Shown: piece after piece, positions 1-64,000 of the stretch
Numbering within the stretch: the first letter of the stretch is position 1
Layout of the letters: the number at the start of each line of letters is the position of its first letter
Assembly (NCBI GenBank): GCA_024636345.1
Contig: JAGXHG010000030.1
Coordinates: 1-64,000 of the forward strand
Source: Desulfobulbaceae bacterium
Lineage (GTDB): Bacteria; Desulfobacterota; Desulfobulbia; Desulfobulbales; Desulfocapsaceae
Length of the DNA: 64,000 nucleotides
Direction: 5' to 3'
Notes under the pieces: model-generated
What the model saw: the letters and a program-made list of their open reading frames with translations, nothing else
Database searches by the model: none
Told to the model about the DNA's origin: nothing
Position numbers and translations under genes: made by a program

Positions 1-267
1 TAACTCGATGATTTGATTCAGACGCTCGCACACCTCAGCGAAAGGTGCATTGAGCAACTTTTTAAGTGGATGTGGCTTTGCGCTGCGCACACGCCAGTCG
101 AATGACTTTGGCTGATGGCAGAGCACGAAACTGGTTTTTCCATCTTTATCCCGACCTTTAGCTTGCCCAACAGCAACGGCAAAGGGGTTGTCAACATTGT
201 ATTCCGCTGTGGTCATGGGTAAACCGATAACCAGAGATGTTTTGTTGTTGAAATTTCGCGGAGAAAG
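1..267 (-). pseudogene. MazF/PemK-type mRNA interferase, 5'-truncated remnant
   Basis: The minus strand is open from 267 to the window edge and reads as the C-terminal two thirds of a MazF/PemK endoribonuclease. It begins LSPRNFNNKTSLVIGLPMTT and continues to SFDWRVRSAKP, which matches the family's beta-barrel core and the conserved segment before the last helix. An in-frame TGA at 268-270 sits exactly where the family N-terminus (the WLDFDP-type segment) should join. The first internal ATG is at 216, too late for a full toxin. The break lies next to a dispersed repeat at 282-318, so an insertion or recombination there probably removed the 5' end. The gene continues beyond position 1, and the antitoxin would normally lie upstream, where none remains. 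Confidence 0.7.
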
Positions 268-281
268 TCAGGATGAGGTTG

Positions 282-318
282 GATGAAATACCCAATAGTC
301 AAGCTTGACCCCGTTCCC
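282..318. repeat. Dispersed short repeat, copy 1 (GGTCA-GCTTGACT-ATGGGTATT family)
   Basis: Read on the minus strand this is a run containing GGGTCAAGCTTGACTATTGGG. Related runs lie at 5250-5281, 6175-6210 and 8110-8143. All four are in the TA-rich left end and none was seen elsewhere in the window. This copy abuts the point where the MazF gene is broken. A triplicated CCTAATTTCC-like run follows at about 340-362. Confidence 0.6.
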
Positions 319-365
319 TCATAACACTAGGGGAGTGTCCCTAATTTCCCCTAATTTCCCTTATG

Positions 366-1187
366 TTATTTGCGAGTGGGTCTTTTTAAACCGACCACCG
401 GTGCTTTCCATGTAAGTACAAATGCCTCCCCGAAAGAGGGTAGGGATTCGAGGAATTCGGGTACCAGTTCATTGAGTGAGCCTGGATATCGTTGGTGAAC
501 CGCATGAAAGGCTTCCGCTGCCTTTTGAACATTGAGAGCCTTCTTGAACATTTCTATCTCTTCCTGATAACGGTTTTTTGCCTCTTCGTCATCCGTACTT
601 CTCAACATCGCTTGCAGAGAAATAATGCCAGCCTCTAATTGGCCCCCTGCTGCAGAAAGTATTGAGGCCAGGTGCGCAAGCATGGGCGGTGCTTTCGGCA
701 ACAAACTTGCCTTCTGAAAAACTTTTGAGGCTTCGAGCGGTTCATCAAGATAGCTGAATAAATTGAATCCTTGGAGGAAGGGATAAATGATGTTTTCCGG
801 ATACGCCTTGCAGCCGATTGCCAGGATGTCGTTTGCCGACCTGGCAAACTCCGGGGAGACAGAGGCGAGATATGATTGGCTGTAGAAATAGGGATCGTTA
901 AACGCCGGATAGAGCGAAGTGATTTGTCGGTAGTTGTGCGCTAAAGTCGGGGAGTATGATTGAGGGTCTGTACCGGGCTTAACGCCCCCTAGAAAGACGC
1001 TGGATTGAATGAAGGAGATTTCTGCAACCAGTTGGTGCAGATAGCCAGTGGTAGCCAGGAGAAATTGAGCGGAGGGAATGGGCTGCAGAGTTGATACAAA
1101 CTCTTTGCATAATTTTTCCTGCATAAGGAAAACCATGCAATAGACGGTGACAGTTGGTAACAGAAGGAGGTCACGCATTCGTCTCAT
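366..1187 (-). CDS. Membrane-anchored helical-repeat (TPR-like) protein of the pilin-ABC operon
   Basis: This is a 273-residue protein with an N-terminal hydrophobic segment (about residues 5-25), which suggests a signal anchor. The rest is largely helical, with alternating small and aromatic residues over about 60-230 that look like tetratricopeptide-type repeats, and it ends in a basic tail. It overlaps the upstream permease gene by four bases (ATGA), so the two are probably translationally coupled. Genes of this kind are found behind ABC-2 transporter genes next to pilA in some Desulfobacterota (recalled, not checked). No enzymatic motif is visible. A scaffold or assembly role in pilus or surface-structure export is an inference from position only. 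Confidence 0.75.
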   Translation of the reverse strand: MRRMRDLLLLPTVTVYCMVFLMQEKLCKEFVSTLQPIPSAQFLLATTGYLHQLVAEISFIQSSVFLGGVKPGTDPQSYSPTLAHNYRQITSLYPAFNDPYFYSQSYLASVSPEFARSANDILAIGCKAYPENIIYPFLQGFNLFSYLDEPLEASKVFQKASLLPKAPPMLAHLASILSAAGGQLEAGIISLQAMLRSTDDEEAKNRYQEEIEMFKKALNVQKAAEAFHAVHQRYPGSLNELVPEFLESLPSFGEAFVLTWKAPVVGLKRPTRK

Positions 1188-1996
1188 TGCAGGTCACGGC
1201 GTTGATAGACGATAGAGGCTAACCAGAGCATAACGGTCAAATAGAGGACCAGCAGCAGAATGTTGGTGGAGAGGTGCTGGAGAAACACTCCCGACATCTC
1301 ATTGGTGATCAGTTCCTTGAAATCAAAGCGGCTGAAATCGGGAAAGATGGCTGTCATCCACTGGAGTATCGAGCCAAGACGGAGAGTGTCGTTTCCCGAC
1401 TTGGCAATAAAGGCGTTTCGGACAACCGGCAGTCCGGTACAGATGAAGTAGTAGGAGACCGTGAGCAGCAACACCGGAAAACCACCTCGGACCAGACCCG
1501 AAAAAAGGAGAATAACAACAAGAATTATCAGCTCTATGCAGAACAGGCCGCCCCAGGAGAGTGAGTAATGAAGAAACGATAAGTGGGGGAAGTAGACAAG
1601 GTTGATCGATTTTTGAATAAGGCTGAGAATAGCGTAACCGAGCAGCCCTAGAATACCATTCAAGAGAAGCAGCAGGGTTGCCAGGCCAAGAAAAGTACCG
1701 AGGACATACTGAGTGCGCGAGATGGGCCGGGCCAGTAGGGTGTGGATGGTCCGTCGTCCTTCATCCCAGGCCATGACCTGGACCGCATGGAAAAGAAGAA
1801 AGAGAAAACCGGTCAGCCAGCCGATTGAGAGAATGAAATCGGCCGAGGCCCTGCCGACATCGCGTGGGATGAAATCGAAAAAGAGGAGGCCGCCGGCCTC
1901 AAGGCCGAAGGCCAGGAGGACCAGACCTATGAGCGCGTGACGCCTGAGGCCGTCGATAATGACCAGTTGCGCCAGGCTCCAGACTTTACGCAGCAT
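1184..1996 (-). CDS. ABC-2 type transporter permease
   Basis: This is an integral membrane protein with six strongly hydrophobic segments, typical of ABC-2 export permeases. An ARPISRTQYVLGTFLG segment lies after the second helix, a pattern shared with NosY/GldF-like permeases. The ATG at 1996 is preferred because GGAG lies six bases upstream; an ATG at 2008 is the alternative and adds four residues. Either start overlaps the end of the ATPase gene, and the stop overlaps the next gene by four bases, so the three genes form one tight operon. The permease should pair with the adjacent ATPase. The substrate is unknown, but proximity to the pilin suggests surface-protein or envelope export. Confidence 0.9.
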   Translation of the reverse strand: MLRKVWSLAQLVIIDGLRRHALIGLVLLAFGLEAGGLLFFDFIPRDVGRASADFILSIGWLTGFLFLLFHAVQVMAWDEGRRTIHTLLARPISRTQYVLGTFLGLATLLLLLNGILGLLGYAILSLIQKSINLVYFPHLSFLHYSLSWGGLFCIELIILVVILLFSGLVRGGFPVLLLTVSYYFICTGLPVVRNAFIAKSGNDTLRLGSILQWMTAIFPDFSRFDFKELITNEMSGVFLQHLSTNILLLVLYLTVMLWLASIVYQRRDLQ

Positions 1997-2738
1997 GGTG
2001 TTCTCCAAGGTGGCGGTTGATCAGAGAGAGAAAGGCTGTTTCGATGCTGGATGCATTCTCCGCTGCCAACAAGGTGGATGGCGCACCAATGAAAAGGGTG
2101 CGACCCTTGTGCAGAACCAGCAGCTGGTCCACCAACCGGTCTACATCGTCGAGGATATGGGAGCAGAACAGGATGGTCTTCCCCTGTGCCTTGAGTCCAT
2201 GGATCAGATTGATTATCTGGCCGCGGCCCAGGGGGTCGAGGCCGCTCATCGGCTCGTCAAGGATCAATAATTGAGGGTCATTCAGCAGGGCTAGAACGAA
2301 ATTTGCACGCTGCTGCATGCCCTTTGAATAGGTGCTGAGGCGTTTGCGGCGGGCCTCCCACAGTCCGAGTTCTTGTAACAGTTGCTCGCCTCGTTCTTTG
2401 CTGGTTTTAGGCGGCAGTCCGCAGGTAGTGCCAGTGAAGCGGAGTAGGTCAAGGATAGTAAGGTTGGCGGGAAAACTGGCGGTTTCCGGTAGATAACCGA
2501 TTTGATTGCGGTGACTGAGATCCGAGGCGGGCGGGCCAAAGAGGTGAATAGTGCCTTTGTCCGGGCGGATGAAATCCATCATCAACCGGATGGAGGTTGA
2601 TTTGCCGGCACCGTTGGCGCCGATTAGCCCGAGGGTCTGACCTTGATTAAGGGTGAAACTTACATTCTGCAGGGCCGGCGGTCGGTTATGAAAGAGGTCT
2701 TTGGTGTATGATTTAGTAATGTTGTCGAAGCAGATCAT
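1986..2738 (-). CDS. ABC transporter ATP-binding protein
   Basis: This is a 250-residue ATPase with a complete nucleotide-binding set: Walker A GANGAGKST near residue 40, the ABC signature as YSKGMQQRA near 137, Walker B LLILDEPMSGLD near 157, and a downstream switch histidine in CSHILDDV. The layout is that of the CcmA/NatA/GldA exporter class that works with ABC-2 permeases. It is first in the ABC part of the operon and lies downstream of the pilin gene, separated from it by a terminator hairpin. Transport direction (export) is inferred from the permease type. Confidence 0.93.
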   Translation of the reverse strand: MICFDNITKSYTKDLFHNRPPALQNVSFTLNQGQTLGLIGANGAGKSTSIRLMMDFIRPDKGTIHLFGPPASDLSHRNQIGYLPETASFPANLTILDLLRFTGTTCGLPPKTSKERGEQLLQELGLWEARRKRLSTYSKGMQQRANFVLALLNDPQLLILDEPMSGLDPLGRGQIINLIHGLKAQGKTILFCSHILDDVDRLVDQLLVLHKGRTLFIGAPSTLLAAENASSIETAFLSLINRHLGEHHAA

Positions 2739-2756
2739 AGCAGACGATGGTTTAAT

Positions 2757-2794
2757 AAAAAAGGCGGAACCATTCCGTAGCTCCGCCTTTTTTG
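2757..2794 (-). terminator. Intrinsic terminator downstream of the pilin gene
   Basis: A 9 bp perfect stem (AAAGGCGGA / TCCGCCTTT) with a 13-base loop is followed by a U-run on both strands. It sits between the pilin stop and the ABC ATPase start. It probably ends or attenuates pilin transcripts, so that downstream genes are expressed at a lower level than the pilin. Confidence 0.85.
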
Positions 2795-2815
2795 CTTGTT
2801 AACCGTTAGGAAGTA

Positions 2816-3457
2816 TTATTTGACCTGCCAGTTGTTTCCGGATGGTCCATTAGCTGCAGCAAATTGATTTGTGACGTTTACCGGAGCCGTGATAACACCA
2901 ACGACAAGTGCCGTCCCAGGTGAACTACCAAATTGGTCTTGATAGACTGACTGGGCATCACTATCTTCTGCATAATAGGTGTCGCCGGCAAGGTGTTTCG
3001 CAACCATGGTAAAAGTGATTGCGCGAGGATTAGCCGCCGTTATGTCGTCCGTGCTTACCCCAATATTAACGTTGGTGCTTGTCCCCATATTCATGCCGCT
3101 GTTAATACCACTACCATTCACTGTGGCGGTCAGCGCATGAGAGTTGCCTGCTGTGGCAGCAGTGAGAATGACCCCGCCAGCGCCGCCGGCAGATGCGGCA
3201 TATACCATCGGGTTAACTACGGCAACATTTAAAACAGATATGCCAAAGGATTGGATGTCGGTAAACATGCCAGCCTCAGCGGTTGCGGTGTTACGCAAAT
3301 CACTGAGTGCTGAGGAGTTGAAGCCCCTGATGCGGTACGCTGAAAACTGGGGAATAGCAATAGCCGCCAGGATACCGATAATGGCAACAACGATCATCAA
3401 CTCCACCAGGGTGAAGCCCTGGCTGTCTTTGTGTAAGGTTCTCAACTGTTTCATCAT
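2816..3457 (-). CDS. pilA: Type IV pilin (PilA-like major or minor pilin)
   Basis: This 213-residue prepilin has a short positive leader ending in QG and then the class III processing motif FTLVELMIVVAIIG. Cleavage is expected before Phe15, with the conserved Glu at mature position 5. The hydrophobic helix is followed by a glycine-, alanine- and threonine-rich globular domain without cysteines, so there is no disulfide-bonded D-loop. An AAGGAGGG ribosome site lies 7-8 bases before the ATG at 3457. The mature protein is longer than the short conductive pilins of Geobacter (about 60 residues), so a conductive role cannot be assumed. The pilus assembly genes themselves are not in this window. 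Confidence 0.93.
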   Translation of the reverse strand: MMKQLRTLHKDSQGFTLVELMIVVAIIGILAAIAIPQFSAYRIRGFNSSALSDLRNTATAEAGMFTDIQSFGISVLNVAVVNPMVYAASAGGAGGVILTAATAGNSHALTATVNGSGINSGMNMGTSTNVNIGVSTDDITAANPRAITFTMVAKHLAGDTYYAEDSDAQSVYQDQFGSSPGTALVVGVITAPVNVTNQFAAANGPSGNNWQVK

Positions 3458-4005
3458 AATTGTTCCCTCCTTCAGGGGTTGGTTAAGAGGTGCTTCGTGG
3501 TGGACGGGGTGTCCATAAAGTCTTGTGTGACACTGAATTTACTTTTTCACAATCCATGCCATTTGTCAAAAAAAATATTGACCAAGACCAATATGCCGAA
3601 ATGGTGAATGTTTCTCATAAATGAGTTTTTTTATCGCTCGTACGTTTCTTGTTTCCCATTGAAAAAAAAAATTATGTAAGACAGAAAGTGGCAATTAGTG
3701 ACAAAAAGTGTCAGTCTGTTGGTCGGACTGAGGCCCGTTTTGCAATGCCGGCTTTCTGCTTCGGCTCTTTTCTCGTTTCCACGCAGTGCATGGGAATGAG
3801 GGGCGCAGGAGGAAAAGTAAGATAGGGGGTGTCCTTGGGATGAAAGGGGCCCTTGTTGATATTTTCACATTCGAACAAATGGGAGCGGATCGTAATTAAA
3901 GACTGTCTATGTCTAATTTGCACCAAGGATATCTTGAAGAATTCAAATGGGGGGGGGGGCGACGCTCGACAAAGAGGTTTTTCGTTTAATCGCAATCTGC
4001 TTCTT
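3458..4005. other. Intergenic region upstream of the pilin; no gene supported
   Basis: This 548 bp stretch holds the pilin 5' leader and promoter region, which is AT-rich between 3540 and 3680. It also holds a decayed REP-like hairpin at 3772-3800 and an 11-base G tract at 3949-3959. The tract marks the left end of a duplicated block. The one open frame on the minus strand (3711-4064) runs through the neighbouring toxin gene in another frame and has no family resemblance. Confidence 0.6.
3772..3800. repeat. Decayed REP-like palindrome
   Basis: CTCGTTTCCACGC and GCATGGGAATGAG flank a 3-base loop, with three transitional mismatches between the arms. It is clearly related to the perfect palindrome at 6304-6338, which has the same GCATGGGAA core and also lies just before the duplicated RelE block. 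It therefore looks like a mutated copy. Confidence 0.5.
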
Positions 4006-4281
4006 TTATCGATACACGTCGTCATGGCTACCGACGTCAAGCAGGTTGATTTCTTGATTCGCAATCAGGATGGTCAGGGTGAGTCGGTAGCTGCACGTGA
4101 TGCTGATTGCCTGCACACCTTGTAGTTTGCCGCCAAGGTGGTGGTATCGAAGGTGAGGTTGAAAAGGATCTCGCTCCAGATCCTCGAGAATTGCAATGAA
4201 TTTTTTCCGCAAGTCAGGGTGCTGCTTGAGGAATTTTCTGGCGGCACGGGTAAAGCCGGACGTCCAGACGAGAGTGTACAT
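4006..4281 (-). CDS. RelE/ParE-superfamily toxin, copy A (antitoxin partner broken)
   Basis: This 91-residue basic protein has the RelE/StbE fold signature. An N-terminal helix contains FTRAARKFLKQHPDLR, strands contain the YRLTLTI run, and the C-terminus ends INLLDVGSHDDVYR, typical of ribosome-dependent mRNA interferases. It differs from copy B only at residues 18 (Leu/Pro), 33 (Glu/Asp) and 81 (Leu/Ile). The upstream antitoxin gene is reduced to its last 30 codons, and the native promoter is lost with it. The toxin frame is intact, so it is either silent or held in check in trans by the copy B antitoxin. That last point is inference. Confidence 0.88.
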   Translation of the reverse strand: MYTLVWTSGFTRAARKFLKQHPDLRKKFIAILEDLERDPFQPHLRYHHLGGKLQGVQAISITCSYRLTLTILIANQEINLLDVGSHDDVYR

Positions 4282-4284
4282 GTT

Positions 4285-4376
4285 TCAGCCTTCCATGTCT
4301 AACTCTTTAAGTAGTTCTGCTGCAGTGCCGCGTTGTACCCGACCAGCTCGCAAGTCTTCAAGTGAGGCCAGTATCC
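4285..4376 (-). pseudogene. Phd/YefM-type antitoxin, 3' remnant
   Basis: The minus strand encodes only the last 30 residues of an antitoxin matching 6703-6795, with the ending LLKELDMEG before the stop. The N-terminal DNA-binding part and start codon are gone, and the break coincides with the edge of the 83 bp palindromic element at 4377. The three-base spacing to the toxin start is kept from the parental operon. Confidence 0.85.
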
Positions 4377-4459
4377 GTTGGGTTAGCGGCTGTATTGCGT
4401 AACCCGACAATGTATGCTGATGTTGGGTTTATAGTGCAAAAAGCTGCACTTAACCCAAC
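4377..4459. repeat. 83 bp palindromic element (REP/MITE-like) that truncates an antitoxin gene
   Basis: The element has perfect 9 bp inverted ends, GTTGGGTTA and TAACCCAAC. Inside are two hairpins: GTTGGGTTA pairs with TAACCCGAC (4377-4406), and GTTGGGTT..AGTGCA pairs with TGCACT..AACCCAAC (about 4422-4459). It starts exactly where homology to the intact locus stops. No coding capacity. It is either a small non-autonomous element or a REP-type doublet. Confidence 0.7.
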
Positions 4460-4525
4460 CTGCCTTGTTCCCCGAAGCTTGACGGAAAAGAATTGTCACA
4501 TGTTTGTGTATTGTCTGGTTGATTT

Positions 4526-4558
4526 AATCATATTTAATCACTATGATTAAATATGATT
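4526..4558. promoter_or_regulatory. Perfect 33 bp palindrome, probable operator of the RHH-ParE operon
   Basis: Two exactly inverted 15-base arms (AATCATATTTAATCA and its complement) are separated by CTA. It is the only such palindrome in the about 190 bp before the ribbon-helix-helix antitoxin gene. RHH antitoxins usually bind AT-rich inverted repeats in their own promoter. It is very AT-rich, so it may also overlap the -10 region. Confidence 0.6.
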
Positions 4559-4653
4559 GGAGTGTGTCGAAAAGGTCGCATTCAAGATGTTCTGTCTTGA
4601 CAGGCATGACTTGTCTGAGGGAAGAGTTAAAAACTACGTAGAGGAGAATTTTC

Positions 4654-4929
4654 ATGGCACAGACAGAAACCAAGGTACTCACCGCTCATGTTCCGCTGCA
4701 GCTTGTCGAGAAGGTCGATCAGATGGCCGCTCGTCTTGAGCGGTCACGAGGTTGGATCATGAAACAAGCACTGTTGGCCTGGGTTGATCAGGAAGAGGAA
4801 CGTAGTCGGTTGACCCGTGAAGCCTTGGCTGATGTGGACGCTGGTCGTGTTATTGAACATCAGGCTGTGCAGGCGTGGGCTGATAGTTTGAGTACCGACA
4901 CCCCATTACCATTGCCATTGCCGTGTTGA
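4654..4929 (+). CDS. CopG/ParD-like ribbon-helix-helix antitoxin
   Basis: This 91-residue protein has an N-terminal ribbon-helix-helix region: strand TKVLTAHVP, then LVEKVDQMAARLERSRGWIMKQALLAWV, over about residues 6-48. An acidic C-terminal tail should wrap the toxin. The ATG at 4654 follows an AGGAGAA site. Its stop overlaps the toxin start by one base (TGATG), the usual TA coupling. It is expected to neutralise the adjacent ParE-type toxin and repress the operon through the palindrome upstream. Confidence 0.88.
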   Translation: MAQTETKVLTAHVPLQLVEKVDQMAARLERSRGWIMKQALLAWVDQEEERSRLTREALADVDAGRVIEHQAVQAWADSLSTDTPLPLPLPC

Positions 4930-5204
4930 TGGAGTTGAAATGGACGAGCAAGGCGCAATCCGATCTGGCGCGGCTCTATGAGTTTTTGTCAGTGGTGAAC
5001 AGGGCCGCAGCGGCGCACGCCGTACAGTCACTCATTGCTGCGCCGGCCAGCTTGCTGGCGAATCCGCGTATTGGTGAAAGGCTTGAAGAATTCGAGTCAC
5101 GTGAGGTGCGAAGGATACTTGTTGGTCAATATGAGATGCGTTACGAGATTCAGGAAACTACCATGTATGTGTTGCGACTGTGGCATACACGTGAGAATCG
5201 CTGA
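4929..5204 (+). CDS. RelE/ParE-family toxin
   Basis: This 91-residue toxin starts at the ATG overlapping the antitoxin stop; an in-frame GTG two codons earlier is less likely. It shows the ParE pattern: WTSKAQSDLARLYEFL in the first helix, a middle segment NPRIGERLEEFESREVRRILV, then YEMRYEI and a C-terminal strand VLRLWHTRENR. These correspond to the plasmid-stabilisation family, whose members poison gyrase or cleave mRNA. The exact target cannot be read from sequence. Confidence 0.9.
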   Translation: MELKWTSKAQSDLARLYEFLSVVNRAAAAHAVQSLIAAPASLLANPRIGERLEEFESREVRRILVGQYEMRYEIQETTMYVLRLWHTRENR

Positions 5205-5249
5205 TTGTACATTGCAAGGATATTGCAAGGATATGGAGCCCGTGGGAAG

Positions 5250-5281
5250 TTGGGGGCATGTTTGACTTATGGGCATTTCGT
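5250..5281 (+). repeat. Dispersed short repeat, copy 2 of 4
   Basis: GGGGGCATGTTTGACTTATGGG-type run related to 282-318, 6175-6210 and 8110-8143. It lies in the 117 bp between two convergent TA operons, just after a small tandem duplication of ATTGCAAGGAT at 5211-5233. Confidence 0.5.
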
Positions 5282-5321
5282 TCTACGGGGGAGAATTCTG
5301 GTCACTCACCAACGTATCCCG

Positions 5322-6100
<779 letters not shown>

Positions 6101-6174
6101 AAAAACACCTCCTCTTTTCCTTAACCATAACCGCTTGTACTGACAATGTCATTATCTTTGTTAGGAGCAAGGAC

Positions 6175-6210
6175 AGGAAACAGGGTCAGGCTTGACTTAT
6201 GGGTGTTATG
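6175..6210 (+). repeat. Dispersed short repeat, copy 3 of 4
   Basis: Contains CAGGGTCAGGCTTGACTTAT, the clearest version of the repeat also found at 282-318 (inverted), 5250-5281 and 8110-8143. It lies between the DUF1778-GNAT operon and the second RelE operon. Confidence 0.6.
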
Positions 6211-6303
6211 GTCACAGGAAAATGTGAGTGAAAGTAGGGATGTCTTATATGGCCGCGATTGACAAAAAATATCACTCGTTGTGTCGGCTAGAAGCCAGCT
6301 TTG

Positions 6304-6338
6304 CCCTCTGTTCCCATGCGGCGCATGGGAACAGAGGG
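6304..6338. repeat. Perfect REP-like palindrome
   Basis: Two exact 16-base arms (CCCTCTGTTCCCATGC and its complement) surround a GGC loop. It lies downstream of the minus-strand RelE copy B. A mutated relative at 3772-3800 sits in the same place relative to copy A. It could serve as a terminator stem but has no U-run. Confidence 0.75.
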
Positions 6339-6367
6339 GCTCAGGAAGAGAGAAGAGATGTATAAAG

Positions 6368-6796
6368 CAAATGGGGGCGAGGCTCGACAAAGAGGTGTTT
6401 CGTTTAAGCGTATTCTGCTTCTTTTATCGATACACGTCGTCATGGCTACCGACGTCAATCAGGTTGATTTCTTGATTCGCAATCAGGATGGTCAGGGTGA
6501 GTCGGTAGCTGCAGGTGATGCTGATTGCCTGCACACCTTGTAGTTTGCCGCCAAGGTGGTGGTATCGAAGGTGAGGTTGAAAAGGATCGCGCTCCAGATC
6601 ATCGAGAATTGCAATGAATTTTTTCCGCAAGTCAGGGTGCTGCTTGGGGAATTTTCTGGCGGCACGGGTAAAGCCGGACGTCCAGACGAGAGTGTACATA
6701 CTTCAGCCTTCCATGTCTAACTCTTTAAGTAGTTCTGCTGCAGTGCCGCGTTGTACCCGACCAGCTCGCAAGTCTTCAAGTGAGGCCAGTATCCGT
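6368..6796. repeat. Duplicated RelE block, copy B (parental arrangement)
   Basis: This 429 bp partner of 3944-4378 still carries the complete antitoxin gene beyond the block edge, so it is the likely source copy. Confidence 0.9.
6424..6699 (-). CDS. RelE/ParE-superfamily toxin, copy B
   Basis: This 91-residue RelE-type toxin is 88/91 identical to the copy at 4006-4281. It starts three bases after the stop of a complete Phd/YefM antitoxin, the normal antitoxin-first order. One difference places Pro at residue 18 inside the first helix (KFPKQHP), where copy A has Leu. Substitution of a helix residue by proline may weaken this toxin, but that needs testing. Confidence 0.92.
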   Translation of the reverse strand: MYTLVWTSGFTRAARKFPKQHPDLRKKFIAILDDLERDPFQPHLRYHHLGGKLQGVQAISITCSYRLTLTILIANQEINLIDVGSHDDVYR

Positions 6797-6966
6797 GCCG
6801 TATACGCCTCGTCTTCCGCCTCCAGCAATGCCTGATAACGCACTTCGGAAAGCACCACGTATTGCGGCTGATTGTTGCGAATCACATGAATATCGCCTTT
6901 GGCAATCAGATCATCCACCGCGGCAATTCCACGTCGTTTGATTTCTTGAGCTGGTATAGTGTTCAT
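6703..6966 (-). CDS. Phd/YefM-family antitoxin
   Basis: This 87-residue antitoxin has the Phd/YefM N-terminal fold: IPAQEIKRRGIAAVDDLIAKG, then VIRNNQPQYVVLSEVRYQALLEAE. That is the usual DNA-binding dimer domain ending near residue 55, followed by an acidic toxin-binding tail. AAGGAGT lies about eight bases before the ATG. It is first in the operon with RelE copy B. A dyad at 6981-7002 lies directly upstream and is the likely autoregulatory site. Confidence 0.92.
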   Translation of the reverse strand: MNTIPAQEIKRRGIAAVDDLIAKGDIHVIRNNQPQYVVLSEVRYQALLEAEDEAYTARILASLEDLRAGRVQRGTAAELLKELDMEG

Positions 6967-6980
6967 AATTTGGACTCCTT

Positions 6981-7002
6981 TTAGTATCTATTTAAGTACT
7001 AA
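6981..7002 (-). promoter_or_regulatory. Inverted repeat upstream of the Phd-RelE operon
   Basis: TTAGTA and TACTAA arms are separated by 10 AT-rich bases, 15-36 bp before the antitoxin ATG. This fits an operator overlapping the promoter, where Phd/YefM proteins bind. Confidence 0.45.
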
Positions 7003-7174
7003 ATGCCACGTCGTGCACAAAATAGCAAGTTGCTTTTCTCTCTTCAGGTTTTGTCTAAGAAAATTCGGGACATTTCCCTGTTTATGCGTTTCGTGGAGTA
7101 GGCAGAATCGTCCTTATTGGAAGGGTTACGGCAAATGAACAGGAAAGATGCTGCAGGATGTTGACTTTTTTTAT

Positions 7175-7204
7175 TGACGATTGACGCTTTGCGTCATGTC
7201 GTCA
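7175..7204 (+). promoter_or_regulatory. Imperfect palindrome before higBA
   Basis: TGACGATTGACGC and GCGTCATGTCGTCA form an inverted repeat with one bulged base, 6-35 bp before the HigB start. HigA-type regulators bind such dyads. The region 6967-7174 before it shows no gene. Confidence 0.45.
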
Positions 7205-7209
7205 TCGTC

Positions 7210-7477
7210 ATGATAAAATCATTCAAATGTAAAGATACGGAGAAACTTTTTAATGACTTTGATGTCAAAAAGTTCAGAAGTATATCCAGAACAGCAAGAA
7301 TAAAACTGGAGGTCTTGCATGCGGTTGTTTCTTTAAATAGTTTGAGGATACCCCAGGAAACCAACTCGAACAATTAAAAGGCAACAGAAAGGATCAGTAC
7401 AGTATCAGATTAACGATCAGTGGCGCATCTGCTTCCTGTGGAATGAAGGACACGTATACGATTGTGAAATTGTATAA
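7210..7477 (+). pseudogene. higB: HigB-type toxin with two frameshifts
   Basis: The frame from ATG 7210 starts MIKSFKCKDTEKLFND, the standard HigB N-terminus, and runs to LRIP. One C is then missing at 7351-7354, and the reading continues in another frame as GNQLEQLKGNRKDQYSIR. A second single-base deletion near 7407-7412 shifts to NDQWRICFLWNEGHVYD and a stop at 7477. All three segments are in order and cover the whole family length of about 90 residues. The gene is therefore a recent double frameshift mutant, or the assembly has two homopolymer errors. The HigA gene downstream is intact. Confidence 0.85.
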
Positions 7478-7490
7478 AAAGGGTGAAAAT

Positions 7491-7817
7491 ATGGAAAGAA
7501 AATTATCTCCGATTACGCCAGGCGATGTACTCATAGAAGAGTTTCTCAGGCCAATGGGCATTAGTCAAAACCAGCTGGCAAAGGAGATTAATGTACCGGC
7601 GAACAGGATAAGTCAACTCGTGCACGGCAAAAGGGAAATTTCTACTGATACAGCATTAAGACTAGGGAGATATTTTGGCATTGAACCCGAATTTTGGCTG
7701 AACCTGCAGGTCCGTTACAATATGAAAATTGTCAAAGGTAAAGTGAGAAAGGAAATTAAGCAAAAAGTAAAGGTTCATGTCTCAAATACCCACGGCCAGA
7801 GTTCATCTCCAATTTAG
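7491..7817 (+). CDS. higA: HigA-type XRE antitoxin
   Basis: This 108-residue protein starts at ATG 7491, 13 bases after the HigB stop, with AAGGG upstream. It opens with the HigA signature ITPGDVLIEEFLRPMGISQ. The helix-turn-helix runs through NQLAKEINVPANRISQLVHGKR, then FGIEPEFWLNLQVRYNM. A basic C-terminal tail of about 20 residues follows. It would bind HigB and repress the operon. With HigB frameshifted it may act as a solitary regulator. Confidence 0.92.
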   Translation: MERKLSPITPGDVLIEEFLRPMGISQNQLAKEINVPANRISQLVHGKREISTDTALRLGRYFGIEPEFWLNLQVRYNMKIVKGKVRKEIKQKVKVHVSNTHGQSSSPI

Positions 7818-7844
7818 GCTTGAAAGGGGCAAAGTGCAAAGGGG

Positions 7845-7868
7845 GAATATGGGATACTTCCCATATTC
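7845..7868 (+). terminator. Stem-loop after higA
   Basis: Perfect 10 bp arms GAATATGGGA / TCCCATATTC enclose a 4-base loop, 28 bp after the higA stop. It lacks a good U-run, so termination is uncertain. Confidence 0.45.
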
Positions 7869-8011
7869 TTCATCATCCTCATACCGGTTTATATAACGAC
7901 GAAATGTCCGATCGCTCACCCTCCAAATAATCGCGCCGCCTCCTTTCAGGGTCAATCGACTTCTTTGTCAGTCACCATGCGACGCCTCTGCAAACCGCAT
8001 TTTCCGCACCT

Positions 8012-8059
8012 CGGTTTGTCTCATGGGCACCATCTCTTTGGTACCCATGAGACAAACCG
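8012..8059. repeat. Long REP-like palindrome
   Basis: Exact 16-base arms (CGGTTTGTCTCATGGG and its complement) surround a 16-base centre that can pair further. It lies in the 440 bp gene-free stretch 7818-8257, which holds only this, a stem-loop, one dispersed repeat and the HhH gene's terminator. Confidence 0.7.
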
Positions 8060-8109
8060 GACAAATTGTGTGCTATAACTCAGGACAATTTACTTGTTCT
8101 CAATGAAGT

Positions 8110-8143
8110 TTCAGGTTTAGACTTGACTAATGGGTATTGATTA
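8110..8143 (+). repeat. Dispersed short repeat, copy 4 of 4
   Basis: TTTAGACTTGACTAATGGGTATT-like run, the most diverged of the four copies. It marks the right border of the TA-rich region. Confidence 0.5.
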
Positions 8144-8207
8144 GTAGTTCAGATTTCTGTTCTCATCAATGATGACTATTGTAACTGGAGGAAAGGAGGT
8201 GGTAGTA

Positions 8208-8245
8208 GAGTGAACCGTATAGACCTTAGTCGATTAGGTTCACTC
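8208..8245 (-). terminator. Hairpin downstream of the ComEA-like gene
   Basis: GAGTGAACC and GGTTCACTC arms with a 20-base loop lie 13 bp past the stop of the minus-strand HhH gene. It has no strong U-run. Confidence 0.4.
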
Positions 8246-8257
8246 AAGGGAGAATCC

Positions 8258-8509
8258 TTATATTTCAATTTCTTTATCTAATTTTTTAAGGATGTTGGGG
8301 CCAATGCCCTTTACCTCGAGTAGTTGATCCTTAGTCTTGAAGTTGCCTTTTGTAGTGCGGTATTCAATTATGGCGGTTGCTTTTGCCGCACCAATCCCTG
8401 GAAGGCTCTCCAATGTTGCTTGGTCGGCTGTGTTGATATTAACGGCGGCAAAAGCAGCAGTGACGAAAAAAAGTAAAGCAAATACAAACAGTATTGATTT
8501 CTTTAACAT
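8258..8509 (-). CDS. Exported helix-hairpin-helix protein (ComEA-like)
   Basis: This 83-residue protein has a signal peptide (MLKKSILFVFALLFFVTAAFA) and a single ComEA-type domain. The domain reads INTADQATLESLPGIGAAKATAIIEYR, then the second hairpin LLEVKGIGPNILKKL. Such small proteins bind double-stranded DNA in the periplasm and help DNA uptake. Many delta-type bacteria carry them without a recognisable competence operon. A strong AAGGAGA site lies before the ATG. No other uptake gene except the distant pilin is in the window. Confidence 0.9.
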   Translation of the reverse strand: MLKKSILFVFALLFFVTAAFAAVNINTADQATLESLPGIGAAKATAIIEYRTTKGNFKTKDQLLEVKGIGPNILKKLDKEIEI

Positions 8510-8817
8510 AGTCTTCTCCTTGTTGAGGATTTTCTCGTTATGAGAAAAATTTTGCTTCTTGTATCTCGTGTCAAGGGGATGACCGGCGAATACAGAAACA
8601 CGTACGATGAAAAAACTATATCAAAGCGAAATAGCAAAGTAAAATTTTTTGTTAGTTTATTGTCAGCTCTGCTCATATCCCTGAATTTGAGGATAGCTGG
8701 AGGCGAGGATGGTATGTACGCTGCAATTTCTCCTTTTACAATTTCAGTTCTCCACGTGACAATGCTGTCAAGCTTTACGTTGTCCCCGGATACAGTCCAA
8801 AGCCACCGTTTGGGAAT
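8510..8817 (-). other. Gap after tatC with a start-less open frame; no gene supported
   Basis: Between tatC and the HhH gene the minus strand stays open for about 100 codons in the same frame as TatC beyond its TAG stop. The frame has no proper start, no recognised domain, and runs into the leader of the next gene. A plus-strand frame (8540-8869) overlaps it. Neither looks like a real protein. Confidence 0.4.
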
Positions 8818-9543
8818 CTATTTTTTTCCGGTACCGAAGAGAGCGGTGAGGAAAATTCCTGCCTCGTAAAGGCCAAAGAGGGGGATGGCCAGCATGGCAG
8901 TGGCCATGAAGTCGCCGGCGGTCAGGAGAAAGGCCAGAACTACAATGGCTGCATAAAAGGAGATTCTTTTCTGGCGGAAATAGCCGGCCTTGAGAAACCC
9001 TGCTTTGCCGGACATGACCATAAGAAAGGGGATTTCAAATGAGAGTCCGAAGGCCAGCATGGTGCGGGCCACAAAGGTAAGATAGTCACCGAATTTGGGG
9101 AGGGGTTCCAGATTCGGGCTGGCGTAACTCATGAAGTAGTGGAGCATTTTCGGCAGGACAGCCAGAAAGGCAAAGGCTGCCCCGGCTGCGAACAGGAGAG
9201 TTGCCCAGAAGACGACTATGGTGGCGAGTTTTTTTTCACTGCTCTTAAGTCCTGGGGCGATAAACATCCAGATCTGATAGAGGATAACTGGAAAGCTTGC
9301 CACAATGCCGATGAGCAGTGAGAGCTTGATGTAGGAGAGAAAGGCCTCTGGCAGGTTGGTGTACACCAGCTTGTGTATCAGGGGGCTGGCCTGAAAAAGA
9401 GGGGCCAGAAAGAGTCGGGCAATATGCTCGGAAAAGCCATAGGCGATGGCCGTACAGACAATAATAGCCAGGAAGGCTGTGATCAGCCGTTTCCGCAGTT
9501 CCTGATGGTGCGGGGCAAAGAGCTCAAGGCTTCTGGCTAGCAT
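8818..9543 (-). CDS. tatC: Sec-independent protein translocase subunit TatC
   Basis: This 241-residue membrane protein has six hydrophobic segments. It has TatC landmarks: an N-terminal HHQELRKRLITAF, the periplasmic SPLIHKLVYTNLPEAFLSYIKLSLLIG, and FGLSFEIPFLMVM. TatC binds twin-arginine signal peptides and forms the receptor complex with TatB. Its start lies 20 bp inside tatB, so translation is coupled. No separate tatA is present here. Sulfur-cycle anaerobes use this path to export folded redox enzymes. Confidence 0.96.
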   Translation of the reverse strand: MLARSLELFAPHHQELRKRLITAFLAIIVCTAIAYGFSEHIARLFLAPLFQASPLIHKLVYTNLPEAFLSYIKLSLLIGIVASFPVILYQIWMFIAPGLKSSEKKLATIVVFWATLLFAAGAAFAFLAVLPKMLHYFMSYASPNLEPLPKFGDYLTFVARTMLAFGLSFEIPFLMVMSGKAGFLKAGYFRQKRISFYAAIVVLAFLLTAGDFMATAMLAIPLFGLYEAGIFLTALFGTGKK

Positions 9544-9976
9544 TCTCTGGAGGGGTGTTTAGTTCATCTTCGCGAGTGGTCTGCTCTGTCGTTTCGCTGA
9601 TATCATCTGCTGTCTGCTCCTCGGAGAGGGCGGGCGTGGTGTCATCGATCACGGTGAGTTCGGCTTCAATGATCTTGTCTGCGCTTTTATCAGGACTGGG
9701 ATTCACCCCTTCACCGGGGCCAAGGGTTTTCCACGATTCATCAGAAGATTCAAGGAGATTGTCCTGGCGCCCATGAACGGCGTTGTTGAGGTCGGATTTG
9801 ATGCTGTCTAAGGTGCCGTCTTCTGTCAGGTTTTTTTTGAGCGCCTCGGCTGTTTTTTTCAGTTCCATCACCCCTTTTGCCATGGAGCGCGCAAGCTCAG
9901 GTAATTTGTCCGGCCCGACAACGATAAGGGCGAGGGCCAGGATCAAAATCATTTCAGGGAGACCAATGCCGAACAT
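9524..9976 (-). CDS. tatB: Sec-independent protein translocase subunit TatB
   Basis: This 150-residue protein has the TatA/B hallmark: FGIGLPEMILILALALIVVGPDKLPELARSMAKG, a single short membrane helix, then an amphipathic helix, then an acidic, proline-containing tail. The Glu in the first helix and the long tail point to TatB rather than TatA. It is cotranscribed with tatC. A good promoter lies 99-127 bp upstream, and the leader carries a tandem GGTGAAAAATCAGG duplication (9991-10018). Confidence 0.93.
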   Translation of the reverse strand: MFGIGLPEMILILALALIVVGPDKLPELARSMAKGVMELKKTAEALKKNLTEDGTLDSIKSDLNNAVHGRQDNLLESSDESWKTLGPGEGVNPSPDKSADKIIEAELTVIDDTTPALSEEQTADDISETTEQTTREDELNTPPENASQKP

Positions 9977-10074
9977 AGAGGTACCTTTGAGGTGAAAAAT
10001 CAGGGGTGAAAAATCAGGAGAGAATAGAAGTCTTTTAGTTTAATTGTATTATACAGTCTACTTTAGAAAAAAAT

Positions 10075-10103
10075 AATGTACGTCATTTGCACGAGGGTGT
10101 CAA
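10075..10103 (-). promoter_or_regulatory. Sigma-70-type promoter for tatBC
   Basis: On the minus strand TTGACA is separated by 17 bases from TACATT. A second -10-like TATAAT lies about 25 bases further downstream. Position fits a tatBC transcript independent of the upstream iron-sulfur gene. Confidence 0.55.
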
Positions 10104-10144
10104 TCTTTGTTGAGCCTCGCTACCATGTCCCGGCTCGTAATGCT

Positions 10145-11146
10145 TTAAGGGTGGCCAATTGACTTGAGCTGCTGGTAATAGTGATGAAAGGTCTCGGCTG
10201 AAACCTGGCTCTGCCAGTGACCGGTAATCCTGGCCAGCAACCAGAATAGGAAAAAAGAGCCGATGATCAGTGCCGGCAGCAGGAGTGGTTGCACTGTTGC
10301 CTTTCCTGGCAGGGTAAGTTGGAGGCATTCTTTTTGGGGGCAGACCGGGAGACATTCCAGGCAGCCGATACATTCGCAGTTGCGCACGGTGTTTCTGGCG
10401 GTGATCTTGATGGATGCCGGGCAGACTTTCTCGCATTTTTTGCAGTCAATACATAATGTTTTCTCTCGTTTTATCTGAAAAGGACTCAAGGTGGCCAAGA
10501 GCCCAAGAAGTGCACCATGGGGGCATAGGTAGCGGCACCATGGATTTTTGACGATAAAGGACAGTAGCAGGAGAATGAGCATGATCGAACCGGCGAGCCG
10601 GCTGGGATCAAGAAAGAAATGGAGCATCTTGGCGTCCGAGATCATGTTGTAGGATGAATAGTGAAAAGAGGTAAGTTCCTGCAGATTCATCTTCCACAGG
10701 ATGAGCCAGGAAAAAGTGGCGAGCAGTAGATATTTCAGAGAGAGCAGGGGGAGGTCAATCCAGAATGGAATGGTCTGTAGAATGTGCAGTTTTTTACCGA
10801 TTTTTTCTGCCAGATTTGAGGCAAAGCCAATGGGGCAGATCCAACCACAGAAACCTTTGCGTAAAAAGAGACCAAGAAACAAGGCGGCCAGGAAGATGGT
10901 GAGGCCTGCCGGATGGATGGTGTCATATTCCCCGGAAAGAAGAAGCCGTTTCAGGCTGACCAGGGCGCCAAGGGGGAGAAATGCCTCGACTGCAGGCGGG
11001 CGGACGGCAATTTGGGCAGAGGCATTTGTGGCCCAGAGATAAAATTGATAAAATTGCACGCCGATGATCAGGCAGAAAACGGCAAAAAGAGACTGGATGA
11101 TCAGGCGGAGTCTGGAGATATGGTTGATCTTGAGAGAAAATTTCAT
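10145..11146 (-). CDS. NapH/RdxA-like membrane-bound 4Fe-4S protein
   Basis: This is a 333-residue polytopic membrane protein with two CxxxCP motifs in loops (CGWICPIG and CRYLCPHG), the mark of the NapH/NosR/RdxA group. Two ferredoxin-type 4Fe-4S clusters follow in the C-terminal half: CIDCKKCEKVCP and CIGCLECLPVCP. It should pass electrons between the quinone pool or cytoplasm and periplasmic redox partners. The start at 11146 is chosen because the earlier ATG at 11194 lies inside a MITE. The specific partner is unknown. Confidence 0.9.
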   Translation of the reverse strand: MKFSLKINHISRLRLIIQSLFAVFCLIIGVQFYQFYLWATNASAQIAVRPPAVEAFLPLGALVSLKRLLLSGEYDTIHPAGLTIFLAALFLGLFLRKGFCGWICPIGFASNLAEKIGKKLHILQTIPFWIDLPLLSLKYLLLATFSWLILWKMNLQELTSFHYSSYNMISDAKMLHFFLDPSRLAGSIMLILLLLSFIVKNPWCRYLCPHGALLGLLATLSPFQIKREKTLCIDCKKCEKVCPASIKITARNTVRNCECIGCLECLPVCPQKECLQLTLPGKATVQPLLLPALIIGSFFLFWLLARITGHWQSQVSAETFHHYYQQLKSIGHP

Positions 11147-11180
11147 GGAAACAGCCAGAGGTGGGTACAGGTTAATTGGG

Positions 11181-11324
11181 TAGTGCCTGTCCATTAATGG
11201 TCTTTTTGCCAATCTCTTCGTTATGCTCAAAAAATAATGCTCGTAATATCAAGCATATGCCTGCTCTTGTTTTTATCGCATGTCTCGATTTTGAACAAAG
11301 ATCCTCATTGATTGACAGGCACTA
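11181..11324. mobile_element. IS630/mariner-like MITE, copy 1
   Basis: The 144 bp element is bounded by TAGTGCCTGTC and GACAGGCACTA. The inverted similarity extends imperfectly to about 28 bp. TA at each outer edge fits the TA target duplication of IS630/Tc1-type elements. There is no coding capacity. Its interior (GGTCTTTTTGCC near the left, TATGCCTGCT in the middle, a TTGAA..ATCCT run near the right) is shared with 33035-33176. Confidence 0.75.
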
Positions 11325-12934
<1,610 letters not shown>

Positions 12935-13021
12935 AGGCCACTTCAGACATGCAGGCTGAAGGTGAAAGAGTAGGTGTGTCCCTGGGGCGCTTAAAAATAG
13001 AGCAAGAAATGAGGTTACTGT

Positions 13022-13285
13022 ATGGCTAGAATTACCGTGGAAGATTGTTTGGAACAGATTGGTGACGATAATAGGTTTAATCTGGTTCATCTCACTGTTG
13101 AACGCATTAAACAGCACCGACATGGCGAACCTTATCTGGTACCGGGAAACAATAAAGAGATCGTCATGACCCTGCGGGAAATCGCCGCCGGCAAGGTTAC
13201 CTTTGCTAATATCAAGAAGCTGACAGATCACTCTCGAAAGGAAGGTCAGGAAGATAACGTTTCTGAGCAGGTCGTTGGGGCGTAA
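13022..13285 (+). CDS. rpoZ: RNA polymerase omega subunit
   Basis: This 87-residue protein starts MARITVEDCLEQIGDDNRFNLVHLTVERIKQ, the conserved omega N-terminus. It continues through the NNKEIVMTLREIAAGKV helix that wraps the beta-prime C-terminus, and ends in a variable acidic tail. It stabilises RNA polymerase and contributes to ppGpp binding in proteobacteria. It lies about 90 bp after purA and may share its transcript. The 184 bp after it shows no other gene. Confidence 0.95.
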   Translation: MARITVEDCLEQIGDDNRFNLVHLTVERIKQHRHGEPYLVPGNNKEIVMTLREIAAGKVTFANIKKLTDHSRKEGQEDNVSEQVVGA

Positions 13286-13469
13286 GCAAACCGCCTTTTG
13301 ATAATAATTGTAACTTTGGAATGTTCTGCACGGAGAAGAGGGGCGATAGTTTTTTATACCCCAGGAATACTTCTTCCGGCGGTGCATTCGTGGCTGTAGT
13401 AACTTAATGGTCATGAATGTAAGGGTTGTTGAGTAGCGGCTTTAAATTTTTTTTGTTCGAGTTGGAAGA

Positions 13470-14606
13470 ATGCCTAGAGATTATTACGAAGTATTGTCTG
13501 TAAGCCGGACGGCAAGCAGCGGTGAGATTAAGAAAGCTTATCGGGTCCTTGCCATGAAACACCATCCGGATCGGAATCCGGATGACAAAGAGGCGGAGTC
13601 TCTTTTTAAAGAGTGTGCTGAGGCCTATGAGGTGCTCAGTGATGTCCAGAAACGCAAGATCTATGATACCTATGGGTATGAAGGTCTGAAGAGCAGTGGC
13701 TATCAGGGGCCGGGGAATTTTGAAGATGTTTTCTCCGGGTTTGGTGATCTGTTTGGGGATCTCTTCGGGAGACGCGGAGGAGCTCAACCCCGACGGAATG
13801 GCCCGCTCCCCGGTAATGATCTTCGTTACGATGCCACCATCTCGTTCATGGAGGCCATGCATGGTGTGGCCAAAGAGGTGGATCTGACCAGGCGTGATAC
13901 CTGCTGGACTTGCGAAGGTTCAGGCTGCCGTCCCGGTCACAAGAGGGAGACCTGTCCCTTTTGTCATGGACGTGGCCAGGTGATTCGTTCCCAGGGATTT
14001 TTTCAGGTCAGTAGTACCTGTCCTCAATGCCAGGGCGAGGGAGAAATTGTCACTGATCCATGTGCCGACTGTAACGGCTCTGGACTGGTGAATAAAAGCA
14101 AGAAGGTTTCGATTAAGATACCTGCCGGTGTTGATCATGGCGCCCGGATGCGCCTGCGCGGAGAAGGCGAAGGCGGCCGTCGCGGCGGGGCTGCCGGTGA
14201 CCTCTATGTGGTTATTCATGTAGAGGAACATGAGTTTTTTAAACGGGAAGGGGATACTATTTACTGTCATTTCCCGGTGTCCATGGTTCAGGCAGCCCTT
14301 GGCTGTAAGGTAGAGGTGCCGACGATACATGGGAAAAAGAATTTAAAAATACCGGCCGGAAGTCAATCTGGAGCCATGTTTACCTTGAAGCATGAAGGAG
14401 TACCCAGTCTGCGTGGTAGTGGCCGAGGGGATATGGTGGTTGAACTTCAGGTGAAGACGCCGGTGAAGCTTTGCGAAGAGCAGAAAGAAATCCTGCGTAA
14501 ATTCGATGAACTCTGTCGGGAGCACGGGCATCATAAAGAACAGGAGGGCTTTTTTAGTCGACTTTTTAGTGAAGTCCTTGGTAAAAAGTCCAAAGAGGAA
14601 GAATAG
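13470..14606 (+). CDS. dnaJ: Chaperone DnaJ (Hsp40)
   Basis: This 378-residue type I DnaJ has a J-domain with the HPD motif ([11 protein letters not shown] near residue 30) and a Gly/Phe-rich linker. Four CxxCxGxG zinc repeats follow ([32 protein letters not shown]) at about 145-205, then two C-terminal substrate-binding domains. It stimulates the DnaK ATPase. No dnaK or grpE is adjacent here. It lies four bases before moaC, so the two are cotranscribed. Confidence 0.97.
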
Positions 14607-14609
14607 TCA

Positions 14610-15107
14610 ATGAGTCAGGTGGATAGAGATTCAGGGTTTACCCATTTTGATGGTGATGGCAATGCCAGGATGGTTGATGTCAGCGGCAAAAATGAATCAA
14701 CCAGGGTAGCGCTGGCCGCCGGGAGTGTCAGCATGTCGGCACAGGCTTACGCCTTGGTAAAAAGTGGATCCATGGCCAAAGGTGATGTCTTAGGTGTTGC
14801 CCGACTGGCAGGAATTATGGGTGCTAAAAAGGTTGATGAGCTCATACCCCTTGCCCATCCCTTGATGATTACCAGGACCAATGTGGATTTTGTCTTTCAT
14901 GATGAGGATTGCTCCATAGAGATTCAGGCAACAGTGGGAATCTGTGGCAAGACTGGTGTGGAGATGGAGGCCCTTACAGCTGTTTCGCTGGCAGCTTTGA
15001 CTATTTACGATATGTGTAAAGCAGTTGATAAAGCCATGATGATTAATAATATCCGTCTGTTGAAAAAAACAGGTGGTAAAAGTGGGACCTTTGTACGACA
15101 AGAATAA
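14610..15107 (+). CDS. moaC: Cyclic pyranopterin monophosphate synthase MoaC
   Basis: This 165-residue protein acts in the first stage of molybdenum cofactor synthesis with MoaA. It carries the conserved [15 protein letters not shown] run, the [26 protein letters not shown] signature and a C-terminal KSG. Active-site Lys and Asp are within the second motif. It sits directly behind dnaJ. The rest of the moa pathway is outside the window. Confidence 0.96.
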
Positions 15108-15176
15108 GGGTTTTGTTGTTTTCCTATAATATATGTAACCCTTACAGGGGTGCTGGATAATTTGGGGGATGATTGA

Positions 15177-15542
15177 ATGGATCAAAAAGAGTTGGACAGG
15201 TTCAGAAAGTTACTTGAGGATAAACGTGCCGAGATCCTGAGTGAAGCGGAACGTACATTGACTGAACTGACCGATCGTAGCGGGAACATTCCAGACCCGA
15301 ATGATCGGGCCAGCGCTGAGGCTGATCGGAGTTTTGAACTTCGTATCCGTGATCGGGAGAGGAAATTACTTCCAAAGATTGAGGATGCTCTTGAGCGAAT
15401 CAATGACGGTACTTTTGGCGAATGTGAGGGATGTGGTGAAGAGATCGGTATGAAGCGACTTGAGGCCCGGCCTGTGACGTCGTTGTGTATTGACTGCAAA
15501 ACCCTTCAGGAAAAGAAAGAAAAAGGACATGGGACAGATTAA
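15177..15542 (+). CDS. DksA/TraR-family zinc-finger transcription factor
   Basis: This 121-residue protein has a long N-terminal coiled coil (about residues 1-75, including NDRASAEADRSFELRIRDRERK) and a C-terminal four-cysteine zinc finger (CEGCGEEI, then CIDCKTLQE). This is the layout of DksA-type proteins that enter the RNA polymerase secondary channel and act with ppGpp. An acidic Asp at the coiled-coil tip (DPNDRAS) matches the functional position in DksA. It is two bases from galT, so the two are in one operon. Confidence 0.93.
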   Translation: MDQKELDRFRKLLEDKRAEILSEAERTLTELTDRSGNIPDPNDRASAEADRSFELRIRDRERKLLPKIEDALERINDGTFGECEGCGEEIGMKRLEARPVTSLCIDCKTLQEKKEKGHGTD

Positions 15543-15544
15543 CC

Positions 15545-16570
15545 ATGCCTGAGTTACGAAAAGATCCTGTTCTTGGCCGGTGGATTATCATTGCCCAGGA
15601 GCGTGCCAAGCGGCCTACCGATTTTGTTGTTGCAGAGACTCCATCTGCGGGAGGTTTTTGTCCCCTTTGTCCTGGAAATGAAAACACAACCCCCCCGGAG
15701 GTTCTTGCTTACGGCCGACCGTATGGGGCGCCTGCGAATACCCCTGGCTGGCTGGTGCGGGTTGTTCCCAATAAATATCCAGCCCTTGTCATTGAAGGAA
15801 ATCTCGACCGTCAGGGAGAGGGACTTTATGATAAGATGAATGGGATCGGTGCTCATGAGGTGATCATCGAGAGTCCGCGTCATGAAGATGTTTTTGCCAA
15901 GCTGGCTCTTCCTCATATGGTCGTGGTATTTCAAGCCTTTCGGTCCAGGATTCAGGATTTAGAGCGTGATCCTCGATTCCTTTATGTCCTGGTTTTTAAG
16001 AATTATGGACGTGCTGCCGGGGCCTCGTTGGAACATTCACATTCACAGCTTGTGGCCTTGCCTATTCTTCCCCGGATGATTGTTTCGGAACTTCAGGGAA
16101 CTTTGGAGTATTATAAGTACAAGGAACGCTGTATTTATTGTGATATTATCCGCCAGGAAATCCAGCAAAAGGTTAGGGTGGTATGTCAGAACGAACTTTT
16201 TATCACCATGACTCCTTTTGCGCCGCGGACACCTTTTGAGATGTGGATTCTCCCCAAACAGCATGAGTCCGGTTATCACAACCAGAACGATGAGCAGCTT
16301 GCGGCTCTGGCTGATATCTTTTCTGAGACCTTGCGCCGTCTTGATGCCTGTATCCCTGGTGTTCCTTATAACTTTGTGCTTCACACCCAACCCTTGCGTT
16401 CTGAAAGTATGAAGCATTTTCACTGGCATTTTGAGATTGTTCCCAAATTAACATCTATTGCTGGATTTGAATGGGGCTCCGGATTTTATATTAACCCCAT
16501 GCCACCCGAAGAGGCTGCATTGTATCTGCGTGAATCACTTGAAAAAGGAGCACAGGAGGCAAGGCCATGA
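15545..16570 (+). CDS. galT: Galactose-1-phosphate uridylyltransferase (GalT family)
   Basis: This 341-residue HIT-superfamily enzyme has an N-terminal zinc site (CPLCPGNE), the catalytic-type LEHSHSQLVALP around 165, a second cysteine pair CIYCDI, and KHFHWHFEIVPKL near 285. It should transfer UMP between UDP-glucose and galactose-1-phosphate. In such anaerobes it may act on other sugar or nucleotide phosphates, as some relatives do. The stop overlaps the next gene by four bases. Confidence 0.9.
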   Translation: MPELRKDPVLGRWIIIAQERAKRPTDFVVAETPSAGGFCPLCPGNENTTPPEVLAYGRPYGAPANTPGWLVRVVPNKYPALVIEGNLDRQGEGLYDKMNGIGAHEVIIESPRHEDVFAKLALPHMVVVFQAFRSRIQDLERDPRFLYVLVFKNYGRAAGASLEHSHSQLVALPILPRMIVSELQGTLEYYKYKERCIYCDIIRQEIQQKVRVVCQNELFITMTPFAPRTPFEMWILPKQHESGYHNQNDEQLAALADIFSETLRRLDACIPGVPYNFVLHTQPLRSESMKHFHWHFEIVPKLTSIAGFEWGSGFYINPMPPEEAALYLRESLEKGAQEARP

Positions 16571-16917
16571 AGAAAATCTTACTGGTTGATGACGAAGAGG
16601 GTATTCAACTGTTGTATCAGGAAGAATTCCAGGATGAGGGTTACGAAGTGATTTCGGCCTTTACTGGAGAAGAGGCTCTGGAAAAATTCAAGTCAGAAGT
16701 GCCGGATTTGGTCATTCTTGATATCCAAATGCCGGGGATGAATGGAATTGAGGTCTTGAGGCAAATGAAGATGATTGCCCCTCATCTCCCGATTATTCTC
16801 AGTACTGCTTATCATGAATATACACAGGATCTGAGCGCCTGGGCATCTGATGAGTTTATTGTTAAATCCCCGGACATGCAGAAATTGAAAGATGCTGTCT
16901 GCAAGTATCTGGGATAG
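16567..16917 (+). CDS. Single-domain response regulator (CheY-like)
   Basis: This 116-residue receiver domain has no output domain. The acidic pair is at residues 8-9 (VDDEEG), the phospho-acceptor is Asp52 (LVILDIQMPGMNG), the Thr/Ser switch is in IILSTAY, and the Lys is in FIVKSP. It overlaps galT by four bases. No histidine kinase is nearby, so its partner must be elsewhere. It may act by protein-protein contact rather than DNA binding. Confidence 0.92.
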   Translation: MKKILLVDDEEGIQLLYQEEFQDEGYEVISAFTGEEALEKFKSEVPDLVILDIQMPGMNGIEVLRQMKMIAPHLPIILSTAYHEYTQDLSAWASDEFIVKSPDMQKLKDAVCKYLG

Positions 16918-17041
16918 TGGTATGGTTGTGCGTACCCAGGTTGTTTAGGCTGTAGTCTGTCAGGTCTGAGCAAAGAACAGACCCTTGCTTTCCTTGTCCG
17001 ACCCAAACGCTTACAGACTCTCTATCTGAGTAGGCACGATT

Positions 17042-17782
17042 ATGAAAGATATCCAGAGTGAGCTCGACCATAGACGTATCAATATCAAGAAGGTCGGCGT
17101 CAAGACCATTTCATACCCTATAACCGTATTGGATAAGGCCAGGAATCATCAGCATACTGTGGCCACGGTCAATATGTATGTGAATCTGCCTCATCGGTTC
17201 AAGGGAACCCATATGAGTCGTTTTGTTGAGATTCTGAATCGGTTTCATGGGCAGATTGATCTGGGAAGTTTTCATCATATTCTCGAGGAGATGAAAGAGC
17301 GGTTGGAGGCAGAGGCTGCTCATATGGAGATGGGGTTTGCCTATTTCCTGCCGAGAAAGCAAAACCCGGATATCTTGAATGCCTGCCGTTATGAGTGCCG
17401 GATGCATGGTTCTCTTGACCAGAGTGATGACCTTGAATTCCAGTTTACCGTCCCGGTGTCGTTACCTTTGAAAGAAATGGCGGTATCTGGATTGCCCCGT
17501 TCTCGTGGTCATTGGGGACATGCGGTTATTGCGGTCAGGTTCCGTCATTTTATCTGGATTGAAGATATTATCAACCTGGTTGAACTGGCCATAGAGCAGG
17601 CTATTGGTCAGGAACAAGAACAGAGCAGCCAGGATCTGCAGGGATCGTTGTCTGTGGAGTCACTTACCCGGCACATTGGGGCTCGTCTTGCGGAATTATC
17701 TGCACTAAAATGGTTTTCGGTAACGGTGGAGAATCTTTTTGAAGGTTATTCTACCTTTGCCACGACTTCTTATTCTTCCTAA
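17042..17782 (+). CDS. FolE2-family protein (GTP cyclohydrolase IB fold) lacking the catalytic motif
   Basis: This 246-residue protein matches the GTP cyclohydrolase FolE2 family along its length: VGVKTISYPITVLD near the start, FKGTHMSRFVEIL, LEAEAAHMEMGFAYF, FIWIEDIINLVE and ALKWFSVTVEN near the end. The hallmark CPCSKEIS-GAHNQR segment, which supplies the catalytic cysteine and histidine, is replaced by LPLKEMAVSGLPRSRGH (residues about 142-158). The C-terminal NFESIHNHSA-type motif is also lost. There is no frameshift, so the gene appears maintained. It is unlikely to make dihydroneopterin triphosphate; its real role is unknown. Confidence 0.85.
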   Translation: MKDIQSELDHRRINIKKVGVKTISYPITVLDKARNHQHTVATVNMYVNLPHRFKGTHMSRFVEILNRFHGQIDLGSFHHILEEMKERLEAEAAHMEMGFAYFLPRKQNPDILNACRYECRMHGSLDQSDDLEFQFTVPVSLPLKEMAVSGLPRSRGHWGHAVIAVRFRHFIWIEDIINLVELAIEQAIGQEQEQSSQDLQGSLSVESLTRHIGARLAELSALKWFSVTVENLFEGYSTFATTSYSS

Positions 17783-17809
17783 TTAAATCTTGTTTATTCT
17801 CATATTATC

Positions 17810-19885
17810 ATGGCCGATCTTCTCTTTGAAATAGGTACCGAAGAACTTCCTGCTGGTTTTATTCAACCTGCATTGGAACAACTGCAGCAGAATTTTATCA
17901 GAAAGGCAGCTGAACTGCAGCTTGCTTATGGGCAGGTAAAGGTGGTAGGGACCCCGAGACGTCTGGCCTTGATTGTTCAGAACCTTGAAGAGCGGCAGCC
18001 GGATCGCCGTGAAGAGCTTATGGGACCTTCCACCAAAGCAGGACTTGATGCTGATGGCGGGTTCAGCAAGGCGGCCCAGGGCTTTGCCCGTTCAAAAGGG
18101 GCTGAGGCCACTGCTCTGCAGATTGTGGATACGGCGAAAGGTCAATATTTGATGTTGGTCAGAGAGGTGGTAGGCGTTCAGACCACTGAACTGCTGCCTG
18201 ATCTCCTTCGCGGGCTTCTTGCTGAATTTTCTTTTGCTAAATCCATGAAGTGGGGCTGTAACAGTAACGCCTTTGCCCGTCCTATTCAATGGCTGCTGGC
18301 CCTTTATGGTCAAGATACTGTCGATCTTTCCCTTGATGGTATTGTCTCTTCGCATAGCAGTCGTGGACATCGATTTATGGCACCGGACAGTATTCGGATC
18401 CAGGGCGCTGCCGGTTACGAGCAGCAACTGGCGGACGCCCATGTCCTGGTGGATCCTGCCCGTCGCCGTCAGGCAGTGTTGGAAGAGATTGAGCGGGCAG
18501 TGGCTGAGAACCCCGGACTTGTCGGCGCCCATGTTGCCATTGATGAGGCCCTGGTTGATACGGTCACCAATCTTGTGGAATGCCCGTTTGGAGTTTGTGG
18601 CTCCTTTGATGCGCGTTTCCTTGAATTACCTGAAGAGGTGTTGATTACCTCCATGCGTGAGCATCAAAAATATTTTCCAGTGCTTGATGGACAGAAACGT
18701 TTGCTTCCTTTTTTTGTGGCGGTGAACAACACCCGGGTCTCCGATATTGCTCTGACCCGCACGGGACATGAACGTGTTCTGCGTGCCCGCCTTGAAGATG
18801 CTTTATTTTTCTTTGGTGCTGACAAGGAAAAACGGCTTGAAGATCGTTTTTCCGATCTGACTGGGATTATTTTTCAGGCCAAGCTGGGAACCATGCTGGA
18901 GAAGAGTGAGCGTCTGATAAAACTGGCAGCACTGCTGGCTGAAAAACTGGCGCCGGAGTATATTGATGCTTCCAGGCGGGCAGCCCAACTGTGCAAAATT
19001 GACCTTCTGACCAATATGGTCGGGGAATTTCCATCTCTGCAGGGTGACATGGGGGCTGCCTATGCCATGAGTGATGGAGAGTCTGCAGAAGTGGCTCTGG
19101 CTATTCGGGAGCACTACCTGCCGAAGAGGGCCGGTTCTGAACTGCCTGTTTCAACTCCTGGTACGCTTGTTGCGCTGGCTGATCGGCTTGACACCCTGGT
19201 CGGCTGCTTCGGTATTGGTCAGCAGCCAACTGGCACCACCGATCCTTTTGGCCTGCGCCGACTGGCCATTGCTCTGTTGCATATTATTGGTGACCGTGGT
19301 TACAGCTTGTCACTTCGAGAAATGGTTTATAAAGCCTTGGCCCTCTATGGCGATAAGGTTGACGGAAGTGCTGTGACCGTTGATGCGGTTATGGTCTTTA
19401 TCAAAGGACGTTTTGTCAATGATGCTGTCAGCAGAGGGCTTGATCAGGAGGCGGTGGAGGCGGTGACCTCCCTTGATTTTGATGATGTCAATGATTGCAG
19501 AAAGAAGATTGACGCCCTGGCTGCCATTCGTAACGAGGAGGCCTTTGCAGTTTTGGCGGCAGCATTCAAGCGGATCCGCAATATTATCAAAGACCATGAA
19601 GGGGGAGCGATTGTCTCCGCGCTTCTGGTGGAAGAGGCTGAACGAAATCTTGCTGCTGTCTATGCCGATATCTCAGCAGCAGCGCAACCCTTATTGGCTC
19701 AGAAAGAGTATGGTCAGGCGCTTGCTGTTATGCTGGCCTTGAAGGAGCCCGTGGATCTTTTTTTCGATTCGGTTATGGTTATGGTTGATGATGAAAAAAT
19801 CCGTGCTAACCGTCTTAATATGCTTACGGCTATTGCCCAGCTTTTTCTCCAGATCGGTGATATCTCCAGGATGACAGTTTCATAG
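17810..19885 (+). CDS. glyS: Glycyl-tRNA synthetase beta subunit
   Basis: This 691-residue protein starts MADLLFEIGTEELPAGF, the conserved beta-subunit N-terminus. It contains LITSMREHQKYFPV in the centre, QPTGTTDPFGLRR, and a C-terminal DALR-type anticodon-binding region. It forms the alpha2-beta2 bacterial GlyRS. The usual upstream glyQ (alpha) is not adjacent; the preceding gene is the FolE2-like protein 27 bp away. The alpha subunit must be encoded elsewhere. Confidence 0.97.
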   Translation: MADLLFEIGTEELPAGFIQPALEQLQQNFIRKAAELQLAYGQVKVVGTPRRLALIVQNLEERQPDRREELMGPSTKAGLDADGGFSKAAQGFARSKGAEATALQIVDTAKGQYLMLVREVVGVQTTELLPDLLRGLLAEFSFAKSMKWGCNSNAFARPIQWLLALYGQDTVDLSLDGIVSSHSSRGHRFMAPDSIRIQGAAGYEQQLADAHVLVDPARRRQAVLEEIERAVAENPGLVGAHVAIDEALVDTVTNLVECPFGVCGSFDARFLELPEEVLITSMREHQKYFPVLDGQKRLLPFFVAVNNTRVSDIALTRTGHERVLRARLEDALFFFGADKEKRLEDRFSDLTGIIFQAKLGTMLEKSERLIKLAALLAEKLAPEYIDASRRAAQLCKIDLLTNMVGEFPSLQGDMGAAYAMSDGESAEVALAIREHYLPKRAGSELPVSTPGTLVALADRLDTLVGCFGIGQQPTGTTDPFGLRRLAIALLHIIGDRGYSLSLREMVYKALALYGDKVDGSAVTVDAVMVFIKGRFVNDAVSRGLDQEAVEAVTSLDFDDVNDCRKKIDALAAIRNEEAFAVLAAAFKRIRNIIKDHEGGAIVSALLVEEAERNLAAVYADISAAAQPLLAQKEYGQALAVMLALKEPVDLFFDSVMVMVDDEKIRANRLNMLTAIAQLFLQIGDISRMTVS

Positions 19886-19930
19886 CAAATTATCATGGGG
19901 CTGTCTTTGCTCCAGTATGCAACCAAGCGC

Positions 19931-19970
19931 ATAAAAAAAGGCCGTCTTGAAAAAGACGGCCTTTTTTTAT
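19931..19970. terminator. Bidirectional terminator between glyS and cytochrome c3
   Basis: AAAAAAAGGCCGTCTT pairs perfectly with AAGACGGCCTTTTTTT around a short loop. It has U-runs on both strands and serves the convergent genes. Confidence 0.93.
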
Positions 19971-20006
19971 GCTTAAAGCGAAAGTGCCAATAAAAAAGGA
20001 TTCTTC

Positions 20007-20405
20007 TTATTTATGGCAAAGTTTACAGCCTAGTTTTTTGGTGTCAACATTCTTCTCTTTATGGCAATCTTTGCAGTTGGTATGGGCAGCATCTTTGAAG
20101 GTAGCAATTTTTTTGTCCAGGCCGGCAGCCTTGTTATGACAGGTCTCGCACTTCTCGATCTTCATGCCCTCTGTATAGGCAACCTGCTTGCCATCAGCAC
20201 CTTTGGTATGATGGCATTCGCCACAGGCAAGTTTTTCCTGATGTTTGGCATGTGGAAACATGGCTGGTTTCGGCTTGGCAGCGGCATCAACGGTGGCCTG
20301 CAGGGTCATCTCTGCGGGACCTTTGTCGGCCATGGCATTGGCACTAAATCCCATGCCCAGCGTTAAAGCGAATGCAGCAGCATAGGTTACAATTTTTTTC
20401 ATCAT
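20007..20405 (-). CDS. Periplasmic tetrahaem cytochrome c3
   Basis: This 132-residue protein is preceded by a signal peptide ending near FSANAMA. Four CxxCH haem sites are present: CGECHH, CETCH, CKDCH and CKLCH. Additional histidines (FPHAKHQ, AAHTN) can act as distal ligands. Class III cytochromes c3 shuttle electrons from periplasmic hydrogenases and formate dehydrogenases to membrane complexes in sulfate reducers and relatives. The start at 20405 has a GGGG site six bases upstream; a longer frame to 20459 has no support. A strong promoter lies just upstream. Confidence 0.95.
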   Translation of the reverse strand: MMKKIVTYAAAFALTLGMGFSANAMADKGPAEMTLQATVDAAAKPKPAMFPHAKHQEKLACGECHHTKGADGKQVAYTEGMKIEKCETCHNKAAGLDKKIATFKDAAHTNCKDCHKEKNVDTKKLGCKLCHK

Positions 20406-20440
20406 TTTTCCCCTTTTGTTAAAGAATTGAACAGCGTAGA

Positions 20441-20454
20441 TGAATGACCATTCA
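20441..20454 (-). promoter_or_regulatory. 14 bp palindrome in the cytochrome c3 leader
   Basis: TGAATG-AC-CATTCA is a perfect dyad. It lies about 27-40 bases downstream of the -10 box, where a bound repressor would block transcription. TGAATG half-sites are used by several TetR-family repressors, but no regulator gene is nearby. Confidence 0.4.
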
Positions 20455-20480
20455 CTCATGTATCTTTTCGTGAAGACTCA

Positions 20481-20509
20481 TATATACCCTCTTCCAATTT
20501 CTTTGTCAA
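20481..20509 (-). promoter_or_regulatory. Strong sigma-70-type promoter of cytochrome c3
   Basis: A perfect TTGACA is separated by 17 bases from TATATA on the minus strand. The start point would be near 20474, giving a leader of about 70 bases. It suits an abundant protein. Confidence 0.75.
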
Positions 20510-20616
20510 GAAGTCAGCAAATTGATTTGAAGGCTACAATTTTTAAGGAGTAACTTGCTGTTATTCCAAATTTTTAAGGACTTATGGTTGATAGATATTT
20601 TGTGCAGATTCTATCG

Positions 20617-21471
20617 TTAATTTGAACCGTAGCTATGCAGACCTGATAGAAGGAAATTAACACCGTAGTAGGTGAAAATAACCGATATGAAGCCGAAGAT
20701 TGCCAGCCAAGCAATTCTCGTGCCACCCCAGCCTCTGGTATAACGGGCGTGCAGGGTGATGGCATAAATGAACCAGGTGATTAATGACCAGGTTTCTTTG
20801 GGATCCCAGCTCCAGTAGGTTCCCCAGGCCGAGTTGGCCCAAATGGCGCCGGTAATGATCCCTATGGATAGCCACAGGAAGCCAAAGACCATGGTCTTGT
20901 GGGTGATGTCATCAATGACCTTTAAGGGAGGCAGAGAACCCAGCAAGGTGCTGTCATTGGTTGACTGGCGAGTTTCGCTGGTATTTTTGATCAGGTACAT
21001 GAAGCCCAGGCCGGCCGCAACGGCAAAAGCTGCATAGCCGATAAAACAGGTGACAACGTGGGCGATCAGCCAGTTTGACTGCAGGGCAGGAACCAGGGGG
21101 ACAATTTCCTTGGTGATCCCTGAGGCAAAAGAGGCATAGGCCATGGCCAGGAAAGCAAAGGGGACGGCAAATGCCCCAATGATTCTGGTCTTGAATTTCC
21201 ATTCAATAATGAGATAAATAAAAATAATGGTCCAGGCAAAAAAGACCACTGATTCGTAAATATTAGTTAAAGGCGCACGCCCCATTCCCATCTGATAGGA
21301 TTCCACCCATCTCAGTCCGATGCCGGCCGTTTGGATTAGAAAGGCAATAAGGGTAAAGAGAGTTGCCAATGGCCCAAGTCGCTTGGTCTTGAAGATGAAA
21401 AAAGCGGTATAGAGAATGGTGGAAAAAAGATAGGTAAAGGTGGTGATACCGATGAGTTGCGAACTGTTCAT
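20617..21471 (-). CDS. ccsA: Cytochrome c biogenesis protein CcsA (haem handling, system II)
   Basis: This 284-residue membrane protein has eight hydrophobic segments and the tryptophan-rich WWD-type haem site WGTYWSWDPKETWSLITW around residue 220. Flanking histidines are placed as in CcsA/ResC. With ResB it moves haem across the membrane and attaches it to apocytochromes. It lies 70 bp downstream of resB in the same direction. The genes suit the multihaem proteins encoded nearby. Confidence 0.95.
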   Translation of the reverse strand: MNSSQLIGITTFTYLFSTILYTAFFIFKTKRLGPLATLFTLIAFLIQTAGIGLRWVESYQMGMGRAPLTNIYESVVFFAWTIIFIYLIIEWKFKTRIIGAFAVPFAFLAMAYASFASGITKEIVPLVPALQSNWLIAHVVTCFIGYAAFAVAAGLGFMYLIKNTSETRQSTNDSTLLGSLPPLKVIDDITHKTMVFGFLWLSIGIITGAIWANSAWGTYWSWDPKETWSLITWFIYAITLHARYTRGWGGTRIAWLAIFGFISVIFTYYGVNFLLSGLHSYGSN

Positions 21472-21541
21472 GGAATTAACCCCGTTAAATGAAGTTTTAA
21501 GTATTCTGTCAGTTTTAAATGGAAAGGGTAAAACGTAATAC

Positions 21542-22864
21542 TTAAACCTTATTGATTGTCTCTGTTAGTGTCTGAAATATTTTTTCAAAACCAGCCTTGT
21601 TCTTATTTGCATTTCCAGTCATTAAAATAGAGCTCGTACCGCCCGTTTCTTCTCGAATGTACAACCAGATGCGCTGGTGTGACATGAAAAATGCAACAAT
21701 AAGGCCAAGAATCATCAAGGCGCAACCAGAGTAGACTACCCATACTCCCGGGTCTTTGGCCACCTGCAGACCGGTGGCATACATTTGTTTTGCAGACACA
21801 GCGTACTTCGTTGTTGCTCGTTCCACCGTGACTTGCTCACCATCGGTAAGCCAGAAGAGTGAGGGCTCGCCCTTGTCATCGGTAAGCCAGATCTTCATTC
21901 TGCTGACAGACTGTCCCTGTGCCTCGGCATTGATAATGCCCAGGCGCAGACCATTTTCTGTAAAGTTCTGCTGCTGTTTATACGGGATAATCGCTGTTTC
22001 GTTCAACCCTGTCTTTTTGTCCGTGATGGTGACCAGGAATTCCTGGTAGGGTTCATAGCTTGATTGATAAAAGGTGATTCCCTTGTAGCTGAGAGGGTCA
22101 TTGACCACAATGGCCTTTTCTATGACCACTTTTCCCTTTTCCAGGATTGAGAGTTGTGAGCGGTAGGCTTTGGGCATTCCATTATCATAAAACTCGATGT
22201 TGAAACGGTCGCAACGGATTTCAAAGCCTAGGTTGATAGAGCTGTGCGTGTCAAAGGTGTAGACGGTATCCGTAGTCCTCGTTTCGGGCAGCATGACACT
22301 GGCCTTGAAACCAAACGAGGAACCAATAATTGCTCCGGCAAAAATCAGCAGAATGGAGGCATGAACAATATAGACGCCGGTACGGGTCATGGCCCCTTTC
22401 TGGGCGAAGAGCAGGAGCCCATTGGCGAGTGTACGTTCTTCAGCCTTCCATCCCCTGACCCTGAGGTCGTTCTTCAAGGTACTGGCCGTGGAGGCCGGCG
22501 GAGTGGGAAGCTGCCAACAGAACTGAGGGTCCATTTTTTCAAGGCGGGCCAAAGGGATATCCAGGTTGTCCGCCTTGATCTGACGCCAGACTCCAGGGAA
22601 TCGATCCACACTACAGGTAATGAGATTGATGCAGAGCAGACCGAGAAGAGAGAGAAACCAGCCGGAGGTGTACATGTCGGGAGTGATGGAGAGGATTTGA
22701 AACAGGTTGGCAGTTGTCTCCCCATATTTGTCAATATACCATTGGGCGGACTCTTTCTGAGGAATAATTGTGCCGATGACTGAGGTGGTGGCAAGGAAAA
22801 AAAGAGTAAAGAGGGCAAGTTTCACGGATGTGAAAAAGTCCCAGATTGGATTTCTATTTTTCAT
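21542..22864 (-). CDS. resB: Cytochrome c biogenesis protein ResB (Ccs1)
   Basis: This 440-residue protein starts with WDFFTSVKLALFTLFFLATTSVIGTIIPQ, the ResB first helix. Two further N-terminal helices, a large periplasmic domain (about residues 190-360) and a last helix near 375-395 follow. It is the haem-lyase partner of CcsA. It is first in the two-gene operon. Confidence 0.95.
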   Translation of the reverse strand: MKNRNPIWDFFTSVKLALFTLFFLATTSVIGTIIPQKESAQWYIDKYGETTANLFQILSITPDMYTSGWFLSLLGLLCINLITCSVDRFPGVWRQIKADNLDIPLARLEKMDPQFCWQLPTPPASTASTLKNDLRVRGWKAEERTLANGLLLFAQKGAMTRTGVYIVHASILLIFAGAIIGSSFGFKASVMLPETRTTDTVYTFDTHSSINLGFEIRCDRFNIEFYDNGMPKAYRSQLSILEKGKVVIEKAIVVNDPLSYKGITFYQSSYEPYQEFLVTITDKKTGLNETAIIPYKQQQNFTENGLRLGIINAEAQGQSVSRMKIWLTDDKGEPSLFWLTDGEQVTVERATTKYAVSAKQMYATGLQVAKDPGVWVVYSGCALMILGLIVAFFMSHQRIWLYIREETGGTSSILMTGNANKNKAGFEKIFQTLTETINKV

Positions 22865-23304
22865 GTGACCCTTTTGTGAGAATTGTTATTAATAAGTATC
22901 TATCTAGCATCAATGAGAGGTGAGGGCAATAAAAAAATGTTTGGATTGAATTTTTGAAATTAGATTTACAATTTACACGAATTGAATAAAATGGGATACA
23001 GTTGAAATTCATTTTTCGATATTTTTTCCAAAAAAAATGAAATTTCATGAAAAATAAAAATGGATTTTTTGAACTGGGTGAACACTAAAAAGTTACTTTC
23101 TTGTAAAGGGCGAACGTGCTTTCAGTTCTTTTTCTTGGAGGAATTCCAAAGAAAAGATCTTGCTATTTGAACAGACAAGGGGTATAAAATGTGTTTTTCA
23201 AATTGTAGATATTTGTAAACACATTCAATAAATTTAATATGCCTGGTTGTTATTGCTTGCAAACAAAGTAATAAAGGGCTGAGAAGTAAGGGAAGGAGAG
23301 AGCT
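22865..23304. other. AT-rich divergent intergenic region between resB and rpmB
   Basis: This 440 bp region holds the two promoter regions and leaders. It is strongly AT-rich (22930-23060 in particular). No frame resembles a protein. AAGGAGAG before the rpmB start is the only clear signal. Confidence 0.6.
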
Positions 23305-23502
23305 ATGGCGAAAGTATGTCAAATTTGTGGGAAAGGGCCTGTTACCGGAAATAATGTTTCCCATGCCAATAATAAAACTCGTCGGCGTTGGCTGCCAAAT
23401 TTGAAAAAAGTTCATATGGTTTCCCCAAGCGGTAGCGCTGTGAGGGCCAGGGTTTGTACACGATGTATTCGATCCGGGGCTGTCGTTAAACCAGCCGCTT
23501 GA
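23305..23502 (+). CDS. rpmB: 50S ribosomal protein L28
   Basis: This 65-residue protein begins [29 protein letters not shown] and has the C-terminal CTRCIRSG. The four cysteines (two CxxC pairs) make it a zinc-binding C+ form of L28. Length and start are standard. A terminator follows directly. Confidence 0.97.
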
Positions 23503-23525
23503 GGTCTCTTTTATGATTTATAGAA

Positions 23526-23556
23526 GGCGAGTGGAAAAATCCATCTCGCCTTTTTC
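23526..23556 (+). terminator. Intrinsic terminator after rpmB
   Basis: GGCGAG / CTCGCC stem with a 13-base loop followed by TTTTT, 24 bp after the rpmB stop. Confidence 0.8.
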
Positions 23557-23574
23557 CGTTTGAGGTATAGAGTA

Positions 23575-23829
23575 ATGGCTGAGAGTGAAATTAAATTTCT
23601 TCCCTTTCAGGAAGCGGCCAAGCTTGTAGCTGCTATTCAGGAGGAAGAGAATGTTCATGACCAGGATCGGCGTATTCTAACGGTCTATGATCATGATGAG
23701 CGAGAACTTTGTTGGTTTGACTTTGAAGAAGTCTTACAGGAAATTGGCCCTGGAGATAAACAGGAGCAACATGCTGCTGTGCAGAATTATATCCTCCATC
23801 ATATTCCGGATTGGGTGCTGGATATTTAG
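23575..23829 (+). CDS. Small acidic protein of unknown function
   Basis: This 84-residue protein starts at ATG 23575; an earlier start at 23560 adds five residues but would overlap the terminator tail. It is acidic and rich in Glu, Asp and His, with segments FLPFQEAAKLVAAIQEEENVHDQDRRILTVYD and ELCWFDFEEVLQEIGPGD. It has no signal peptide or membrane segment. I do not recognise the family. The balanced amino-acid use and regular start suggest a real gene. Confidence 0.7.
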   Translation: MAESEIKFLPFQEAAKLVAAIQEEENVHDQDRRILTVYDHDERELCWFDFEEVLQEIGPGDKQEQHAAVQNYILHHIPDWVLDI

Positions 23830-24006
23830 GGGCCGTTAAGAAATAACTAATATATTTTTATCTGTTTTATTTTGGTCCCTATGCCAGGTTGCGAACCAAA
23901 TGTTTTTTGGACAGTGCTTTGGGTTTTTGTGGCATAATCGGGGCTGTTAAGCGTGCTGGAATGAGAGTTTCAGTACACATAAATAAATATTTTCCAGGAG
24001 GGTGCC

Positions 24007-24369
24007 ATGTCTTTTGTCTTGAATAATCGGTACGGTAATGTGTTGTTGTTGGCTTTTCTTTCCCTTTTCTTTTTGGCTTCAGGGTGCGTTTCTACCCAGA
24101 ATGGAACAGCTGGTTCAGAAAATATCCAAGGAAATAGCCTCACCGTAAAAGGGAAGGTGCAGAAGATTTCTCTTGAAGAGGGTGTCATGATTATTGCTCC
24201 CCGAAAAGGTGATCGTGTTACTGTAAAATTTACAGAGCAAACACCAGTGAAGGGCGGTTCATTGAAAGAGATTGTCAGGTTTCTGCCAGTACGGGTGATT
24301 TATAGTGTAGAAGGAGGGGAGAATATTGCTGTCTCCATTGAGCTCCTGCCCCAAGGTTCATGTGGCTGA
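24007..24369 (+). CDS. Small lipoprotein of unknown function
   Basis: This 120-residue protein has a hydrophobic signal ending in a lipobox (LASGC, Cys27). A beta-rich domain (SLTVKGKVQKISLEEGVMIIAPRKGDRVTVKF) resembles small OB- or SH3-like exported folds. An AGGAGG site precedes the ATG. It is expected to be lipid-anchored in the envelope. No partner is evident: upstream is the small acidic gene and downstream a terminator. Confidence 0.85.
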   Translation: MSFVLNNRYGNVLLLAFLSLFFLASGCVSTQNGTAGSENIQGNSLTVKGKVQKISLEEGVMIIAPRKGDRVTVKFTEQTPVKGGSLKEIVRFLPVRVIYSVEGGENIAVSIELLPQGSCG

Positions 24370-24408
24370 TCCTGCTGGATTAAATTCTGTGTAGATATCA
24401 AAGACAAA

Positions 24409-24445
24409 CAAAGGCCTGCCGTGCAAACGAGCAGGCCTTTGTTGT
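24409..24445 (+). terminator. Intrinsic terminator after the lipoprotein gene
   Basis: Perfect 11 bp arms CAAAGGCCTGC / GCAGGCCTTTG with an 11-base loop, followed by a short T-rich run. Probably also used by the convergent SDR gene. Confidence 0.8.
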
Positions 24446-24520
24446 TCTTCCAATTTGTATTCAAAGCGGCACACCATTGTCGGTTGCACTGCGCGGTGTC
24501 AATTTAAATGCTTTTTGGAG

Positions 24521-25363
24521 TTAATACCCTTCTTGACTTAAAATTCCCTTTGGGATATCTGGGACTTGTTCGCCACCGAGGCAAAATCCTCCATCCATGC
24601 GCAGAACAGTACCGGTCATGAAGTCGGCATCGCGCACCAGAAAGAGGGTGGCGGCCGCTACTTCTTCTGCAGTCCCCGTGCGTTGTAACAAGGTATGTGT
24701 CAGCAAATCCTGTTTCTCCTTATCCTTCATGACCGACCATCCTCTGGTCTTCTCCCCGTGTCGATACTCGATCAAGCCGAGCATCAATTCGTTTACCCGT
24801 ATTTCCGGTGCGGCCTCTCTGGCCCAGGTTTCAGTAAAAGATGAAATGGCCCGGTTGGCGGCACTGTAGGCATCGTTAAAGAGAAGAGCTGCGGGTCCAC
24901 TTCTTCCGGTCAGGGCGGAGATGGACGAGATGTTGACAATAGCGCCGCTGCCGGACTGTTTCATCAGGGGCAGGCAATGATGGAATAACAACCATTTGGC
25001 CTTGAGTGTGGTGTCGATTTCCAGATCCCATTGCTTATGATTGTGGGCATGGTCGTATGAACCATGGACGATGGGCATGCCGCCACGTTCGATATTGTTG
25101 ACGAGAATATGGAGGGCGCCAAAACGTTTCTTGATGGCCGCCACCATTTTCTGCACCTGGTTCTGTTCTCGTAAATCAATTGCCAGGAACAGCACTTCAA
25201 TATCCAGGCTTTTGAATTCCTGCTCCAGATCATGGACAGACTCGGGCCAGTCAAAGGTCGGGAGGATCAGGTTGACTCCTTCCTTTGCCAGTTTCCTGGC
25301 AATTTCCCTGCCGATTGCTCTCGATGCACCGGGGATCAGGGCGATTTTACCTTGTAACTGCAT
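24521..25363 (-). CDS. Short-chain dehydrogenase/reductase with altered catalytic motif
   Basis: This 280-residue Rossmann protein has the cofactor loop GASRAIG (residues 12-18), a NNIERG variant of the NNAG motif near 89, the catalytic-type Ser in NISSIS near 146, and Tyr166. The usual YxxxK is YSAAN here: Asn170 replaces the lysine that lowers the tyrosine pKa and binds the nicotinamide ribose. The C-terminal FMTGTVLRMDGGF is typical of FabG-like enzymes. It may be weakly active or have a shifted role. The substrate is unknown. Confidence 0.88.
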   Translation of the reverse strand: MQLQGKIALIPGASRAIGREIARKLAKEGVNLILPTFDWPESVHDLEQEFKSLDIEVLFLAIDLREQNQVQKMVAAIKKRFGALHILVNNIERGGMPIVHGSYDHAHNHKQWDLEIDTTLKAKWLLFHHCLPLMKQSGSGAIVNISSISALTGRSGPAALLFNDAYSAANRAISSFTETWAREAAPEIRVNELMLGLIEYRHGEKTRGWSVMKDKEKQDLLTHTLLQRTGTAEEVAAATLFLVRDADFMTGTVLRMDGGFCLGGEQVPDIPKGILSQEGY

Positions 25364-25557
25364 GGCGTATTCTCCTTTTTTGTCTGACCTTTTCTATAGC
25401 TCCTGCAATCAGTGCGGGCAGTATCTATAGTGATGTTACGGTTATTTGAGAAAGATTTCTTTTCTTGCAATTCCGAGAGCAGGATATACTGTTAAATCTC
25501 ATTTTTAAGCTGAAAATAATATCTAACTTTCATGAATCTGTTCTGCAAGGTGTAATA

Positions 25558-28413
25558 ATGAAATGGACCAATACACTGTTTTTTTTATGTCTTACTCTCT
25601 GTTTTTCCCTTGAGTCAGGATTCTCTGAAGAGGTTCAGGGGAAAGTTTTCCATGATCAGGACTGTCTGAGCACGACCTGGCCCCATGAACAGAGTGATCT
25701 CGTCCCGGATCCCGCCTTGATCTTTGGACGGCTGGACAATGGTTTTCGCTATGTTCTGTTGAAAAACCAAGAGCCGAAGGGGAGGGTGGGCGTCTATCTT
25801 GATATTCAGGCTGGGTCGCTGTGTGAGACAGCCGGACAGCGGGGCATTGCTCATTTTCTTGAACATATGGTTTTTAATGGGTCAACTCATTTTCCAGCGG
25901 GCTCACTCGTTGATTATTTTCAGTCCATAGGGATGAGTTTTGGTGGAGATACCAACGCCCATACCGGTTTTGATGAGACAGTGTATAATATTCTCTTACC
26001 CGGGGCCAGTCCTGAAGAGATGGAAAAGGGACTTCTGGTCATGGCTGATTATGCCCGTGGCGCCTTGTTGTCTGAGACAGAGATCAATCGGGAGCGCGGA
26101 GTTATCCTTTCGGAAAAACGGGCCCGTGATTCGGTCGAGTATCGAAGCCATGAAGCAGGTCTGGCTTTTAGTATGCGTGGGAGCATGGTTCCAGAGCGTA
26201 TGCCTATCGGTGTCCTGGAAACATTGAACAAGGCCGATCGTGGGAGAATGAAGGCCTTTTATGATGCCTGGTACCGGCCTGAGAAGATGATCCTGGTGAT
26301 GGTTGGTGATTTTGATCCGGAGCTGGCGGAGCCGCTGATTCGCGATCGTTTCAAGAGTCTTCGTGGTGAAGGCGCAGCACCTGTTTGTCCGGATCTTGGT
26401 CAAGTGAACCATACGGGGACGGATTTTTTTTATCATCATGAGCCGGAGATGGGCTTTACTGAGGTCACCATTGAAACCGTGTGGAATGAGTTGGAGGGAC
26501 ATGATTCCCTTGCCCAGCAAACGCGCGAGATTCATGAAGCAGCAGCGGGCCGTATTATCCAGCATCGGCTGGACCGGCTTCTGGAAAAAAAGGATACCCC
26601 ATTTACCGAGGGAGAGGTACATTCCGGCATGTTTCTCGGGCGTATCGGCTATGGCATGATCAGTGCCAAGACTGATCCGCGGAAGTGGCAGTTGACCCTG
26701 GGGACGATTGAACAGGTCTTGCGTCAGGCCTTGGAGTATGGTTTCACCGAGCAGGAATTCCAACGGGTGAAAAAAGAGATGATATCGGAACTGGATTCCG
26801 CAGTGCTTACGTCTATAACTCGCGACAGTCAGAAATTGGCGTCGGATTTGATTAACAGACTGAACAGGAATAAGGTCTTAATGTCCCCGCAACAGGAAAG
26901 GGATGCTTTGTCCCCGGTGATTGCGGGGATGAAGGTAGAAGAACTCCATGTCGCCTTTCAAAGAATATGGAATCACCAGGCGCGGCTGATTCAGGTTGTC
27001 GGCAATGTTGATCTCTCAGGAAAAGATCCGCGGTCGCGGATCAAAGGTATTTATGAGTCTGCTTCTACCCATAAGGTGAACCCGCCGAAGATTGCAACCG
27101 ATCTGGTCTTTCCATATCTTCATCTTGTTGCTGACACAAGGCCTGCTCGTAATCAACTTCTGCCTGAGGTTCAGGCAGAGCGAATTGTTTTTGCCAACGG
27201 GGTCATTGTGAACCTGAAACAGACCAAGTTTCAGGACAATGAAGTGCAGATTGCTGCTCATTTCGGGAATGGCAGGCAGGGAGAACCTCGCCCTGGTCTT
27301 GCCGTACTGGCGGAACGTGTGGTTAATGACTCCGGTACCGGTAAATTCCCCAGGTCGGATGTCGAACGGATCCTTGCGGGCAGTACAGTCAAGCTCGATT
27401 TCAAGGTTAACGAGGCCAGCTTTTCCTGGAAGGGGACAGCAGTCAATAAGGATGTTGAGCTCCTCTTTCAGCTCCTGCAGGGGCACATTGCTGATCCTGT
27501 CGTGCGCGAGGATGCTTACTCAAAAGCCATGCAGGGTTTTAAGCAGATGTATGAACAGATGGCCAGTGATGTGAGCGGGACCATGGAGCTGTCGGGAGAG
27601 TCGTTTCTGGCGGGAGGGAATAAAACCTTTGGAATGCCCTCCTGGCAGGACTTTTCCACGCTGACACCGGATCATATTCGTGCCTGGGTAGACCCTGCTG
27701 TATTGTCAGAGGGGCTTGAGGTCTCTCTGGTTGGTGACTTTGACCTCCAGCGTGTGCGAGAACTGGCTAGAGAGTATCTTGCGCCGCTGGCCAAAAGGGA
27801 GAAGAGTGAGGCGGTAGCGGCACAAATTCATTTCCCGGCCGGAGAAACCTTACGGCTTACCGCTCCATCATCCATTGACAAGGCCATGTTGGTGGTGGCC
27901 TGGCCTACGGCTGATTTCTGGGATATAGAGCGGACTCGACGGCTGTATCTGTTGACGGAGGTTTTCTCTGATCGCTTACGTAAGGTTATTCGTGAAAAAC
28001 TGGGGGCGACCTATTCGCCGCAGGTTTTCAATCATCCCAGCAGAAGTTATCCCGGCTATGGTGTTTTACGAGCCGAGTTAATTGTGGCTCCAGATCAAAT
28101 TGAGAAGTTAAGTCGGGAAGTTGTACAGGTTGCCAGTGACTTATGGAAATCCGGGGTGAGCGCGGAGGAACTGGAGCGGGCCAAGGCGCCTATGCTTACT
28201 TCCCTGAAGGACATGGTTCGAGCCAATGGGTACTGGCTTAATTCAGTCCTTGCCCTGTCATCTCGCTATCCACAACAACTCCAGTGGCCGGCAACGATTT
28301 TATCTGCATTTGAATCAGTGACCAAGGAGCAACTGTCCGCTCTGGCCCGTGAGTATCTTGATCCAGCCAAGGTTGCCAGGGTTATGGTTGTTCCTGTAAA
28401 ACAGGGAACGTGA
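25558..28413 (+). CDS. Secreted M16-family zinc peptidase (PqqL/insulinase-like)
   Basis: This 951-residue exported protease starts at ATG 25558, followed by a signal peptide ending near SGFS; the longer frame upstream begins with non-coding-like sequence. The inverted zinc motif HFLEHM (HxxEH) lies near residue 99, and the distal Glu is likely in the later NRERGVILSE helix. The second half repeats the M16 fold without the zinc site, giving the clamshell of full-length M16 enzymes. It should degrade peptides in the periplasm. No partner gene is nearby. Confidence 0.93.
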   Translation: MKWTNTLFFLCLTLCFSLESGFSEEVQGKVFHDQDCLSTTWPHEQSDLVPDPALIFGRLDNGFRYVLLKNQEPKGRVGVYLDIQAGSLCETAGQRGIAHFLEHMVFNGSTHFPAGSLVDYFQSIGMSFGGDTNAHTGFDETVYNILLPGASPEEMEKGLLVMADYARGALLSETEINRERGVILSEKRARDSVEYRSHEAGLAFSMRGSMVPERMPIGVLETLNKADRGRMKAFYDAWYRPEKMILVMVGDFDPELAEPLIRDRFKSLRGEGAAPVCPDLGQVNHTGTDFFYHHEPEMGFTEVTIETVWNELEGHDSLAQQTREIHEAAAGRIIQHRLDRLLEKKDTPFTEGEVHSGMFLGRIGYGMISAKTDPRKWQLTLGTIEQVLRQALEYGFTEQEFQRVKKEMISELDSAVLTSITRDSQKLASDLINRLNRNKVLMSPQQERDALSPVIAGMKVEELHVAFQRIWNHQARLIQVVGNVDLSGKDPRSRIKGIYESASTHKVNPPKIATDLVFPYLHLVADTRPARNQLLPEVQAERIVFANGVIVNLKQTKFQDNEVQIAAHFGNGRQGEPRPGLAVLAERVVNDSGTGKFPRSDVERILAGSTVKLDFKVNEASFSWKGTAVNKDVELLFQLLQGHIADPVVREDAYSKAMQGFKQMYEQMASDVSGTMELSGESFLAGGNKTFGMPSWQDFSTLTPDHIRAWVDPAVLSEGLEVSLVGDFDLQRVRELAREYLAPLAKREKSEAVAAQIHFPAGETLRLTAPSSIDKAMLVVAWPTADFWDIERTRRLYLLTEVFSDRLRKVIREKLGATYSPQVFNHPSRSYPGYGVLRAELIVAPDQIEKLSREVVQVASDLWKSGVSAEELERAKAPMLTSLKDMVRANGYWLNSVLALSSRYPQQLQWPATILSAFESVTKEQLSALAREYLDPAKVARVMVVPVKQGT

Positions 28414-28418
28414 AAAAT

Positions 28419-28451
28419 AAGCTTGAGACGACCTTGAGAACTCAGCTTTTA
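28419..28451. terminator. Weak bidirectional terminator between convergent genes
   Basis: AAGCTTGAG and CTCAGCTT arms, with one bulged base, followed by TTT. It lies in the 35 bp between the M16 and Usp stops. Confidence 0.45.
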
Positions 28452-29378
28452 TCCGACGACCCAAAGGGCGATGTTCTGTGCGTGCTTGATGGTACGATCA
28501 GAAACACCGCCCAGAATTCCTTTGGCGATTTCGTCTCCCCGTCGTCCAATGACAATGGTGCCGCACTGGTGTTTCTTTGCCTGGCGTATTATAGCATGTG
28601 CCGTTTCCAGCTCTGAGACCTCCGGTAAAGTGACGATATTGCTAGCGGAGATGCCAGCCTCGATGAGAAGTTGGGTTGGCCCCTGAAAGATGTGGTCCTC
28701 ACCAGTCAGATGGGTATTGCACCATTCTTTGTCCCAGATATGATAAAAAGATTCAGGATTTGGTTCAATCTTCTTTCCCAGAAAGTGAAGGCAGTGAAAA
28801 AGATAAATAGTGACATCTTCCTGTCCTTCCATGATATGGGCCAAATGATCAATGGCCAGTAGACAAGCTAGAGAGCCATCAACCGGTGCTAGGAAATTTT
28901 TATTTGTGACTTCACCATCAATAATCCAGAGCGGAATTTTGTGGCATTTTTTGAGCAGGGTGGTTGAAACTGACCCCAGAAGCATCTCGCTGAGAGTGTT
29001 TAAGCCCCTTCGGCCCACCAAAATACAATCCACTAAAAGATGTTCGGCCTGGTGCTGGATGGAGGCGGCAATATTATATCCTGACATCTCTACCGTTGAG
29101 TGTATCCGCTCGGGAGCAATCTGCAGGCGGATCAATTTGTCTGTCGCATTCTGCAGATAGTATTGTGCCGTTTGTTTTTTTCTCTCCCCTCCAGAACTGA
29201 GCGGCATCAAGGAGTTGCTGCTGTCGGCTGCAGCCGGAATTACGCTCTGGCTGGCACTGAGACAGGTCATGAGGTGAAAGTGGATGTCAGGATTGTCGGC
29301 AAAAAGGAGGGCGATGTATTCCAGCGACTGGCTGGAATAACTGGATCCGTCAACGGCAATCAGTAGTTGTTTTTTCAT
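28449..29378 (-). CDS. Tandem universal stress protein
   Basis: This 309-residue protein is made of two Usp domains. Each ends in an ATP-binding type signature: VGRRGLNTLSEMLLGSVS (about residues 121-138) and IGRRGDEIAKGILGGVSD (about 280-297). Both fit G-2x-G-9x-G(S/T). Such tandem Usps bind adenine nucleotides and respond to stress or growth arrest. It is a single-gene unit divergent from the PilZ gene. Confidence 0.92.
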   Translation of the reverse strand: MKKQLLIAVDGSSYSSQSLEYIALLFADNPDIHFHLMTCLSASQSVIPAAADSSNSLMPLSSGGERKKQTAQYYLQNATDKLIRLQIAPERIHSTVEMSGYNIAASIQHQAEHLLVDCILVGRRGLNTLSEMLLGSVSTTLLKKCHKIPLWIIDGEVTNKNFLAPVDGSLACLLAIDHLAHIMEGQEDVTIYLFHCLHFLGKKIEPNPESFYHIWDKEWCNTHLTGEDHIFQGPTQLLIEAGISASNIVTLPEVSELETAHAIIRQAKKHQCGTIVIGRRGDEIAKGILGGVSDRTIKHAQNIALWVVG

Positions 29379-29458
29379 GAGTAGCAGATGGGGAATGAAT
29401 TTTTTGTGTATATGTATTGTATGATCAGCTTCTGGTTAAAGTCAACAGAAAAGAAGGA

Positions 29459-29489
29459 TTGACAAAAGGATTGCTTGCAATGCTATACT
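29459..29489 (+). promoter_or_regulatory. Probable sigma-70 promoter of the PilZ gene
   Basis: TTGACA at 29459-29464 and TATACT at 29484-29489 with a rather long 19-base spacer. The leader would be about 80 bases. Confidence 0.45.
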
Positions 29490-29575
29490 GTCAATACTTG
29501 TGAAATGAGCAGGTAAAGGTGTGTCTCGTGCTGTCTCTTTAAAATGTTTTTCGGTAATAGAGGTGTAAGCTGGAT

Positions 29576-29941
29576 ATGGAGAAAAAGAACGAGAGAAGGA
29601 TGTGTACCCGCACTCCTTTTTTTACCGATGTGACGTTAAAGCTAGAGGGTACTGATTCCGCTATGCCGGCTGAACTTGTGAATATCAGTATCAGCGGCAT
29701 GTTTGTACAGATTGGTCAGAGTATTCCAGTGGGAACATCCTGCACGATAGAGATAATCGTCACAGGTCATCATAGTCGTCTGCTTCTTGATGATATTCGG
29801 GGTGAGGTGGTCCGAGAGGATGAACATGGGCTTGCCATTCACTTTACTTCCAGAATGGAATGGTTTGTCCTCTTTAATGTCTATACTCATTATTGTCGGC
29901 AGGCAGTAGAAAAGGCTGGAGGTGATTTCTCTGAAATGTAG
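29576..29941 (+). CDS. PilZ-domain protein (c-di-GMP receptor candidate)
   Basis: This 121-residue protein is a stand-alone PilZ domain. The N-terminal arginine cluster (ERRMCTRTPF) and the NISISGMFV run fit the RxxxR and (D/N)xSxxG ligand motifs, so c-di-GMP binding is plausible. It lacks an output domain and so should act by contacting a partner such as a motility or exopolysaccharide protein. It is monocistronic as far as can be seen. The type IV pilin at the left end is a possible functional link but is distant. Confidence 0.88.
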   Translation: MEKKNERRMCTRTPFFTDVTLKLEGTDSAMPAELVNISISGMFVQIGQSIPVGTSCTIEIIVTGHHSRLLLDDIRGEVVREDEHGLAIHFTSRMEWFVLFNVYTHYCRQAVEKAGGDFSEM

Positions 29942-30319
29942 CTTGAACAAGGATTGTTGGGTTTATTTTACCCTAACGAGTCATTTATATGAAGAATACG
30001 ATTTCTTTAATCTTGTCGCTGCCAGCCTATCTATTCGCTGGCTAATGCGTAAACCTTCAGTTGACTGACCTTCGCGTCTTACTGTCTCTGTAGATGTCCT
30101 GCCTTCCCGGGTGGAGTCAGATCCGCTGGATCACATGACCTTGCCTGATCGCACAAAAAATCCCCGTTACCTTTTTCCGTCTCTTTTGTCTTTATGGGAA
30201 AATACGGACTGTAAATATACAAGGAACGGCGGTATTCACTTCACTCTCCTTATAATTTTCCTGATCGACACCCTTGGTCTTGTTCGCCGCAGTGAGTTGA
30301 TGATAAGTTGATGGGCCTA
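29942..30319. other. Gene-free stretch with a small hairpin
   Basis: No convincing gene is present. A GCCAGC / GCTGGC hairpin at 30021-30042 may terminate the PilZ transcript, though it lacks a U-run. A 66-codon plus frame at 30111 has no family resemblance or ribosome site. Together with the transposase remnant that follows, this looks like an old insertion site. Confidence 0.5.
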
Positions 30320-30436
30320 TCAATACAGCATTTTGAAGTAGGTGGTTTCATTTGAAAACCATTCGTCAAACCCCTGCATCGTTCGCGGATAATCAACACC
30401 ACTTACAGGGTGCTTTGGATAAGCTGGATCGTCCAT
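30320..30436 (-). pseudogene. IS1595 (ISXO2-like) transposase, N-terminal remnant
   Basis: A 38-codon minus-strand frame reads through SGVDYPRTMQGFDEWFSNET before a stop. The YPRT-x3-FDEWF pattern is the usual N-terminus of IS1595-family transposases, ahead of the zinc-ribbon. The zinc-ribbon and DDE domain are missing and no terminal repeats could be defined. It is probably the relic of an insertion. Confidence 0.4.
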
Positions 30437-30502
30437 AATCCTATTATACTAACTATGAGAGCAAAATGGATACCCCCCCTTACATGGAAATGCTGCGCTA
30501 GA

Positions 30503-30545
30503 AAACAGCGGAGGCTGGAATTTTTATATACTGCCTCCGCTGTTT
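30503..30545 (-). terminator. Terminator of the 12-haem cytochrome gene
   Basis: Perfect 13 bp arms (AAACAGCGGAGGC and its complement) with a 17-base loop and a short U-run on the minus strand, 24 bp past the stop. Confidence 0.85.
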
Positions 30546-30568
30546 CTTACGTGGGTATCACAAGTCAC

Positions 30569-32431
30569 TTAGAAAGTATGGCAGGTGCTGCACTTATAAT
30601 TTTTATCTGTGACATGTTTTGTGTGAATTTTCTGGGTTGTGGCTGTCTTGCTACCATGGCACTCATTGCACAAGTCGCTTTTCACCTTTTTCAACGGGGC
30701 ACCGCTACCATGGCAGGCATTGCAGGAAAAACCTTCGCTACGGACATGCCTGTCATGCATGGTAACACGGTTGGTAGTCTTGAGGCTATGGCAGAGAGCG
30801 CAGAGGTCCAGACTGCTGTTACGAAAATCATGATAGCCAAGCTTGGCAAACGGTATTCTGCTGTTAGTGGAGAGGCCGCTGGTGCCGTTGTGGCAGTCGG
30901 TGCAGGAAAGAGCTGATGACGCAGGCTCTACGCCATGATTGAGCAACTGGTAAGTATCTGTGGTGATCCATTCAACCGGCTCGTTGGCAGGGTAACCCAT
31001 GTTCACCAGACCTGATTGTATTGCTGTGGTGATATTACCAGTTCCACCAAGGTAGATAAATGTATCAAGTGCGACCAGGCTATTACCCCGGACTGTCTTC
31101 GGCTGAACAGCGGTTTTGTACTTGAATGGATAAATTTTTGTTGTTGTATCGTTGATGTCAAAAATTCCGAGAGGTCTGGAGGTTGGATAGGTATTCAGGG
31201 CCGCATCAAAGGTACGGGATGCATCATCCCCGAGCAGGTAGTTATCGCTCTTTCTGTTCCACCATTTGTATTCGGGGATCAGGTCGGCAGCCTTCTCGAT
31301 CAGTGGAGGCCCTGGGCAGGGAGTGGTTGTATCACAGAGGTTTGCATCAGTGCCGTCCTCATGCTGACGCCAGTCTCGATGTATTTCGGTTGCCACCTTG
31401 GCATAGGTCGGGATGTGGCAGACCTGGCAGGCAATCTTGCCTCGCGCGGCATGTCTGTCTATAGTGGGATCGGTATGACCGGTGGTAGCCATGGTGGTAT
31501 GGCAGGTTGTGCATGATATCTCTGAGCCGCGTGTTACATCATCAGTGACTCGGAGATCAGATCCTTTACCTATGGTTTTGTGATTTTTAAATTGATGGCA
31601 AGCCTGGCAGGCCAAATCACTTTTGTTTGTATTCATATGGACATCAAAGTTGGGATCCGTATTGGTAGTGGTGGCCATGGACAGATCGCCCCGTTTGATT
31701 CCATCACCACCGCCGGCATTGGCATGGCATTTCAGGCAGGTGGCTCGAGTAGGCTTGTGGATATTTTGCACCATACTGTCTGTTGGATTAGCGACACCCA
31801 TAGAACCGTCGGCAAGCCTGATCCGTACCTTTGCATATTCTTCATTATGGCATACCAGACAATCGATATTTTCCAGGCCCGCTTTCGTATCATCGGGTCT
31901 CAAGCCGCGGCCGGTATGGCATTTGCCGCATAGCTGCCAGTCACCGGCTATATTGGTACAATAACTGTTCACTGCATTGGTGAGTTTGCCTTGCTTGATG
32001 TTAGTTCCATTAACCATATCCGGGGCATCCCCCAGCCATTTATAATGGGTGGAACCGGACATCTCTTGTGCTTCTTTCGTATGGCAGCTTAAGCAGTTGC
32101 CAGGATAATTTTTATAAAGCAGGTTTGCATGGGGGATGCTTGGATCGCAGGACAAATCTGCTCCTGAACAGTCCTGATCAATACCATCACCACAGATTTC
32201 ACTTGCACCCGGGTGGACGATGGGGTCATGGTCGTTACAATCGCCTTTCGACAGCGAGTATCCATCAGCATCGGCGTCGATTGAACTGCCGGAGCGGTCT
32301 GCCAGTAAGAGAAAGGAGATGATCGCGTTCATCGATTGATTTGCCGCCGTGGCCTGGTGTGGAAATGTTAGAAGAAAAAAGAAAAAAAACAAATAAAGAA
32401 AACGGGATATAATGGCTTGTCTTCCCTTCAT
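30569..32431 (-). CDS. Exported 12-haem cytochrome c with N-terminal MopE-type metal-binding motif
   Basis: This 620-residue protein starts at ATG 32431 with AAAGGAGG upstream; a longer frame upstream lacks a start signal. A signal peptide ends near ATAA. Next is a MopE-type cation motif ([19 protein letters not shown] then [10 protein letters not shown], about residues 53-95). Twelve CxxCH sites follow: CLSCH, CGKCH, CLVCH, CLKCH, CQACH, CTTCH, CQVCH, CTDCH, CALCH, CNACH, CNECH and CSTCH. A haem-free stretch of roughly 140 residues lies between the seventh and eighth. It is expected in the periplasm or outer surface and could act in extracellular or inter-protein electron transfer. It stands alone: no porin or other cytochrome is adjacent. 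Confidence 0.93.
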
Positions 32432-33034
32432 GATTGTTCCTCCTTTGTATAACGAATTAAGAATGGAGACCTGTGAAATTTGGGAAGCGGTCGCCCAGAA
32501 TTGTGAATGAACAGGGGGAAATCTGTCGTAACAGTGGTAAGTTGTCTTCTGTTGCCTTAGAACCTCTTGGAAGTTTGGGTAAGTGCTGACTTGCCTTGTT
32601 TCTGGACACAACAATACCTATCCATGCGAAATTGTTGGTTGTGCAGAGTTATAATTAAACGAACAAAAATTTTATACGGCACGCCCTGTTTCAAGAGGTT
32701 GTTGTAAATAGTCACTATCGTGTCTGATTCATCATTCTGATCCAAGTCGCCAATAGTGGTTCTCTTTATACGGCCAGGTTGCTTAAAAGTTATAAGGTCC
32801 AATCACTCCCCTGTATGTGAAACGGTAAATCGTATGTTAACTTTCTTTTTGAAAGTTTCCGGTGTGTATTGAATGTCGAACTTGTCTCCTATCAATATTC
32901 CCAGTCTCTACAAGAAAAAGATCGAGCATCTACCGAAAACATTGAGACTTTTTATAACTTTCAAAAAGTATGTCGGAAAAAACATTATTATTCACCCCTT
33001 GAAGGCGTTTGAATATTGGGTTTTCTCTATTAAA
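32432..33034. other. Long gene-free region upstream of the 12-haem cytochrome
   Basis: This 600 bp stretch contains the leader of the cytochrome gene. Two small frames (32557-32802 minus, 32873-33082 plus) have unremarkable composition and no ribosome site, and the second runs into a MITE. No riboswitch consensus was recognised. Confidence 0.5.
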
Positions 33035-33176
33035 GGGTACCTTGAAAAATGGTCTTTTTGCCTAAGATTTGCATTGTTCTAAAAATTTTATCCTCGGGAT
33101 ATCGACTATATGCCTGCTGTAATATTTTCTTCACACTTTGGTCTTGAATAAAAATCCTGATTTTTCAAAGTACCCT
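33035..33176. mobile_element. IS630/mariner-like MITE, copy 2 (diverged)
   Basis: The element is bounded by AGGGTACCTTGAAAAAT and its imperfect complement ATTTTTCAAAGTACCCT, about 142 bp apart. Its interior lines up with the element at 11181-11324: GGTCTTTTTGCC near the left, TATATGCCTGCT in the middle, TTGAATAAAAATCCTGAT near the right. It has no coding capacity. Outer ends differ between the copies, so they are diverged members of one family. Confidence 0.6.
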
Positions 33177-33350
33177 AAAGAAACAACATGGATGATGAGA
33201 GTAACAATTATAATAATAATACTCATTATTGAAACATGCAACTGGCACAGTAAGAAAAAGGCACAGGTAAAAAAGGAATGTTACATTGATGGTGACCCGT
33301 AAAACCAGGGTCTGGTTATCTGGATGGTAGTGATTTAAAAACAGTGATTG

Positions 33351-34001
33351 TTACCGTACAATGAGATTGTGTAGCTCATTAATGTCATTATCCTGAGCAG
33401 GAAAATGCTTTTTGAGCTGCCTGCCAATCTCGAGAATGGCTTCACAAACGGCCTCGCATTGACGTCTTTCCACGATTCCTTGGGTGATCAGGTCAATAAT
33501 TCCCTGCCACTGTTCCGGGTTGATGTGGGCGTTGATCCCGGTGTCAGCTAGCACCCAGACCTTGCGTTCCAGAATGGAAATGAAGATCAGAATTCCATTT
33601 GCATCCTTAGTCTTGTAGAGCTTTTCCGTAAAAAAACTGGTGATTGCCGCCTCTTCTACTTCGGCTTCGACCTGTTTCCGGGACAGGAATAATCGTTTCA
33701 ACCAGGAAAACCGGTAGACCAATCCATAAAAAATGCCGTAAAGAGTTATAAAAAGGGCGATAAAAATCCACACATTCTGAGAACCTAGCCAGAAAAGGCC
33801 GCTGACGATTGGCATAAGGAGCAAAGAGAAAGGGAGGGCTAGTACTGTTGCCCCGACAATTATGGCTGTGGGATACGAGTGACTGGCCGAGACCACCATG
33901 GGAACGATCTCACCCGAGGTCTGCTGCTCCATCTGCTGAACCAGAGCAGAGATCGTATCTTGTTCTGTTTTCGTTAGAAACTGTTGAGCTAAAGTCTGCA
34001 T
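33351..34001 (-). CDS. TPM-domain membrane protein
   Basis: This 216-residue protein has an N-terminal TPM-type segment (SALVQQMEQQTSGEIVPMVV), two close membrane helices (about residues 45-100) and a second TPM-like part with GILIFISILERKVWVLADTGIN. The family (PF04536) accompanies LemA and YgcG genes, but its biochemical function is not settled; a link to membrane-protein assembly or phosphatase activity has been proposed for relatives. It is last of three genes and begins three bases after the previous stop. Confidence 0.88.
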   Translation of the reverse strand: MQTLAQQFLTKTEQDTISALVQQMEQQTSGEIVPMVVSASHSYPTAIIVGATVLALPFSLLLMPIVSGLFWLGSQNVWIFIALFITLYGIFYGLVYRFSWLKRLFLSRKQVEAEVEEAAITSFFTEKLYKTKDANGILIFISILERKVWVLADTGINAHINPEQWQGIIDLITQGIVERRQCEAVCEAILEIGRQLKKHFPAQDNDINELHNLIVR

Positions 34002-34004
34002 TTT

Positions 34005-34886
34005 TTACCAACTCCCTGAGGCTCCACCGCCACCAAAACTGCCGCCGCCCCCACTGAATCCGCCAAACCCACCTGAGGAACCACCGCCAAAACCACCACT
34101 CCCGCCCAAGTATCCGCCGGAGGTGCCTCCTGTTGCTTTAGCCATGCGGGCCGCAATCAGGCCGATAACAAATCCCAGTAAAGCCAGGGCCAGCAGCATC
34201 AGGCCACCGAGACCCAGGGCTATCACCCCGAAAACAGGAGCGAGAATTGCCCCGATTCCTGCCGCCACCCATGGGACGCGGGCTAACATTCTGCCGAGAA
34301 TCGAGAAAAGGATCAGCAGAAAGATGATAATGGCACCGGGGTCAGCACCGCTATTTTGGTATTGGTTGTTGGTTGTTGCCGTGAACTCACCTTTAACTAC
34401 AGCCATCATGGCGGAAATCCCATCGATTACCCCCTGGTCAAAGTTTCCCTCCTTGAACCTGGGGGTGATAATGTCCCGAATAATACGGCCGGATACCAGA
34501 TCTGTTAACTTCCCTTCAAGGCCATAACCGACTTCTATGCGGAGTTTGCGATCATTCTTGGCGATCAGGAGCAGGGCGCCGTTATCCAGCTTGTTCTGTC
34601 CGAGTTTCCACGCCTCTACCACCCGCAGAGAAAAATCCTCCAGAGACGCGCCGTCCAGAGAAGGAACAGTCAACAGCACAATCTGGGTCGATTCCGCAGT
34701 CTCAAAATTCTGCAAGACAGCTTCAAGTTGATGGGCCGTGGCCGGGGCAAGAATCCCGGCATAATCATTGACCCGTCCTTTGAGCGGCGGGACTTCAAGG
34801 GCCAGGGCGGGGCGCGTGCCAAGAAAGATCAAAGCCAGGCTGAGAAACAGTCCGACCAATCTTTTTGTGAGAAAAGTCCTGCGCAT
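34005..34886 (-). CDS. YgcG-like TPM-domain protein with glycine-rich C-terminus
   Basis: This 293-residue protein has a signal peptide (ending near ALA) and a periplasmic TPM domain (about residues 35-165) with RVNDYAGIL and a KLRIEVGYGLEGKLTD core. Two membrane helices follow (about 185-245), then a long Gly/Ser/Phe tail. This layout is typical of YgcG/TPM proteins encoded with LemA. It likely acts at the envelope. The repeated GGFGG and GGSFGG units make the tail low-complexity. Confidence 0.92.
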   Translation of the reverse strand: MRRTFLTKRLVGLFLSLALIFLGTRPALALEVPPLKGRVNDYAGILAPATAHQLEAVLQNFETAESTQIVLLTVPSLDGASLEDFSLRVVEAWKLGQNKLDNGALLLIAKNDRKLRIEVGYGLEGKLTDLVSGRIIRDIITPRFKEGNFDQGVIDGISAMMAVVKGEFTATTNNQYQNSGADPGAIIIFLLILFSILGRMLARVPWVAAGIGAILAPVFGVIALGLGGLMLLALALLGFVIGLIAARMAKATGGTSGGYLGGSGGFGGGSSGGFGGFSGGGGSFGGGGASGSW

Positions 34887-34892
34887 GGGGAA

Positions 34893-35477
34893 TTAGAACG
34901 TAACTTTGGGCACAGCTTTGGCTGTCTCTTCGGCCTTGAAGTACTCCTTCTTCACCAAGTGCAGCAGGAATTTATTGGTCAGGCTGGCAGGAAACTTTCT
35001 GATAGAACCGTTAAACATCTCCACAGCCTCATTGTAACGCTGCCTGGCCACGTTGATCCTGTTTTCCGTGCCTTCAAGTTGGTTTTGGAGATCAAGAAAG
35101 TTCTGATTGGCCTTGAGGTCAGGATATTGTTCCACGACAACCATCAGGCGGGAAAGAGCCGAAGAGAGAGCGCCCTGAGAGGCTTGAAGTTGTTGCATGG
35201 CTGCCGGATTGCTCAGGTCAGCGGGAGAAAGCTGGATTGAGGTCGCCTTGGACCGGGCCTCTATAACCTTTTGCAAGGTTTCTTGTTCATGTGTGGCATA
35301 GCCTTTGACCGTTGCTACCAGATTGGGGATCAGGTCAGCACGTCGTTGCAGCGTGGATTCAATATCGGCCCAGGCCTTGAAGACCGTTTCTTCCTGAGTC
35401 TGCAAGGAGTTATAGCCACAGCTGGATAGAAGCATGGCAACAAGGAGCATGACTCCGAAAATTATGATTCGTTTCAT
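34893..35477 (-). CDS. lemA: LemA-family lipoprotein
   Basis: This 194-residue protein has a lipobox (LLSSC, Cys20). The LemA signature includes [37 protein letters not shown], then [19 protein letters not shown] and a C-terminal FKAEE. It is a helical bundle at the membrane. LemA genes usually stand first in an operon with TPM/YgcG proteins, as here. The exact function is unresolved. The 5' gap to the cobalamin leader shows no gene. Confidence 0.94.
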
Positions 35478-35750
35478 AATAACCTCCTGAAAGAATGAGA
35501 TGAACAGAGAAAAAAAGATGATGAGAAGACTTGCTTTACAGAGTCCGGTATTCTGAGAATCCTGAAAGCCTGGCAGTCGTTACGAAACAACCCTTGTTTT
35601 CCTGATCATTCTGCTACGGCTATTGACGTCAGTCACGACATCAATAGTATGATTTCTTGAATAACAGTCAAGTGCATAATAAGTTTATAATAACGCTACC
35701 ACAGACAACCTTCATCTTTCAACTTTTAACTTTCAGCCCTCCAGTCAATC

Positions 35751-35779
35751 TTGACAAAATTGATGATTGCAGGTATTTG
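35751..35779 (+). promoter_or_regulatory. Possible promoter of the cobalamin operon
   Basis: TTGACA is followed after 17 bases by a poor -10 (TATTTG). A better -10-like TAGAAT lies just before the riboswitch but lacks a clear -35. The first pair would leave about 65 bases before the aptamer. Confidence 0.35.
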
Positions 35780-35847
35780 TGATTGCATAGATTCAGGTAC
35801 CTGGAAAGTTTCTTCGTCTGCTTATTTTTAGAAGATAGAATAAATTT

Positions 35848-35995
35848 TTCAGGTTGAAAAGGGAACTTCGTGTAAATCGAAGACGGGCCCGCCGCTGTAA
35901 CCGGGGACAAGTTCCGCAAAAAGCCACTGTCTGGAACTGAGGATGGGAAGGCGCGGGGTGCGAAAGAGCCGGAAGTCAGAAGACCTGCCTGAATA
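35848..35995 (+). ncRNA. Cobalamin riboswitch aptamer
   Basis: The leader shows the order typical of the cobalamin class: GGGAACTTCG.TG near the 5' side, GCCGCTGTAACCGGGGAC in the middle, the B12-box region AAAAGCCACTG, then GGAAGGCGCGG and GAAGTCAGAAGACCTGCC at the 3' side. The outer stem forms between TTCAGGT and ACCTGCCTGAA. It lies directly before the cbiK gene and should shut the operon down when cobalamin is plentiful. Confidence 0.93.
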
Positions 35996-36052
35996 AAATT
36001 GGTATGACCTCGTGGACAGAGCCCATACCTGTGATTTCGGATATGAAGGGAG

Positions 36053-36092
36053 ATCCCGGATCAATTATTATAATTGGTCCGGGATTTTCTAT
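36053..36092 (+). terminator. Riboswitch expression-platform terminator
   Basis: ATCCCGGATCAATTAT pairs with ATAATTGGTCCGGGAT (one G-U pair) around a single loop base, followed by TTTCTATTTT. It lies 58 bp after the aptamer and before the cbiK ribosome site, so control is by premature termination. A GGTATG / CATACC hairpin at 36001-36029 is a candidate antiterminator part. Confidence 0.8.
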
Positions 36093-36128
36093 TTTCCCCG
36101 GACCAGATCAGCAAGGGGAAGGAACATC

Positions 36129-37115
36129 GTGCATAAATTTACAAAACTCTCAATCCTGTGGGCGCTCTGCTTTTTTTCGATTTATTCGATTGCCTGGGGG
36201 CGGGAACACAATAAGAAACAAACTCAGGCAGTGGTGATTGCTGCCTTCGGTACCACCGTACCAGAGGCGTTGACTGGCATTTTGAATGTCAGAGACCGAA
36301 TTAAACTACAATATCCGAACACCGAGGTGCGGATTGCTTTCACCTCCAACATGATCCGTTCTATCTGGCATAAACGTCAGCATGACCCTGATTATGTTAA
36401 AACACATCCTGCTGTTCCCCATGATATACTGGGCGTACAAGGGCCTCTGGCCACCATTGCCAACCTGCAGGATGATGGCTTTACCACCATCCTGATCCAA
36501 CCCACCCATGTTGCTCTGGGAGAAGAGTATCTTGATCTGGTTTCCTATGTGCAGGGACTGGCCAGTATCCACACCATTAAAGAGAAGAACCAGCCCTTCA
36601 AACAACTGGTGGTTGGCAGACCGGCCTTGGGCACCATGGGCGATATCCATCCCTATCCTCAGGATATCGAACTGGTTGCCAAATCCCTGTCTGCAGATAT
36701 CGATCAGGCCGCAAAGGCTGGCAGTGCCCTGGTGTATATGGGACACGGTAATGACTTTTTCCCCTCAGGCGGTTCCTATCTCCAATTTGCCGATACCATG
36801 AACCGTCTCAGCCCCCAGGTGAAGACCTATATCGGTACAGTGGAAGGATTCCCAAGCCTTGACTATGTAATCCAACAGTTGAAGAGGGACAAGGTGCGGA
36901 AGGTTCGGTTAAAACCCTTCCTGACCGTGGCTGGCGATCATGCCCAGAACGATATGGCAGGACCGGAGGCCGAGTCCTGGAAATCCATCCTGACCAGGGA
37001 AGGATTTGAAGTAACCCCGATTATGCAGGGAATGGGGGAAGTGGACAGCTTTGCCGATGTCTTTGTCCATCATCTGGCGGAACTGGCAAAAGAGCATGGA
37101 ATTCAATTGGACTAA
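36129..37115 (+). CDS. cbiK: Exported sirohydrochlorin cobaltochelatase CbiK (periplasmic type)
   Basis: This 328-residue protein uses a GTG start at 36129 with AAGGGGAAGG upstream; longer frames run through the riboswitch terminator. A signal peptide (LSILWALCFFSIYSIAWG) precedes the class II chelatase fold: VIAAFGTT near 30, the metal-binding His in IQPTHVALGEEYLDL and a second in LVYMGHGNDFF. It inserts Co(II) (or Fe) into sirohydrochlorin. A periplasmic CbiK form is known from Desulfovibrio. It heads an operon with an ABC importer, so the chelation and uptake steps may be linked. Confidence 0.92.
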   Translation: MHKFTKLSILWALCFFSIYSIAWGREHNKKQTQAVVIAAFGTTVPEALTGILNVRDRIKLQYPNTEVRIAFTSNMIRSIWHKRQHDPDYVKTHPAVPHDILGVQGPLATIANLQDDGFTTILIQPTHVALGEEYLDLVSYVQGLASIHTIKEKNQPFKQLVVGRPALGTMGDIHPYPQDIELVAKSLSADIDQAAKAGSALVYMGHGNDFFPSGGSYLQFADTMNRLSPQVKTYIGTVEGFPSLDYVIQQLKRDKVRKVRLKPFLTVAGDHAQNDMAGPEAESWKSILTREGFEVTPIMQGMGEVDSFADVFVHHLAELAKEHGIQLD

Positions 37116-37133
37116 AGAAAATGCGGATATTGC

Positions 37134-38162
37134 ATGTCATCTAAGTCACCTTTTATCCTGATGTCCCTGGCCCTGTTTCTGGCCGTGGCCATTATCCTGG
37201 CCACGGGTATGGGATTTCTTGCCATTGCACCTCTGGAGGTGATCCAGGTCGTATGGGCAAAGGTGCGCGGGGCAGGGATTGCAGCTGGTATCAATCCCAC
37301 TTTTCCCTTTGTCATCATGGAAGTACGACTGCCACGTATCCTGGCCGCGGCCATTGTCGGTGGCGGATTGGCAGTGGCCGGAGCAGTGTTTCAGGCCATT
37401 CTTCTCAATCCTCTGGCAGATCCCTATACTCTTGGGGTCTCTTCGGGTGCGGCCTTCGGAGCCTCTCTGGCCCTGGTTTTAGGTATCATGGGAATCACGG
37501 TTCCTCTTTTGTTTTCAGTGCCTCTCTTTGCCTTCATTGGTGCCATGACTACCTTGGTCGTGGTCTTTGCCCTGGCTGCCCCGGACGGCAGACTTTCCTC
37601 CAATACCTTGATCCTGTCCGGGGTGATTGTGGCCGCTATCCTCTCTGCCGGAATCGGTTTCATCAAGTATCTGGCTGATGAGCAGGTGGGAGTGATTATC
37701 TTCTGGCTGATGGGAAGCTTTGTGGGCAAGACCTGGTCTGATGTAACCTTGACCGCAGTCTTTGTTTTTCCTGGTCTGTTGTTGACGCTTTATTTTGCAA
37801 GGGATCTCAATATTATGGCCCTTGGCGGGCGGACGGCGGATACCCTCGGCGTTGACAGCCGCAAGGTGAAGAAGATCCTCTTGGTCTGCGCCTCACTGAT
37901 GACCGCCATCTGTGTCTCGGTTTCCGGTATCATTGGCTTTGTGGGGCTGATTATCCCCCATCTCCTGCGCCTCGTCTTAGGCCCTGATAACCGCCTGCTG
38001 ATTCCGGCCTGTTTCTTTGGCGGGGCCATTCTCCTGCTTACGGCTGACACCATTACCAGGGCCTGGCTGCCAACTGAACTGCCCATAGGGGTGCTTACCT
38101 CGCTGATCGGCGGCCCGTTTTTCTGCTATATCTTCCGTAAAAAACAGTTGGGACAGCGGTGA
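37134..38162 (+). CDS. FecCD/BtuC-type ABC importer permease
   Basis: This 342-residue protein has about ten membrane helices. The FecCD signatures are present: VRLPRILAAAIVGGGLAVAGAVFQ, NPLADPYTLGVSSGAAFGAS and GIIGFVGLIIPHLLRL. It forms the channel of type II importers for corrinoids, haem or iron chelates. The cobalamin riboswitch makes a corrinoid or cobalt-tetrapyrrole substrate most likely. Its stop overlaps the ATPase start by one base. Confidence 0.94.
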   Translation: MSSKSPFILMSLALFLAVAIILATGMGFLAIAPLEVIQVVWAKVRGAGIAAGINPTFPFVIMEVRLPRILAAAIVGGGLAVAGAVFQAILLNPLADPYTLGVSSGAAFGASLALVLGIMGITVPLLFSVPLFAFIGAMTTLVVVFALAAPDGRLSSNTLILSGVIVAAILSAGIGFIKYLADEQVGVIIFWLMGSFVGKTWSDVTLTAVFVFPGLLLTLYFARDLNIMALGGRTADTLGVDSRKVKKILLVCASLMTAICVSVSGIIGFVGLIIPHLLRLVLGPDNRLLIPACFFGGAILLLTADTITRAWLPTELPIGVLTSLIGGPFFCYIFRKKQLGQR

Positions 38163-38971
38163 TGGCCGTGGCTAAGAATAATATCCACACTGACCTGCTC
38201 TTTGCCATCAGTAAGGGCTGTTTTGCCTACAGGACAAACAACGTCCTTCTGGATATTGATCTGGATCTTGTTCCTGGGCAGTTTTATGGACTTATTGGTC
38301 CCAATGGTAGCGGCAAAACAACCCTGCTCGATCTGCTGACCGCTACCAGACCCTTGCAGAGCGGCCAGATAATGTTTCAGGGAAAGGCCCTTGCCGACTA
38401 TGCAAAAAAGGAGTTGGCCGTAAAGATTGCTCTAGTGCCTCAGCAGTTTGCCATGGGTTTTGACTTTACCGTATCTGATCTGGTGCTCATGGGTCGTTAC
38501 CCATACATTCCTCGGTTCAGTAATCCGTCTCAGCGGGATCTCGATCTGGTTGATGAGGCCATGCACGTCATGCAGATCCACACCCTGCGCCACCGATTGA
38601 TCACCGATCTGTCTGGAGGTGAGAAACAGCGAGTGGTGGTGGCCCGGGCTCTGGCCCAGGACACCGAGGTGTTGGTGCTAGACGAAGCTACCTCAAATCT
38701 CGACATCCATCATACTATTGAAATTATGCATGTTATCCGTAAACTTGTTCGAGATCAAGGCCGGACGGTCATTGCCGCCATCCACGATCTGAATCTGGCC
38801 GCGGCCTTCTGTGACCAGGTGATTGTTCTGAAAGAGGGTCGCATCTTTACGACCGGGCCGGTGGGTGAAGCCCTGACCGCCGATCTGATTACCGAGGTCT
38901 TTCAGGTGCAGGCCGAGGTGCAGGCTGCAACCCTTAATCACTCTCCACGTATCCATTACACATTGAGCTGA
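38162..38971 (+). CDS. BtuD/FecE-type ABC importer ATPase
   Basis: This 269-residue ATPase starts at the ATG overlapping the permease stop (TGATG). It has Walker A GPNGSGKTT near residue 42, the Q-loop in LVPQQFAMGF, the signature LSGGEKQR, Walker B VLVLDEATSNLD and the switch His in AAIHDLN. It pairs with the upstream permease. Substrate reasoning is as for the permease. Confidence 0.94.
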   Translation: MAVAKNNIHTDLLFAISKGCFAYRTNNVLLDIDLDLVPGQFYGLIGPNGSGKTTLLDLLTATRPLQSGQIMFQGKALADYAKKELAVKIALVPQQFAMGFDFTVSDLVLMGRYPYIPRFSNPSQRDLDLVDEAMHVMQIHTLRHRLITDLSGGEKQRVVVARALAQDTEVLVLDEATSNLDIHHTIEIMHVIRKLVRDQGRTVIAAIHDLNLAAAFCDQVIVLKEGRIFTTGPVGEALTADLITEVFQVQAEVQAATLNHSPRIHYTLS

Positions 38972-38972
38972 T

Positions 38973-39911
38973 ATGAATATTCCCTTTTATTTTTTTGTTC
39001 TGAGGAAAAAGCAGTGTTGCCGCTTGCTGCTTGCTGTTTTGCTTGTTATGAGCGGATGGCATCCCGCATCTGCCGCCATCCTGGTAGATCAGGAGGGAAC
39101 TTCGATCAGTTATGAAGTGCCTTTCATGCGGATTATTTCCCTTTATCCGGGCCATACCGAGAATCTGCTGGCGCTTGGTCTTAATCAGGAACTGATCGGG
39201 GTAACTGCTGGCGATGATGATCCGGCTGTCTCTGGCAGACCGCAGTTCAGTGCTAATGATACCTCGGAAAAATTCATTGCCGCAAAACCGGATCTTATCC
39301 TGATCAGACCGATGATCAGCCGTTCCCATCCTCATTTGGTAAAACAGTTGCAGGAGGCTGGTATCGTCCTTGTCTCTCTTCAGCCAACCACTATTGAAGA
39401 GATGTTCAGTTATTGGCAAAGCTTGGGTGAGCTTACCGGCCGAGCCGATGAGGCTGCGGCCATGATCCAAACATTCAGGAGTGAGCTTACGGCTCTTCAG
39501 AAGATTCGAGACATGGTTCCTGTGAATAATCGGCCCAGAGTTTATTTCGAATCCATTCATGCAAAAATGAAGACCTTTGCCCCATCATCTATTGCAGTTT
39601 TTGTGCTTGAAAATGGGGGTGGGGTTAATGTCGCAGCCGATGCCACGGCCAGACATTCCACCAATATTGCCGCTTATGGTAAAGAACGCATTCTGTCCCA
39701 TGCGGCAGAGATTGATATCTATCTTGCCCAGCAGGGCCAGATGAACCAGGTAACTAAGAAAATGATTACTGAAGAACCAGGGTTCAAGGCAATTAAGGCG
39801 GTACGCGAGGGGAAAATCTGTCTCATCAATGAAGAACTGGTCTCACGTCCGACCATGCACCTGCTTGAGGGGATCAGGCAGGTACGCAAGATGCTCTACC
39901 CGGGGAATTAG
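38973..39911 (+). CDS. BtuF/FepB-type periplasmic substrate-binding protein
   Basis: This 312-residue exported protein has a signal peptide ending near ASAA. The two-lobed metal-chelate binding fold shows MRIISLYPGHTENLLALG at the start, KPDLILIRP in the first lobe and YLAQQGQMNQVTKKM in the second. It follows the ATPase gene by one base. It should capture the tetrapyrrole or corrinoid and deliver it to the permease. Confidence 0.92.
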   Translation: MNIPFYFFVLRKKQCCRLLLAVLLVMSGWHPASAAILVDQEGTSISYEVPFMRIISLYPGHTENLLALGLNQELIGVTAGDDDPAVSGRPQFSANDTSEKFIAAKPDLILIRPMISRSHPHLVKQLQEAGIVLVSLQPTTIEEMFSYWQSLGELTGRADEAAAMIQTFRSELTALQKIRDMVPVNNRPRVYFESIHAKMKTFAPSSIAVFVLENGGGVNVAADATARHSTNIAAYGKERILSHAAEIDIYLAQQGQMNQVTKKMITEEPGFKAIKAVREGKICLINEELVSRPTMHLLEGIRQVRKMLYPGN

Positions 39912-39978
39912 GCTTTTTTGTTTTTGAAAAAATACGAGAATTAGCTGTTTTCATTAAAAATTTACTATTTAATTTGTC

Positions 39979-40710
39979 ATGCGCGCAACACTTCATATTA
40001 TCGGTGTCGGTCCTGGTGATCCAGGACTTCTGACTGTCAAGGCCCTCAACGTTCTGTGCCACTGTCCGGTCATCGCTACACCCAAGGCCTCGCAGCATGG
40101 ACATTCCACGGCTCTTTCCATTGTTCAGCAAGCTCTCTCTGCCGGCGAGATGAATGGGAAAGAGGTCGTGGAGCTCCATTTCCCCATGAAAAAAATTCAC
40201 CTGGGTCAGGAGCCGGATCCAGAGGTGCTGCAGGCCTGGCAGGATGCCGCCGGCAGAATTTTTGCCATTCTCAGTCAGGGAAAGGATGTTGCCTTTCCGA
40301 CGCTCGGTGATCCCGCTATCTATTCCACTGGCTACTATCTTTATGCGACCATTATGGAGATGCATCCGGAGATCAGGGTACAGTTTGTGCCGGGAATCTC
40401 GGCCATGAGCTCCTGTTCCGCTACTACTCACACCCCCATCTGTCTTGGTGATGATATGCTGGCGGTCGTTCCTGCAACCTTCAGCGACAGCCGTCTCAGG
40501 CAGACCCTGGAGAGCTTTGATACCATCGTCCTGATGAAGGTACACCGGGTCATTGATCATTTGATCGGGTTGTTGAGTGAATTAAAACTTCTGGATAAGG
40601 CTGTACTGGTAGAAAGGGTCGGTATGGCAGATGAGCGGGTTGTCTCTGATCTGTTGGCTATTTCCGGACAGGTGCATTATTTTTCCACCATCATTGTCAG
40701 AAAAAAGTAA
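39979..40710 (+). CDS. cbiL: Precorrin-2 / cobalt-factor II C20-methyltransferase
   Basis: This 243-residue tetrapyrrole methylase starts ATLHIIGVGPGDPGLLTVKAL, the SAM-binding GVGPG motif. It has TLGDPAIYSTGYYLY and FVPGISAMSSCSA, which are typical of CobI/CbiL. It adds the C20 methyl in corrin ring synthesis. It is the only ring-building enzyme in this operon. With CbiK it brackets the early anaerobic (cobalt-early) path. Confidence 0.94.
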   Translation: MRATLHIIGVGPGDPGLLTVKALNVLCHCPVIATPKASQHGHSTALSIVQQALSAGEMNGKEVVELHFPMKKIHLGQEPDPEVLQAWQDAAGRIFAILSQGKDVAFPTLGDPAIYSTGYYLYATIMEMHPEIRVQFVPGISAMSSCSATTHTPICLGDDMLAVVPATFSDSRLRQTLESFDTIVLMKVHRVIDHLIGLLSELKLLDKAVLVERVGMADERVVSDLLAISGQVHYFSTIIVRKK

Positions 40711-40806
40711 TTTGCGGAATATGATGCTTCGTGATAGCCTTTATGTATACTGTTGTTGTATGGGGGTAATTTTCAATTAATTATCTGGTTTGAGCAGGAG
40801 GGTTTT

Positions 40807-41412
40807 ATGATGAGGTGGAGAAGAGGCAGTGTACTGGCGCTTGCGATATGTATGGGAATGTTGTCCTGTGGCCCTGTTTTTGCAGATGAGGTGACGGATT
40901 CGATCACACAGGGATTGGAGCAGTATAAGAAGGGAAGTTACGCGGAGGCCATGAGCAGTCTCAATTATGCGTCGCAGAAAATCGGTCAGATGAAGGCTGA
41001 TGCCTTGAAGGTGCTTATCCCGCAACCCCTGTCCGGTTGGACTGCCGATGAGGTGGTTTCTCAGGCGGCGGGAACAGCAATGTTTGGCGGTGGTCTTTCT
41101 GCTGAGGGACGATATCACAAAGGAGATCAGGGCAGTGTCACTGTCAAGATCGTCACGGACTCTCCTTTGCTGCAGAGCATGATGATGTTGATCAGCAATC
41201 CCATGTTTGCAAGCTCCAGCGGCGGCAGGCTCGAAAAGATTAATGGCCAGACAGCCATTGTTAAATATGAGAGGCAGGAAAAACGGGGTGATATCAATGT
41301 GGTCATCGCCGGTAAGGTGCTGGTTACAGTGGAGGGCAACGATGTGAGCCAGGATGATATTATGGCCTATGCCAAAGCGGTGGATTACGATAAGATATTG
41401 GCTATACCGTGA
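40807..41412 (+). CDS. Exported protein of unknown function
   Basis: This 201-residue protein starts at the ATG 40807 with GCAGGAGG upstream; earlier starts have no site. A signal peptide ends near VFA. A short helical part (SITQGLEQYKKGSYAEAMSSLNYAS) resembles half a TPR, and a beta-rich C-terminal domain ends in DKILAIP. I do not recognise a family. It lies about 100 bp after the cobalamin operon, with its own terminator following. Confidence 0.8.
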   Translation: MMRWRRGSVLALAICMGMLSCGPVFADEVTDSITQGLEQYKKGSYAEAMSSLNYASQKIGQMKADALKVLIPQPLSGWTADEVVSQAAGTAMFGGGLSAEGRYHKGDQGSVTVKIVTDSPLLQSMMMLISNPMFASSSGGRLEKINGQTAIVKYERQEKRGDINVVIAGKVLVTVEGNDVSQDDIMAYAKAVDYDKILAIP

Positions 41413-41476
41413 TTTTTCGGTAGGAATCTGGCTGATTGAGTGAGGACGATTTATGTCCTCTGTTGTTTCAGAACCG

Positions 41477-41527
41477 AAAAGGGCAGGATGGACTTTGAGT
41501 AAAAGTCTATCCTGCCCTTTTTTTTAT
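41477..41527. terminator. Bidirectional terminator between the unknown exported gene and thrC
   Basis: AAAAGGGCAGGAT pairs with ATCCTGCCCTTTT around an inner ACTTT / AAAGT stem, followed by a T8 run. It serves both convergent genes. Confidence 0.9.
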
Positions 41528-41616
41528 TCTCGGTGATGACTCGAGGGGGAAATAATCAGATCCTTCCAGATTTTTTCCACGGTCGAAATGACAAAGTTAC
41601 AAAGGCGGCACGGCTG

Positions 41617-43014
41617 TCAGTGCTGCAGGGCATGTTGTCGGATAAATTCCTGGATCAGATTGCGATCGGCTTCCATCAGCTCACAGCGGGATTTCTTGTC
41701 GGCAAGATCGGCTATGGCTTTTGGTAATTCAAGTGGGACGCCGATGGCCTTTTCCACAGTCTCACTAAATTTCGCCGGATGGGCCGTGGCCAGGCAGATG
41801 GTTGGAATTCCTTTCTGCTGATGGATGAGGGCTGCATGGACTCCCACTGCCGTGTGCGGATCAAGAATATATCCGTGTTCCTTGTAAAAAAGTTGGATGG
41901 TATCCAATACTTCCTGTTCCGAGGTGGCGGTAGCCACAAAGTCACGTCTGATCTGGTCGCAGGAGCTTGAGAGGTCAAGCTTGCCTGTCTTTGCAAAGTG
42001 CAGCATAGCGTCTTTGGTGCGGACTGGATTTTCATCCATGAGGTAGTAGAGATAGCGTTCAAAATTGGAGGCGGCCTGGATGTCCATGGAAGGACTGGAG
42101 GTTGCCACCACTTCACCCAGTGAGTAATCACCGTGTGTGACAAAGCGGGTGAGAATATCATTGGTGTTGCTTGCCAGAAGCAGCTTGCGGATAGTGCCTT
42201 CCGGCAGCATTCGTTTGGCGATGTATCCGGCAAAGATGTCACCAAAATTGCCAGTGGGTACGGCAAAGTCCACGGCCTTGTCCTGCTCGTGGCGGTTGAT
42301 GTGCAGGCAGCTGTGGACGTAATAGACGACCTGGGCCAGGACCCGCGCCCAGTTGATGGAATTGATCGCCCCCAGGTTGTATTTTTTCTTGAAGTCGATA
42401 TCGTTGAAGATGGCCTTGACAATGGCCTGGCCGTCATCAAAGGTTCCGCGGATGGCAATGTTGAATACGTTGGCATCGGTGACCGTGGTCATCTGCTGTT
42501 CCTGGACCGGGCTGACCCGTTTGTGGGGATGGAGGATGAAGATATTGATCTTTTCCTTGCCCCGGACCCCGTAGATGGCGGCACTGCCTGTATCGCCGGA
42601 GGTAGCTCCGATGATGTTCATCACCGCATCGTTTTTCTTCAGGAGATATTCAAAGAGATTGCCTAGGAATTGCAGGGCGACATCCTTGAATGCAAAGGTC
42701 GGGCCGTGAAAGAGCTCGAGAATATGCAGGGTCCCCTGATGAATCAAAGGGGTGACCTCGGCATGGTCAAAGGTGGCGTAGGAGCGATTGATCAACTCTC
42801 GCAGGTCACTGTTGGGAATGTCGTCAATGAATCGTGACATGACCTCAAAGGCCAGTTCCGGATAGGAAAGATCCTGCCAGGAAGCATAGGTCTCGCTGCC
42901 GATACGAGGGATGGTACGTGGCAGGAGCAGGCCGCCGTCTTCGGCCAGGCCCATCATCACGGCCTCAGTAAAGGGGATGGGGCTGATACCGCCCCTGGTG
43001 CTTATGTATTGCAT
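41617..43014 (-). CDS. thrC: Threonine synthase
   Basis: This 465-residue PLP enzyme converts O-phosphohomoserine to threonine. The N-terminus MQYISTRGGISPIPFTEAVMMGLAEDGGL, the PLP lysine in HGPTFAFKDVALQ (about residue 110) and the phosphate loop GATSGDTGSAA are present. Length matches the longer fungal/gammaproteobacterial class (class II). It is followed on the minus strand only by a terminator. Confidence 0.97.
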   Translation of the reverse strand: MQYISTRGGISPIPFTEAVMMGLAEDGGLLLPRTIPRIGSETYASWQDLSYPELAFEVMSRFIDDIPNSDLRELINRSYATFDHAEVTPLIHQGTLHILELFHGPTFAFKDVALQFLGNLFEYLLKKNDAVMNIIGATSGDTGSAAIYGVRGKEKINIFILHPHKRVSPVQEQQMTTVTDANVFNIAIRGTFDDGQAIVKAIFNDIDFKKKYNLGAINSINWARVLAQVVYYVHSCLHINRHEQDKAVDFAVPTGNFGDIFAGYIAKRMLPEGTIRKLLLASNTNDILTRFVTHGDYSLGEVVATSSPSMDIQAASNFERYLYYLMDENPVRTKDAMLHFAKTGKLDLSSSCDQIRRDFVATATSEQEVLDTIQLFYKEHGYILDPHTAVGVHAALIHQQKGIPTICLATAHPAKFSETVEKAIGVPLELPKAIADLADKKSRCELMEADRNLIQEFIRQHALQH

Positions 43015-43064
43015 AATGATCGTTGTCTGGGAAAAGGGCTTCCCTGAGAAGAGTTGTTGTTGGT

Positions 43065-43454
43065 TTAAGAGAGGGTTAAAAGATCGTCAATGTCTACGGG
43101 CCTGGCGTCATGCCAGAGACCTTCCAGATCGTAAAACTTCCTTTGTTCATGGTAAAAAATATGTACGACTACGTCATCAAAGTCAAGAAGAACCCACATC
43201 CCTTCCTCCATACCCTCGGCATGGGAGGCGCTAATGCGCTTGGAGCGCATCTCAGCTTCAATGGTCTCGGCCAGACCCTGGACATGCCGGGTAGAGCGGC
43301 CATTCATGATTACAAAATAATCTGTAAATGAGGAAATCCCTTTGACGTCAAGGACGACCAAATCCTCGGCCTTGGCGTCGAGGGCGACGCGTGCGCAAAT
43401 TCTGGCCAATTCCAGACCGCTTTTATCTTGATACTCTTTCTTCAGTCGTTGCAT
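43065..43454 (-). CDS. rsfS: Ribosomal silencing factor RsfS
   Basis: This 129-residue protein has the RsfS/YbeB core: AEDLVVLDVKGISSFTDYFVIMNGRSTRHVQGLAETIE, then WVLLDFDDVVVHIFYHEQRKFYDLEGLW. It binds L14 and blocks subunit joining in starvation. It lies 50 bp upstream of thrC on the same strand. Confidence 0.96.
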   Translation of the reverse strand: MQRLKKEYQDKSGLELARICARVALDAKAEDLVVLDVKGISSFTDYFVIMNGRSTRHVQGLAETIEAEMRSKRISASHAEGMEEGMWVLLDFDDVVVHIFYHEQRKFYDLEGLWHDARPVDIDDLLTLS

Positions 43455-43600
43455 AAATGTTATGCCCGTGTGGGCTCCTTTATTTTAGGTGAAATCAAGT
43501 ACTTATATTGGATTATTGCTGCTGGGGCGCAGAAGAAAACCAAAAATGATTTGTTCAGCGTCTCAGCATGCGAACAGTTTGTTCTCAGCAAAAAGAATAA

Positions 43601-46054
43601 TCATTTTTTTTCTTTCTTTATTCGTGGTGGAAATTCAAAGGTAATCTTACCCTTTTTATCGAGAAGAAGGAAGGCATCAAAGGGACGTTTCTTTTTGGAA
43701 ATAAAACCAGTGATCAGTTCGGTCTTGCCATCAGTCAGCAGTTGTTGAATATGGTTGGGCTCTATGGCCTTGGCCAGAATTATTTTGCTGATCTGCAAGC
43801 CCTTCTTTTTGTCACCTTCCAGCGCTGATGTAGACATGTAGGCAGCCGGCGTCTCATGCACTGTAGTTCCGTCAACAGGGGAAATTCCAAGGCTCGGGCT
43901 TGCCTTGATTGCTTCAATATCCAGATTGTCGGTTGCATCGGCAAAAATAAACTCTATTTTCTGCTGATGCAACCTGACCGAGGCGGTAAAGGGTTTCCCC
44001 TGTTTGGACCTGAAATCACTGAAAGGACCCAGGGTCTCTCCTTTGATCAGGGCCACAATCTCAACCTCGCTCATAATCCTGCCGCCCAGTATCTTGCGGA
44101 TGGTTATTTTTTCATCTTCTGAGATAAAGGCGGTGGGGCTGGTATAGAAATGGATATTGTTGACAGGGCTGAAAGGAGCCTCAGCTCGAACCTCTGTCCG
44201 GTCAAAGTTGCGCACTTGAGAGATGATATGCTCTGTTGTCTCCCTGATCTCGGCCATGAACTGCCGGCGGGTAAACTTGCCGTGCAGGATCTGATTCAGC
44301 TTGTGCTCCCATTCCCCTGTCATTTCAGGAGAGGCGAGCAACTCTATCTTCATGGCCTCGAGAAGGGAGAATAGATTGAAAGCCTTACCGGTGGGAGTGA
44401 GTTCCTTCCCTTCGCGAACCAGATATTTTTCCTTGAGCAGTTTCTCGATGATCGCGGCCCGTGTTGCCGGTGTGCCCAATCCCCGTTCTTTCATGGCCTC
44501 GGCCAGCTCTTCGTCTTCCACCAGTTTGTCAGAGTTCTCCATGGCTGAGAGCAGGGTTGCCTCGTTAAAGCGGGCGGGAGGTTTGGTCTCTGCCTTCTCT
44601 TTGCTGATCTCCGCGCAGGTAATTTCTGCCCCTGCAGGGATCGGGCTTAATGCGACCTCCTGCTCCTGGTCGATCTCGCTTCCATAGATGGCCTTCCAGC
44701 CGGGATCGGTGAGGATTTTGCCTTCGGTCAAAAATGATTCTGTCTCAACCACGGAGATACGCCGGGCGTTCAGGTATCGAGCTGGCGGGAAAAAGACGGC
44801 CAGAAAACGTTGGACCACCATGGTGTATATCTTAAGTTCCGGTTCGGTCAGGGTTTTAGGCAGGACCGTGGTGGGTATGATGGCATGATGGTCGGAGATC
44901 TTGGCATGATTGAAGATCAGTTTCTCGGGTTTGATAAATTTTTTGGACAGGGCCGTTTCGGCAAACTGACCATAGGTCCAGGCGGTTTGGGCTGTGACGG
45001 TTTTCTGGACCGTGGCCAGATAATCTTCGGGCAGACAGCGGCTGTCGGTACGGGGATAGGTCAACACCTTATGTCTTTCGTAAAGTGCCTGGGCCAGCCC
45101 CAGAGTATTTTTGGCAGAAAAACCAAAACGGGAGTTAGCTTCTCGCTGTAATGAGGTGAGATCATAGAGCTGTGGCGAACGCTCGCTTATTTTTTTGCTT
45201 GTTTCCTCAATTATGGCTTGTTTACCAGTGCAACCTGCCAAAATCTGGTCGGCTCTTTTTTCATCCCATATCCGGTCTGCCTTGGCCTGATTGTCTTGCT
45301 TATCTTTGATAAATTTGGGATCAATCCACTTCCCGACATACGACCCTTGGTCAAAGGTGAAGGTGGAGAGCAGGTTGAAATAGGTGCGCGGCTGAAAATT
45401 GAGGCGTGCCTGTTCTCTTTTAACGATAAGGGAGAGGGTGGGAGTCTGTACACGTCCGCAGGGGGTGAGGAAAAAACCCCCACGCCTGGAATTGAAACCG
45501 GTGAGGGCACGGGTGGCGTTGATCCCGATCAGCCAGTCAGATTCGGAGCGGCACAGCGCAGCGTCTTCCAGAGGCAGCATCTCATCATTGTCGCGGAGAT
45601 GGGCAAAGGCGTTCTTGATAGCCTCTTTGGTCATGGATTGCAGCCAGAGGCGCTTGAGTGTCTTCTTGGCCACAGACTGGTTCCATACGTAACGCAGGAT
45701 ATATTTAAAGATCAGCTCTCCTTCGCGGCCGGCATCACAGGCGTTGATGATCTCCTTGACATCCTTGCGGCGAATCAGCTGTTGCAGAGCATTGAGTTGA
45801 CTTTTGGTTCCGTCCAGGCCCTTGAGCGGGAATTCCTCCGGCAGGATGGGAAGATTTTCCAATTTCCAATCTTTGTATTTGGGGTCAATCTCTTCCGGGA
45901 ATTCAATGGAAACAAGATGGCCGATGGCATAGGATACAATATACCTGTCACTTTCGTAATGAGTCTTGCTTTTTTCGAATTTACCCGGCAGGACCTTAAC
46001 GATATCTGCGGCCACACTGGGTTTCTCGGTAATAATAAGTGATTTGTCAGGCAT
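43601..46054 (-). CDS. topB: DNA topoisomerase III
   Basis: This 817-residue type IA topoisomerase starts at ATG 46054 with CAGGAG upstream; a 23-codon extension lacks a site. The Toprim motifs are LIITEKPSVAADI and NACDAGREGE. The catalytic tyrosine is in LTYPRTDSR, near residue 330. The C-terminal part has repeated GKPF/FGPF-like modules (ETLGPFSDFRSKQGKPF) typical of TopB in place of zinc fingers. It relaxes and decatenates DNA. Horizontally carried TopB copies are common, but nothing here suggests recent transfer. Confidence 0.95.
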   Translation of the reverse strand: MPDKSLIITEKPSVAADIVKVLPGKFEKSKTHYESDRYIVSYAIGHLVSIEFPEEIDPKYKDWKLENLPILPEEFPLKGLDGTKSQLNALQQLIRRKDVKEIINACDAGREGELIFKYILRYVWNQSVAKKTLKRLWLQSMTKEAIKNAFAHLRDNDEMLPLEDAALCRSESDWLIGINATRALTGFNSRRGGFFLTPCGRVQTPTLSLIVKREQARLNFQPRTYFNLLSTFTFDQGSYVGKWIDPKFIKDKQDNQAKADRIWDEKRADQILAGCTGKQAIIEETSKKISERSPQLYDLTSLQREANSRFGFSAKNTLGLAQALYERHKVLTYPRTDSRCLPEDYLATVQKTVTAQTAWTYGQFAETALSKKFIKPEKLIFNHAKISDHHAIIPTTVLPKTLTEPELKIYTMVVQRFLAVFFPPARYLNARRISVVETESFLTEGKILTDPGWKAIYGSEIDQEQEVALSPIPAGAEITCAEISKEKAETKPPARFNEATLLSAMENSDKLVEDEELAEAMKERGLGTPATRAAIIEKLLKEKYLVREGKELTPTGKAFNLFSLLEAMKIELLASPEMTGEWEHKLNQILHGKFTRRQFMAEIRETTEHIISQVRNFDRTEVRAEAPFSPVNNIHFYTSPTAFISEDEKITIRKILGGRIMSEVEIVALIKGETLGPFSDFRSKQGKPFTASVRLHQQKIEFIFADATDNLDIEAIKASPSLGISPVDGTTVHETPAAYMSTSALEGDKKKGLQISKIILAKAIEPNHIQQLLTDGKTELITGFISKKKRPFDAFLLLDKKGKITFEFPPRIKKEKK

Positions 46055-46536
46055 TGTCTCCTGTTTGTACTGCAGCAATTTGAGTGAAGGTCTGGAATGT
46101 TTACATGGGGCCGTTCCTGCCATTCACAGGAAAAGACTATTTATGAATAACACATTGAGGGACCGGATTGTAAGAAGATAAAATATTTCATCTTCTATAA
46201 GGCTGACTCGCGTTTGTCAATTTTATTTTTGAGAAGGACAGGTGGATGACAAGATTTGCTGATTAAAGAAGTGTTGATAACATTTGTTCGGTCTGAACAT
46301 GTAACATACTGAAATTTTGACAGATGGTTGGTTTCATTTTTTTTTGTGACAAAACATTTAGAGGTGTGTTAGATAATGTTCTTTTTGTTTTAAACGTACA
46401 TGCAAGGGCGCTGACCTGAGTCAGCGTTGAGAAATGGTCGAGACGCAGTTATATTAGCAATTTTTTGCGCCACATCATGACTGACGTGTTGGCGGCTTAT
46501 CTTCGCTCATGGACTGCCTGTGGGGTTGCTTCAGTC
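46055..46536. other. Gene-free region before the tRNA-Gly / nusA cluster
   Basis: This 480 bp region has no supported gene. It carries two small hairpins: AGAAGAT / ATCTTCT at 46173-46196 and CGCTGAC / GTCAGCG at 46409-46426. Plus and minus frames crossing 46465-46687 overlap the tRNA gene and are rejected. Confidence 0.5.
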
Positions 46537-46566
46537 TTGACAAACTGTCAATTCTGTGTTTTATAT
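46537..46566 (+). promoter_or_regulatory. Sigma-70-type promoter for tRNA-Gly and possibly the nusA operon
   Basis: TTGACA at 46537-46542 and TTATAT at 46561-46566 with an 18-base spacer (or TATATA with a longer one). The start point would be near 46573, about 15 bases before the tRNA. Confidence 0.65.
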
Positions 46567-46588
46567 ACAGTGTTTTATCGGGTTGTGT

Positions 46589-46664
46589 GCGGGTGTAGCT
46601 CAGTTGGTAGAGCACAAGCTTCCCAAGCTTGGGGTCGCGAGTTCGAATCTCGTTGCCCGCTCCA
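46589..46664 (+). tRNA. tRNA-Gly (anticodon CCC)
   Basis: This 76-base gene includes an encoded CCA. The acceptor GCGGGTG pairs with TGCCCGC (two wobble pairs). The D-arm is GCTCAGTTGGTAGAGC. The anticodon stem CAAGC/GCTTG encloses TTCCCAA, giving anticodon CCC. The T-arm is CGAGTTCGAATCTCG. It reads GGG codons. It stands in the place that metY holds before rimP-nusA in E. coli. Confidence 0.95.
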
Positions 46665-46741
46665 GGGTTGATGGCTGGATTGCACATTGTTTTTTCCCGG
46701 TTATACCTTTTGTGTCACGCAGGGTGATGCAGATGGCTTTG

Positions 46742-46767
46742 AAAGTGGGCTTGCCCACTTTTTTTTA
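46742..46767 (+). terminator. Terminator-like hairpin between tRNA-Gly and rimP
   Basis: AAAGTGGGC / GCCCACTTT arms with a tight loop are followed by T-runs, about 80 bp after the tRNA and 55 bp before rimP. It may attenuate read-through into the nusA operon. Confidence 0.75.
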
Positions 46768-46821
46768 TGTCTATTTCAAAGTGTAGTTGAAATAGCAAAG
46801 TTTTTGCGTGATAATGCGGAA

Positions 46822-47277
46822 ATGAGTGACGCCGTTGTTGAAAAAGTGCAGGCATTTGCGGAAACGCTTCTGCCGTATATGGGGCTGGAATTGGTGGAGG
46901 TCCAGTATCGTATTGAAGGGCACGGCTGGGTGTTGCGCCTTTTTATTGACGGCAAAGAAGGAATTACTGTAGACCATTGCAGCCGGGTCAGCCGGGAGGT
47001 CAGTGACTTCCTTGATGTGGAAGATTTGATCGACCATGCTTTTCATCTTGAGGTGTCTTCACCAGGCCTCGAACGTTCCCTGCACAGTATGGAAGATTTT
47101 CAGCGTTACCTTGGAAAGAAGGCAAAAGTAAAGTTACGTGAAGATGTTGAAAACCAGCGCGTCTTGATTGGTGTGATCAGCCAGGCCGAAGGTGAGACAG
47201 TTGAGCTCGTTCTAGAGGATGGGACCAAATGCCAGGTTGCCTTTGAGCAGATCCGCAAGGCTCGTCTGTCGCTTTGA
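46822..47277 (+). CDS. rimP: Ribosome maturation factor RimP
   Basis: This 151-residue protein has an N-terminal domain with LLPYMGLELVEVQYRIEG and LRLFIDGKEGITVDHCSRVSREVSDFLD, then LEVSSPGLERSL, the RimP signature, and a C-terminal SH3-like part. It helps assemble the 30S subunit. The ATG at 46822 is chosen over a longer frame that would run through the terminator hairpin. It opens the nusA-infB cluster. Confidence 0.95.
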   Translation: MSDAVVEKVQAFAETLLPYMGLELVEVQYRIEGHGWVLRLFIDGKEGITVDHCSRVSREVSDFLDVEDLIDHAFHLEVSSPGLERSLHSMEDFQRYLGKKAKVKLREDVENQRVLIGVISQAEGETVELVLEDGTKCQVAFEQIRKARLSL

Positions 47278-47380
47278 AAAAAAGAATTGTGAGCTGTGCC
47301 TCTGTGGGATGCAAGCTCTGTAGGAATAGAATGACTTTTCTGGAAAGAGAGTCTGTCAGTTTTAAAGATGGGGAAAGAGA

Positions 47381-48859
47381 ATGCTATCGGATTTGAAACG
47401 CATAATCGACCAGATCAGCAGGGACCGTGGTTTTGATAGAAAACTGTTGATTGAGGCCATAGAAGAGGCTGTTCAATCTGCCGCCAGGAAAAAATTGGGT
47501 AGCAGGCGGGATATCGAGGTTCGATATAATGAAGAGTATGGCGAGGTTGAGGTCTTTCAGTTTCGTACTGTTGTCGAAGAGGTGACGGATGAACAAACTC
47601 AAATCGTTCTAGCGGAAGCTCAAGCGCTTGATCCTGAGGTGCAGTTGAATGATGAGCTTGGCGAAAAGATGGATAATATTGCCGATCTGGGCAGGATTGC
47701 CGCCCAGTCTGCAAAGCAGGTGATCATCCATAAGATGAAAGACGCTGAGCGTGATGTTATTTATGAGATGTTCAAGGATCGTATCGGAGAAGTGGTCAGC
47801 GGTATAGTGCAACGCTTTGAACGGGGTAATATGATTGTCAACCTCGGCCGCACTGATGCCATCCTGCCCAAAGATCAGCAGATTCCCAAGCGGTCTTTCA
47901 AACAGGGTGATCGGGTCAGGGCCTATCTGGTTGATGTCAGGAGAGGTTCCAAGGATGCGCAGCTTTTGCTTTCCAGAACACATGATGACTTTCTTGCTAA
48001 ATTGTTTGAGATGGAAGTCCCGGAGATTGCAGAAGGGATAGTGAGGATAATGGGAGTCAGTCGTGATCCCGGATTCAGGGCCAAGATTGCGGTCAGTTCG
48101 ACGGAGTCCGATGTTGATCCAGTAGGCGCTTGTGTGGGCATGAAAGGCTCGCGTGTTCAGAATGTTGTCCAGGAATTGCAGGGTGAGAGGGTTGATATCG
48201 TCCCCTGGAGCCCTGATACAGCTAAGTATGCCTATAATGCCCTCGCCCCTGCCCAAGTGAGCATGGTGATGGTTGATGAGGATGCTAAATCACTTCTGGT
48301 GATCGTGCCCAACGATCAACTCTCACTGGCTATCGGCCGTCAAGGTCAGAATGTGCGTCTTGCCGCCAAGCTTCTTGGGTGGCGGATTGATGTGAAAAGT
48401 GAACAGCGGTATGCAAATCTTGAAGACCCGGGATATCAGTCGTTGCTGGCCCTTGATGGTGTGGAAGAGGCCTTGGCTGACCAGTTGTTTTCCAGAAATA
48501 TCCTGTCGACTGCCATGCTTGCCGAGTCAGCCATTGAAGACTTGACTCTGTTGCGCGCTATTGGTGAAGAACAGGCGGTTTATCTTATTCAGGCTGCACG
48601 GAAGAGTCTGGGTTTGGACCCTGATGCACCCATCGAGAGGACAAGGGCGGTTCCGGAGACCATTGAAGAGACTGTCGAAGAGACTGAGCAGGAAGATGAT
48701 GCCGGCCAAGATCAGGATATGGGTGATGTGTCTGAAAGCATGGCCGCCGAAGATGTGAAGGATGAGCAGGAAGAAGTTGCGGACAAGGATCATGTGGTGG
48801 ATGATACCCCTGATAACTTGCCCGATGAAGATGTGGATGAATCCGGCCAGCAGGACTGA
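47381..48859 (+). CDS. nusA: Transcription termination/antitermination factor NusA
   Basis: This 492-residue protein has an N-terminal RNA polymerase-binding domain (about 1-125), an S1 domain with GIVQRFERGNMIVNLGRTDAILP, and two KH domains including GACVGMKGSRVQNVVQEL and LSLAIGRQGQNVRLAAKL. A C-terminal HhH-like repeat (SLLALDGVEEALADQL) follows. The last about 65 residues are a strongly acidic Glu/Asp tail. Its end overlaps the likely ylxR start. Confidence 0.97.
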   Translation: MLSDLKRIIDQISRDRGFDRKLLIEAIEEAVQSAARKKLGSRRDIEVRYNEEYGEVEVFQFRTVVEEVTDEQTQIVLAEAQALDPEVQLNDELGEKMDNIADLGRIAAQSAKQVIIHKMKDAERDVIYEMFKDRIGEVVSGIVQRFERGNMIVNLGRTDAILPKDQQIPKRSFKQGDRVRAYLVDVRRGSKDAQLLLSRTHDDFLAKLFEMEVPEIAEGIVRIMGVSRDPGFRAKIAVSSTESDVDPVGACVGMKGSRVQNVVQELQGERVDIVPWSPDTAKYAYNALAPAQVSMVMVDEDAKSLLVIVPNDQLSLAIGRQGQNVRLAAKLLGWRIDVKSEQRYANLEDPGYQSLLALDGVEEALADQLFSRNILSTAMLAESAIEDLTLLRAIGEEQAVYLIQAARKSLGLDPDAPIERTRAVPETIEETVEETEQEDDAGQDQDMGDVSESMAAEDVKDEQEEVADKDHVVDDTPDNLPDEDVDESGQQD

Positions 48860-49100
48860 GACGAATCCAAGTCAACCTGTCCGCACCTGTTGTGTCTGCA
48901 GGATAAAGGCTTTGAAGGCAAACTTGGATCGTTTTGTCCTGCAAGAGGATAAACCGGTTTTAGATGTGCACAAAGTCAAAGCGGGAAGAGGGGCATATTG
49001 TTGTCATAACGAGAGATGTCGGGAAGTTTTTTTGAGTCAGCAAAAAAGATGGAAAAGGGCCTTGAAGGTGGAAAGGAATCCTTTGGCTCTGAAAAGTTGA
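48837..49100 (+). CDS. ylxR: YlxR family RNA-binding protein (DUF448)
   Basis: This 87-residue protein starts at an ATG inside the nusA tail; upstream in-frame ATGs are possible. The domain has PVRTCCVCRIKALKANLDRFV and GRGAYCCHNERCREVFLSQQKRWKRALK. YlxR genes sit between nusA and infB in many bacteria. The family binds RNA or acts as a nucleoid-linked regulator. The first cysteine pair is CCVC where many relatives have CVGC. Confidence 0.9.
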   Translation: MNPASRTETNPSQPVRTCCVCRIKALKANLDRFVLQEDKPVLDVHKVKAGRGAYCCHNERCREVFLSQQKRWKRALKVERNPLALKS

Positions 49101-49143
49101 GTGAGTGAAAAAACACTGTTGCAAGGATAGACGGGAGTAAGGG

Positions 49144-51801
49144 ATGAGCAAGGTAAGGATTTATGAGCTGGCCAAAGAAGCGGGCATGAGCAGCAAAATG
49201 TTAATTGAGAAACTGCATGAGCAGGGCTATGAAATTAAAGGGGCCAGCTCAACAGTTGAAGATGACATCGCCGATAAAATCCGGACTACAGTTTTGCAGA
49301 GCTCTAAGGCTGAAGTCGCCGACAAGAAGAGCGCTGCTGAAGAAAACCCTGTTGTGGTTCGCCGGACAACAGTCATTCGTCGCCGACCAGCTGCAGTCGT
49401 AGAGCCAGAGGTTGAGACTCCTGTTGTGCAGGAAGCTGCTCCAGTGGAAGAAGTCCTGGCTCCAGCTCCTGATCAGCAACAGTTGGTCGAAGAAATTCAG
49501 GAGACACCGGCTGATAAGGGCGTGCGAGAAGCTGTTGCTCCTGTGGTGGTAGACTTCAAAGAACAGGACAAAGAATTAACAGCCGTTCCTACGGACGAGA
49601 AAAAAACTGTGGTGCAAGAAGAACAGGAAACGGCTTCGAGAAAAGGACTGGCCCGTGTCGTCGGGAGCATTGAAATTCCAGTTGAAGAAAAGCGACAGGT
49701 TGAGGAAAGACCACGAAAGAGGCCTGAACGACCAGTGGAACGTCCTGCAACAGGAGGAGGGTACAGGCCACAGCCGTCTGCGCCGAGGCCTCCAGTGGGT
49801 GCAGCACCCTTGAGTGATGCCAGCAAAGGCAAGAAGAAAGGGAAGCGCGGCGCTGAGGTAGAGGATACCGAACAAAAGAAAGGCGCCTGGAAGGCTGACA
49901 AGTTCGGTCAGAAAGGCAGGGGGAAGGTTCAGGTTACTCGTTTTGGTGATGAGTACAGCAATGTCTCTGGTAAACGGGGAAAAAGATCGAGAGGCCGGGT
50001 CGAGAGAAAAGTAATCCAGCCTGCCGTTGAGATGAAGGCCATCAAGAAACGGATCAAGGTGCTGGAAACAATCAGTGTCGCTGACCTTGCCCATCGTATG
50101 GGTGTCAAGTCCAGTGAGATTATTGCCAAGTTGATGGGCTTCGGCGTTATGGCTACTTTGAATCAGGCCCTTGATGTTGATACTGCGACCCTTATCGGGG
50201 CAGATTTTGGCTACGAGGTTGAACAGGGGATTACCGAAGAGATTGGTGTCTTGCAGCTCAATGAGCAGGAAGGCGGTGGAGAACTGCTGCCCCGTTCTCC
50301 AGTGGTAACGGTTATGGGCCATGTTGATCATGGTAAAACTTCGATTCTGGATGCTATCAGAAAGACTGATGTGGCTGATGGAGAGGCTGGTGGTATTACC
50401 CAGCATATTGGTGCCTACCATGTAACTTCCGGTTCTGGCGATGTGACCTTTGTCGATACGCCTGGCCATGCCGCTTTTACCGAGATGCGTTCTCGTGGTG
50501 CTCAGATTACCGATCTGGTTGTCCTTGTTGTCGCGGCTGACGATGGTGTCATGGATCAGACGAGAGAAGCCATCCGTCACGCCCAGGCAGCTGGGGTTCC
50601 CATCCTGGTGGCGGTAAACAAGATTGACAAGGAGAATGCCGATCCGGATCGTGTAAAACGTGAGTTGTCCGATCTGGGTCTTTCCCCTGAAGAGTGGGGT
50701 GGACAGACAATGTACTGTGAGACCTCGGCCAAGAAAAACATCGGTATTGATAATCTACTGGAGTCCATTCAGCTCATGGCTGAGGTGATGGAATTAAAGG
50801 CCGATGTCACCAGGAAGGCCAGAGGACGAGTTGTTGAGGCCAAACTTGATAAAGGCCGCGGACCGGTAGCAACTATTCTGGTGCAGGAAGGAACTCTGAA
50901 GGCAGGCGATTATTTTGTGGTAGGTCAGTTCAGCGGTAAAGTCCGTGCCCTGATCAACGATAAAAACAAGCCCCTTGACGCGGCCGGCCCATCAATTCCC
51001 GTAGAGGTGCAGGGGCTGACGGGTGTCCCTCAGGCGGGTGATGAGTTTATCGTGGTCACTGATGAGAAAATGGCCAGAAATCTCAGTCAGGCTCGCATTT
51101 TGAAGGCTCGGGAGCTTGAACTGGCTTCAGGGTCGAAAGTCTCGCTGGACAGATTGTTTGAAAAGATGAATGAAGAAGAGACCCAGGAATTACGGCTTGT
51201 CCTTCGTGCTGATGTTCAGGGAACGCTTGAGGCCTTCTGCTCGGCTGCAGAAAAACTTTCTACTGATGCGGTGAAGGTGCGAATTCTGCATGAGGGTACC
51301 GGGACGATCACAGAGTCTGATATCCTGCTTGCCTCTGCCTCTGATGCAATTATTATCGGATTTAATGTGCGGCCAACGACCAAGGTCAAAGAGTTGAGTA
51401 TCAAAGAGCATGTGGATGTCCGTTCGTATGACGTTATCTATCACGCCCTGGATGATATCAGGAAGGCTATGGTCGGGATGCTTGAACCTACCTTTGTGGA
51501 GGAAGTAATTGGTAGTGCCGAAGTCCGACAGCTCTTTCATGTCCCCAAAATTGGCACTATTGCTGGTTGTTCTGTTGTTGATGGGAAAATTACCCGTAAG
51601 GCCTCGGTCAGGGTTATTCGTGAAGGGGTGGTTCTTTACACCGGTAAGATTGGTTCTTTGCGCAGGGTTAAGGATGATGTCAGGGAAGTCCTTACGGGAT
51701 ATGAATGTGGTATCGGAATTGATAATTATAACGACCTTCTGGTCGGAGATATTCTTGAAGCCTTTATCCTGAATGAAGTGGAGGCAACACTGGAAGGTTA
51801 G
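49144..51801 (+). CDS. infB: Translation initiation factor IF-2
   Basis: This 885-residue protein has an N-terminal IF2N domain (VRIYELAKEAGMSSKMLIEKL), a long charged, Pro/Val-rich linker to about 290, a second IF2N-like part, and the GTPase with G1 GHVDHGKT near residue 393. G2/G3 include DTPGHAAF, and G4 is NKID. Domains II-IV follow. It brings initiator tRNA to the 30S subunit. Codon use matches its neighbours. Confidence 0.98.
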   Translation: MSKVRIYELAKEAGMSSKMLIEKLHEQGYEIKGASSTVEDDIADKIRTTVLQSSKAEVADKKSAAEENPVVVRRTTVIRRRPAAVVEPEVETPVVQEAAPVEEVLAPAPDQQQLVEEIQETPADKGVREAVAPVVVDFKEQDKELTAVPTDEKKTVVQEEQETASRKGLARVVGSIEIPVEEKRQVEERPRKRPERPVERPATGGGYRPQPSAPRPPVGAAPLSDASKGKKKGKRGAEVEDTEQKKGAWKADKFGQKGRGKVQVTRFGDEYSNVSGKRGKRSRGRVERKVIQPAVEMKAIKKRIKVLETISVADLAHRMGVKSSEIIAKLMGFGVMATLNQALDVDTATLIGADFGYEVEQGITEEIGVLQLNEQEGGGELLPRSPVVTVMGHVDHGKTSILDAIRKTDVADGEAGGITQHIGAYHVTSGSGDVTFVDTPGHAAFTEMRSRGAQITDLVVLVVAADDGVMDQTREAIRHAQAAGVPILVAVNKIDKENADPDRVKRELSDLGLSPEEWGGQTMYCETSAKKNIGIDNLLESIQLMAEVMELKADVTRKARGRVVEAKLDKGRGPVATILVQEGTLKAGDYFVVGQFSGKVRALINDKNKPLDAAGPSIPVEVQGLTGVPQAGDEFIVVTDEKMARNLSQARILKARELELASGSKVSLDRLFEKMNEEETQELRLVLRADVQGTLEAFCSAAEKLSTDAVKVRILHEGTGTITESDILLASASDAIIIGFNVRPTTKVKELSIKEHVDVRSYDVIYHALDDIRKAMVGMLEPTFVEEVIGSAEVRQLFHVPKIGTIAGCSVVDGKITRKASVRVIREGVVLYTGKIGSLRRVKDDVREVLTGYECGIGIDNYNDLLVGDILEAFILNEVEATLEG

Positions 51802-51895
51802 AATAAAGGTTGTATCTGCTCGGCTGTAGTCTGTAAGTTAGCAGATTGTCAGGCTGCAGATTAAATAATCTGTTCTATCCTTTTGCTGAATTCTT

Positions 51896-52315
51896 ATGTG
51901 GGATCCTAAAGAGACATTAAAATCTGTTGGCCTGGGGCCGAAGAGTGAACAAAAAAGATCAGTACGGGTGGCAGAGGCGATCCGCAATGAACTCTCCATG
52001 CTCCTTTTGACAAAGGTGTGTGATCCAACACTTGCAGAGGTTGGTATCTCTAGGGTTGAGCTGGCAGATGATCTGAAATATGCTCAGATTTATTTTACGG
52101 TTCCCGGAGACAAGAAACAACAGGTGAGTGCAAAAGAGGGATTGCAGAGGGCAAAAGGATTCATGAGGAGTCATCTAGCCAAAGTCATTAATATGCGTTA
52201 TACGCCTGAATTGCAATTTGTCTATGATCAGCAGATTGAGAAGGTGGTAGCAATGGAGAAACTTCTTCAAGAAATTGCTAATGAAAGAGGTGGTGATGAT
52301 GAAAGTAGTTCCTGA
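51896..52315 (+). CDS. rbfA: Ribosome-binding factor A
   Basis: This 139-residue protein has the KH-like RbfA fold: RSVRVAEAIRNELSMLLL, then VGISRVELADDLKYAQIYFTV and GFMRSHLAKVINMRYTPELQFVYD. It helps mature the 16S 5' end. Its last codons overlap the start of nrnA. Confidence 0.95.
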   Translation: MWDPKETLKSVGLGPKSEQKRSVRVAEAIRNELSMLLLTKVCDPTLAEVGISRVELADDLKYAQIYFTVPGDKKQQVSAKEGLQRAKGFMRSHLAKVINMRYTPELQFVYDQQIEKVVAMEKLLQEIANERGGDDESSS

Positions 52316-53288
52316 AGAGATCAGTAAGATTATTCAAGAGGTTGATAGTTTAGTTCTCATGACTCATCTTCATCCTGATGGTGATGCCTTGGGTTCACTT
52401 CTGGGTTTGGCTGATATCCTCGAAGGACTGGGGAAAAAGGTGTTCCGTTATCTGGAAGAGCCGGTGACCCATCTCTATGATTTTTTACCTGGCTGTACTC
52501 TTGCGCAAACTGACCTTGCTGCTTTGCAGACTTTTGTGTCCGCTGCCAAAGGTAATGTGGCAGCAATATCACTGGATTGTGGCGATTGTGACCGGTTGGG
52601 GCAGGAGAAGATGGAGTTGCTCAATCTGCATCCCTTTCTAGTGATTGATCATCATCGTGGGCACCAGGATTTTGGTGATCTTCGCTGGCTTGACTCCAAC
52701 CGCTCCTCCACGGGAGAGATGGTCTATGAGTTGGCAATGGAGCTCGGTGTTGAACTTTCCTATGCTGCTGCTTTTAATATCTATGTAGCAATTTCTACGG
52801 ATACTGGATCTTTTCGTTATGAGAATACCAGCCCAAGAACCCTGCGAATTGCTGCTGATCTAGTGGCCTGCGGGGTTCACCCAGAGGAGGTGGCTGGACA
52901 TGTGTATGATAACTTTACCTTACAACGATTGCGTCTCATGGAACAGGTGCTGGCAACGTTGGAGCTCTTTGAATCTGACCAGGTCGCCTTTATAACCGTG
53001 ACCAATAAGATGTTAGAGGAGTGTGGGGCAGAGGCTGGGGATACTGAGGGTTTTATTAACTATCCTCGGGCATTGCTTTCGGTGAAGGTTGCTGTATTTC
53101 TCAAAGAGACTCAAAAAGGTGGGGTTTCCGTCAGTCTGCGTGCCAAGGGTGGATGCGATGTGGCAGAGGTCGCTGCTGCTTTTGGTGGGGGTGGGCATCG
53201 TAATGCCGCTGGCTTTCGTGTTTCTGGTAAGGACGTGAAGCAGGTACAGAAAATGGTTTTGGATGCACTGAGCAACGCCTTGAAATGA
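52296..53288 (+). CDS. nrnA: DHH-family oligoribonuclease / pAp phosphatase NrnA
   Basis: This 330-residue protein shows DHH motifs: LMTHLHPDGDALGS (motif I), SLDCGDCDRLG, VIDHHRGHQDFGD (the DHH motif) and the DHHA1 part GGGGHRNAAGF. NrnA degrades short RNAs and pAp. The start at ATG 52296 follows AGAGG; nearby ATGs at 52281 and 52299 are alternatives. It is translationally linked to rbfA. Confidence 0.93.
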   Translation: MMKVVPEEISKIIQEVDSLVLMTHLHPDGDALGSLLGLADILEGLGKKVFRYLEEPVTHLYDFLPGCTLAQTDLAALQTFVSAAKGNVAAISLDCGDCDRLGQEKMELLNLHPFLVIDHHRGHQDFGDLRWLDSNRSSTGEMVYELAMELGVELSYAAAFNIYVAISTDTGSFRYENTSPRTLRIAADLVACGVHPEEVAGHVYDNFTLQRLRLMEQVLATLELFESDQVAFITVTNKMLEECGAEAGDTEGFINYPRALLSVKVAVFLKETQKGGVSVSLRAKGGCDVAEVAAAFGGGGHRNAAGFRVSGKDVKQVQKMVLDALSNALK

Positions 53289-53297
53289 GAAAATCTT

Positions 53298-54074
53298 TTG
53301 ATCCTTGATCCAGTGGAAGAAGAAAATGATAGGGTGGGACATCCTTTTGAGGCCGGTATATTTGTTATAGATAAACCTGCCGGACCCACCTCTTTTAGGA
53401 TGGTGAGTGGAGTGCGGCGCGCACTGGGAATGAAAAAAGTAGGCCATGCCGGAACTCTTGATCCCTTTGCCACGGGTCTGCTTATCGTTTGTGCGGGCCG
53501 TCCGGCAACTCGGATGATTTCCAAGATGATGGATGGTAGGAAAGAATACTTGGCCACCCTCTGTCTTGGTGTAGAAACCGAGACCTTTGATCCGGAAGGC
53601 ACGGTAGTGAACCGGCAATCTGTCGCTCCCCTACGGGCAGAGCAGATTGAGAGATGCCTCTCCTCGTTTCGGGGTGAACAACTTCAGGTCCCGCCGATTT
53701 ATTCAGCCTTGAAACATCAGGGGAAGCCGCTTTATCATTATGCCCGTCAGGGAATCAGCATTGTGAAAGCCGCTCGTCCTGTCTTTATTGAAACTCTGGA
53801 AAGGACAGATGGAGGCCATGATCTGGCAGGGGGAGAGGAGGTACAACTCTCCGTGCGGGTTGTGTGCAGTAAAGGGACATATATTCGAAGTCTGGCTGCA
53901 GATATTGGCAGAAGTCTAGGCTGTGGTGCCTATCTCACGCAGTTGCGCAGGACAAGAAGTGGTTGTTTTACCCTGGAGGATAGTTTCCCTGGGGCTGAAC
54001 TGCTTTTTCCTGATGCTCGTCAACGCTTATTGGCTAAGGCCCTATCTGTTGACGATTTTGCTAATCTGTTGTAA
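53298..54074 (+). CDS. truB: tRNA pseudouridine synthase B
   Basis: This is a protein of about 258 residues with FVIDKPAGPTSF near the N-terminus, the catalytic Asp in HAGTLDPFATGLL and RKEYLATLCLG, and the later VRVVCSKGTYIRSLAADIG. It makes pseudouridine 55 in tRNA. No in-frame ATG precedes the first conserved motif. TTG at 53298, or GTG at 53313 or 53334, must be the start. The extent of the N-terminus is therefore uncertain by up to 12 residues. Confidence 0.93.
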   Translation: MILDPVEEENDRVGHPFEAGIFVIDKPAGPTSFRMVSGVRRALGMKKVGHAGTLDPFATGLLIVCAGRPATRMISKMMDGRKEYLATLCLGVETETFDPEGTVVNRQSVAPLRAEQIERCLSSFRGEQLQVPPIYSALKHQGKPLYHYARQGISIVKAARPVFIETLERTDGGHDLAGGEEVQLSVRVVCSKGTYIRSLAADIGRSLGCGAYLTQLRRTRSGCFTLEDSFPGAELLFPDARQRLLAKALSVDDFANLL

Positions 54075-54220
54075 TAAGAGTAAGAAGTGGTAGGTGTTGT
54101 TAGAGAGGATTGGTACATAAATAAATATTTTTCGCTTTTCCTGAAACGTGTTGTTTGCAAGGGAAAGCGACCCTAACTAAAGGGAAAAACAGTCTTTATA
54201 TAAGCAAGAGGAGGCCCGTT

Positions 54221-54490
54221 TTGGCACAGTCAGCAGTAAAAAAACATGAAATTATTGAAAAGTTTAAGGTCCATCCCACCGATACCGGTTCATCAGAGGT
54301 GCAGATTGCCCTTCTTTCTGATCGGATTGTCTATCTGACCGAGCATTTTAAAACACACGGCAAGGATCATCACTCCCGTCAGGGTCTTTTGAAACTTGTT
54401 GGTCAGCGAAGAAGTTTGCTTGATTATCTGAAAAAGAAGAATGTGAGTAAATATAGAACTGTTATTGCTGAGCTTGGTATCAGAAAATAA
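54221..54490 (+). CDS. rpsO: 30S ribosomal protein S15
   Basis: This 89-residue protein starts at a TTG codon placed seven bases after AGAGGAGG. This gives the family's exact length, with the start [35 protein letters not shown] and [23 protein letters not shown] are diagnostic. The longer open frame upstream is leader sequence. Confidence 0.96.
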
Positions 54491-54506
54491 CAGGATGTAA
54501 CAACTG

Positions 54507-54547
54507 AACGAGTGTGCAACGATTTCAGTTTGTCCTGCATACTCGTT
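54507..54547 (+). promoter_or_regulatory. Stem-loop in the rpsO-pnp leader
   Basis: AACGAGT-x-TGCA pairs with TGCA-x-ACTCGTT around a 17-base loop. A second, wider stem (ATTTCAG / CTGAAAT, 54572-54630) follows. The position mirrors the RNase III-processed pnp leader of E. coli, so autoregulation of pnp is plausible. Confidence 0.5.
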
Positions 54548-54693
54548 AAGTTTTAAGTTCTGGGTTTGAGCATTTCAGGCGCGTACTTTTTGGGCCGCGT
54601 TTGGGGTACGAAGTGTATTTATGCTGAAATCTAGGATGCAGGGTGCGGTGTGCGTACTAAAAATGCTGCTGTGTTTGCACAGTTGGAGAGTGT

Positions 54694-56766
54694 ATGTATA
54701 AGAAAGTTGAAATTGAAATAAGTGGGAAGACGCTATCCATTGAAACAGGGAAGCTTGCCAAGCAGGCCTCGGGATCAGTGGTTGTTCAGTGTGGCGAAAC
54801 CATGGTACTGGTGACAGCCGTTGCTGATAAAGAAAACAAGCCTGAGCTTGGATTCTTACCGTTGACCATTGAATATCAGGAAAAGATGGCTTCCGTGGGA
54901 CGTATCCCAGGAAACTATTTCCGGAGGGAAATCGGTCGTCCCAGTGAACAGGAAGTGCTTACCTGCCGTATCATAGACCGACCCTTACGGCCTCTCTTTG
55001 CGGATGGATATTGTGCTGAAACCCAGGTGATAGCCACTGTTCTTTCTGCCGATCAGCAGAATGACCCAGACATGCTGGCCCTGTTAGGCGCCTCTTGTGC
55101 CCTTACCTTGTCTGATATCCCCTTTGGCGGCCCGGTGGCCGGGGCAAGGGTAGGATATGTTGATGGGAACTATGTATTGAACCCAACGAAAGATGAGCTG
55201 CAGACATCACGTATGGATATCATCGTGGCCTGTACCCGTACTGCCGTGGTTATGGTTGAGGGGAAAGCTGATGCCTTGAGTGAGGATGAGATTCTGGCTG
55301 CCATATTTTTTGTCCATGAGCAGGTACAGCCTCTTATTGATCTTCAGAATCAGTTACGGGAAGTCAATGGAAAAGTTAAACGTATTGTTGAGCCTCCCCA
55401 GATTGATGAAGAACTGATGGTGCAAGTCAGAGCGGTTGCTGAGACAGGAATGCAGACGGTTATTTCCACTGCTGATAAGATGGAACGCGGACGCCTCTAT
55501 GATCAACTGAAAAGTGATGTGGTTTCTGAATTGAACGTGGACGGAATGCGGGCAAAAGAGATCAGCAATCTATTGTCTAGTTATAAAAAGACGATTATGC
55601 GCGGCAAGATTGTGGAAGAGGGGATCAGATTAGATGGGCGTGCCTTTAATGAGGTACGGGCCATCAGTTGTGAGGCCTCTTATCTTCCAAGGACACATGG
55701 ATCCGCTCTCTTTACCCGTGGCGAGACCCAGGCCCTGGTGTCAGCTACTTTGGGCAGCGAACGTGATCAGCAGCGTGTTGAGACCCTGTTGGGGGATGAA
55801 TCAAAACGCTTCATGCTGCACTACAACTTTCCTCCCTACTGTGTGGGCGAGGCACGAAGGATGGGTGGCCCTTCCCGCCGTGATATCGGCCATGGCACCT
55901 TGGCCATGCGTGGACTGAGTGCTGTGCTTCCTTCTGAAGAGGAGTTTCCTTACTCGATCCGAGTGGTTTCCGAGGTCTTGGAGTCAAATGGTTCTTCATC
56001 CATGGCCACTGTGTGTGGTGGTAGTATGGCCATGATGGATGCTGGAATACCCATTAAAAAGCCGGTTTCCGGTATTGCCATGGGCCTGATCAAAGAGGGT
56101 GATAAGGTTATTATCCTCTCTGATATCCTCGGTGATGAAGATCATCTCGGCGATATGGACTTTAAGGTTGTGGGCACGGATGATGGCGTTACCTCTCTGC
56201 AGATGGATATCAAGATTGCCGGTGTTGATCGTGATATCATGGGTCGGGCCCTGGCTCAGGCCAAGGAAGGTCGGATGCACATTCTGGGTGAAATGTCGAA
56301 AGCGATCTCTCTGTCTCGTAAAGATGTGTCTGAGTATGCGCCAAAGTATTATACCCTTAAGATCAATCCAGACAAGATTCGTGACATTATTGGATCCGGC
56401 GGCAAGATCATCAAGGGACTCGCTGCAGAATTCGATGCCAAAATTGATGTGGATGATTCCGGCATGGTGAAGATGTTCTGTAATAATACCGCTAATGCCA
56501 ATGCCCTTGTTGATCGTGTTAAACAGCTTACCGCCGAGGTTGAGGTCGGTGCTGTTTATAAGGGAATTGTCAAAACCATCAAGGATTTTGGTGCCTTTGT
56601 CGAAATCATGCCGGGTACAGATGGTCTGGTTCATATCTCAGAGCTTGATACCAAACGTGTTGAGAATGTGACTGATGTGGTCAAAGAAGGTGACGAGATT
56701 GAGGTCAAGGTCTTAGAGGTTGACAACCGCGGTCGTATCCGTCTGAGTCGCAAGGCATTGATGTAA
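54694..56766 (+). CDS. pnp: Polyribonucleotide nucleotidyltransferase
   Basis: This 690-residue protein has two RNase PH domains (first about 10-220, second about 310-545, with GDEDHLGDMDFKVVGT), a KH domain (INPDKIRDIIGSGGKIIKGL) and an S1 domain (VYKGIVKTIKDFGAFVEIMPGTDGLVHISEL). It degrades RNA phosphorolytically. The C-terminus ends right after the S1 domain, shorter than the E. coli enzyme tail. Confidence 0.98.
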   Translation: MYKKVEIEISGKTLSIETGKLAKQASGSVVVQCGETMVLVTAVADKENKPELGFLPLTIEYQEKMASVGRIPGNYFRREIGRPSEQEVLTCRIIDRPLRPLFADGYCAETQVIATVLSADQQNDPDMLALLGASCALTLSDIPFGGPVAGARVGYVDGNYVLNPTKDELQTSRMDIIVACTRTAVVMVEGKADALSEDEILAAIFFVHEQVQPLIDLQNQLREVNGKVKRIVEPPQIDEELMVQVRAVAETGMQTVISTADKMERGRLYDQLKSDVVSELNVDGMRAKEISNLLSSYKKTIMRGKIVEEGIRLDGRAFNEVRAISCEASYLPRTHGSALFTRGETQALVSATLGSERDQQRVETLLGDESKRFMLHYNFPPYCVGEARRMGGPSRRDIGHGTLAMRGLSAVLPSEEEFPYSIRVVSEVLESNGSSSMATVCGGSMAMMDAGIPIKKPVSGIAMGLIKEGDKVIILSDILGDEDHLGDMDFKVVGTDDGVTSLQMDIKIAGVDRDIMGRALAQAKEGRMHILGEMSKAISLSRKDVSEYAPKYYTLKINPDKIRDIIGSGGKIIKGLAAEFDAKIDVDDSGMVKMFCNNTANANALVDRVKQLTAEVEVGAVYKGIVKTIKDFGAFVEIMPGTDGLVHISELDTKRVENVTDVVKEGDEIEVKVLEVDNRGRIRLSRKALM

Positions 56767-56796
56767 TATTCTTAGCTCTCACCATTGTTGTAAGCA

Positions 56797-56831
56797 AAAG
56801 GGCCGTTTCTCATGGAGACGGCCCTTTTTTT
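56797..56831 (+). terminator. Intrinsic terminator after pnp
   Basis: AAGGGCCGTTTC pairs with GAGACGGCCCTT (one mispair) followed by T7, about 31 bp after the stop. Confidence 0.85.
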
Positions 56832-56862
56832 ATATATAAATGATCAGTGTGGAGGTGGATGG

Positions 56863-57318
56863 ATGGAGGAAATAACTGTGCAGTTCTGCTGGGTAGATCC
56901 GGAGAAGTGTGGTGATCTGGAATTACCACGCTATCACTCACCCCTTGCATCAGGAATGGATGTGTCGGCGGCAGTGTGTGAATCTGTACTCCTTAATCCC
57001 GGTCAGATTGATCTCCTACCCTCAGGTTTTTCAGTCGCCATCCCTGTGGGATATGAATTGCAGGTCCGGCCCCGGAGTGGTCTGGCAATCAGACATGGGG
57101 TAACAGTAATCAATAGCCCGGGGACCATTGATGCCGATTATCGAGGGGAGGTGCGCATTGGTCTGATTAATCTGGGTCACGAACCCTTTCTCATAAATCG
57201 TGGTGATCGCATTGCCCAACTTGTTTTGGCACCGGTGGCTCGAGCGCAGGTTGAGCTGGTGACCATGCTCGATTCCACCAGTCGTGGCGATGGCGGTTTC
57301 GGTCATACGGGGAAATAG
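56863..57318 (+). CDS. dut: dUTP diphosphatase
   Basis: This 151-residue protein has all five dUTPase motifs: [34 protein letters not shown] and the C-terminal GDGGFGHTG. It hydrolyses dUTP. The ATG at 56863 follows GGAGGTGG; the longer frame would begin inside the pnp terminator. It is four bases from the next gene. Confidence 0.95.
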
Positions 57319-57321
57319 ATC

Positions 57322-58092
57322 ATGTATTTCTCCGTTCTTGGCAGTGGCAGTAAGGGGAACAGTGTCTATATCGAGTCAGGAAAAACCGCGATTCTCATTG
57401 ATGCTGGCTTTTCCGGGAAAGAAATTGCCGCGAGGCTTCACTCCATTGGACGCCAGGTAGAAAATCTGGATGCCATTTTTGTGACCCATGAGCATCATGA
57501 TCATATTCAGGGCGTAGGAATCCTTTCCCGTCGTTGCAATATTCCTGTTTTTGGGAATTACGGCACTATAAAAGGTGGTGAGAAGATTATGGGCAGACCC
57601 TTCAGCCATTTCGAGTTTGGCACTGGTGAAACTGTTCAGATGCAGGATCTGCAGATTCGTAGTTTCTCCGTCTCTCATGATGCAGCAGATCCGGTGGGTT
57701 TTATGATTGGTAACGGCAAGGTGACCCTTGCCTATTGCACGGATACCGGCAAAGTCTCACGTCTTTTGAGGCAGAGGATCATGGGGTGTAATGGTCTGGT
57801 TCTGGAATTTAATCATGACCCACAGATGTTGAAGGATGGTCCTTATTCACCAGCCTTGCAACAGCGTGTCCGTTCTGATCATGGTCATCTGGCTAATGCG
57901 GATGGAGCAGAATTTTTAGAATCTCTGCTCCATGAACAATTACAATTTGTGATTCTTGCCCATCTCAGTGCAACCAATAATCATCCGGATCTGGCCATGA
58001 CGGCTGCCAAGAGTGTAGTCGGGAATCATCCGCTCCAACTGAAGGTCGCATCCCAGAACTTGACAACGGACTTGGTTTTGCTGAAGCCTTGA
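57322..58092 (+). CDS. YycJ/WalJ-like metallo-beta-lactamase fold hydrolase
   Basis: This 256-residue protein has the YycJ start YFSVLGSGSKGNSVYIE, the metal motif THEHHDHIQGV (HxHxDH), SVSHDAADPVGF, and DTGKV, then a distal His in LAHLSATNNHP. It belongs to the MBL hydrolases with 5'-exonuclease-like activity in some members. It is likely cotranscribed with dut and ends the long plus-strand cluster. Confidence 0.92.
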   Translation: MYFSVLGSGSKGNSVYIESGKTAILIDAGFSGKEIAARLHSIGRQVENLDAIFVTHEHHDHIQGVGILSRRCNIPVFGNYGTIKGGEKIMGRPFSHFEFGTGETVQMQDLQIRSFSVSHDAADPVGFMIGNGKVTLAYCTDTGKVSRLLRQRIMGCNGLVLEFNHDPQMLKDGPYSPALQQRVRSDHGHLANADGAEFLESLLHEQLQFVILAHLSATNNHPDLAMTAAKSVVGNHPLQLKVASQNLTTDLVLLKP

Positions 58093-58117
58093 CAGGCCAA
58101 GCGTTGTCTGTATGGGA

Positions 58118-58161
58118 ACACAATTTGGCGAAATTAAAAAAAGATAGCGCCAAATTGGTGT
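58118..58161. terminator. Hairpin between the convergent MBL and yhbY genes
   Basis: ACACAATTTGGCG pairs with CGCCAAATTGGTGT with one bulged base. There is no clear U-run, so terminator function is uncertain. Confidence 0.45.
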
Positions 58162-58214
58162 CCATTGTTGTTGAGGTGGGACCATCTCTTGTACTATTGG
58201 ATGTGTGAAAATGA

Positions 58215-58547
58215 TCAGTGCGGGAGAATGATCCGATGTTCTTTATCTATGGTAGGATTCTCCTTGTAAAGGAGTAGGGTTTTACCGATGAGCTGTACAA
58301 GTGTGCTTTCAGTTGCCGTGGGTAAGAAATCTGCTGCTTCTTGTTTTTTTATACTACTGTTGTTGCCGATTTTAACCTTGATGAGTTCCCGGATGAAGAG
58401 CTCCTGTTTTGTAGCTTTGAGTACATTTTCCGTCAATCCTTCCTTCCCAATTGAAACCAGAGGCGAAAGATGGTGCCCAAGTCCTTTGAGAAATTTTTTT
58501 TGTTTCCCGGTTAAGGTTACGATATTTTGGTCTTCTTTATTCATCAT
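58215..58547 (-). CDS. yhbY: YhbY-type CRM-domain RNA-binding protein
   Basis: This 110-residue protein is a single CRM domain: LTGKQKKFLKGLGHHLSPLVSIGKEGLTENVLKA, then ELIKVKIGNN and LVQLIGKTLLLYKEN. The GKEG loop resembles the GxxG of KH-like RNA binders. It associates with pre-50S particles. It follows the TraB gene on the same strand by about 25 bp. Confidence 0.94.
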   Translation of the reverse strand: MMNKEDQNIVTLTGKQKKFLKGLGHHLSPLVSIGKEGLTENVLKATKQELFIRELIKVKIGNNSSIKKQEAADFLPTATESTLVQLIGKTLLLYKENPTIDKEHRIILPH

Positions 58548-58571
58548 GTTAATTTATCCTTAAAAAGTGTA

Positions 58572-59768
58572 TTAGTTAATCAGGTTTTTTATAATTTCAT
58601 ATCCACCGATATAGGTTCCCAGAGAAGATCCAAGACCCGTAAGGAGGAAGACGAGAAAGACCCGGAGTAGTTTGTTCTTCCACCATCCAAATATGGTTCC
58701 CATATCGTCTCCAACTGTTTCAAACTCTTTTACCAGGGGAGGAGCCATCATCACCTGGATAAAGGCCGCCACATAGCCTGCCCCGATCACTGGTGTAAGG
58801 CTGGTAATCGGGGCTGCGACAAAGGCACCGATGATTGTAAGAGGATTGGCCAAGGCAAGCAAGCCGCCAATTGCAGACGGGATGCCGTTGGCTAAAATCC
58901 AGTAAACGAGGTTGGATCCTGCATCTCCTCCTCCTTTTTGTAGACCAATGGCGATAATTGAGCCTATAATAAGTACGGGAAAGGACCAGCCTGCGATCTT
59001 CCAGCCTTTTGATATGGGAGGGATGGTACTTATCTCATCAAGTACTTTTCTGTTATCAATGGCAAACAGTTTCTGAATCCCTAGCACATGACCTGCTCCT
59101 ACAACAGCGACAAGGCGATTTCCGTTTGTCGCTTTTATTTTTTCAGAGAGGTAGATGTCTCGTTCGTCAATAAGCACTTTCTTCACATTGGGCAGAATTT
59201 CACCCATTTCCCCCATCAACTCTGATAAAACATCTTTTTGTTTCAGTTCTGCAAGTTTTTCCTCACTGATCTCAGTTTTGTCAAAAAGGCTTGCAAAGAG
59301 GGTGGTTAATAAATATCCTTTTTTAAATAATGATGTTGATTTCCACGCTCGGCGTAGGGTGATGCGAACATCGCGGTCACAAAGGGCAATGGGGATGTTT
59401 TGTTCTTTGGCACATTGCGCAGCAGCGAGTAATTCTGCACCTGGTTTAACTCCCAGCTGTTTCCCCAGCTTTTTCTGGTAGGATGCCATAAGGAGATTGA
59501 TCATCAGGGTTGAGAGTTGTTTGTCCTTGATGATCTGTTTTAGATCAAGCGCCTGCCATCTTTTTGTTTCGGAAAGAGCTTGGTAGCGTTTTTCGTCAAG
59601 TTCTATGCAAACACCGTCAGGACGTTCCTGTTGGATCACCTCTTGTACCAGAGCAACGGATTCCTGGGAGATATGGGCTGTACCAACCAGCAGGATAGTT
59701 CGATTGTTGTAGTGGATAACATGGACATCTTCCGAGTATTCTTTTGATGGGAAGTGTGTTTGCGACAT
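58572..59768 (-). CDS. TraB/PrgY-family membrane protein
   Basis: This 398-residue protein has an N-terminal TraB domain: ILLVGTAHISQESVALVQEVI with the GTAH motif, PDGVCIELDEKRYQAL, ALCDRDVRITLRRAW and VVGAGHVLGI (about residues 25-235). At least three membrane helices follow in the C-terminal 150 residues. TraB/PrgY is named for pheromone-inhibitor export control in Enterococcus plasmids, but chromosomal homologues are common in bacteria and archaea and their role is open. The GTAH/GAGH pair resembles EreA/GumN-type metal sites. Confidence 0.9.
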   Translation of the reverse strand: MSQTHFPSKEYSEDVHVIHYNNRTILLVGTAHISQESVALVQEVIQQERPDGVCIELDEKRYQALSETKRWQALDLKQIIKDKQLSTLMINLLMASYQKKLGKQLGVKPGAELLAAAQCAKEQNIPIALCDRDVRITLRRAWKSTSLFKKGYLLTTLFASLFDKTEISEEKLAELKQKDVLSELMGEMGEILPNVKKVLIDERDIYLSEKIKATNGNRLVAVVGAGHVLGIQKLFAIDNRKVLDEISTIPPISKGWKIAGWSFPVLIIGSIIAIGLQKGGGDAGSNLVYWILANGIPSAIGGLLALANPLTIIGAFVAAPITSLTPVIGAGYVAAFIQVMMAPPLVKEFETVGDDMGTIFGWWKNKLLRVFLVFLLTGLGSSLGTYIGGYEIIKNLIN

Positions 59769-60116
59769 AAAAAAAACCTGCAGTTAAGAATTGAGGGAAA
59801 AATAAAGAGTGTTTGTCTGTTAAACTTGAAGCGTTAACTAAATATTGATTGTCTGAAATAGGAAATATGAATGTTCAAACCTCAAGGTAACAGGTATTTA
59901 GAGAAACAACCTACTAACAGGAGGGGACATTTGTCATTTTTCTTTAATAAAATGGCAATGAATTTGTGAATTGTAAAGAGTCTGTCAGGTGAATTGGTAA
60001 AAAATATTGTCTGGAAGAAGATAAGTGGGGGACTTGTAGGATCAGGGATTATAAAAATATAAAAAAACCTGAGTCAAATAGTTGTGCTCAGCATCTGTAA
60101 TCTCAACCTGTCGTGG
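59769..60116. other. Gene-free region between mltD-like and TraB genes
   Basis: This 348 bp AT-rich stretch lies in an otherwise co-directional pair. I see no gene, no strong hairpin and no repeat. It should hold the TraB-yhbY promoter. Confidence 0.5.
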
Positions 60117-61847
60117 TTAAACATCTTTAATCTTAAGACGTTTTCCAGGATGAATCATATTTGATTGAAGATTGTTCCATTGTTTTATTTGCAAAGGCGA
60201 CAGATTGAATACTTTAGCAATAGTCCAGAGGGTGTCGCCATCTTGCACATTATACCAACTGTACTGTGACTTTTTTGCTGTTTGAGTGTTGTTAATGGTT
60301 ACCGAAGTATTGTCGGCGATGTCATCTGTTGGAGTTTTCTTTGCTTGGGTGGCTAAAATGATGATATTATCTTCTTTTGAGAAGTTAGAAGCAATGATTG
60401 TAGCTGCTTTTGCAGGCTGTAACGTTTTGTTTTTTTGATCAATGTAGAGTGACAGTTGTTGTCCTGCTCGAATATTGTGGCTGGAGGGAAGATCATTCCA
60501 TGAAACGATCAGCTCTGCCGGCACCTTGTATTTACGAGCAATTTGTGAAATAGATTCACCTTTTTTAATTCGGTGCAGGATAAGGTTGTCCTGGCTTGCT
60601 GCCGCAATAGCTTGGCGGCTGCCTTCTGGCAGAAGTTGGTAACGAACGGTTTGATATGGGATTCGTAATCGTTGGCCGGATATAAGCTTTTTGTTGCGTA
60701 AGTTATTTACCTTCAGCAGGGTCGTTTTATTGATATCGTAACGATTGCAAACCTGAGTAAGAGACTCTCCTTTTCTGATGGTGTGAGTCTTGTAGTCAAT
60801 GGTGGCGATGCGGTGCAATCGTGGCAGGTTCTTACTTGCTAAATTTTGGGAGCCAACGGGAATTTTAATAGAATAGGAGCTTTGATTGAGGGGGGTCTTG
60901 TCAGTAGATAATTCTTGATTGAGACGATCAATGGTCTTTCTGTCACAGTTACTGATCAGGGCTACAGCATCCAGAGTAAGGCCTGGGCCAACCTCAAGGG
61001 TGTCATATGAGTAAGGTTCTTCGGGCTGGATATCTGTAAAGCCGTATTGCTTGGGGTTTTTGGCAATGATTATTGAGGCAATCAGTTTGGGTACATAGCG
61101 TTTGGTCTCCATGGCGAGATAGTCATGTTGAGCCAGAGACCAAAAATCATTTGCATTATAACGTTCCATGCCCTTACTTATTTTTCCGGGCCCGGCATTG
61201 TATGCAGCCACAGCGAGATGCCAGTCACCAAATTGGTCGTAAAGATTGGAAAGGAATTTCACTGCAGCTTTGGTGGATTTTTCTGCATCACGGCGCTCGT
61301 CAAGATACTTGTTCATTGTCAGATTGTATTGAGCGCCTGTCCCCGGAATAAATTGCCACAGGCCTGAAGCATGAGATTTGGAGTAAGCTTTTTGGTTGTA
61401 ACCACTTTCAATCATTGCCAGGTAAGCAAGATCCTCGGGGAGTCCTGCTTCATTGAGCTCTTTCTGCATCAAAGGGAGGTATTTACCCGAACGGCTCAGC
61501 CAGATTCCAAAGCTTTTTTTCTGTTGATTCTGGAAAAGATCAAGATATGCCTGTACTTGATTATTAATGATAATAGGGAAATCTGAGCAGGTGGTATCAG
61601 GTTGCAGGTCTTTATTTTGAGCAACATTGTTGCCCATGGTCCAGGAGCCGGCGCGACGAAGAGCTTCAACTTCTGCGTTAAGTTCTGTTTCAGGATCTTC
61701 TGCATCAGTCGGAGCAGCACTAATGATTTCCTGGTCATCTGAGAGACTCAGTTCGGCAGAATGTTGTCCATCGGCACAGGCAGAAAAGAATAGAGTCGGC
61801 AAGAGCAGAGCGCATATGCTCAAACATCGGATAAAGTGCTGAGTCAT
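60117..61847 (-). CDS. mltD: Membrane-bound lytic murein transglycosylase with three LysM domains (MltD-like)
   Basis: This 576-residue protein starts at ATG 61847, giving a lipoprotein signal with FFSAC (Cys about 24). The longer frame upstream lacks this logic. The SLT domain (about residues 110-240) has the catalytic-Glu type IESGYNQKAYSKSHASGLWQFIPGTG and AVAAYNAGPGKI. Three LysM repeats follow: TIRKGESLTQVCNRYDIN, RIKKGESISQIARKYKVP and NVQDGDTLWTIAKVFNLS. It cleaves peptidoglycan at the outer-membrane inner face. It is divergent from the PBP gene. Confidence 0.94.
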   Translation of the reverse strand: MTQHFIRCLSICALLLPTLFFSACADGQHSAELSLSDDQEIISAAPTDAEDPETELNAEVEALRRAGSWTMGNNVAQNKDLQPDTTCSDFPIIINNQVQAYLDLFQNQQKKSFGIWLSRSGKYLPLMQKELNEAGLPEDLAYLAMIESGYNQKAYSKSHASGLWQFIPGTGAQYNLTMNKYLDERRDAEKSTKAAVKFLSNLYDQFGDWHLAVAAYNAGPGKISKGMERYNANDFWSLAQHDYLAMETKRYVPKLIASIIIAKNPKQYGFTDIQPEEPYSYDTLEVGPGLTLDAVALISNCDRKTIDRLNQELSTDKTPLNQSSYSIKIPVGSQNLASKNLPRLHRIATIDYKTHTIRKGESLTQVCNRYDINKTTLLKVNNLRNKKLISGQRLRIPYQTVRYQLLPEGSRQAIAAASQDNLILHRIKKGESISQIARKYKVPAELIVSWNDLPSSHNIRAGQQLSLYIDQKNKTLQPAKAATIIASNFSKEDNIIILATQAKKTPTDDIADNTSVTINNTQTAKKSQYSWYNVQDGDTLWTIAKVFNLSPLQIKQWNNLQSNMIHPGKRLKIKDV

Positions 61848-62127
61848 AAGGATTCTATGAAATAGTAGGAAGTTTTTAGATGTATTGGGCGCTTGAAAAT
61901 TAGATGAAAAATAAAACGTTATTGTACTCTGACGAGTAACACAGTACATTCGCACCCAAATTAAAGTTGTTTATTTAAACTCTAAGTGCTTTTGAATTGC
62001 AAGAAAAATAAGAGAAATAAGGGAAAAGATGGCTGACGTGGAGACATATTGTTCTTTTGATGGCTTTTGTGCCATGTTTATGTGAAGTGTCGAATAAAGA
62101 AAACGAAAATAATAAACTGATTTTGTT

Positions 62128-64000
62128 ATGTTTAAAAAACTATTTTATGTATTAATTTTTCTGATTGTGTCGGGAGCATTAGGGGTTGGTGGGGGTTTTT
62201 ACTGGTTTGTTGTCCTCCATCCTGGAGATGAGATTGATCCTGCTAATATCCAGAGTATTTTGGGTAAGGAAACTCCTGTTTATTTTAATGATGGTAAAAT
62301 AAGATTGGGCGTTTTTTTTGATGAGGCCCATCGACAATATGTGACGTATGAACAGATTCCCAAGAATTTTGTAAATGCCCTGGTCGCTTCAGAGGATGAT
62401 CAGTTTTTTTCCCATTATGGATTTGATCCGCTAGGAATTGTCAGGGCTGCTATCAAGAATTATCAGATGGGGAGGGTTGTGCAGGGGGGGAGCACTCTTA
62501 CGCAGCAGACAGCAAAAAACCTCTTTAAACGAAGCGGGCGATCATATGAGGCTAAACTTAAGGAACTGCTCTTTGCTCTTCGTTTGGAATATTATTATTC
62601 AAAAGAAAAAATATTTGAGTTCTATGCGAATCAGTTTTATGTAAGTGGTAATGGGCATGGCCTTGGTGTTGCTGCACGTTATTATTTTAATAAGCCGGTG
62701 GAGGAGTTGTCCCTGCTTGAATGTGCCTTTATTGCAGGGAGTGTGAAAAAACCGAACTATTATAATCCGTTCATAAAAAAAACCGATAAGGCCGTAAGGG
62801 AGGCTCAAGAATATGCTAATGTACGGGTTCGATATGTACTTGAAAAAATGCGTGAAGCAGGCAAGATCACAGATGCACAATTTCATGAAGTGATCAAGGC
62901 TGAACTCGTATTTCATCGAGGGACAATAGGATACGCCCAGGATTATGTGATGGCAATGGTGACGGATGCTGTTTCCACGCCGGATGTCCTTGATGCATTA
63001 AAGGCTCAGGGCATTGATAATCTGGCTACTTCGGGGTTACGGGTAATCACAACTGTTGATGAAGCGCTGCAGAGACAGACACTCTATGCGTTGCGGCAGG
63101 AGCTTTCCCGTCTGGATGTACGATTGCGTGGCTATCGTCGGGAAGAGGTGCAGAAAGAATTGCAGGCCAGTGATTATGCAGGAGATTTGGTATTAAAAAA
63201 ACAGGCGTTTCTGTTTGGTTCCATCGAAAAAATTACCAGAACTGCGGAGAAAGGTAAATCTTCAGTACATATTGAAGTTAATTTAGGAAGAAATCTGGGG
63301 ACGGGGGTTATCCGGGAACAAGGGCTTATGGGCCTGCTTGTTGCTCAGATGAAATGGAAACAAGGTCGTTGGAATGAGGCTGGCGTAAAAGATCTACCCA
63401 TTCTGTTGACTGAATTGCTGGAAGGCGATCGAGCCTGGGTCAGCATCCGGGACATCGCCCCTGATGGTACAGTGGATCTTGAGCTGGAAAAGTTTCCAAA
63501 AATTCAGGGAGGTGCGTTGATCTTGCAGGACGGGCTTATTAAGGCCATGGCGGGGGGAGTGGAAAACCGATTTTTTAATCGGGCCATTTATGCCAAGCGT
63601 ACCATGGGATCTGCCTTTAAACCTTTTGTTTATACCGCAGCTTTGCAGCTTGGATGGAATGCGACGGATCTACTCAACAACAAAAGAGGTGTCTTTGTCT
63701 TTCAGAGGCAACCTTATTTCCCGAGACCTGATCATAAAAGTGAAAATGGTCAGGTGTCGATGAGTTGGGCGGGTGTGCATTCGGAAAATCTTGCCTCTGT
63801 CTGGTTGCTTTACCATCTATGTGACCATCTCAGTATGAAACAGTTTCAAGAGGTTGCGACCCAGGTTGGTTTGACTCCCAAAAATCTCTCTGGTGAGATA
63901 GAGCCTTATGTGAATTATGCAGCCAGGATCAGGGATCGACATGGTATTATTATTAATCGTGCCGTGCTTGAAACTGCAGCCTTTGAACAGGCTGTTACCA
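62128..64000 (+). CDS. Bifunctional penicillin-binding protein (class A), partial at right end
   Basis: The frame opens at ATG 62128 and is still open at the window end (624 codons). A short cytoplasmic start leads to one membrane helix (about residues 6-27). The glycosyltransferase domain follows with SEDDQFFSHYGFD, GGSTLTQQTAKNLF and YANQFYVSGNGHGLGVAARYYF. The transpeptidase domain begins about residue 450: Ser in MGSAFKPFVY and a SxN in HSENLASV. It polymerises and crosslinks peptidoglycan. Compared with PBP1A it has an extended linker between domains. The KTG motif would lie near or beyond the edge. Confidence 0.93.
   Translation, partial: MFKKLFYVLIFLIVSGALGVGGGFYWFVVLHPGDEIDPANIQSILGKETPVYFNDGKIRLGVFFDEAHRQYVTYEQIPKNFVNALVASEDDQFFSHYGFDPLGIVRAAIKNYQMGRVVQGGSTLTQQTAKNLFKRSGRSYEAKLKELLFALRLEYYYSKEKIFEFYANQFYVSGNGHGLGVAARYYFNKPVEELSLLECAFIAGSVKKPNYYNPFIKKTDKAVREAQEYANVRVRYVLEKMREAGKITDAQFHEVIKAELVFHRGTIGYAQDYVMAMVTDAVSTPDVLDALKAQGIDNLATSGLRVITTVDEALQRQTLYALRQELSRLDVRLRGYRREEVQKELQASDYAGDLVLKKQAFLFGSIEKITRTAEKGKSSVHIEVNLGRNLGTGVIREQGLMGLLVAQMKWKQGRWNEAGVKDLPILLTELLEGDRAWVSIRDIAPDGTVDLELEKFPKIQGGALILQDGLIKAMAGGVENRFFNRAIYAKRTMGSAFKPFVYTAALQLGWNATDLLNNKRGVFVFQRQPYFPRPDHKSENGQVSMSWAGVHSENLASVWLLYHLCDHLSMKQFQEVATQVGLTPKNLSGEIEPYVNYAARIRDRHGIIINRAVLETAAFEQAVT

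Follow-up and report, generated by a model that had tools for sequence, protein, structure and literature searches.

A FolE2 homologue of Desulfobulbales that lacks the metal site, probably the substrate-binding partner of a second FolE2 paralogue in a divided GTP cyclohydrolase IB

Active sites can be assembled from more than one polypeptide. GTP cyclohydrolase of type IB (FolE2) is described as a homotetramer whose active sites sit at the interfaces of three adjacent subunits (PMC6718149). In trypanosomatids, the active form of deoxyhypusine synthase is a heterotetramer in which an impaired paralogue is combined with a dead one (PMC3663545), and AdoMetDC forms a heteromer in which the catalytic protein is joined by its dead paralogue, the prozyme (PMC5201418). 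Animal GTP cyclohydrolase I is controlled by a second protein, GFRP (PMC7750480). Searches of an open-access library turned up no paper describing a GTP cyclohydrolase that is heteromeric. Here, we describe a FolE2 homologue, called V, encoded in a 64,000-nucleotide stretch of Desulfobulbaceae DNA (the window), together with a second FolE2 paralogue of the same genome, called C2. We consider it probable, from the pattern of complementary degeneration between the two sequences, that V binds the substrate, without catalysis of its own, as one subunit of a hetero-oligomeric GTP cyclohydrolase IB.

V is read from a clean, uninterrupted frame (Table 1). An earlier note on this DNA had described its product as a full-length FolE2 homologue without the catalytic cysteine and histidine, and this description holds: the Pfam family GCHY-1/FolE2 (PF02649) matches residues 1-231 at 9e-41, with 140.5 bits against a gathering threshold of 25, and C147, C149 and H159 are absent. 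The same family is matched by 33/33 aligned V members. The NCBIfam FolE2 equivalog cut-off (215 bits) is missed by V, which scores 114, and passed by C2 (239) and by C1 (311), the latter being the FolE2 sequences fetched from other Desulfobacterota, outside Desulfobulbales. By sequence, V is a member of PF02649; because it failed both the equivalog and the catalytic-residue tests, it is not classed as a GTP cyclohydrolase by itself. When the AlphaFold model of V (mean pLDDT 80) is compared with crystal structures of FolE2, including 5K95 with 8-oxo-GTP, the TM is about 0.7; the model is also weakly similar to urate oxidase, QueF-like proteins and DHNA aldolase.

Residues are numbered as in N. 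gonorrhoeae (Ng) FolE2, with the positions confirmed on the Ng sequence. C147, C149, H159, E201 and H246, which we take to be the metal ligands and catalytic residues of FolE2, are all missing from V. The CPCSKEIS-GAHNQR region has been replaced, as noted earlier, with both motifs gone, and the RPDE segment has been deleted as well. The accompanying remark on a missing C-terminal substrate motif was only partly right, because ESIHNHSAY is indeed lost but the base-anchoring E206 (Ng E216) is kept and invariant. Within 17465-17518 of the window, where canonical FolE2 reads NQRG, V has gained a conserved GxWG (G in 97%, W in 98%).

Table 1 Features of the V locus and of the V protein, with positions in the window
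Feature	Position	Strand	Description
purA, dnaJ, moaC, dksA	11636..15542	+	Rest of the syntenic block
GalT/HIT-family nucleotidylyltransferase	15545..16570	+	Conserved upstream neighbour
Stand-alone receiver-domain response regulator (RR)	16567..16917	+	Conserved upstream neighbour
V	17042..17782	+	ATG 17042, TAA 17782; 246 aa; putative subunit for substrate binding in a hetero-oligomeric GTP cyclohydrolase IB
DIQxxxDxRR N-terminal element	17048..17077	+	Residues 3-12; D6, Q8, D12, R14 (Ng); 100% in V, absent from C2
KGTHMSRF loop	17201..17224	+	Residues 54-61; unchanged throughout V and canonical FolE2 but missing from C2; may bind the triphosphate
Replacement of CPCSKEIS..GAHNQR	17468..17518	+	Residues 143-159, LKEMAVSGLPRSRGHWG; without the metal/catalytic residues, with GxWG newly conserved
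Site of deleted LKRPDExxxTE segment (metal ligand E201)	17597..17650	+	E201 missing from V
E206 (Ng E216)	17657..17659	+	Base-anchoring Glu; invariant in all groups
EGYSTFA in place of canonical ESIHNHSAYA	17741..17761	+	H246/H248 lost
glyS (glycyl-tRNA synthetase beta subunit)	17810..19885	+	Conserved neighbour on the downstream side, 27 bp from V

The clean frame had been read earlier as a sign of selection, and the substitution rates bear this out. Against eight near relatives, dN/dS of V is 0.04-0.075 for the gene as a whole and 0.02-0.05 for its N half; purifying selection on V is strong (dN/dS about 0.05). A search of relatives, which the earlier note had proposed, recovered more than 90 orthologues with the same residue losses and clean frames; in one database scan, the best 80 loci all belong to Desulfobulbales-type bacteria, with 53-91% identity, intact frames and the same losses. 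A sequencing artefact, including a frameshift pair hiding a CPCSK motif, which the earlier note had named as a possible refutation, is ruled out by these orthologues in the same state and by the low dN/dS. The loss of catalytic residues might also be taken to mark V as a relic, structural or in decay, whose function is not needed, or as an assembly artefact; this is scarcely credible, as besides the low dN/dS and the clean frames of the orthologues, the N half is conserved as in active enzymes and retention is near-universal.

V stands in a block of the order purA-dnaJ-moaC-dksA-galT-RR-V-glyS, which is kept across the Desulfobulbales families tested, with a median V-glyS spacing of 43.5 bp across V loci. 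Other Desulfobacterota do not share this block. Because it is confined to the order and its genes are unrelated, the neighbourhood was not used as a basis for the function of V; no tie of V to tetrapyrroles was seen. Just past glyS, the window encodes a small multihaem cytochrome c-type protein with several CxxCH motifs (20007-20459, - strand). That V became a metal-free tunnelling-fold enzyme of a new kind, unrelated to C2 and with a pterin or deazapurine, for instance, as its substrate, has in its favour the newly arisen GxWG, the several metal-free activities that this fold hosts and the weak likeness of the model to urate oxidase, QueF-like proteins and DHNA aldolase. We regard it as very improbable all the same: the C half, where the old catalytic site lay, evolves fast and is partly deleted in some lineages, and the neighbours include nothing of a pterin pathway except moaC.

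A second, canonical-looking folE2, which the earlier note had suggested looking for, is present elsewhere in the same genome. C2 (G000:C32:58888-59613) lies directly after metF, in the metF operon, and its presence rules out V as the sole FolE2 of this genome. The C half of C2 is perfect, with complete metal-site motifs, but the N-terminal DxQ..DxR and KGTHMSRF elements are lost, the loop reading RESCVTVF, FRQSCVSVF, ERVASSVSLM and so on. Since the FolE2 equivalog cut-off is passed, such a protein looks unremarkable to an annotator; and since C2 keeps the fold without the motif, KGTHMSRF is not required merely for folding. In one other genome (G033:C102; L092, L238), C2 has been relocated and is convergent with glyS, and V, glyS and C2 together span about 3.7 kb.

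The losses in the two paralogues mirror each other. Motifs were counted in the fetched set of 94 V, 43 C2 and 39 C1 sequences. KGTHMSRF occurs in 94/94 V sequences, which contain none of the C-half motifs, whereas all C-half motifs occur in 43/43 C2 sequences and H.SR in 0; C1 combines the motifs of both halves (CPCSK, HNQR, RPDE, ESIH and KGTHMSRF) in 39/39. At the level of residues, D6, Q8, K56, G57, T58, H59, S61 and R62 are 100% conserved in V and C1 and nearly or wholly gone from C2, apart from S61, which is left in 48%. Conversely, C147, C149, H159, R198, D200, E201 and H246 are 100% conserved in C1 and C2 and gone from V. E216 and E178 are found in 100% of V, C2 and C1. Mean identity within groups (N half/C half) follows the same division, being 0.66/0.68 in C1, 0.68/0.44 in V and 0.56/0.74 in C2, as does identity against C1 (0.55/0.28 for V, 0.41/0.62 for C2). 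The variant was not found beyond Desulfobulbales, all FolE2 sequences fetched from other Desulfobacterota being canonical. The earlier note had suggested that V may have become a binding protein, a regulator or an enzyme of another kind in pterin or tetrapyrrole metabolism; this is not the best reading, as the second FolE2 encoded in these genomes shows the reciprocal losses, a pattern that points towards one enzyme shared by the two and away from a new role.

The enzyme could have been divided as follows. An ancestral Desulfobacterota FolE2, a single gene with both half-sites, would have been duplicated in the Desulfobulbales stem; V would then have retained DxQ..DxR, KGTHMSRF and the base-anchoring Glu while losing the metal site, and C2 would have retained the metal/catalytic half while losing the N-half elements. 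FolE2 sites are formed between neighbouring subunits, so that V and C2 in a mixed oligomer could rebuild complete sites, C2 contributing the metal and cysteines and V the loop; homo-oligomers could not do this. The KGTHMSRF loop of V would bind the GTP triphosphate, an assignment that we assume by family analogy, from the triphosphate-binding loop of type IA enzymes. V can hardly be a self-sufficient FolE2, judging from the residues it lacks, and neither V nor C2 would be active alone. We infer both the physical association of V with C2 and the identity of the residues that would meet in the mixed site.

Co-occurrence was assessed in 161 Desulfobulbales genomes, all at least 90% complete except the window's own, which were classed by profile scores. 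Both V and C2 are present in 151/161 (three of them with one partner fragmentary), V only in six, C2 only in one and neither in three. The pair is carried by all 17 genomes assembled in five contigs or fewer, and in the single C2-only genome glyS itself is split between contigs. A Fisher test of the co-occurrence, which ignores kinship, gives p = 0.0005. The three genomes with neither protein form one genus, so the absence of both counts as a single event. In a set of 148 Desulfobacterota genomes, neither V nor a second FolE2 was found in those outside Desulfobulbales, with at most one full-length FolE2 in each.

The genus without the pair (G231-G233, L212-L214) has a single FolE2 with every motif, and the C-half tree places this protein with those of Proteobacteria (SH-aLRT 99). 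Since the relatives of this genus carry V and C2, the likeliest explanation of its sequences is that the pair was replaced by one acquired gene. Upstream of glyS these genomes have different genes (NAD synthetase, sensor kinase), and they give no clear metF match. Type IA FolE was found in 1/107 Desulfobulbales genomes (L231, G247:C83), in an assembly that is 8% contaminated, and this lone copy is probably foreign DNA.

The six drafts with V but without C2 (G042, G046, G050, G205, G298 and G305) are 90-97% complete and consist of 160-350 contigs; V is intact in them, except for the G305 copy, which is cut by a contig end. Because these drafts are so fragmentary, assembly gaps can explain the missing C2. 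A clear metF is also missing from 7/8 genomes without a full C2, which may reflect unbinned contigs, but metF is seemingly absent in the pair-less genus too, and in the relative of G205 it is not adjacent to C2. Part of Desulfobulbales has a third, MptA/FolE2-like paralogue (L112-L119, e.g., L118:2959-3957, - strand) with RGIHMSR and CPCTQ..THSQRS, which scores below both the MptA and the FolE2 equivalog cut-offs and in L115 and L118 adjoins a CCA tRNA nucleotidyltransferase-like gene. An intact copy occurs in four of the six V-only drafts (G046, G050, G205 and G298), and this excess of carriers hints at real C2 loss. If C2 has truly been lost there, V must be useful without it, which would favour either of two other readings. 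In one, V is interchangeable, completing C2 and, where C2 is absent, pairing with the MptA-like paralogue, so that it would serve two cyclohydrolases with different products; we give this only a small chance.

The other, which we hold to be unlikely, makes V an independent nucleotide or pterin sensor that binds GTP or dihydroneopterin triphosphate via KGTHMSRF and E206 without hydrolysis, while C2, its triphosphate site altered, makes dihydroneopterin triphosphate alone. The signal would perhaps be feedback on C2, as with GFRP on animal GCH1, or would pass to the neighbouring response regulator or glyS. Such a role would suit the retention of ligand-type residues after loss of the metal site, the conserved locus beside the response regulator and glyS, the passing of the FolE2 cut-off by C2 and the few drafts that retain V without C2. 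However, it leaves unexplained why C2 lost exactly what V kept and why both are absent together from the genus with an intact FolE2.

The divided enzyme has on its side the reciprocal and uniform losses, the near-universal co-occurrence, the affinity of the C2 C half with Desulfobacterota FolE2, the near-absence of type IA FolE and the disappearance of both V and C2 where a complete FolE2 is present (one genus, one event). Against it stand the different loci of V and C2, the unaided passing of the FolE2 cut-off by C2 and the V-only drafts.

On the origin of the pair, C2 forms one clade (support 97) within Desulfobacterota FolE2 (81) in the C-half tree, separate from the proteins of Proteobacteria; the N-half tree has one clade for V and one for C2 (100 each), and its deep forks are without resolution. 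These clades, and the affinity of C2 with Desulfobacterota FolE2, fit a duplication in the Desulfobulbales stem, although the trees were short and quick and the pair may instead have come by transfer from another Desulfobacterota lineage. Over 37 genomes, the V-C2 distance correlation is 0.82 vs. 0.75 for V-galT; after control for galT and RR, the partial r of V-C2 is 0.60, compared with 0.33-0.54 when a control gene replaces one partner. Glycyl-tRNA synthetase was left out of the controls because it is incomplete in some loci. This covariation is supportive of a partnership, with a moderate excess over the controls.

If the proposal is true, Desulfobulbales would have a GTP cyclohydrolase I whose active site is shared out between two paralogues, a state fixed across a bacterial order. 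Nature would here offer a clear example of a duplication after which the two copies degenerated in complementary parts of the active site, complete with the outgroup state (a single intact gene) and a replacement (the genus with an acquired intact gene). Annotation would also be corrected: standard models call C2 a FolE2, Pfam does so for V, and neither may work alone, which matters for the metabolic reconstruction of these sulfur-cycle bacteria.

Among known systems, FolE2 itself (PF02649; N. gonorrhoeae NGO0387, N. europaea NE1163) resembles V in full-length homology, the N-half elements and the base-anchoring Glu, but V is without C147, C149, H159, E201 and H246 and scores below the NCBIfam equivalog cut-off. 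MptA, the archaeal GTP cyclohydrolase IV, belongs to the same superfamily and has a relative in the third paralogue of Desulfobulbales; unlike V and C2, MptA-like proteins keep both H-M-S-R and CPCT/HSQRS, unsplit. GFRP is not known to be a cyclohydrolase paralogue supplying active-site residues. Known FolE2 enzymes are described as homotetramers (PMC6718149), whereas here two paralogues would share one site. Deoxyhypusine synthase and AdoMetDC/prozyme are like V and C2 in pairing a catalytic with a dead paralogue, both being essential and active only or mainly as the heteromer. They differ in being other enzymes, of eukaryotes, and in an activation described as allosteric, while the residue pattern of V and C2 suggests complementation of a site. 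The trypanosomatid deoxyhypusine synthase is the closest working parallel to V and C2.
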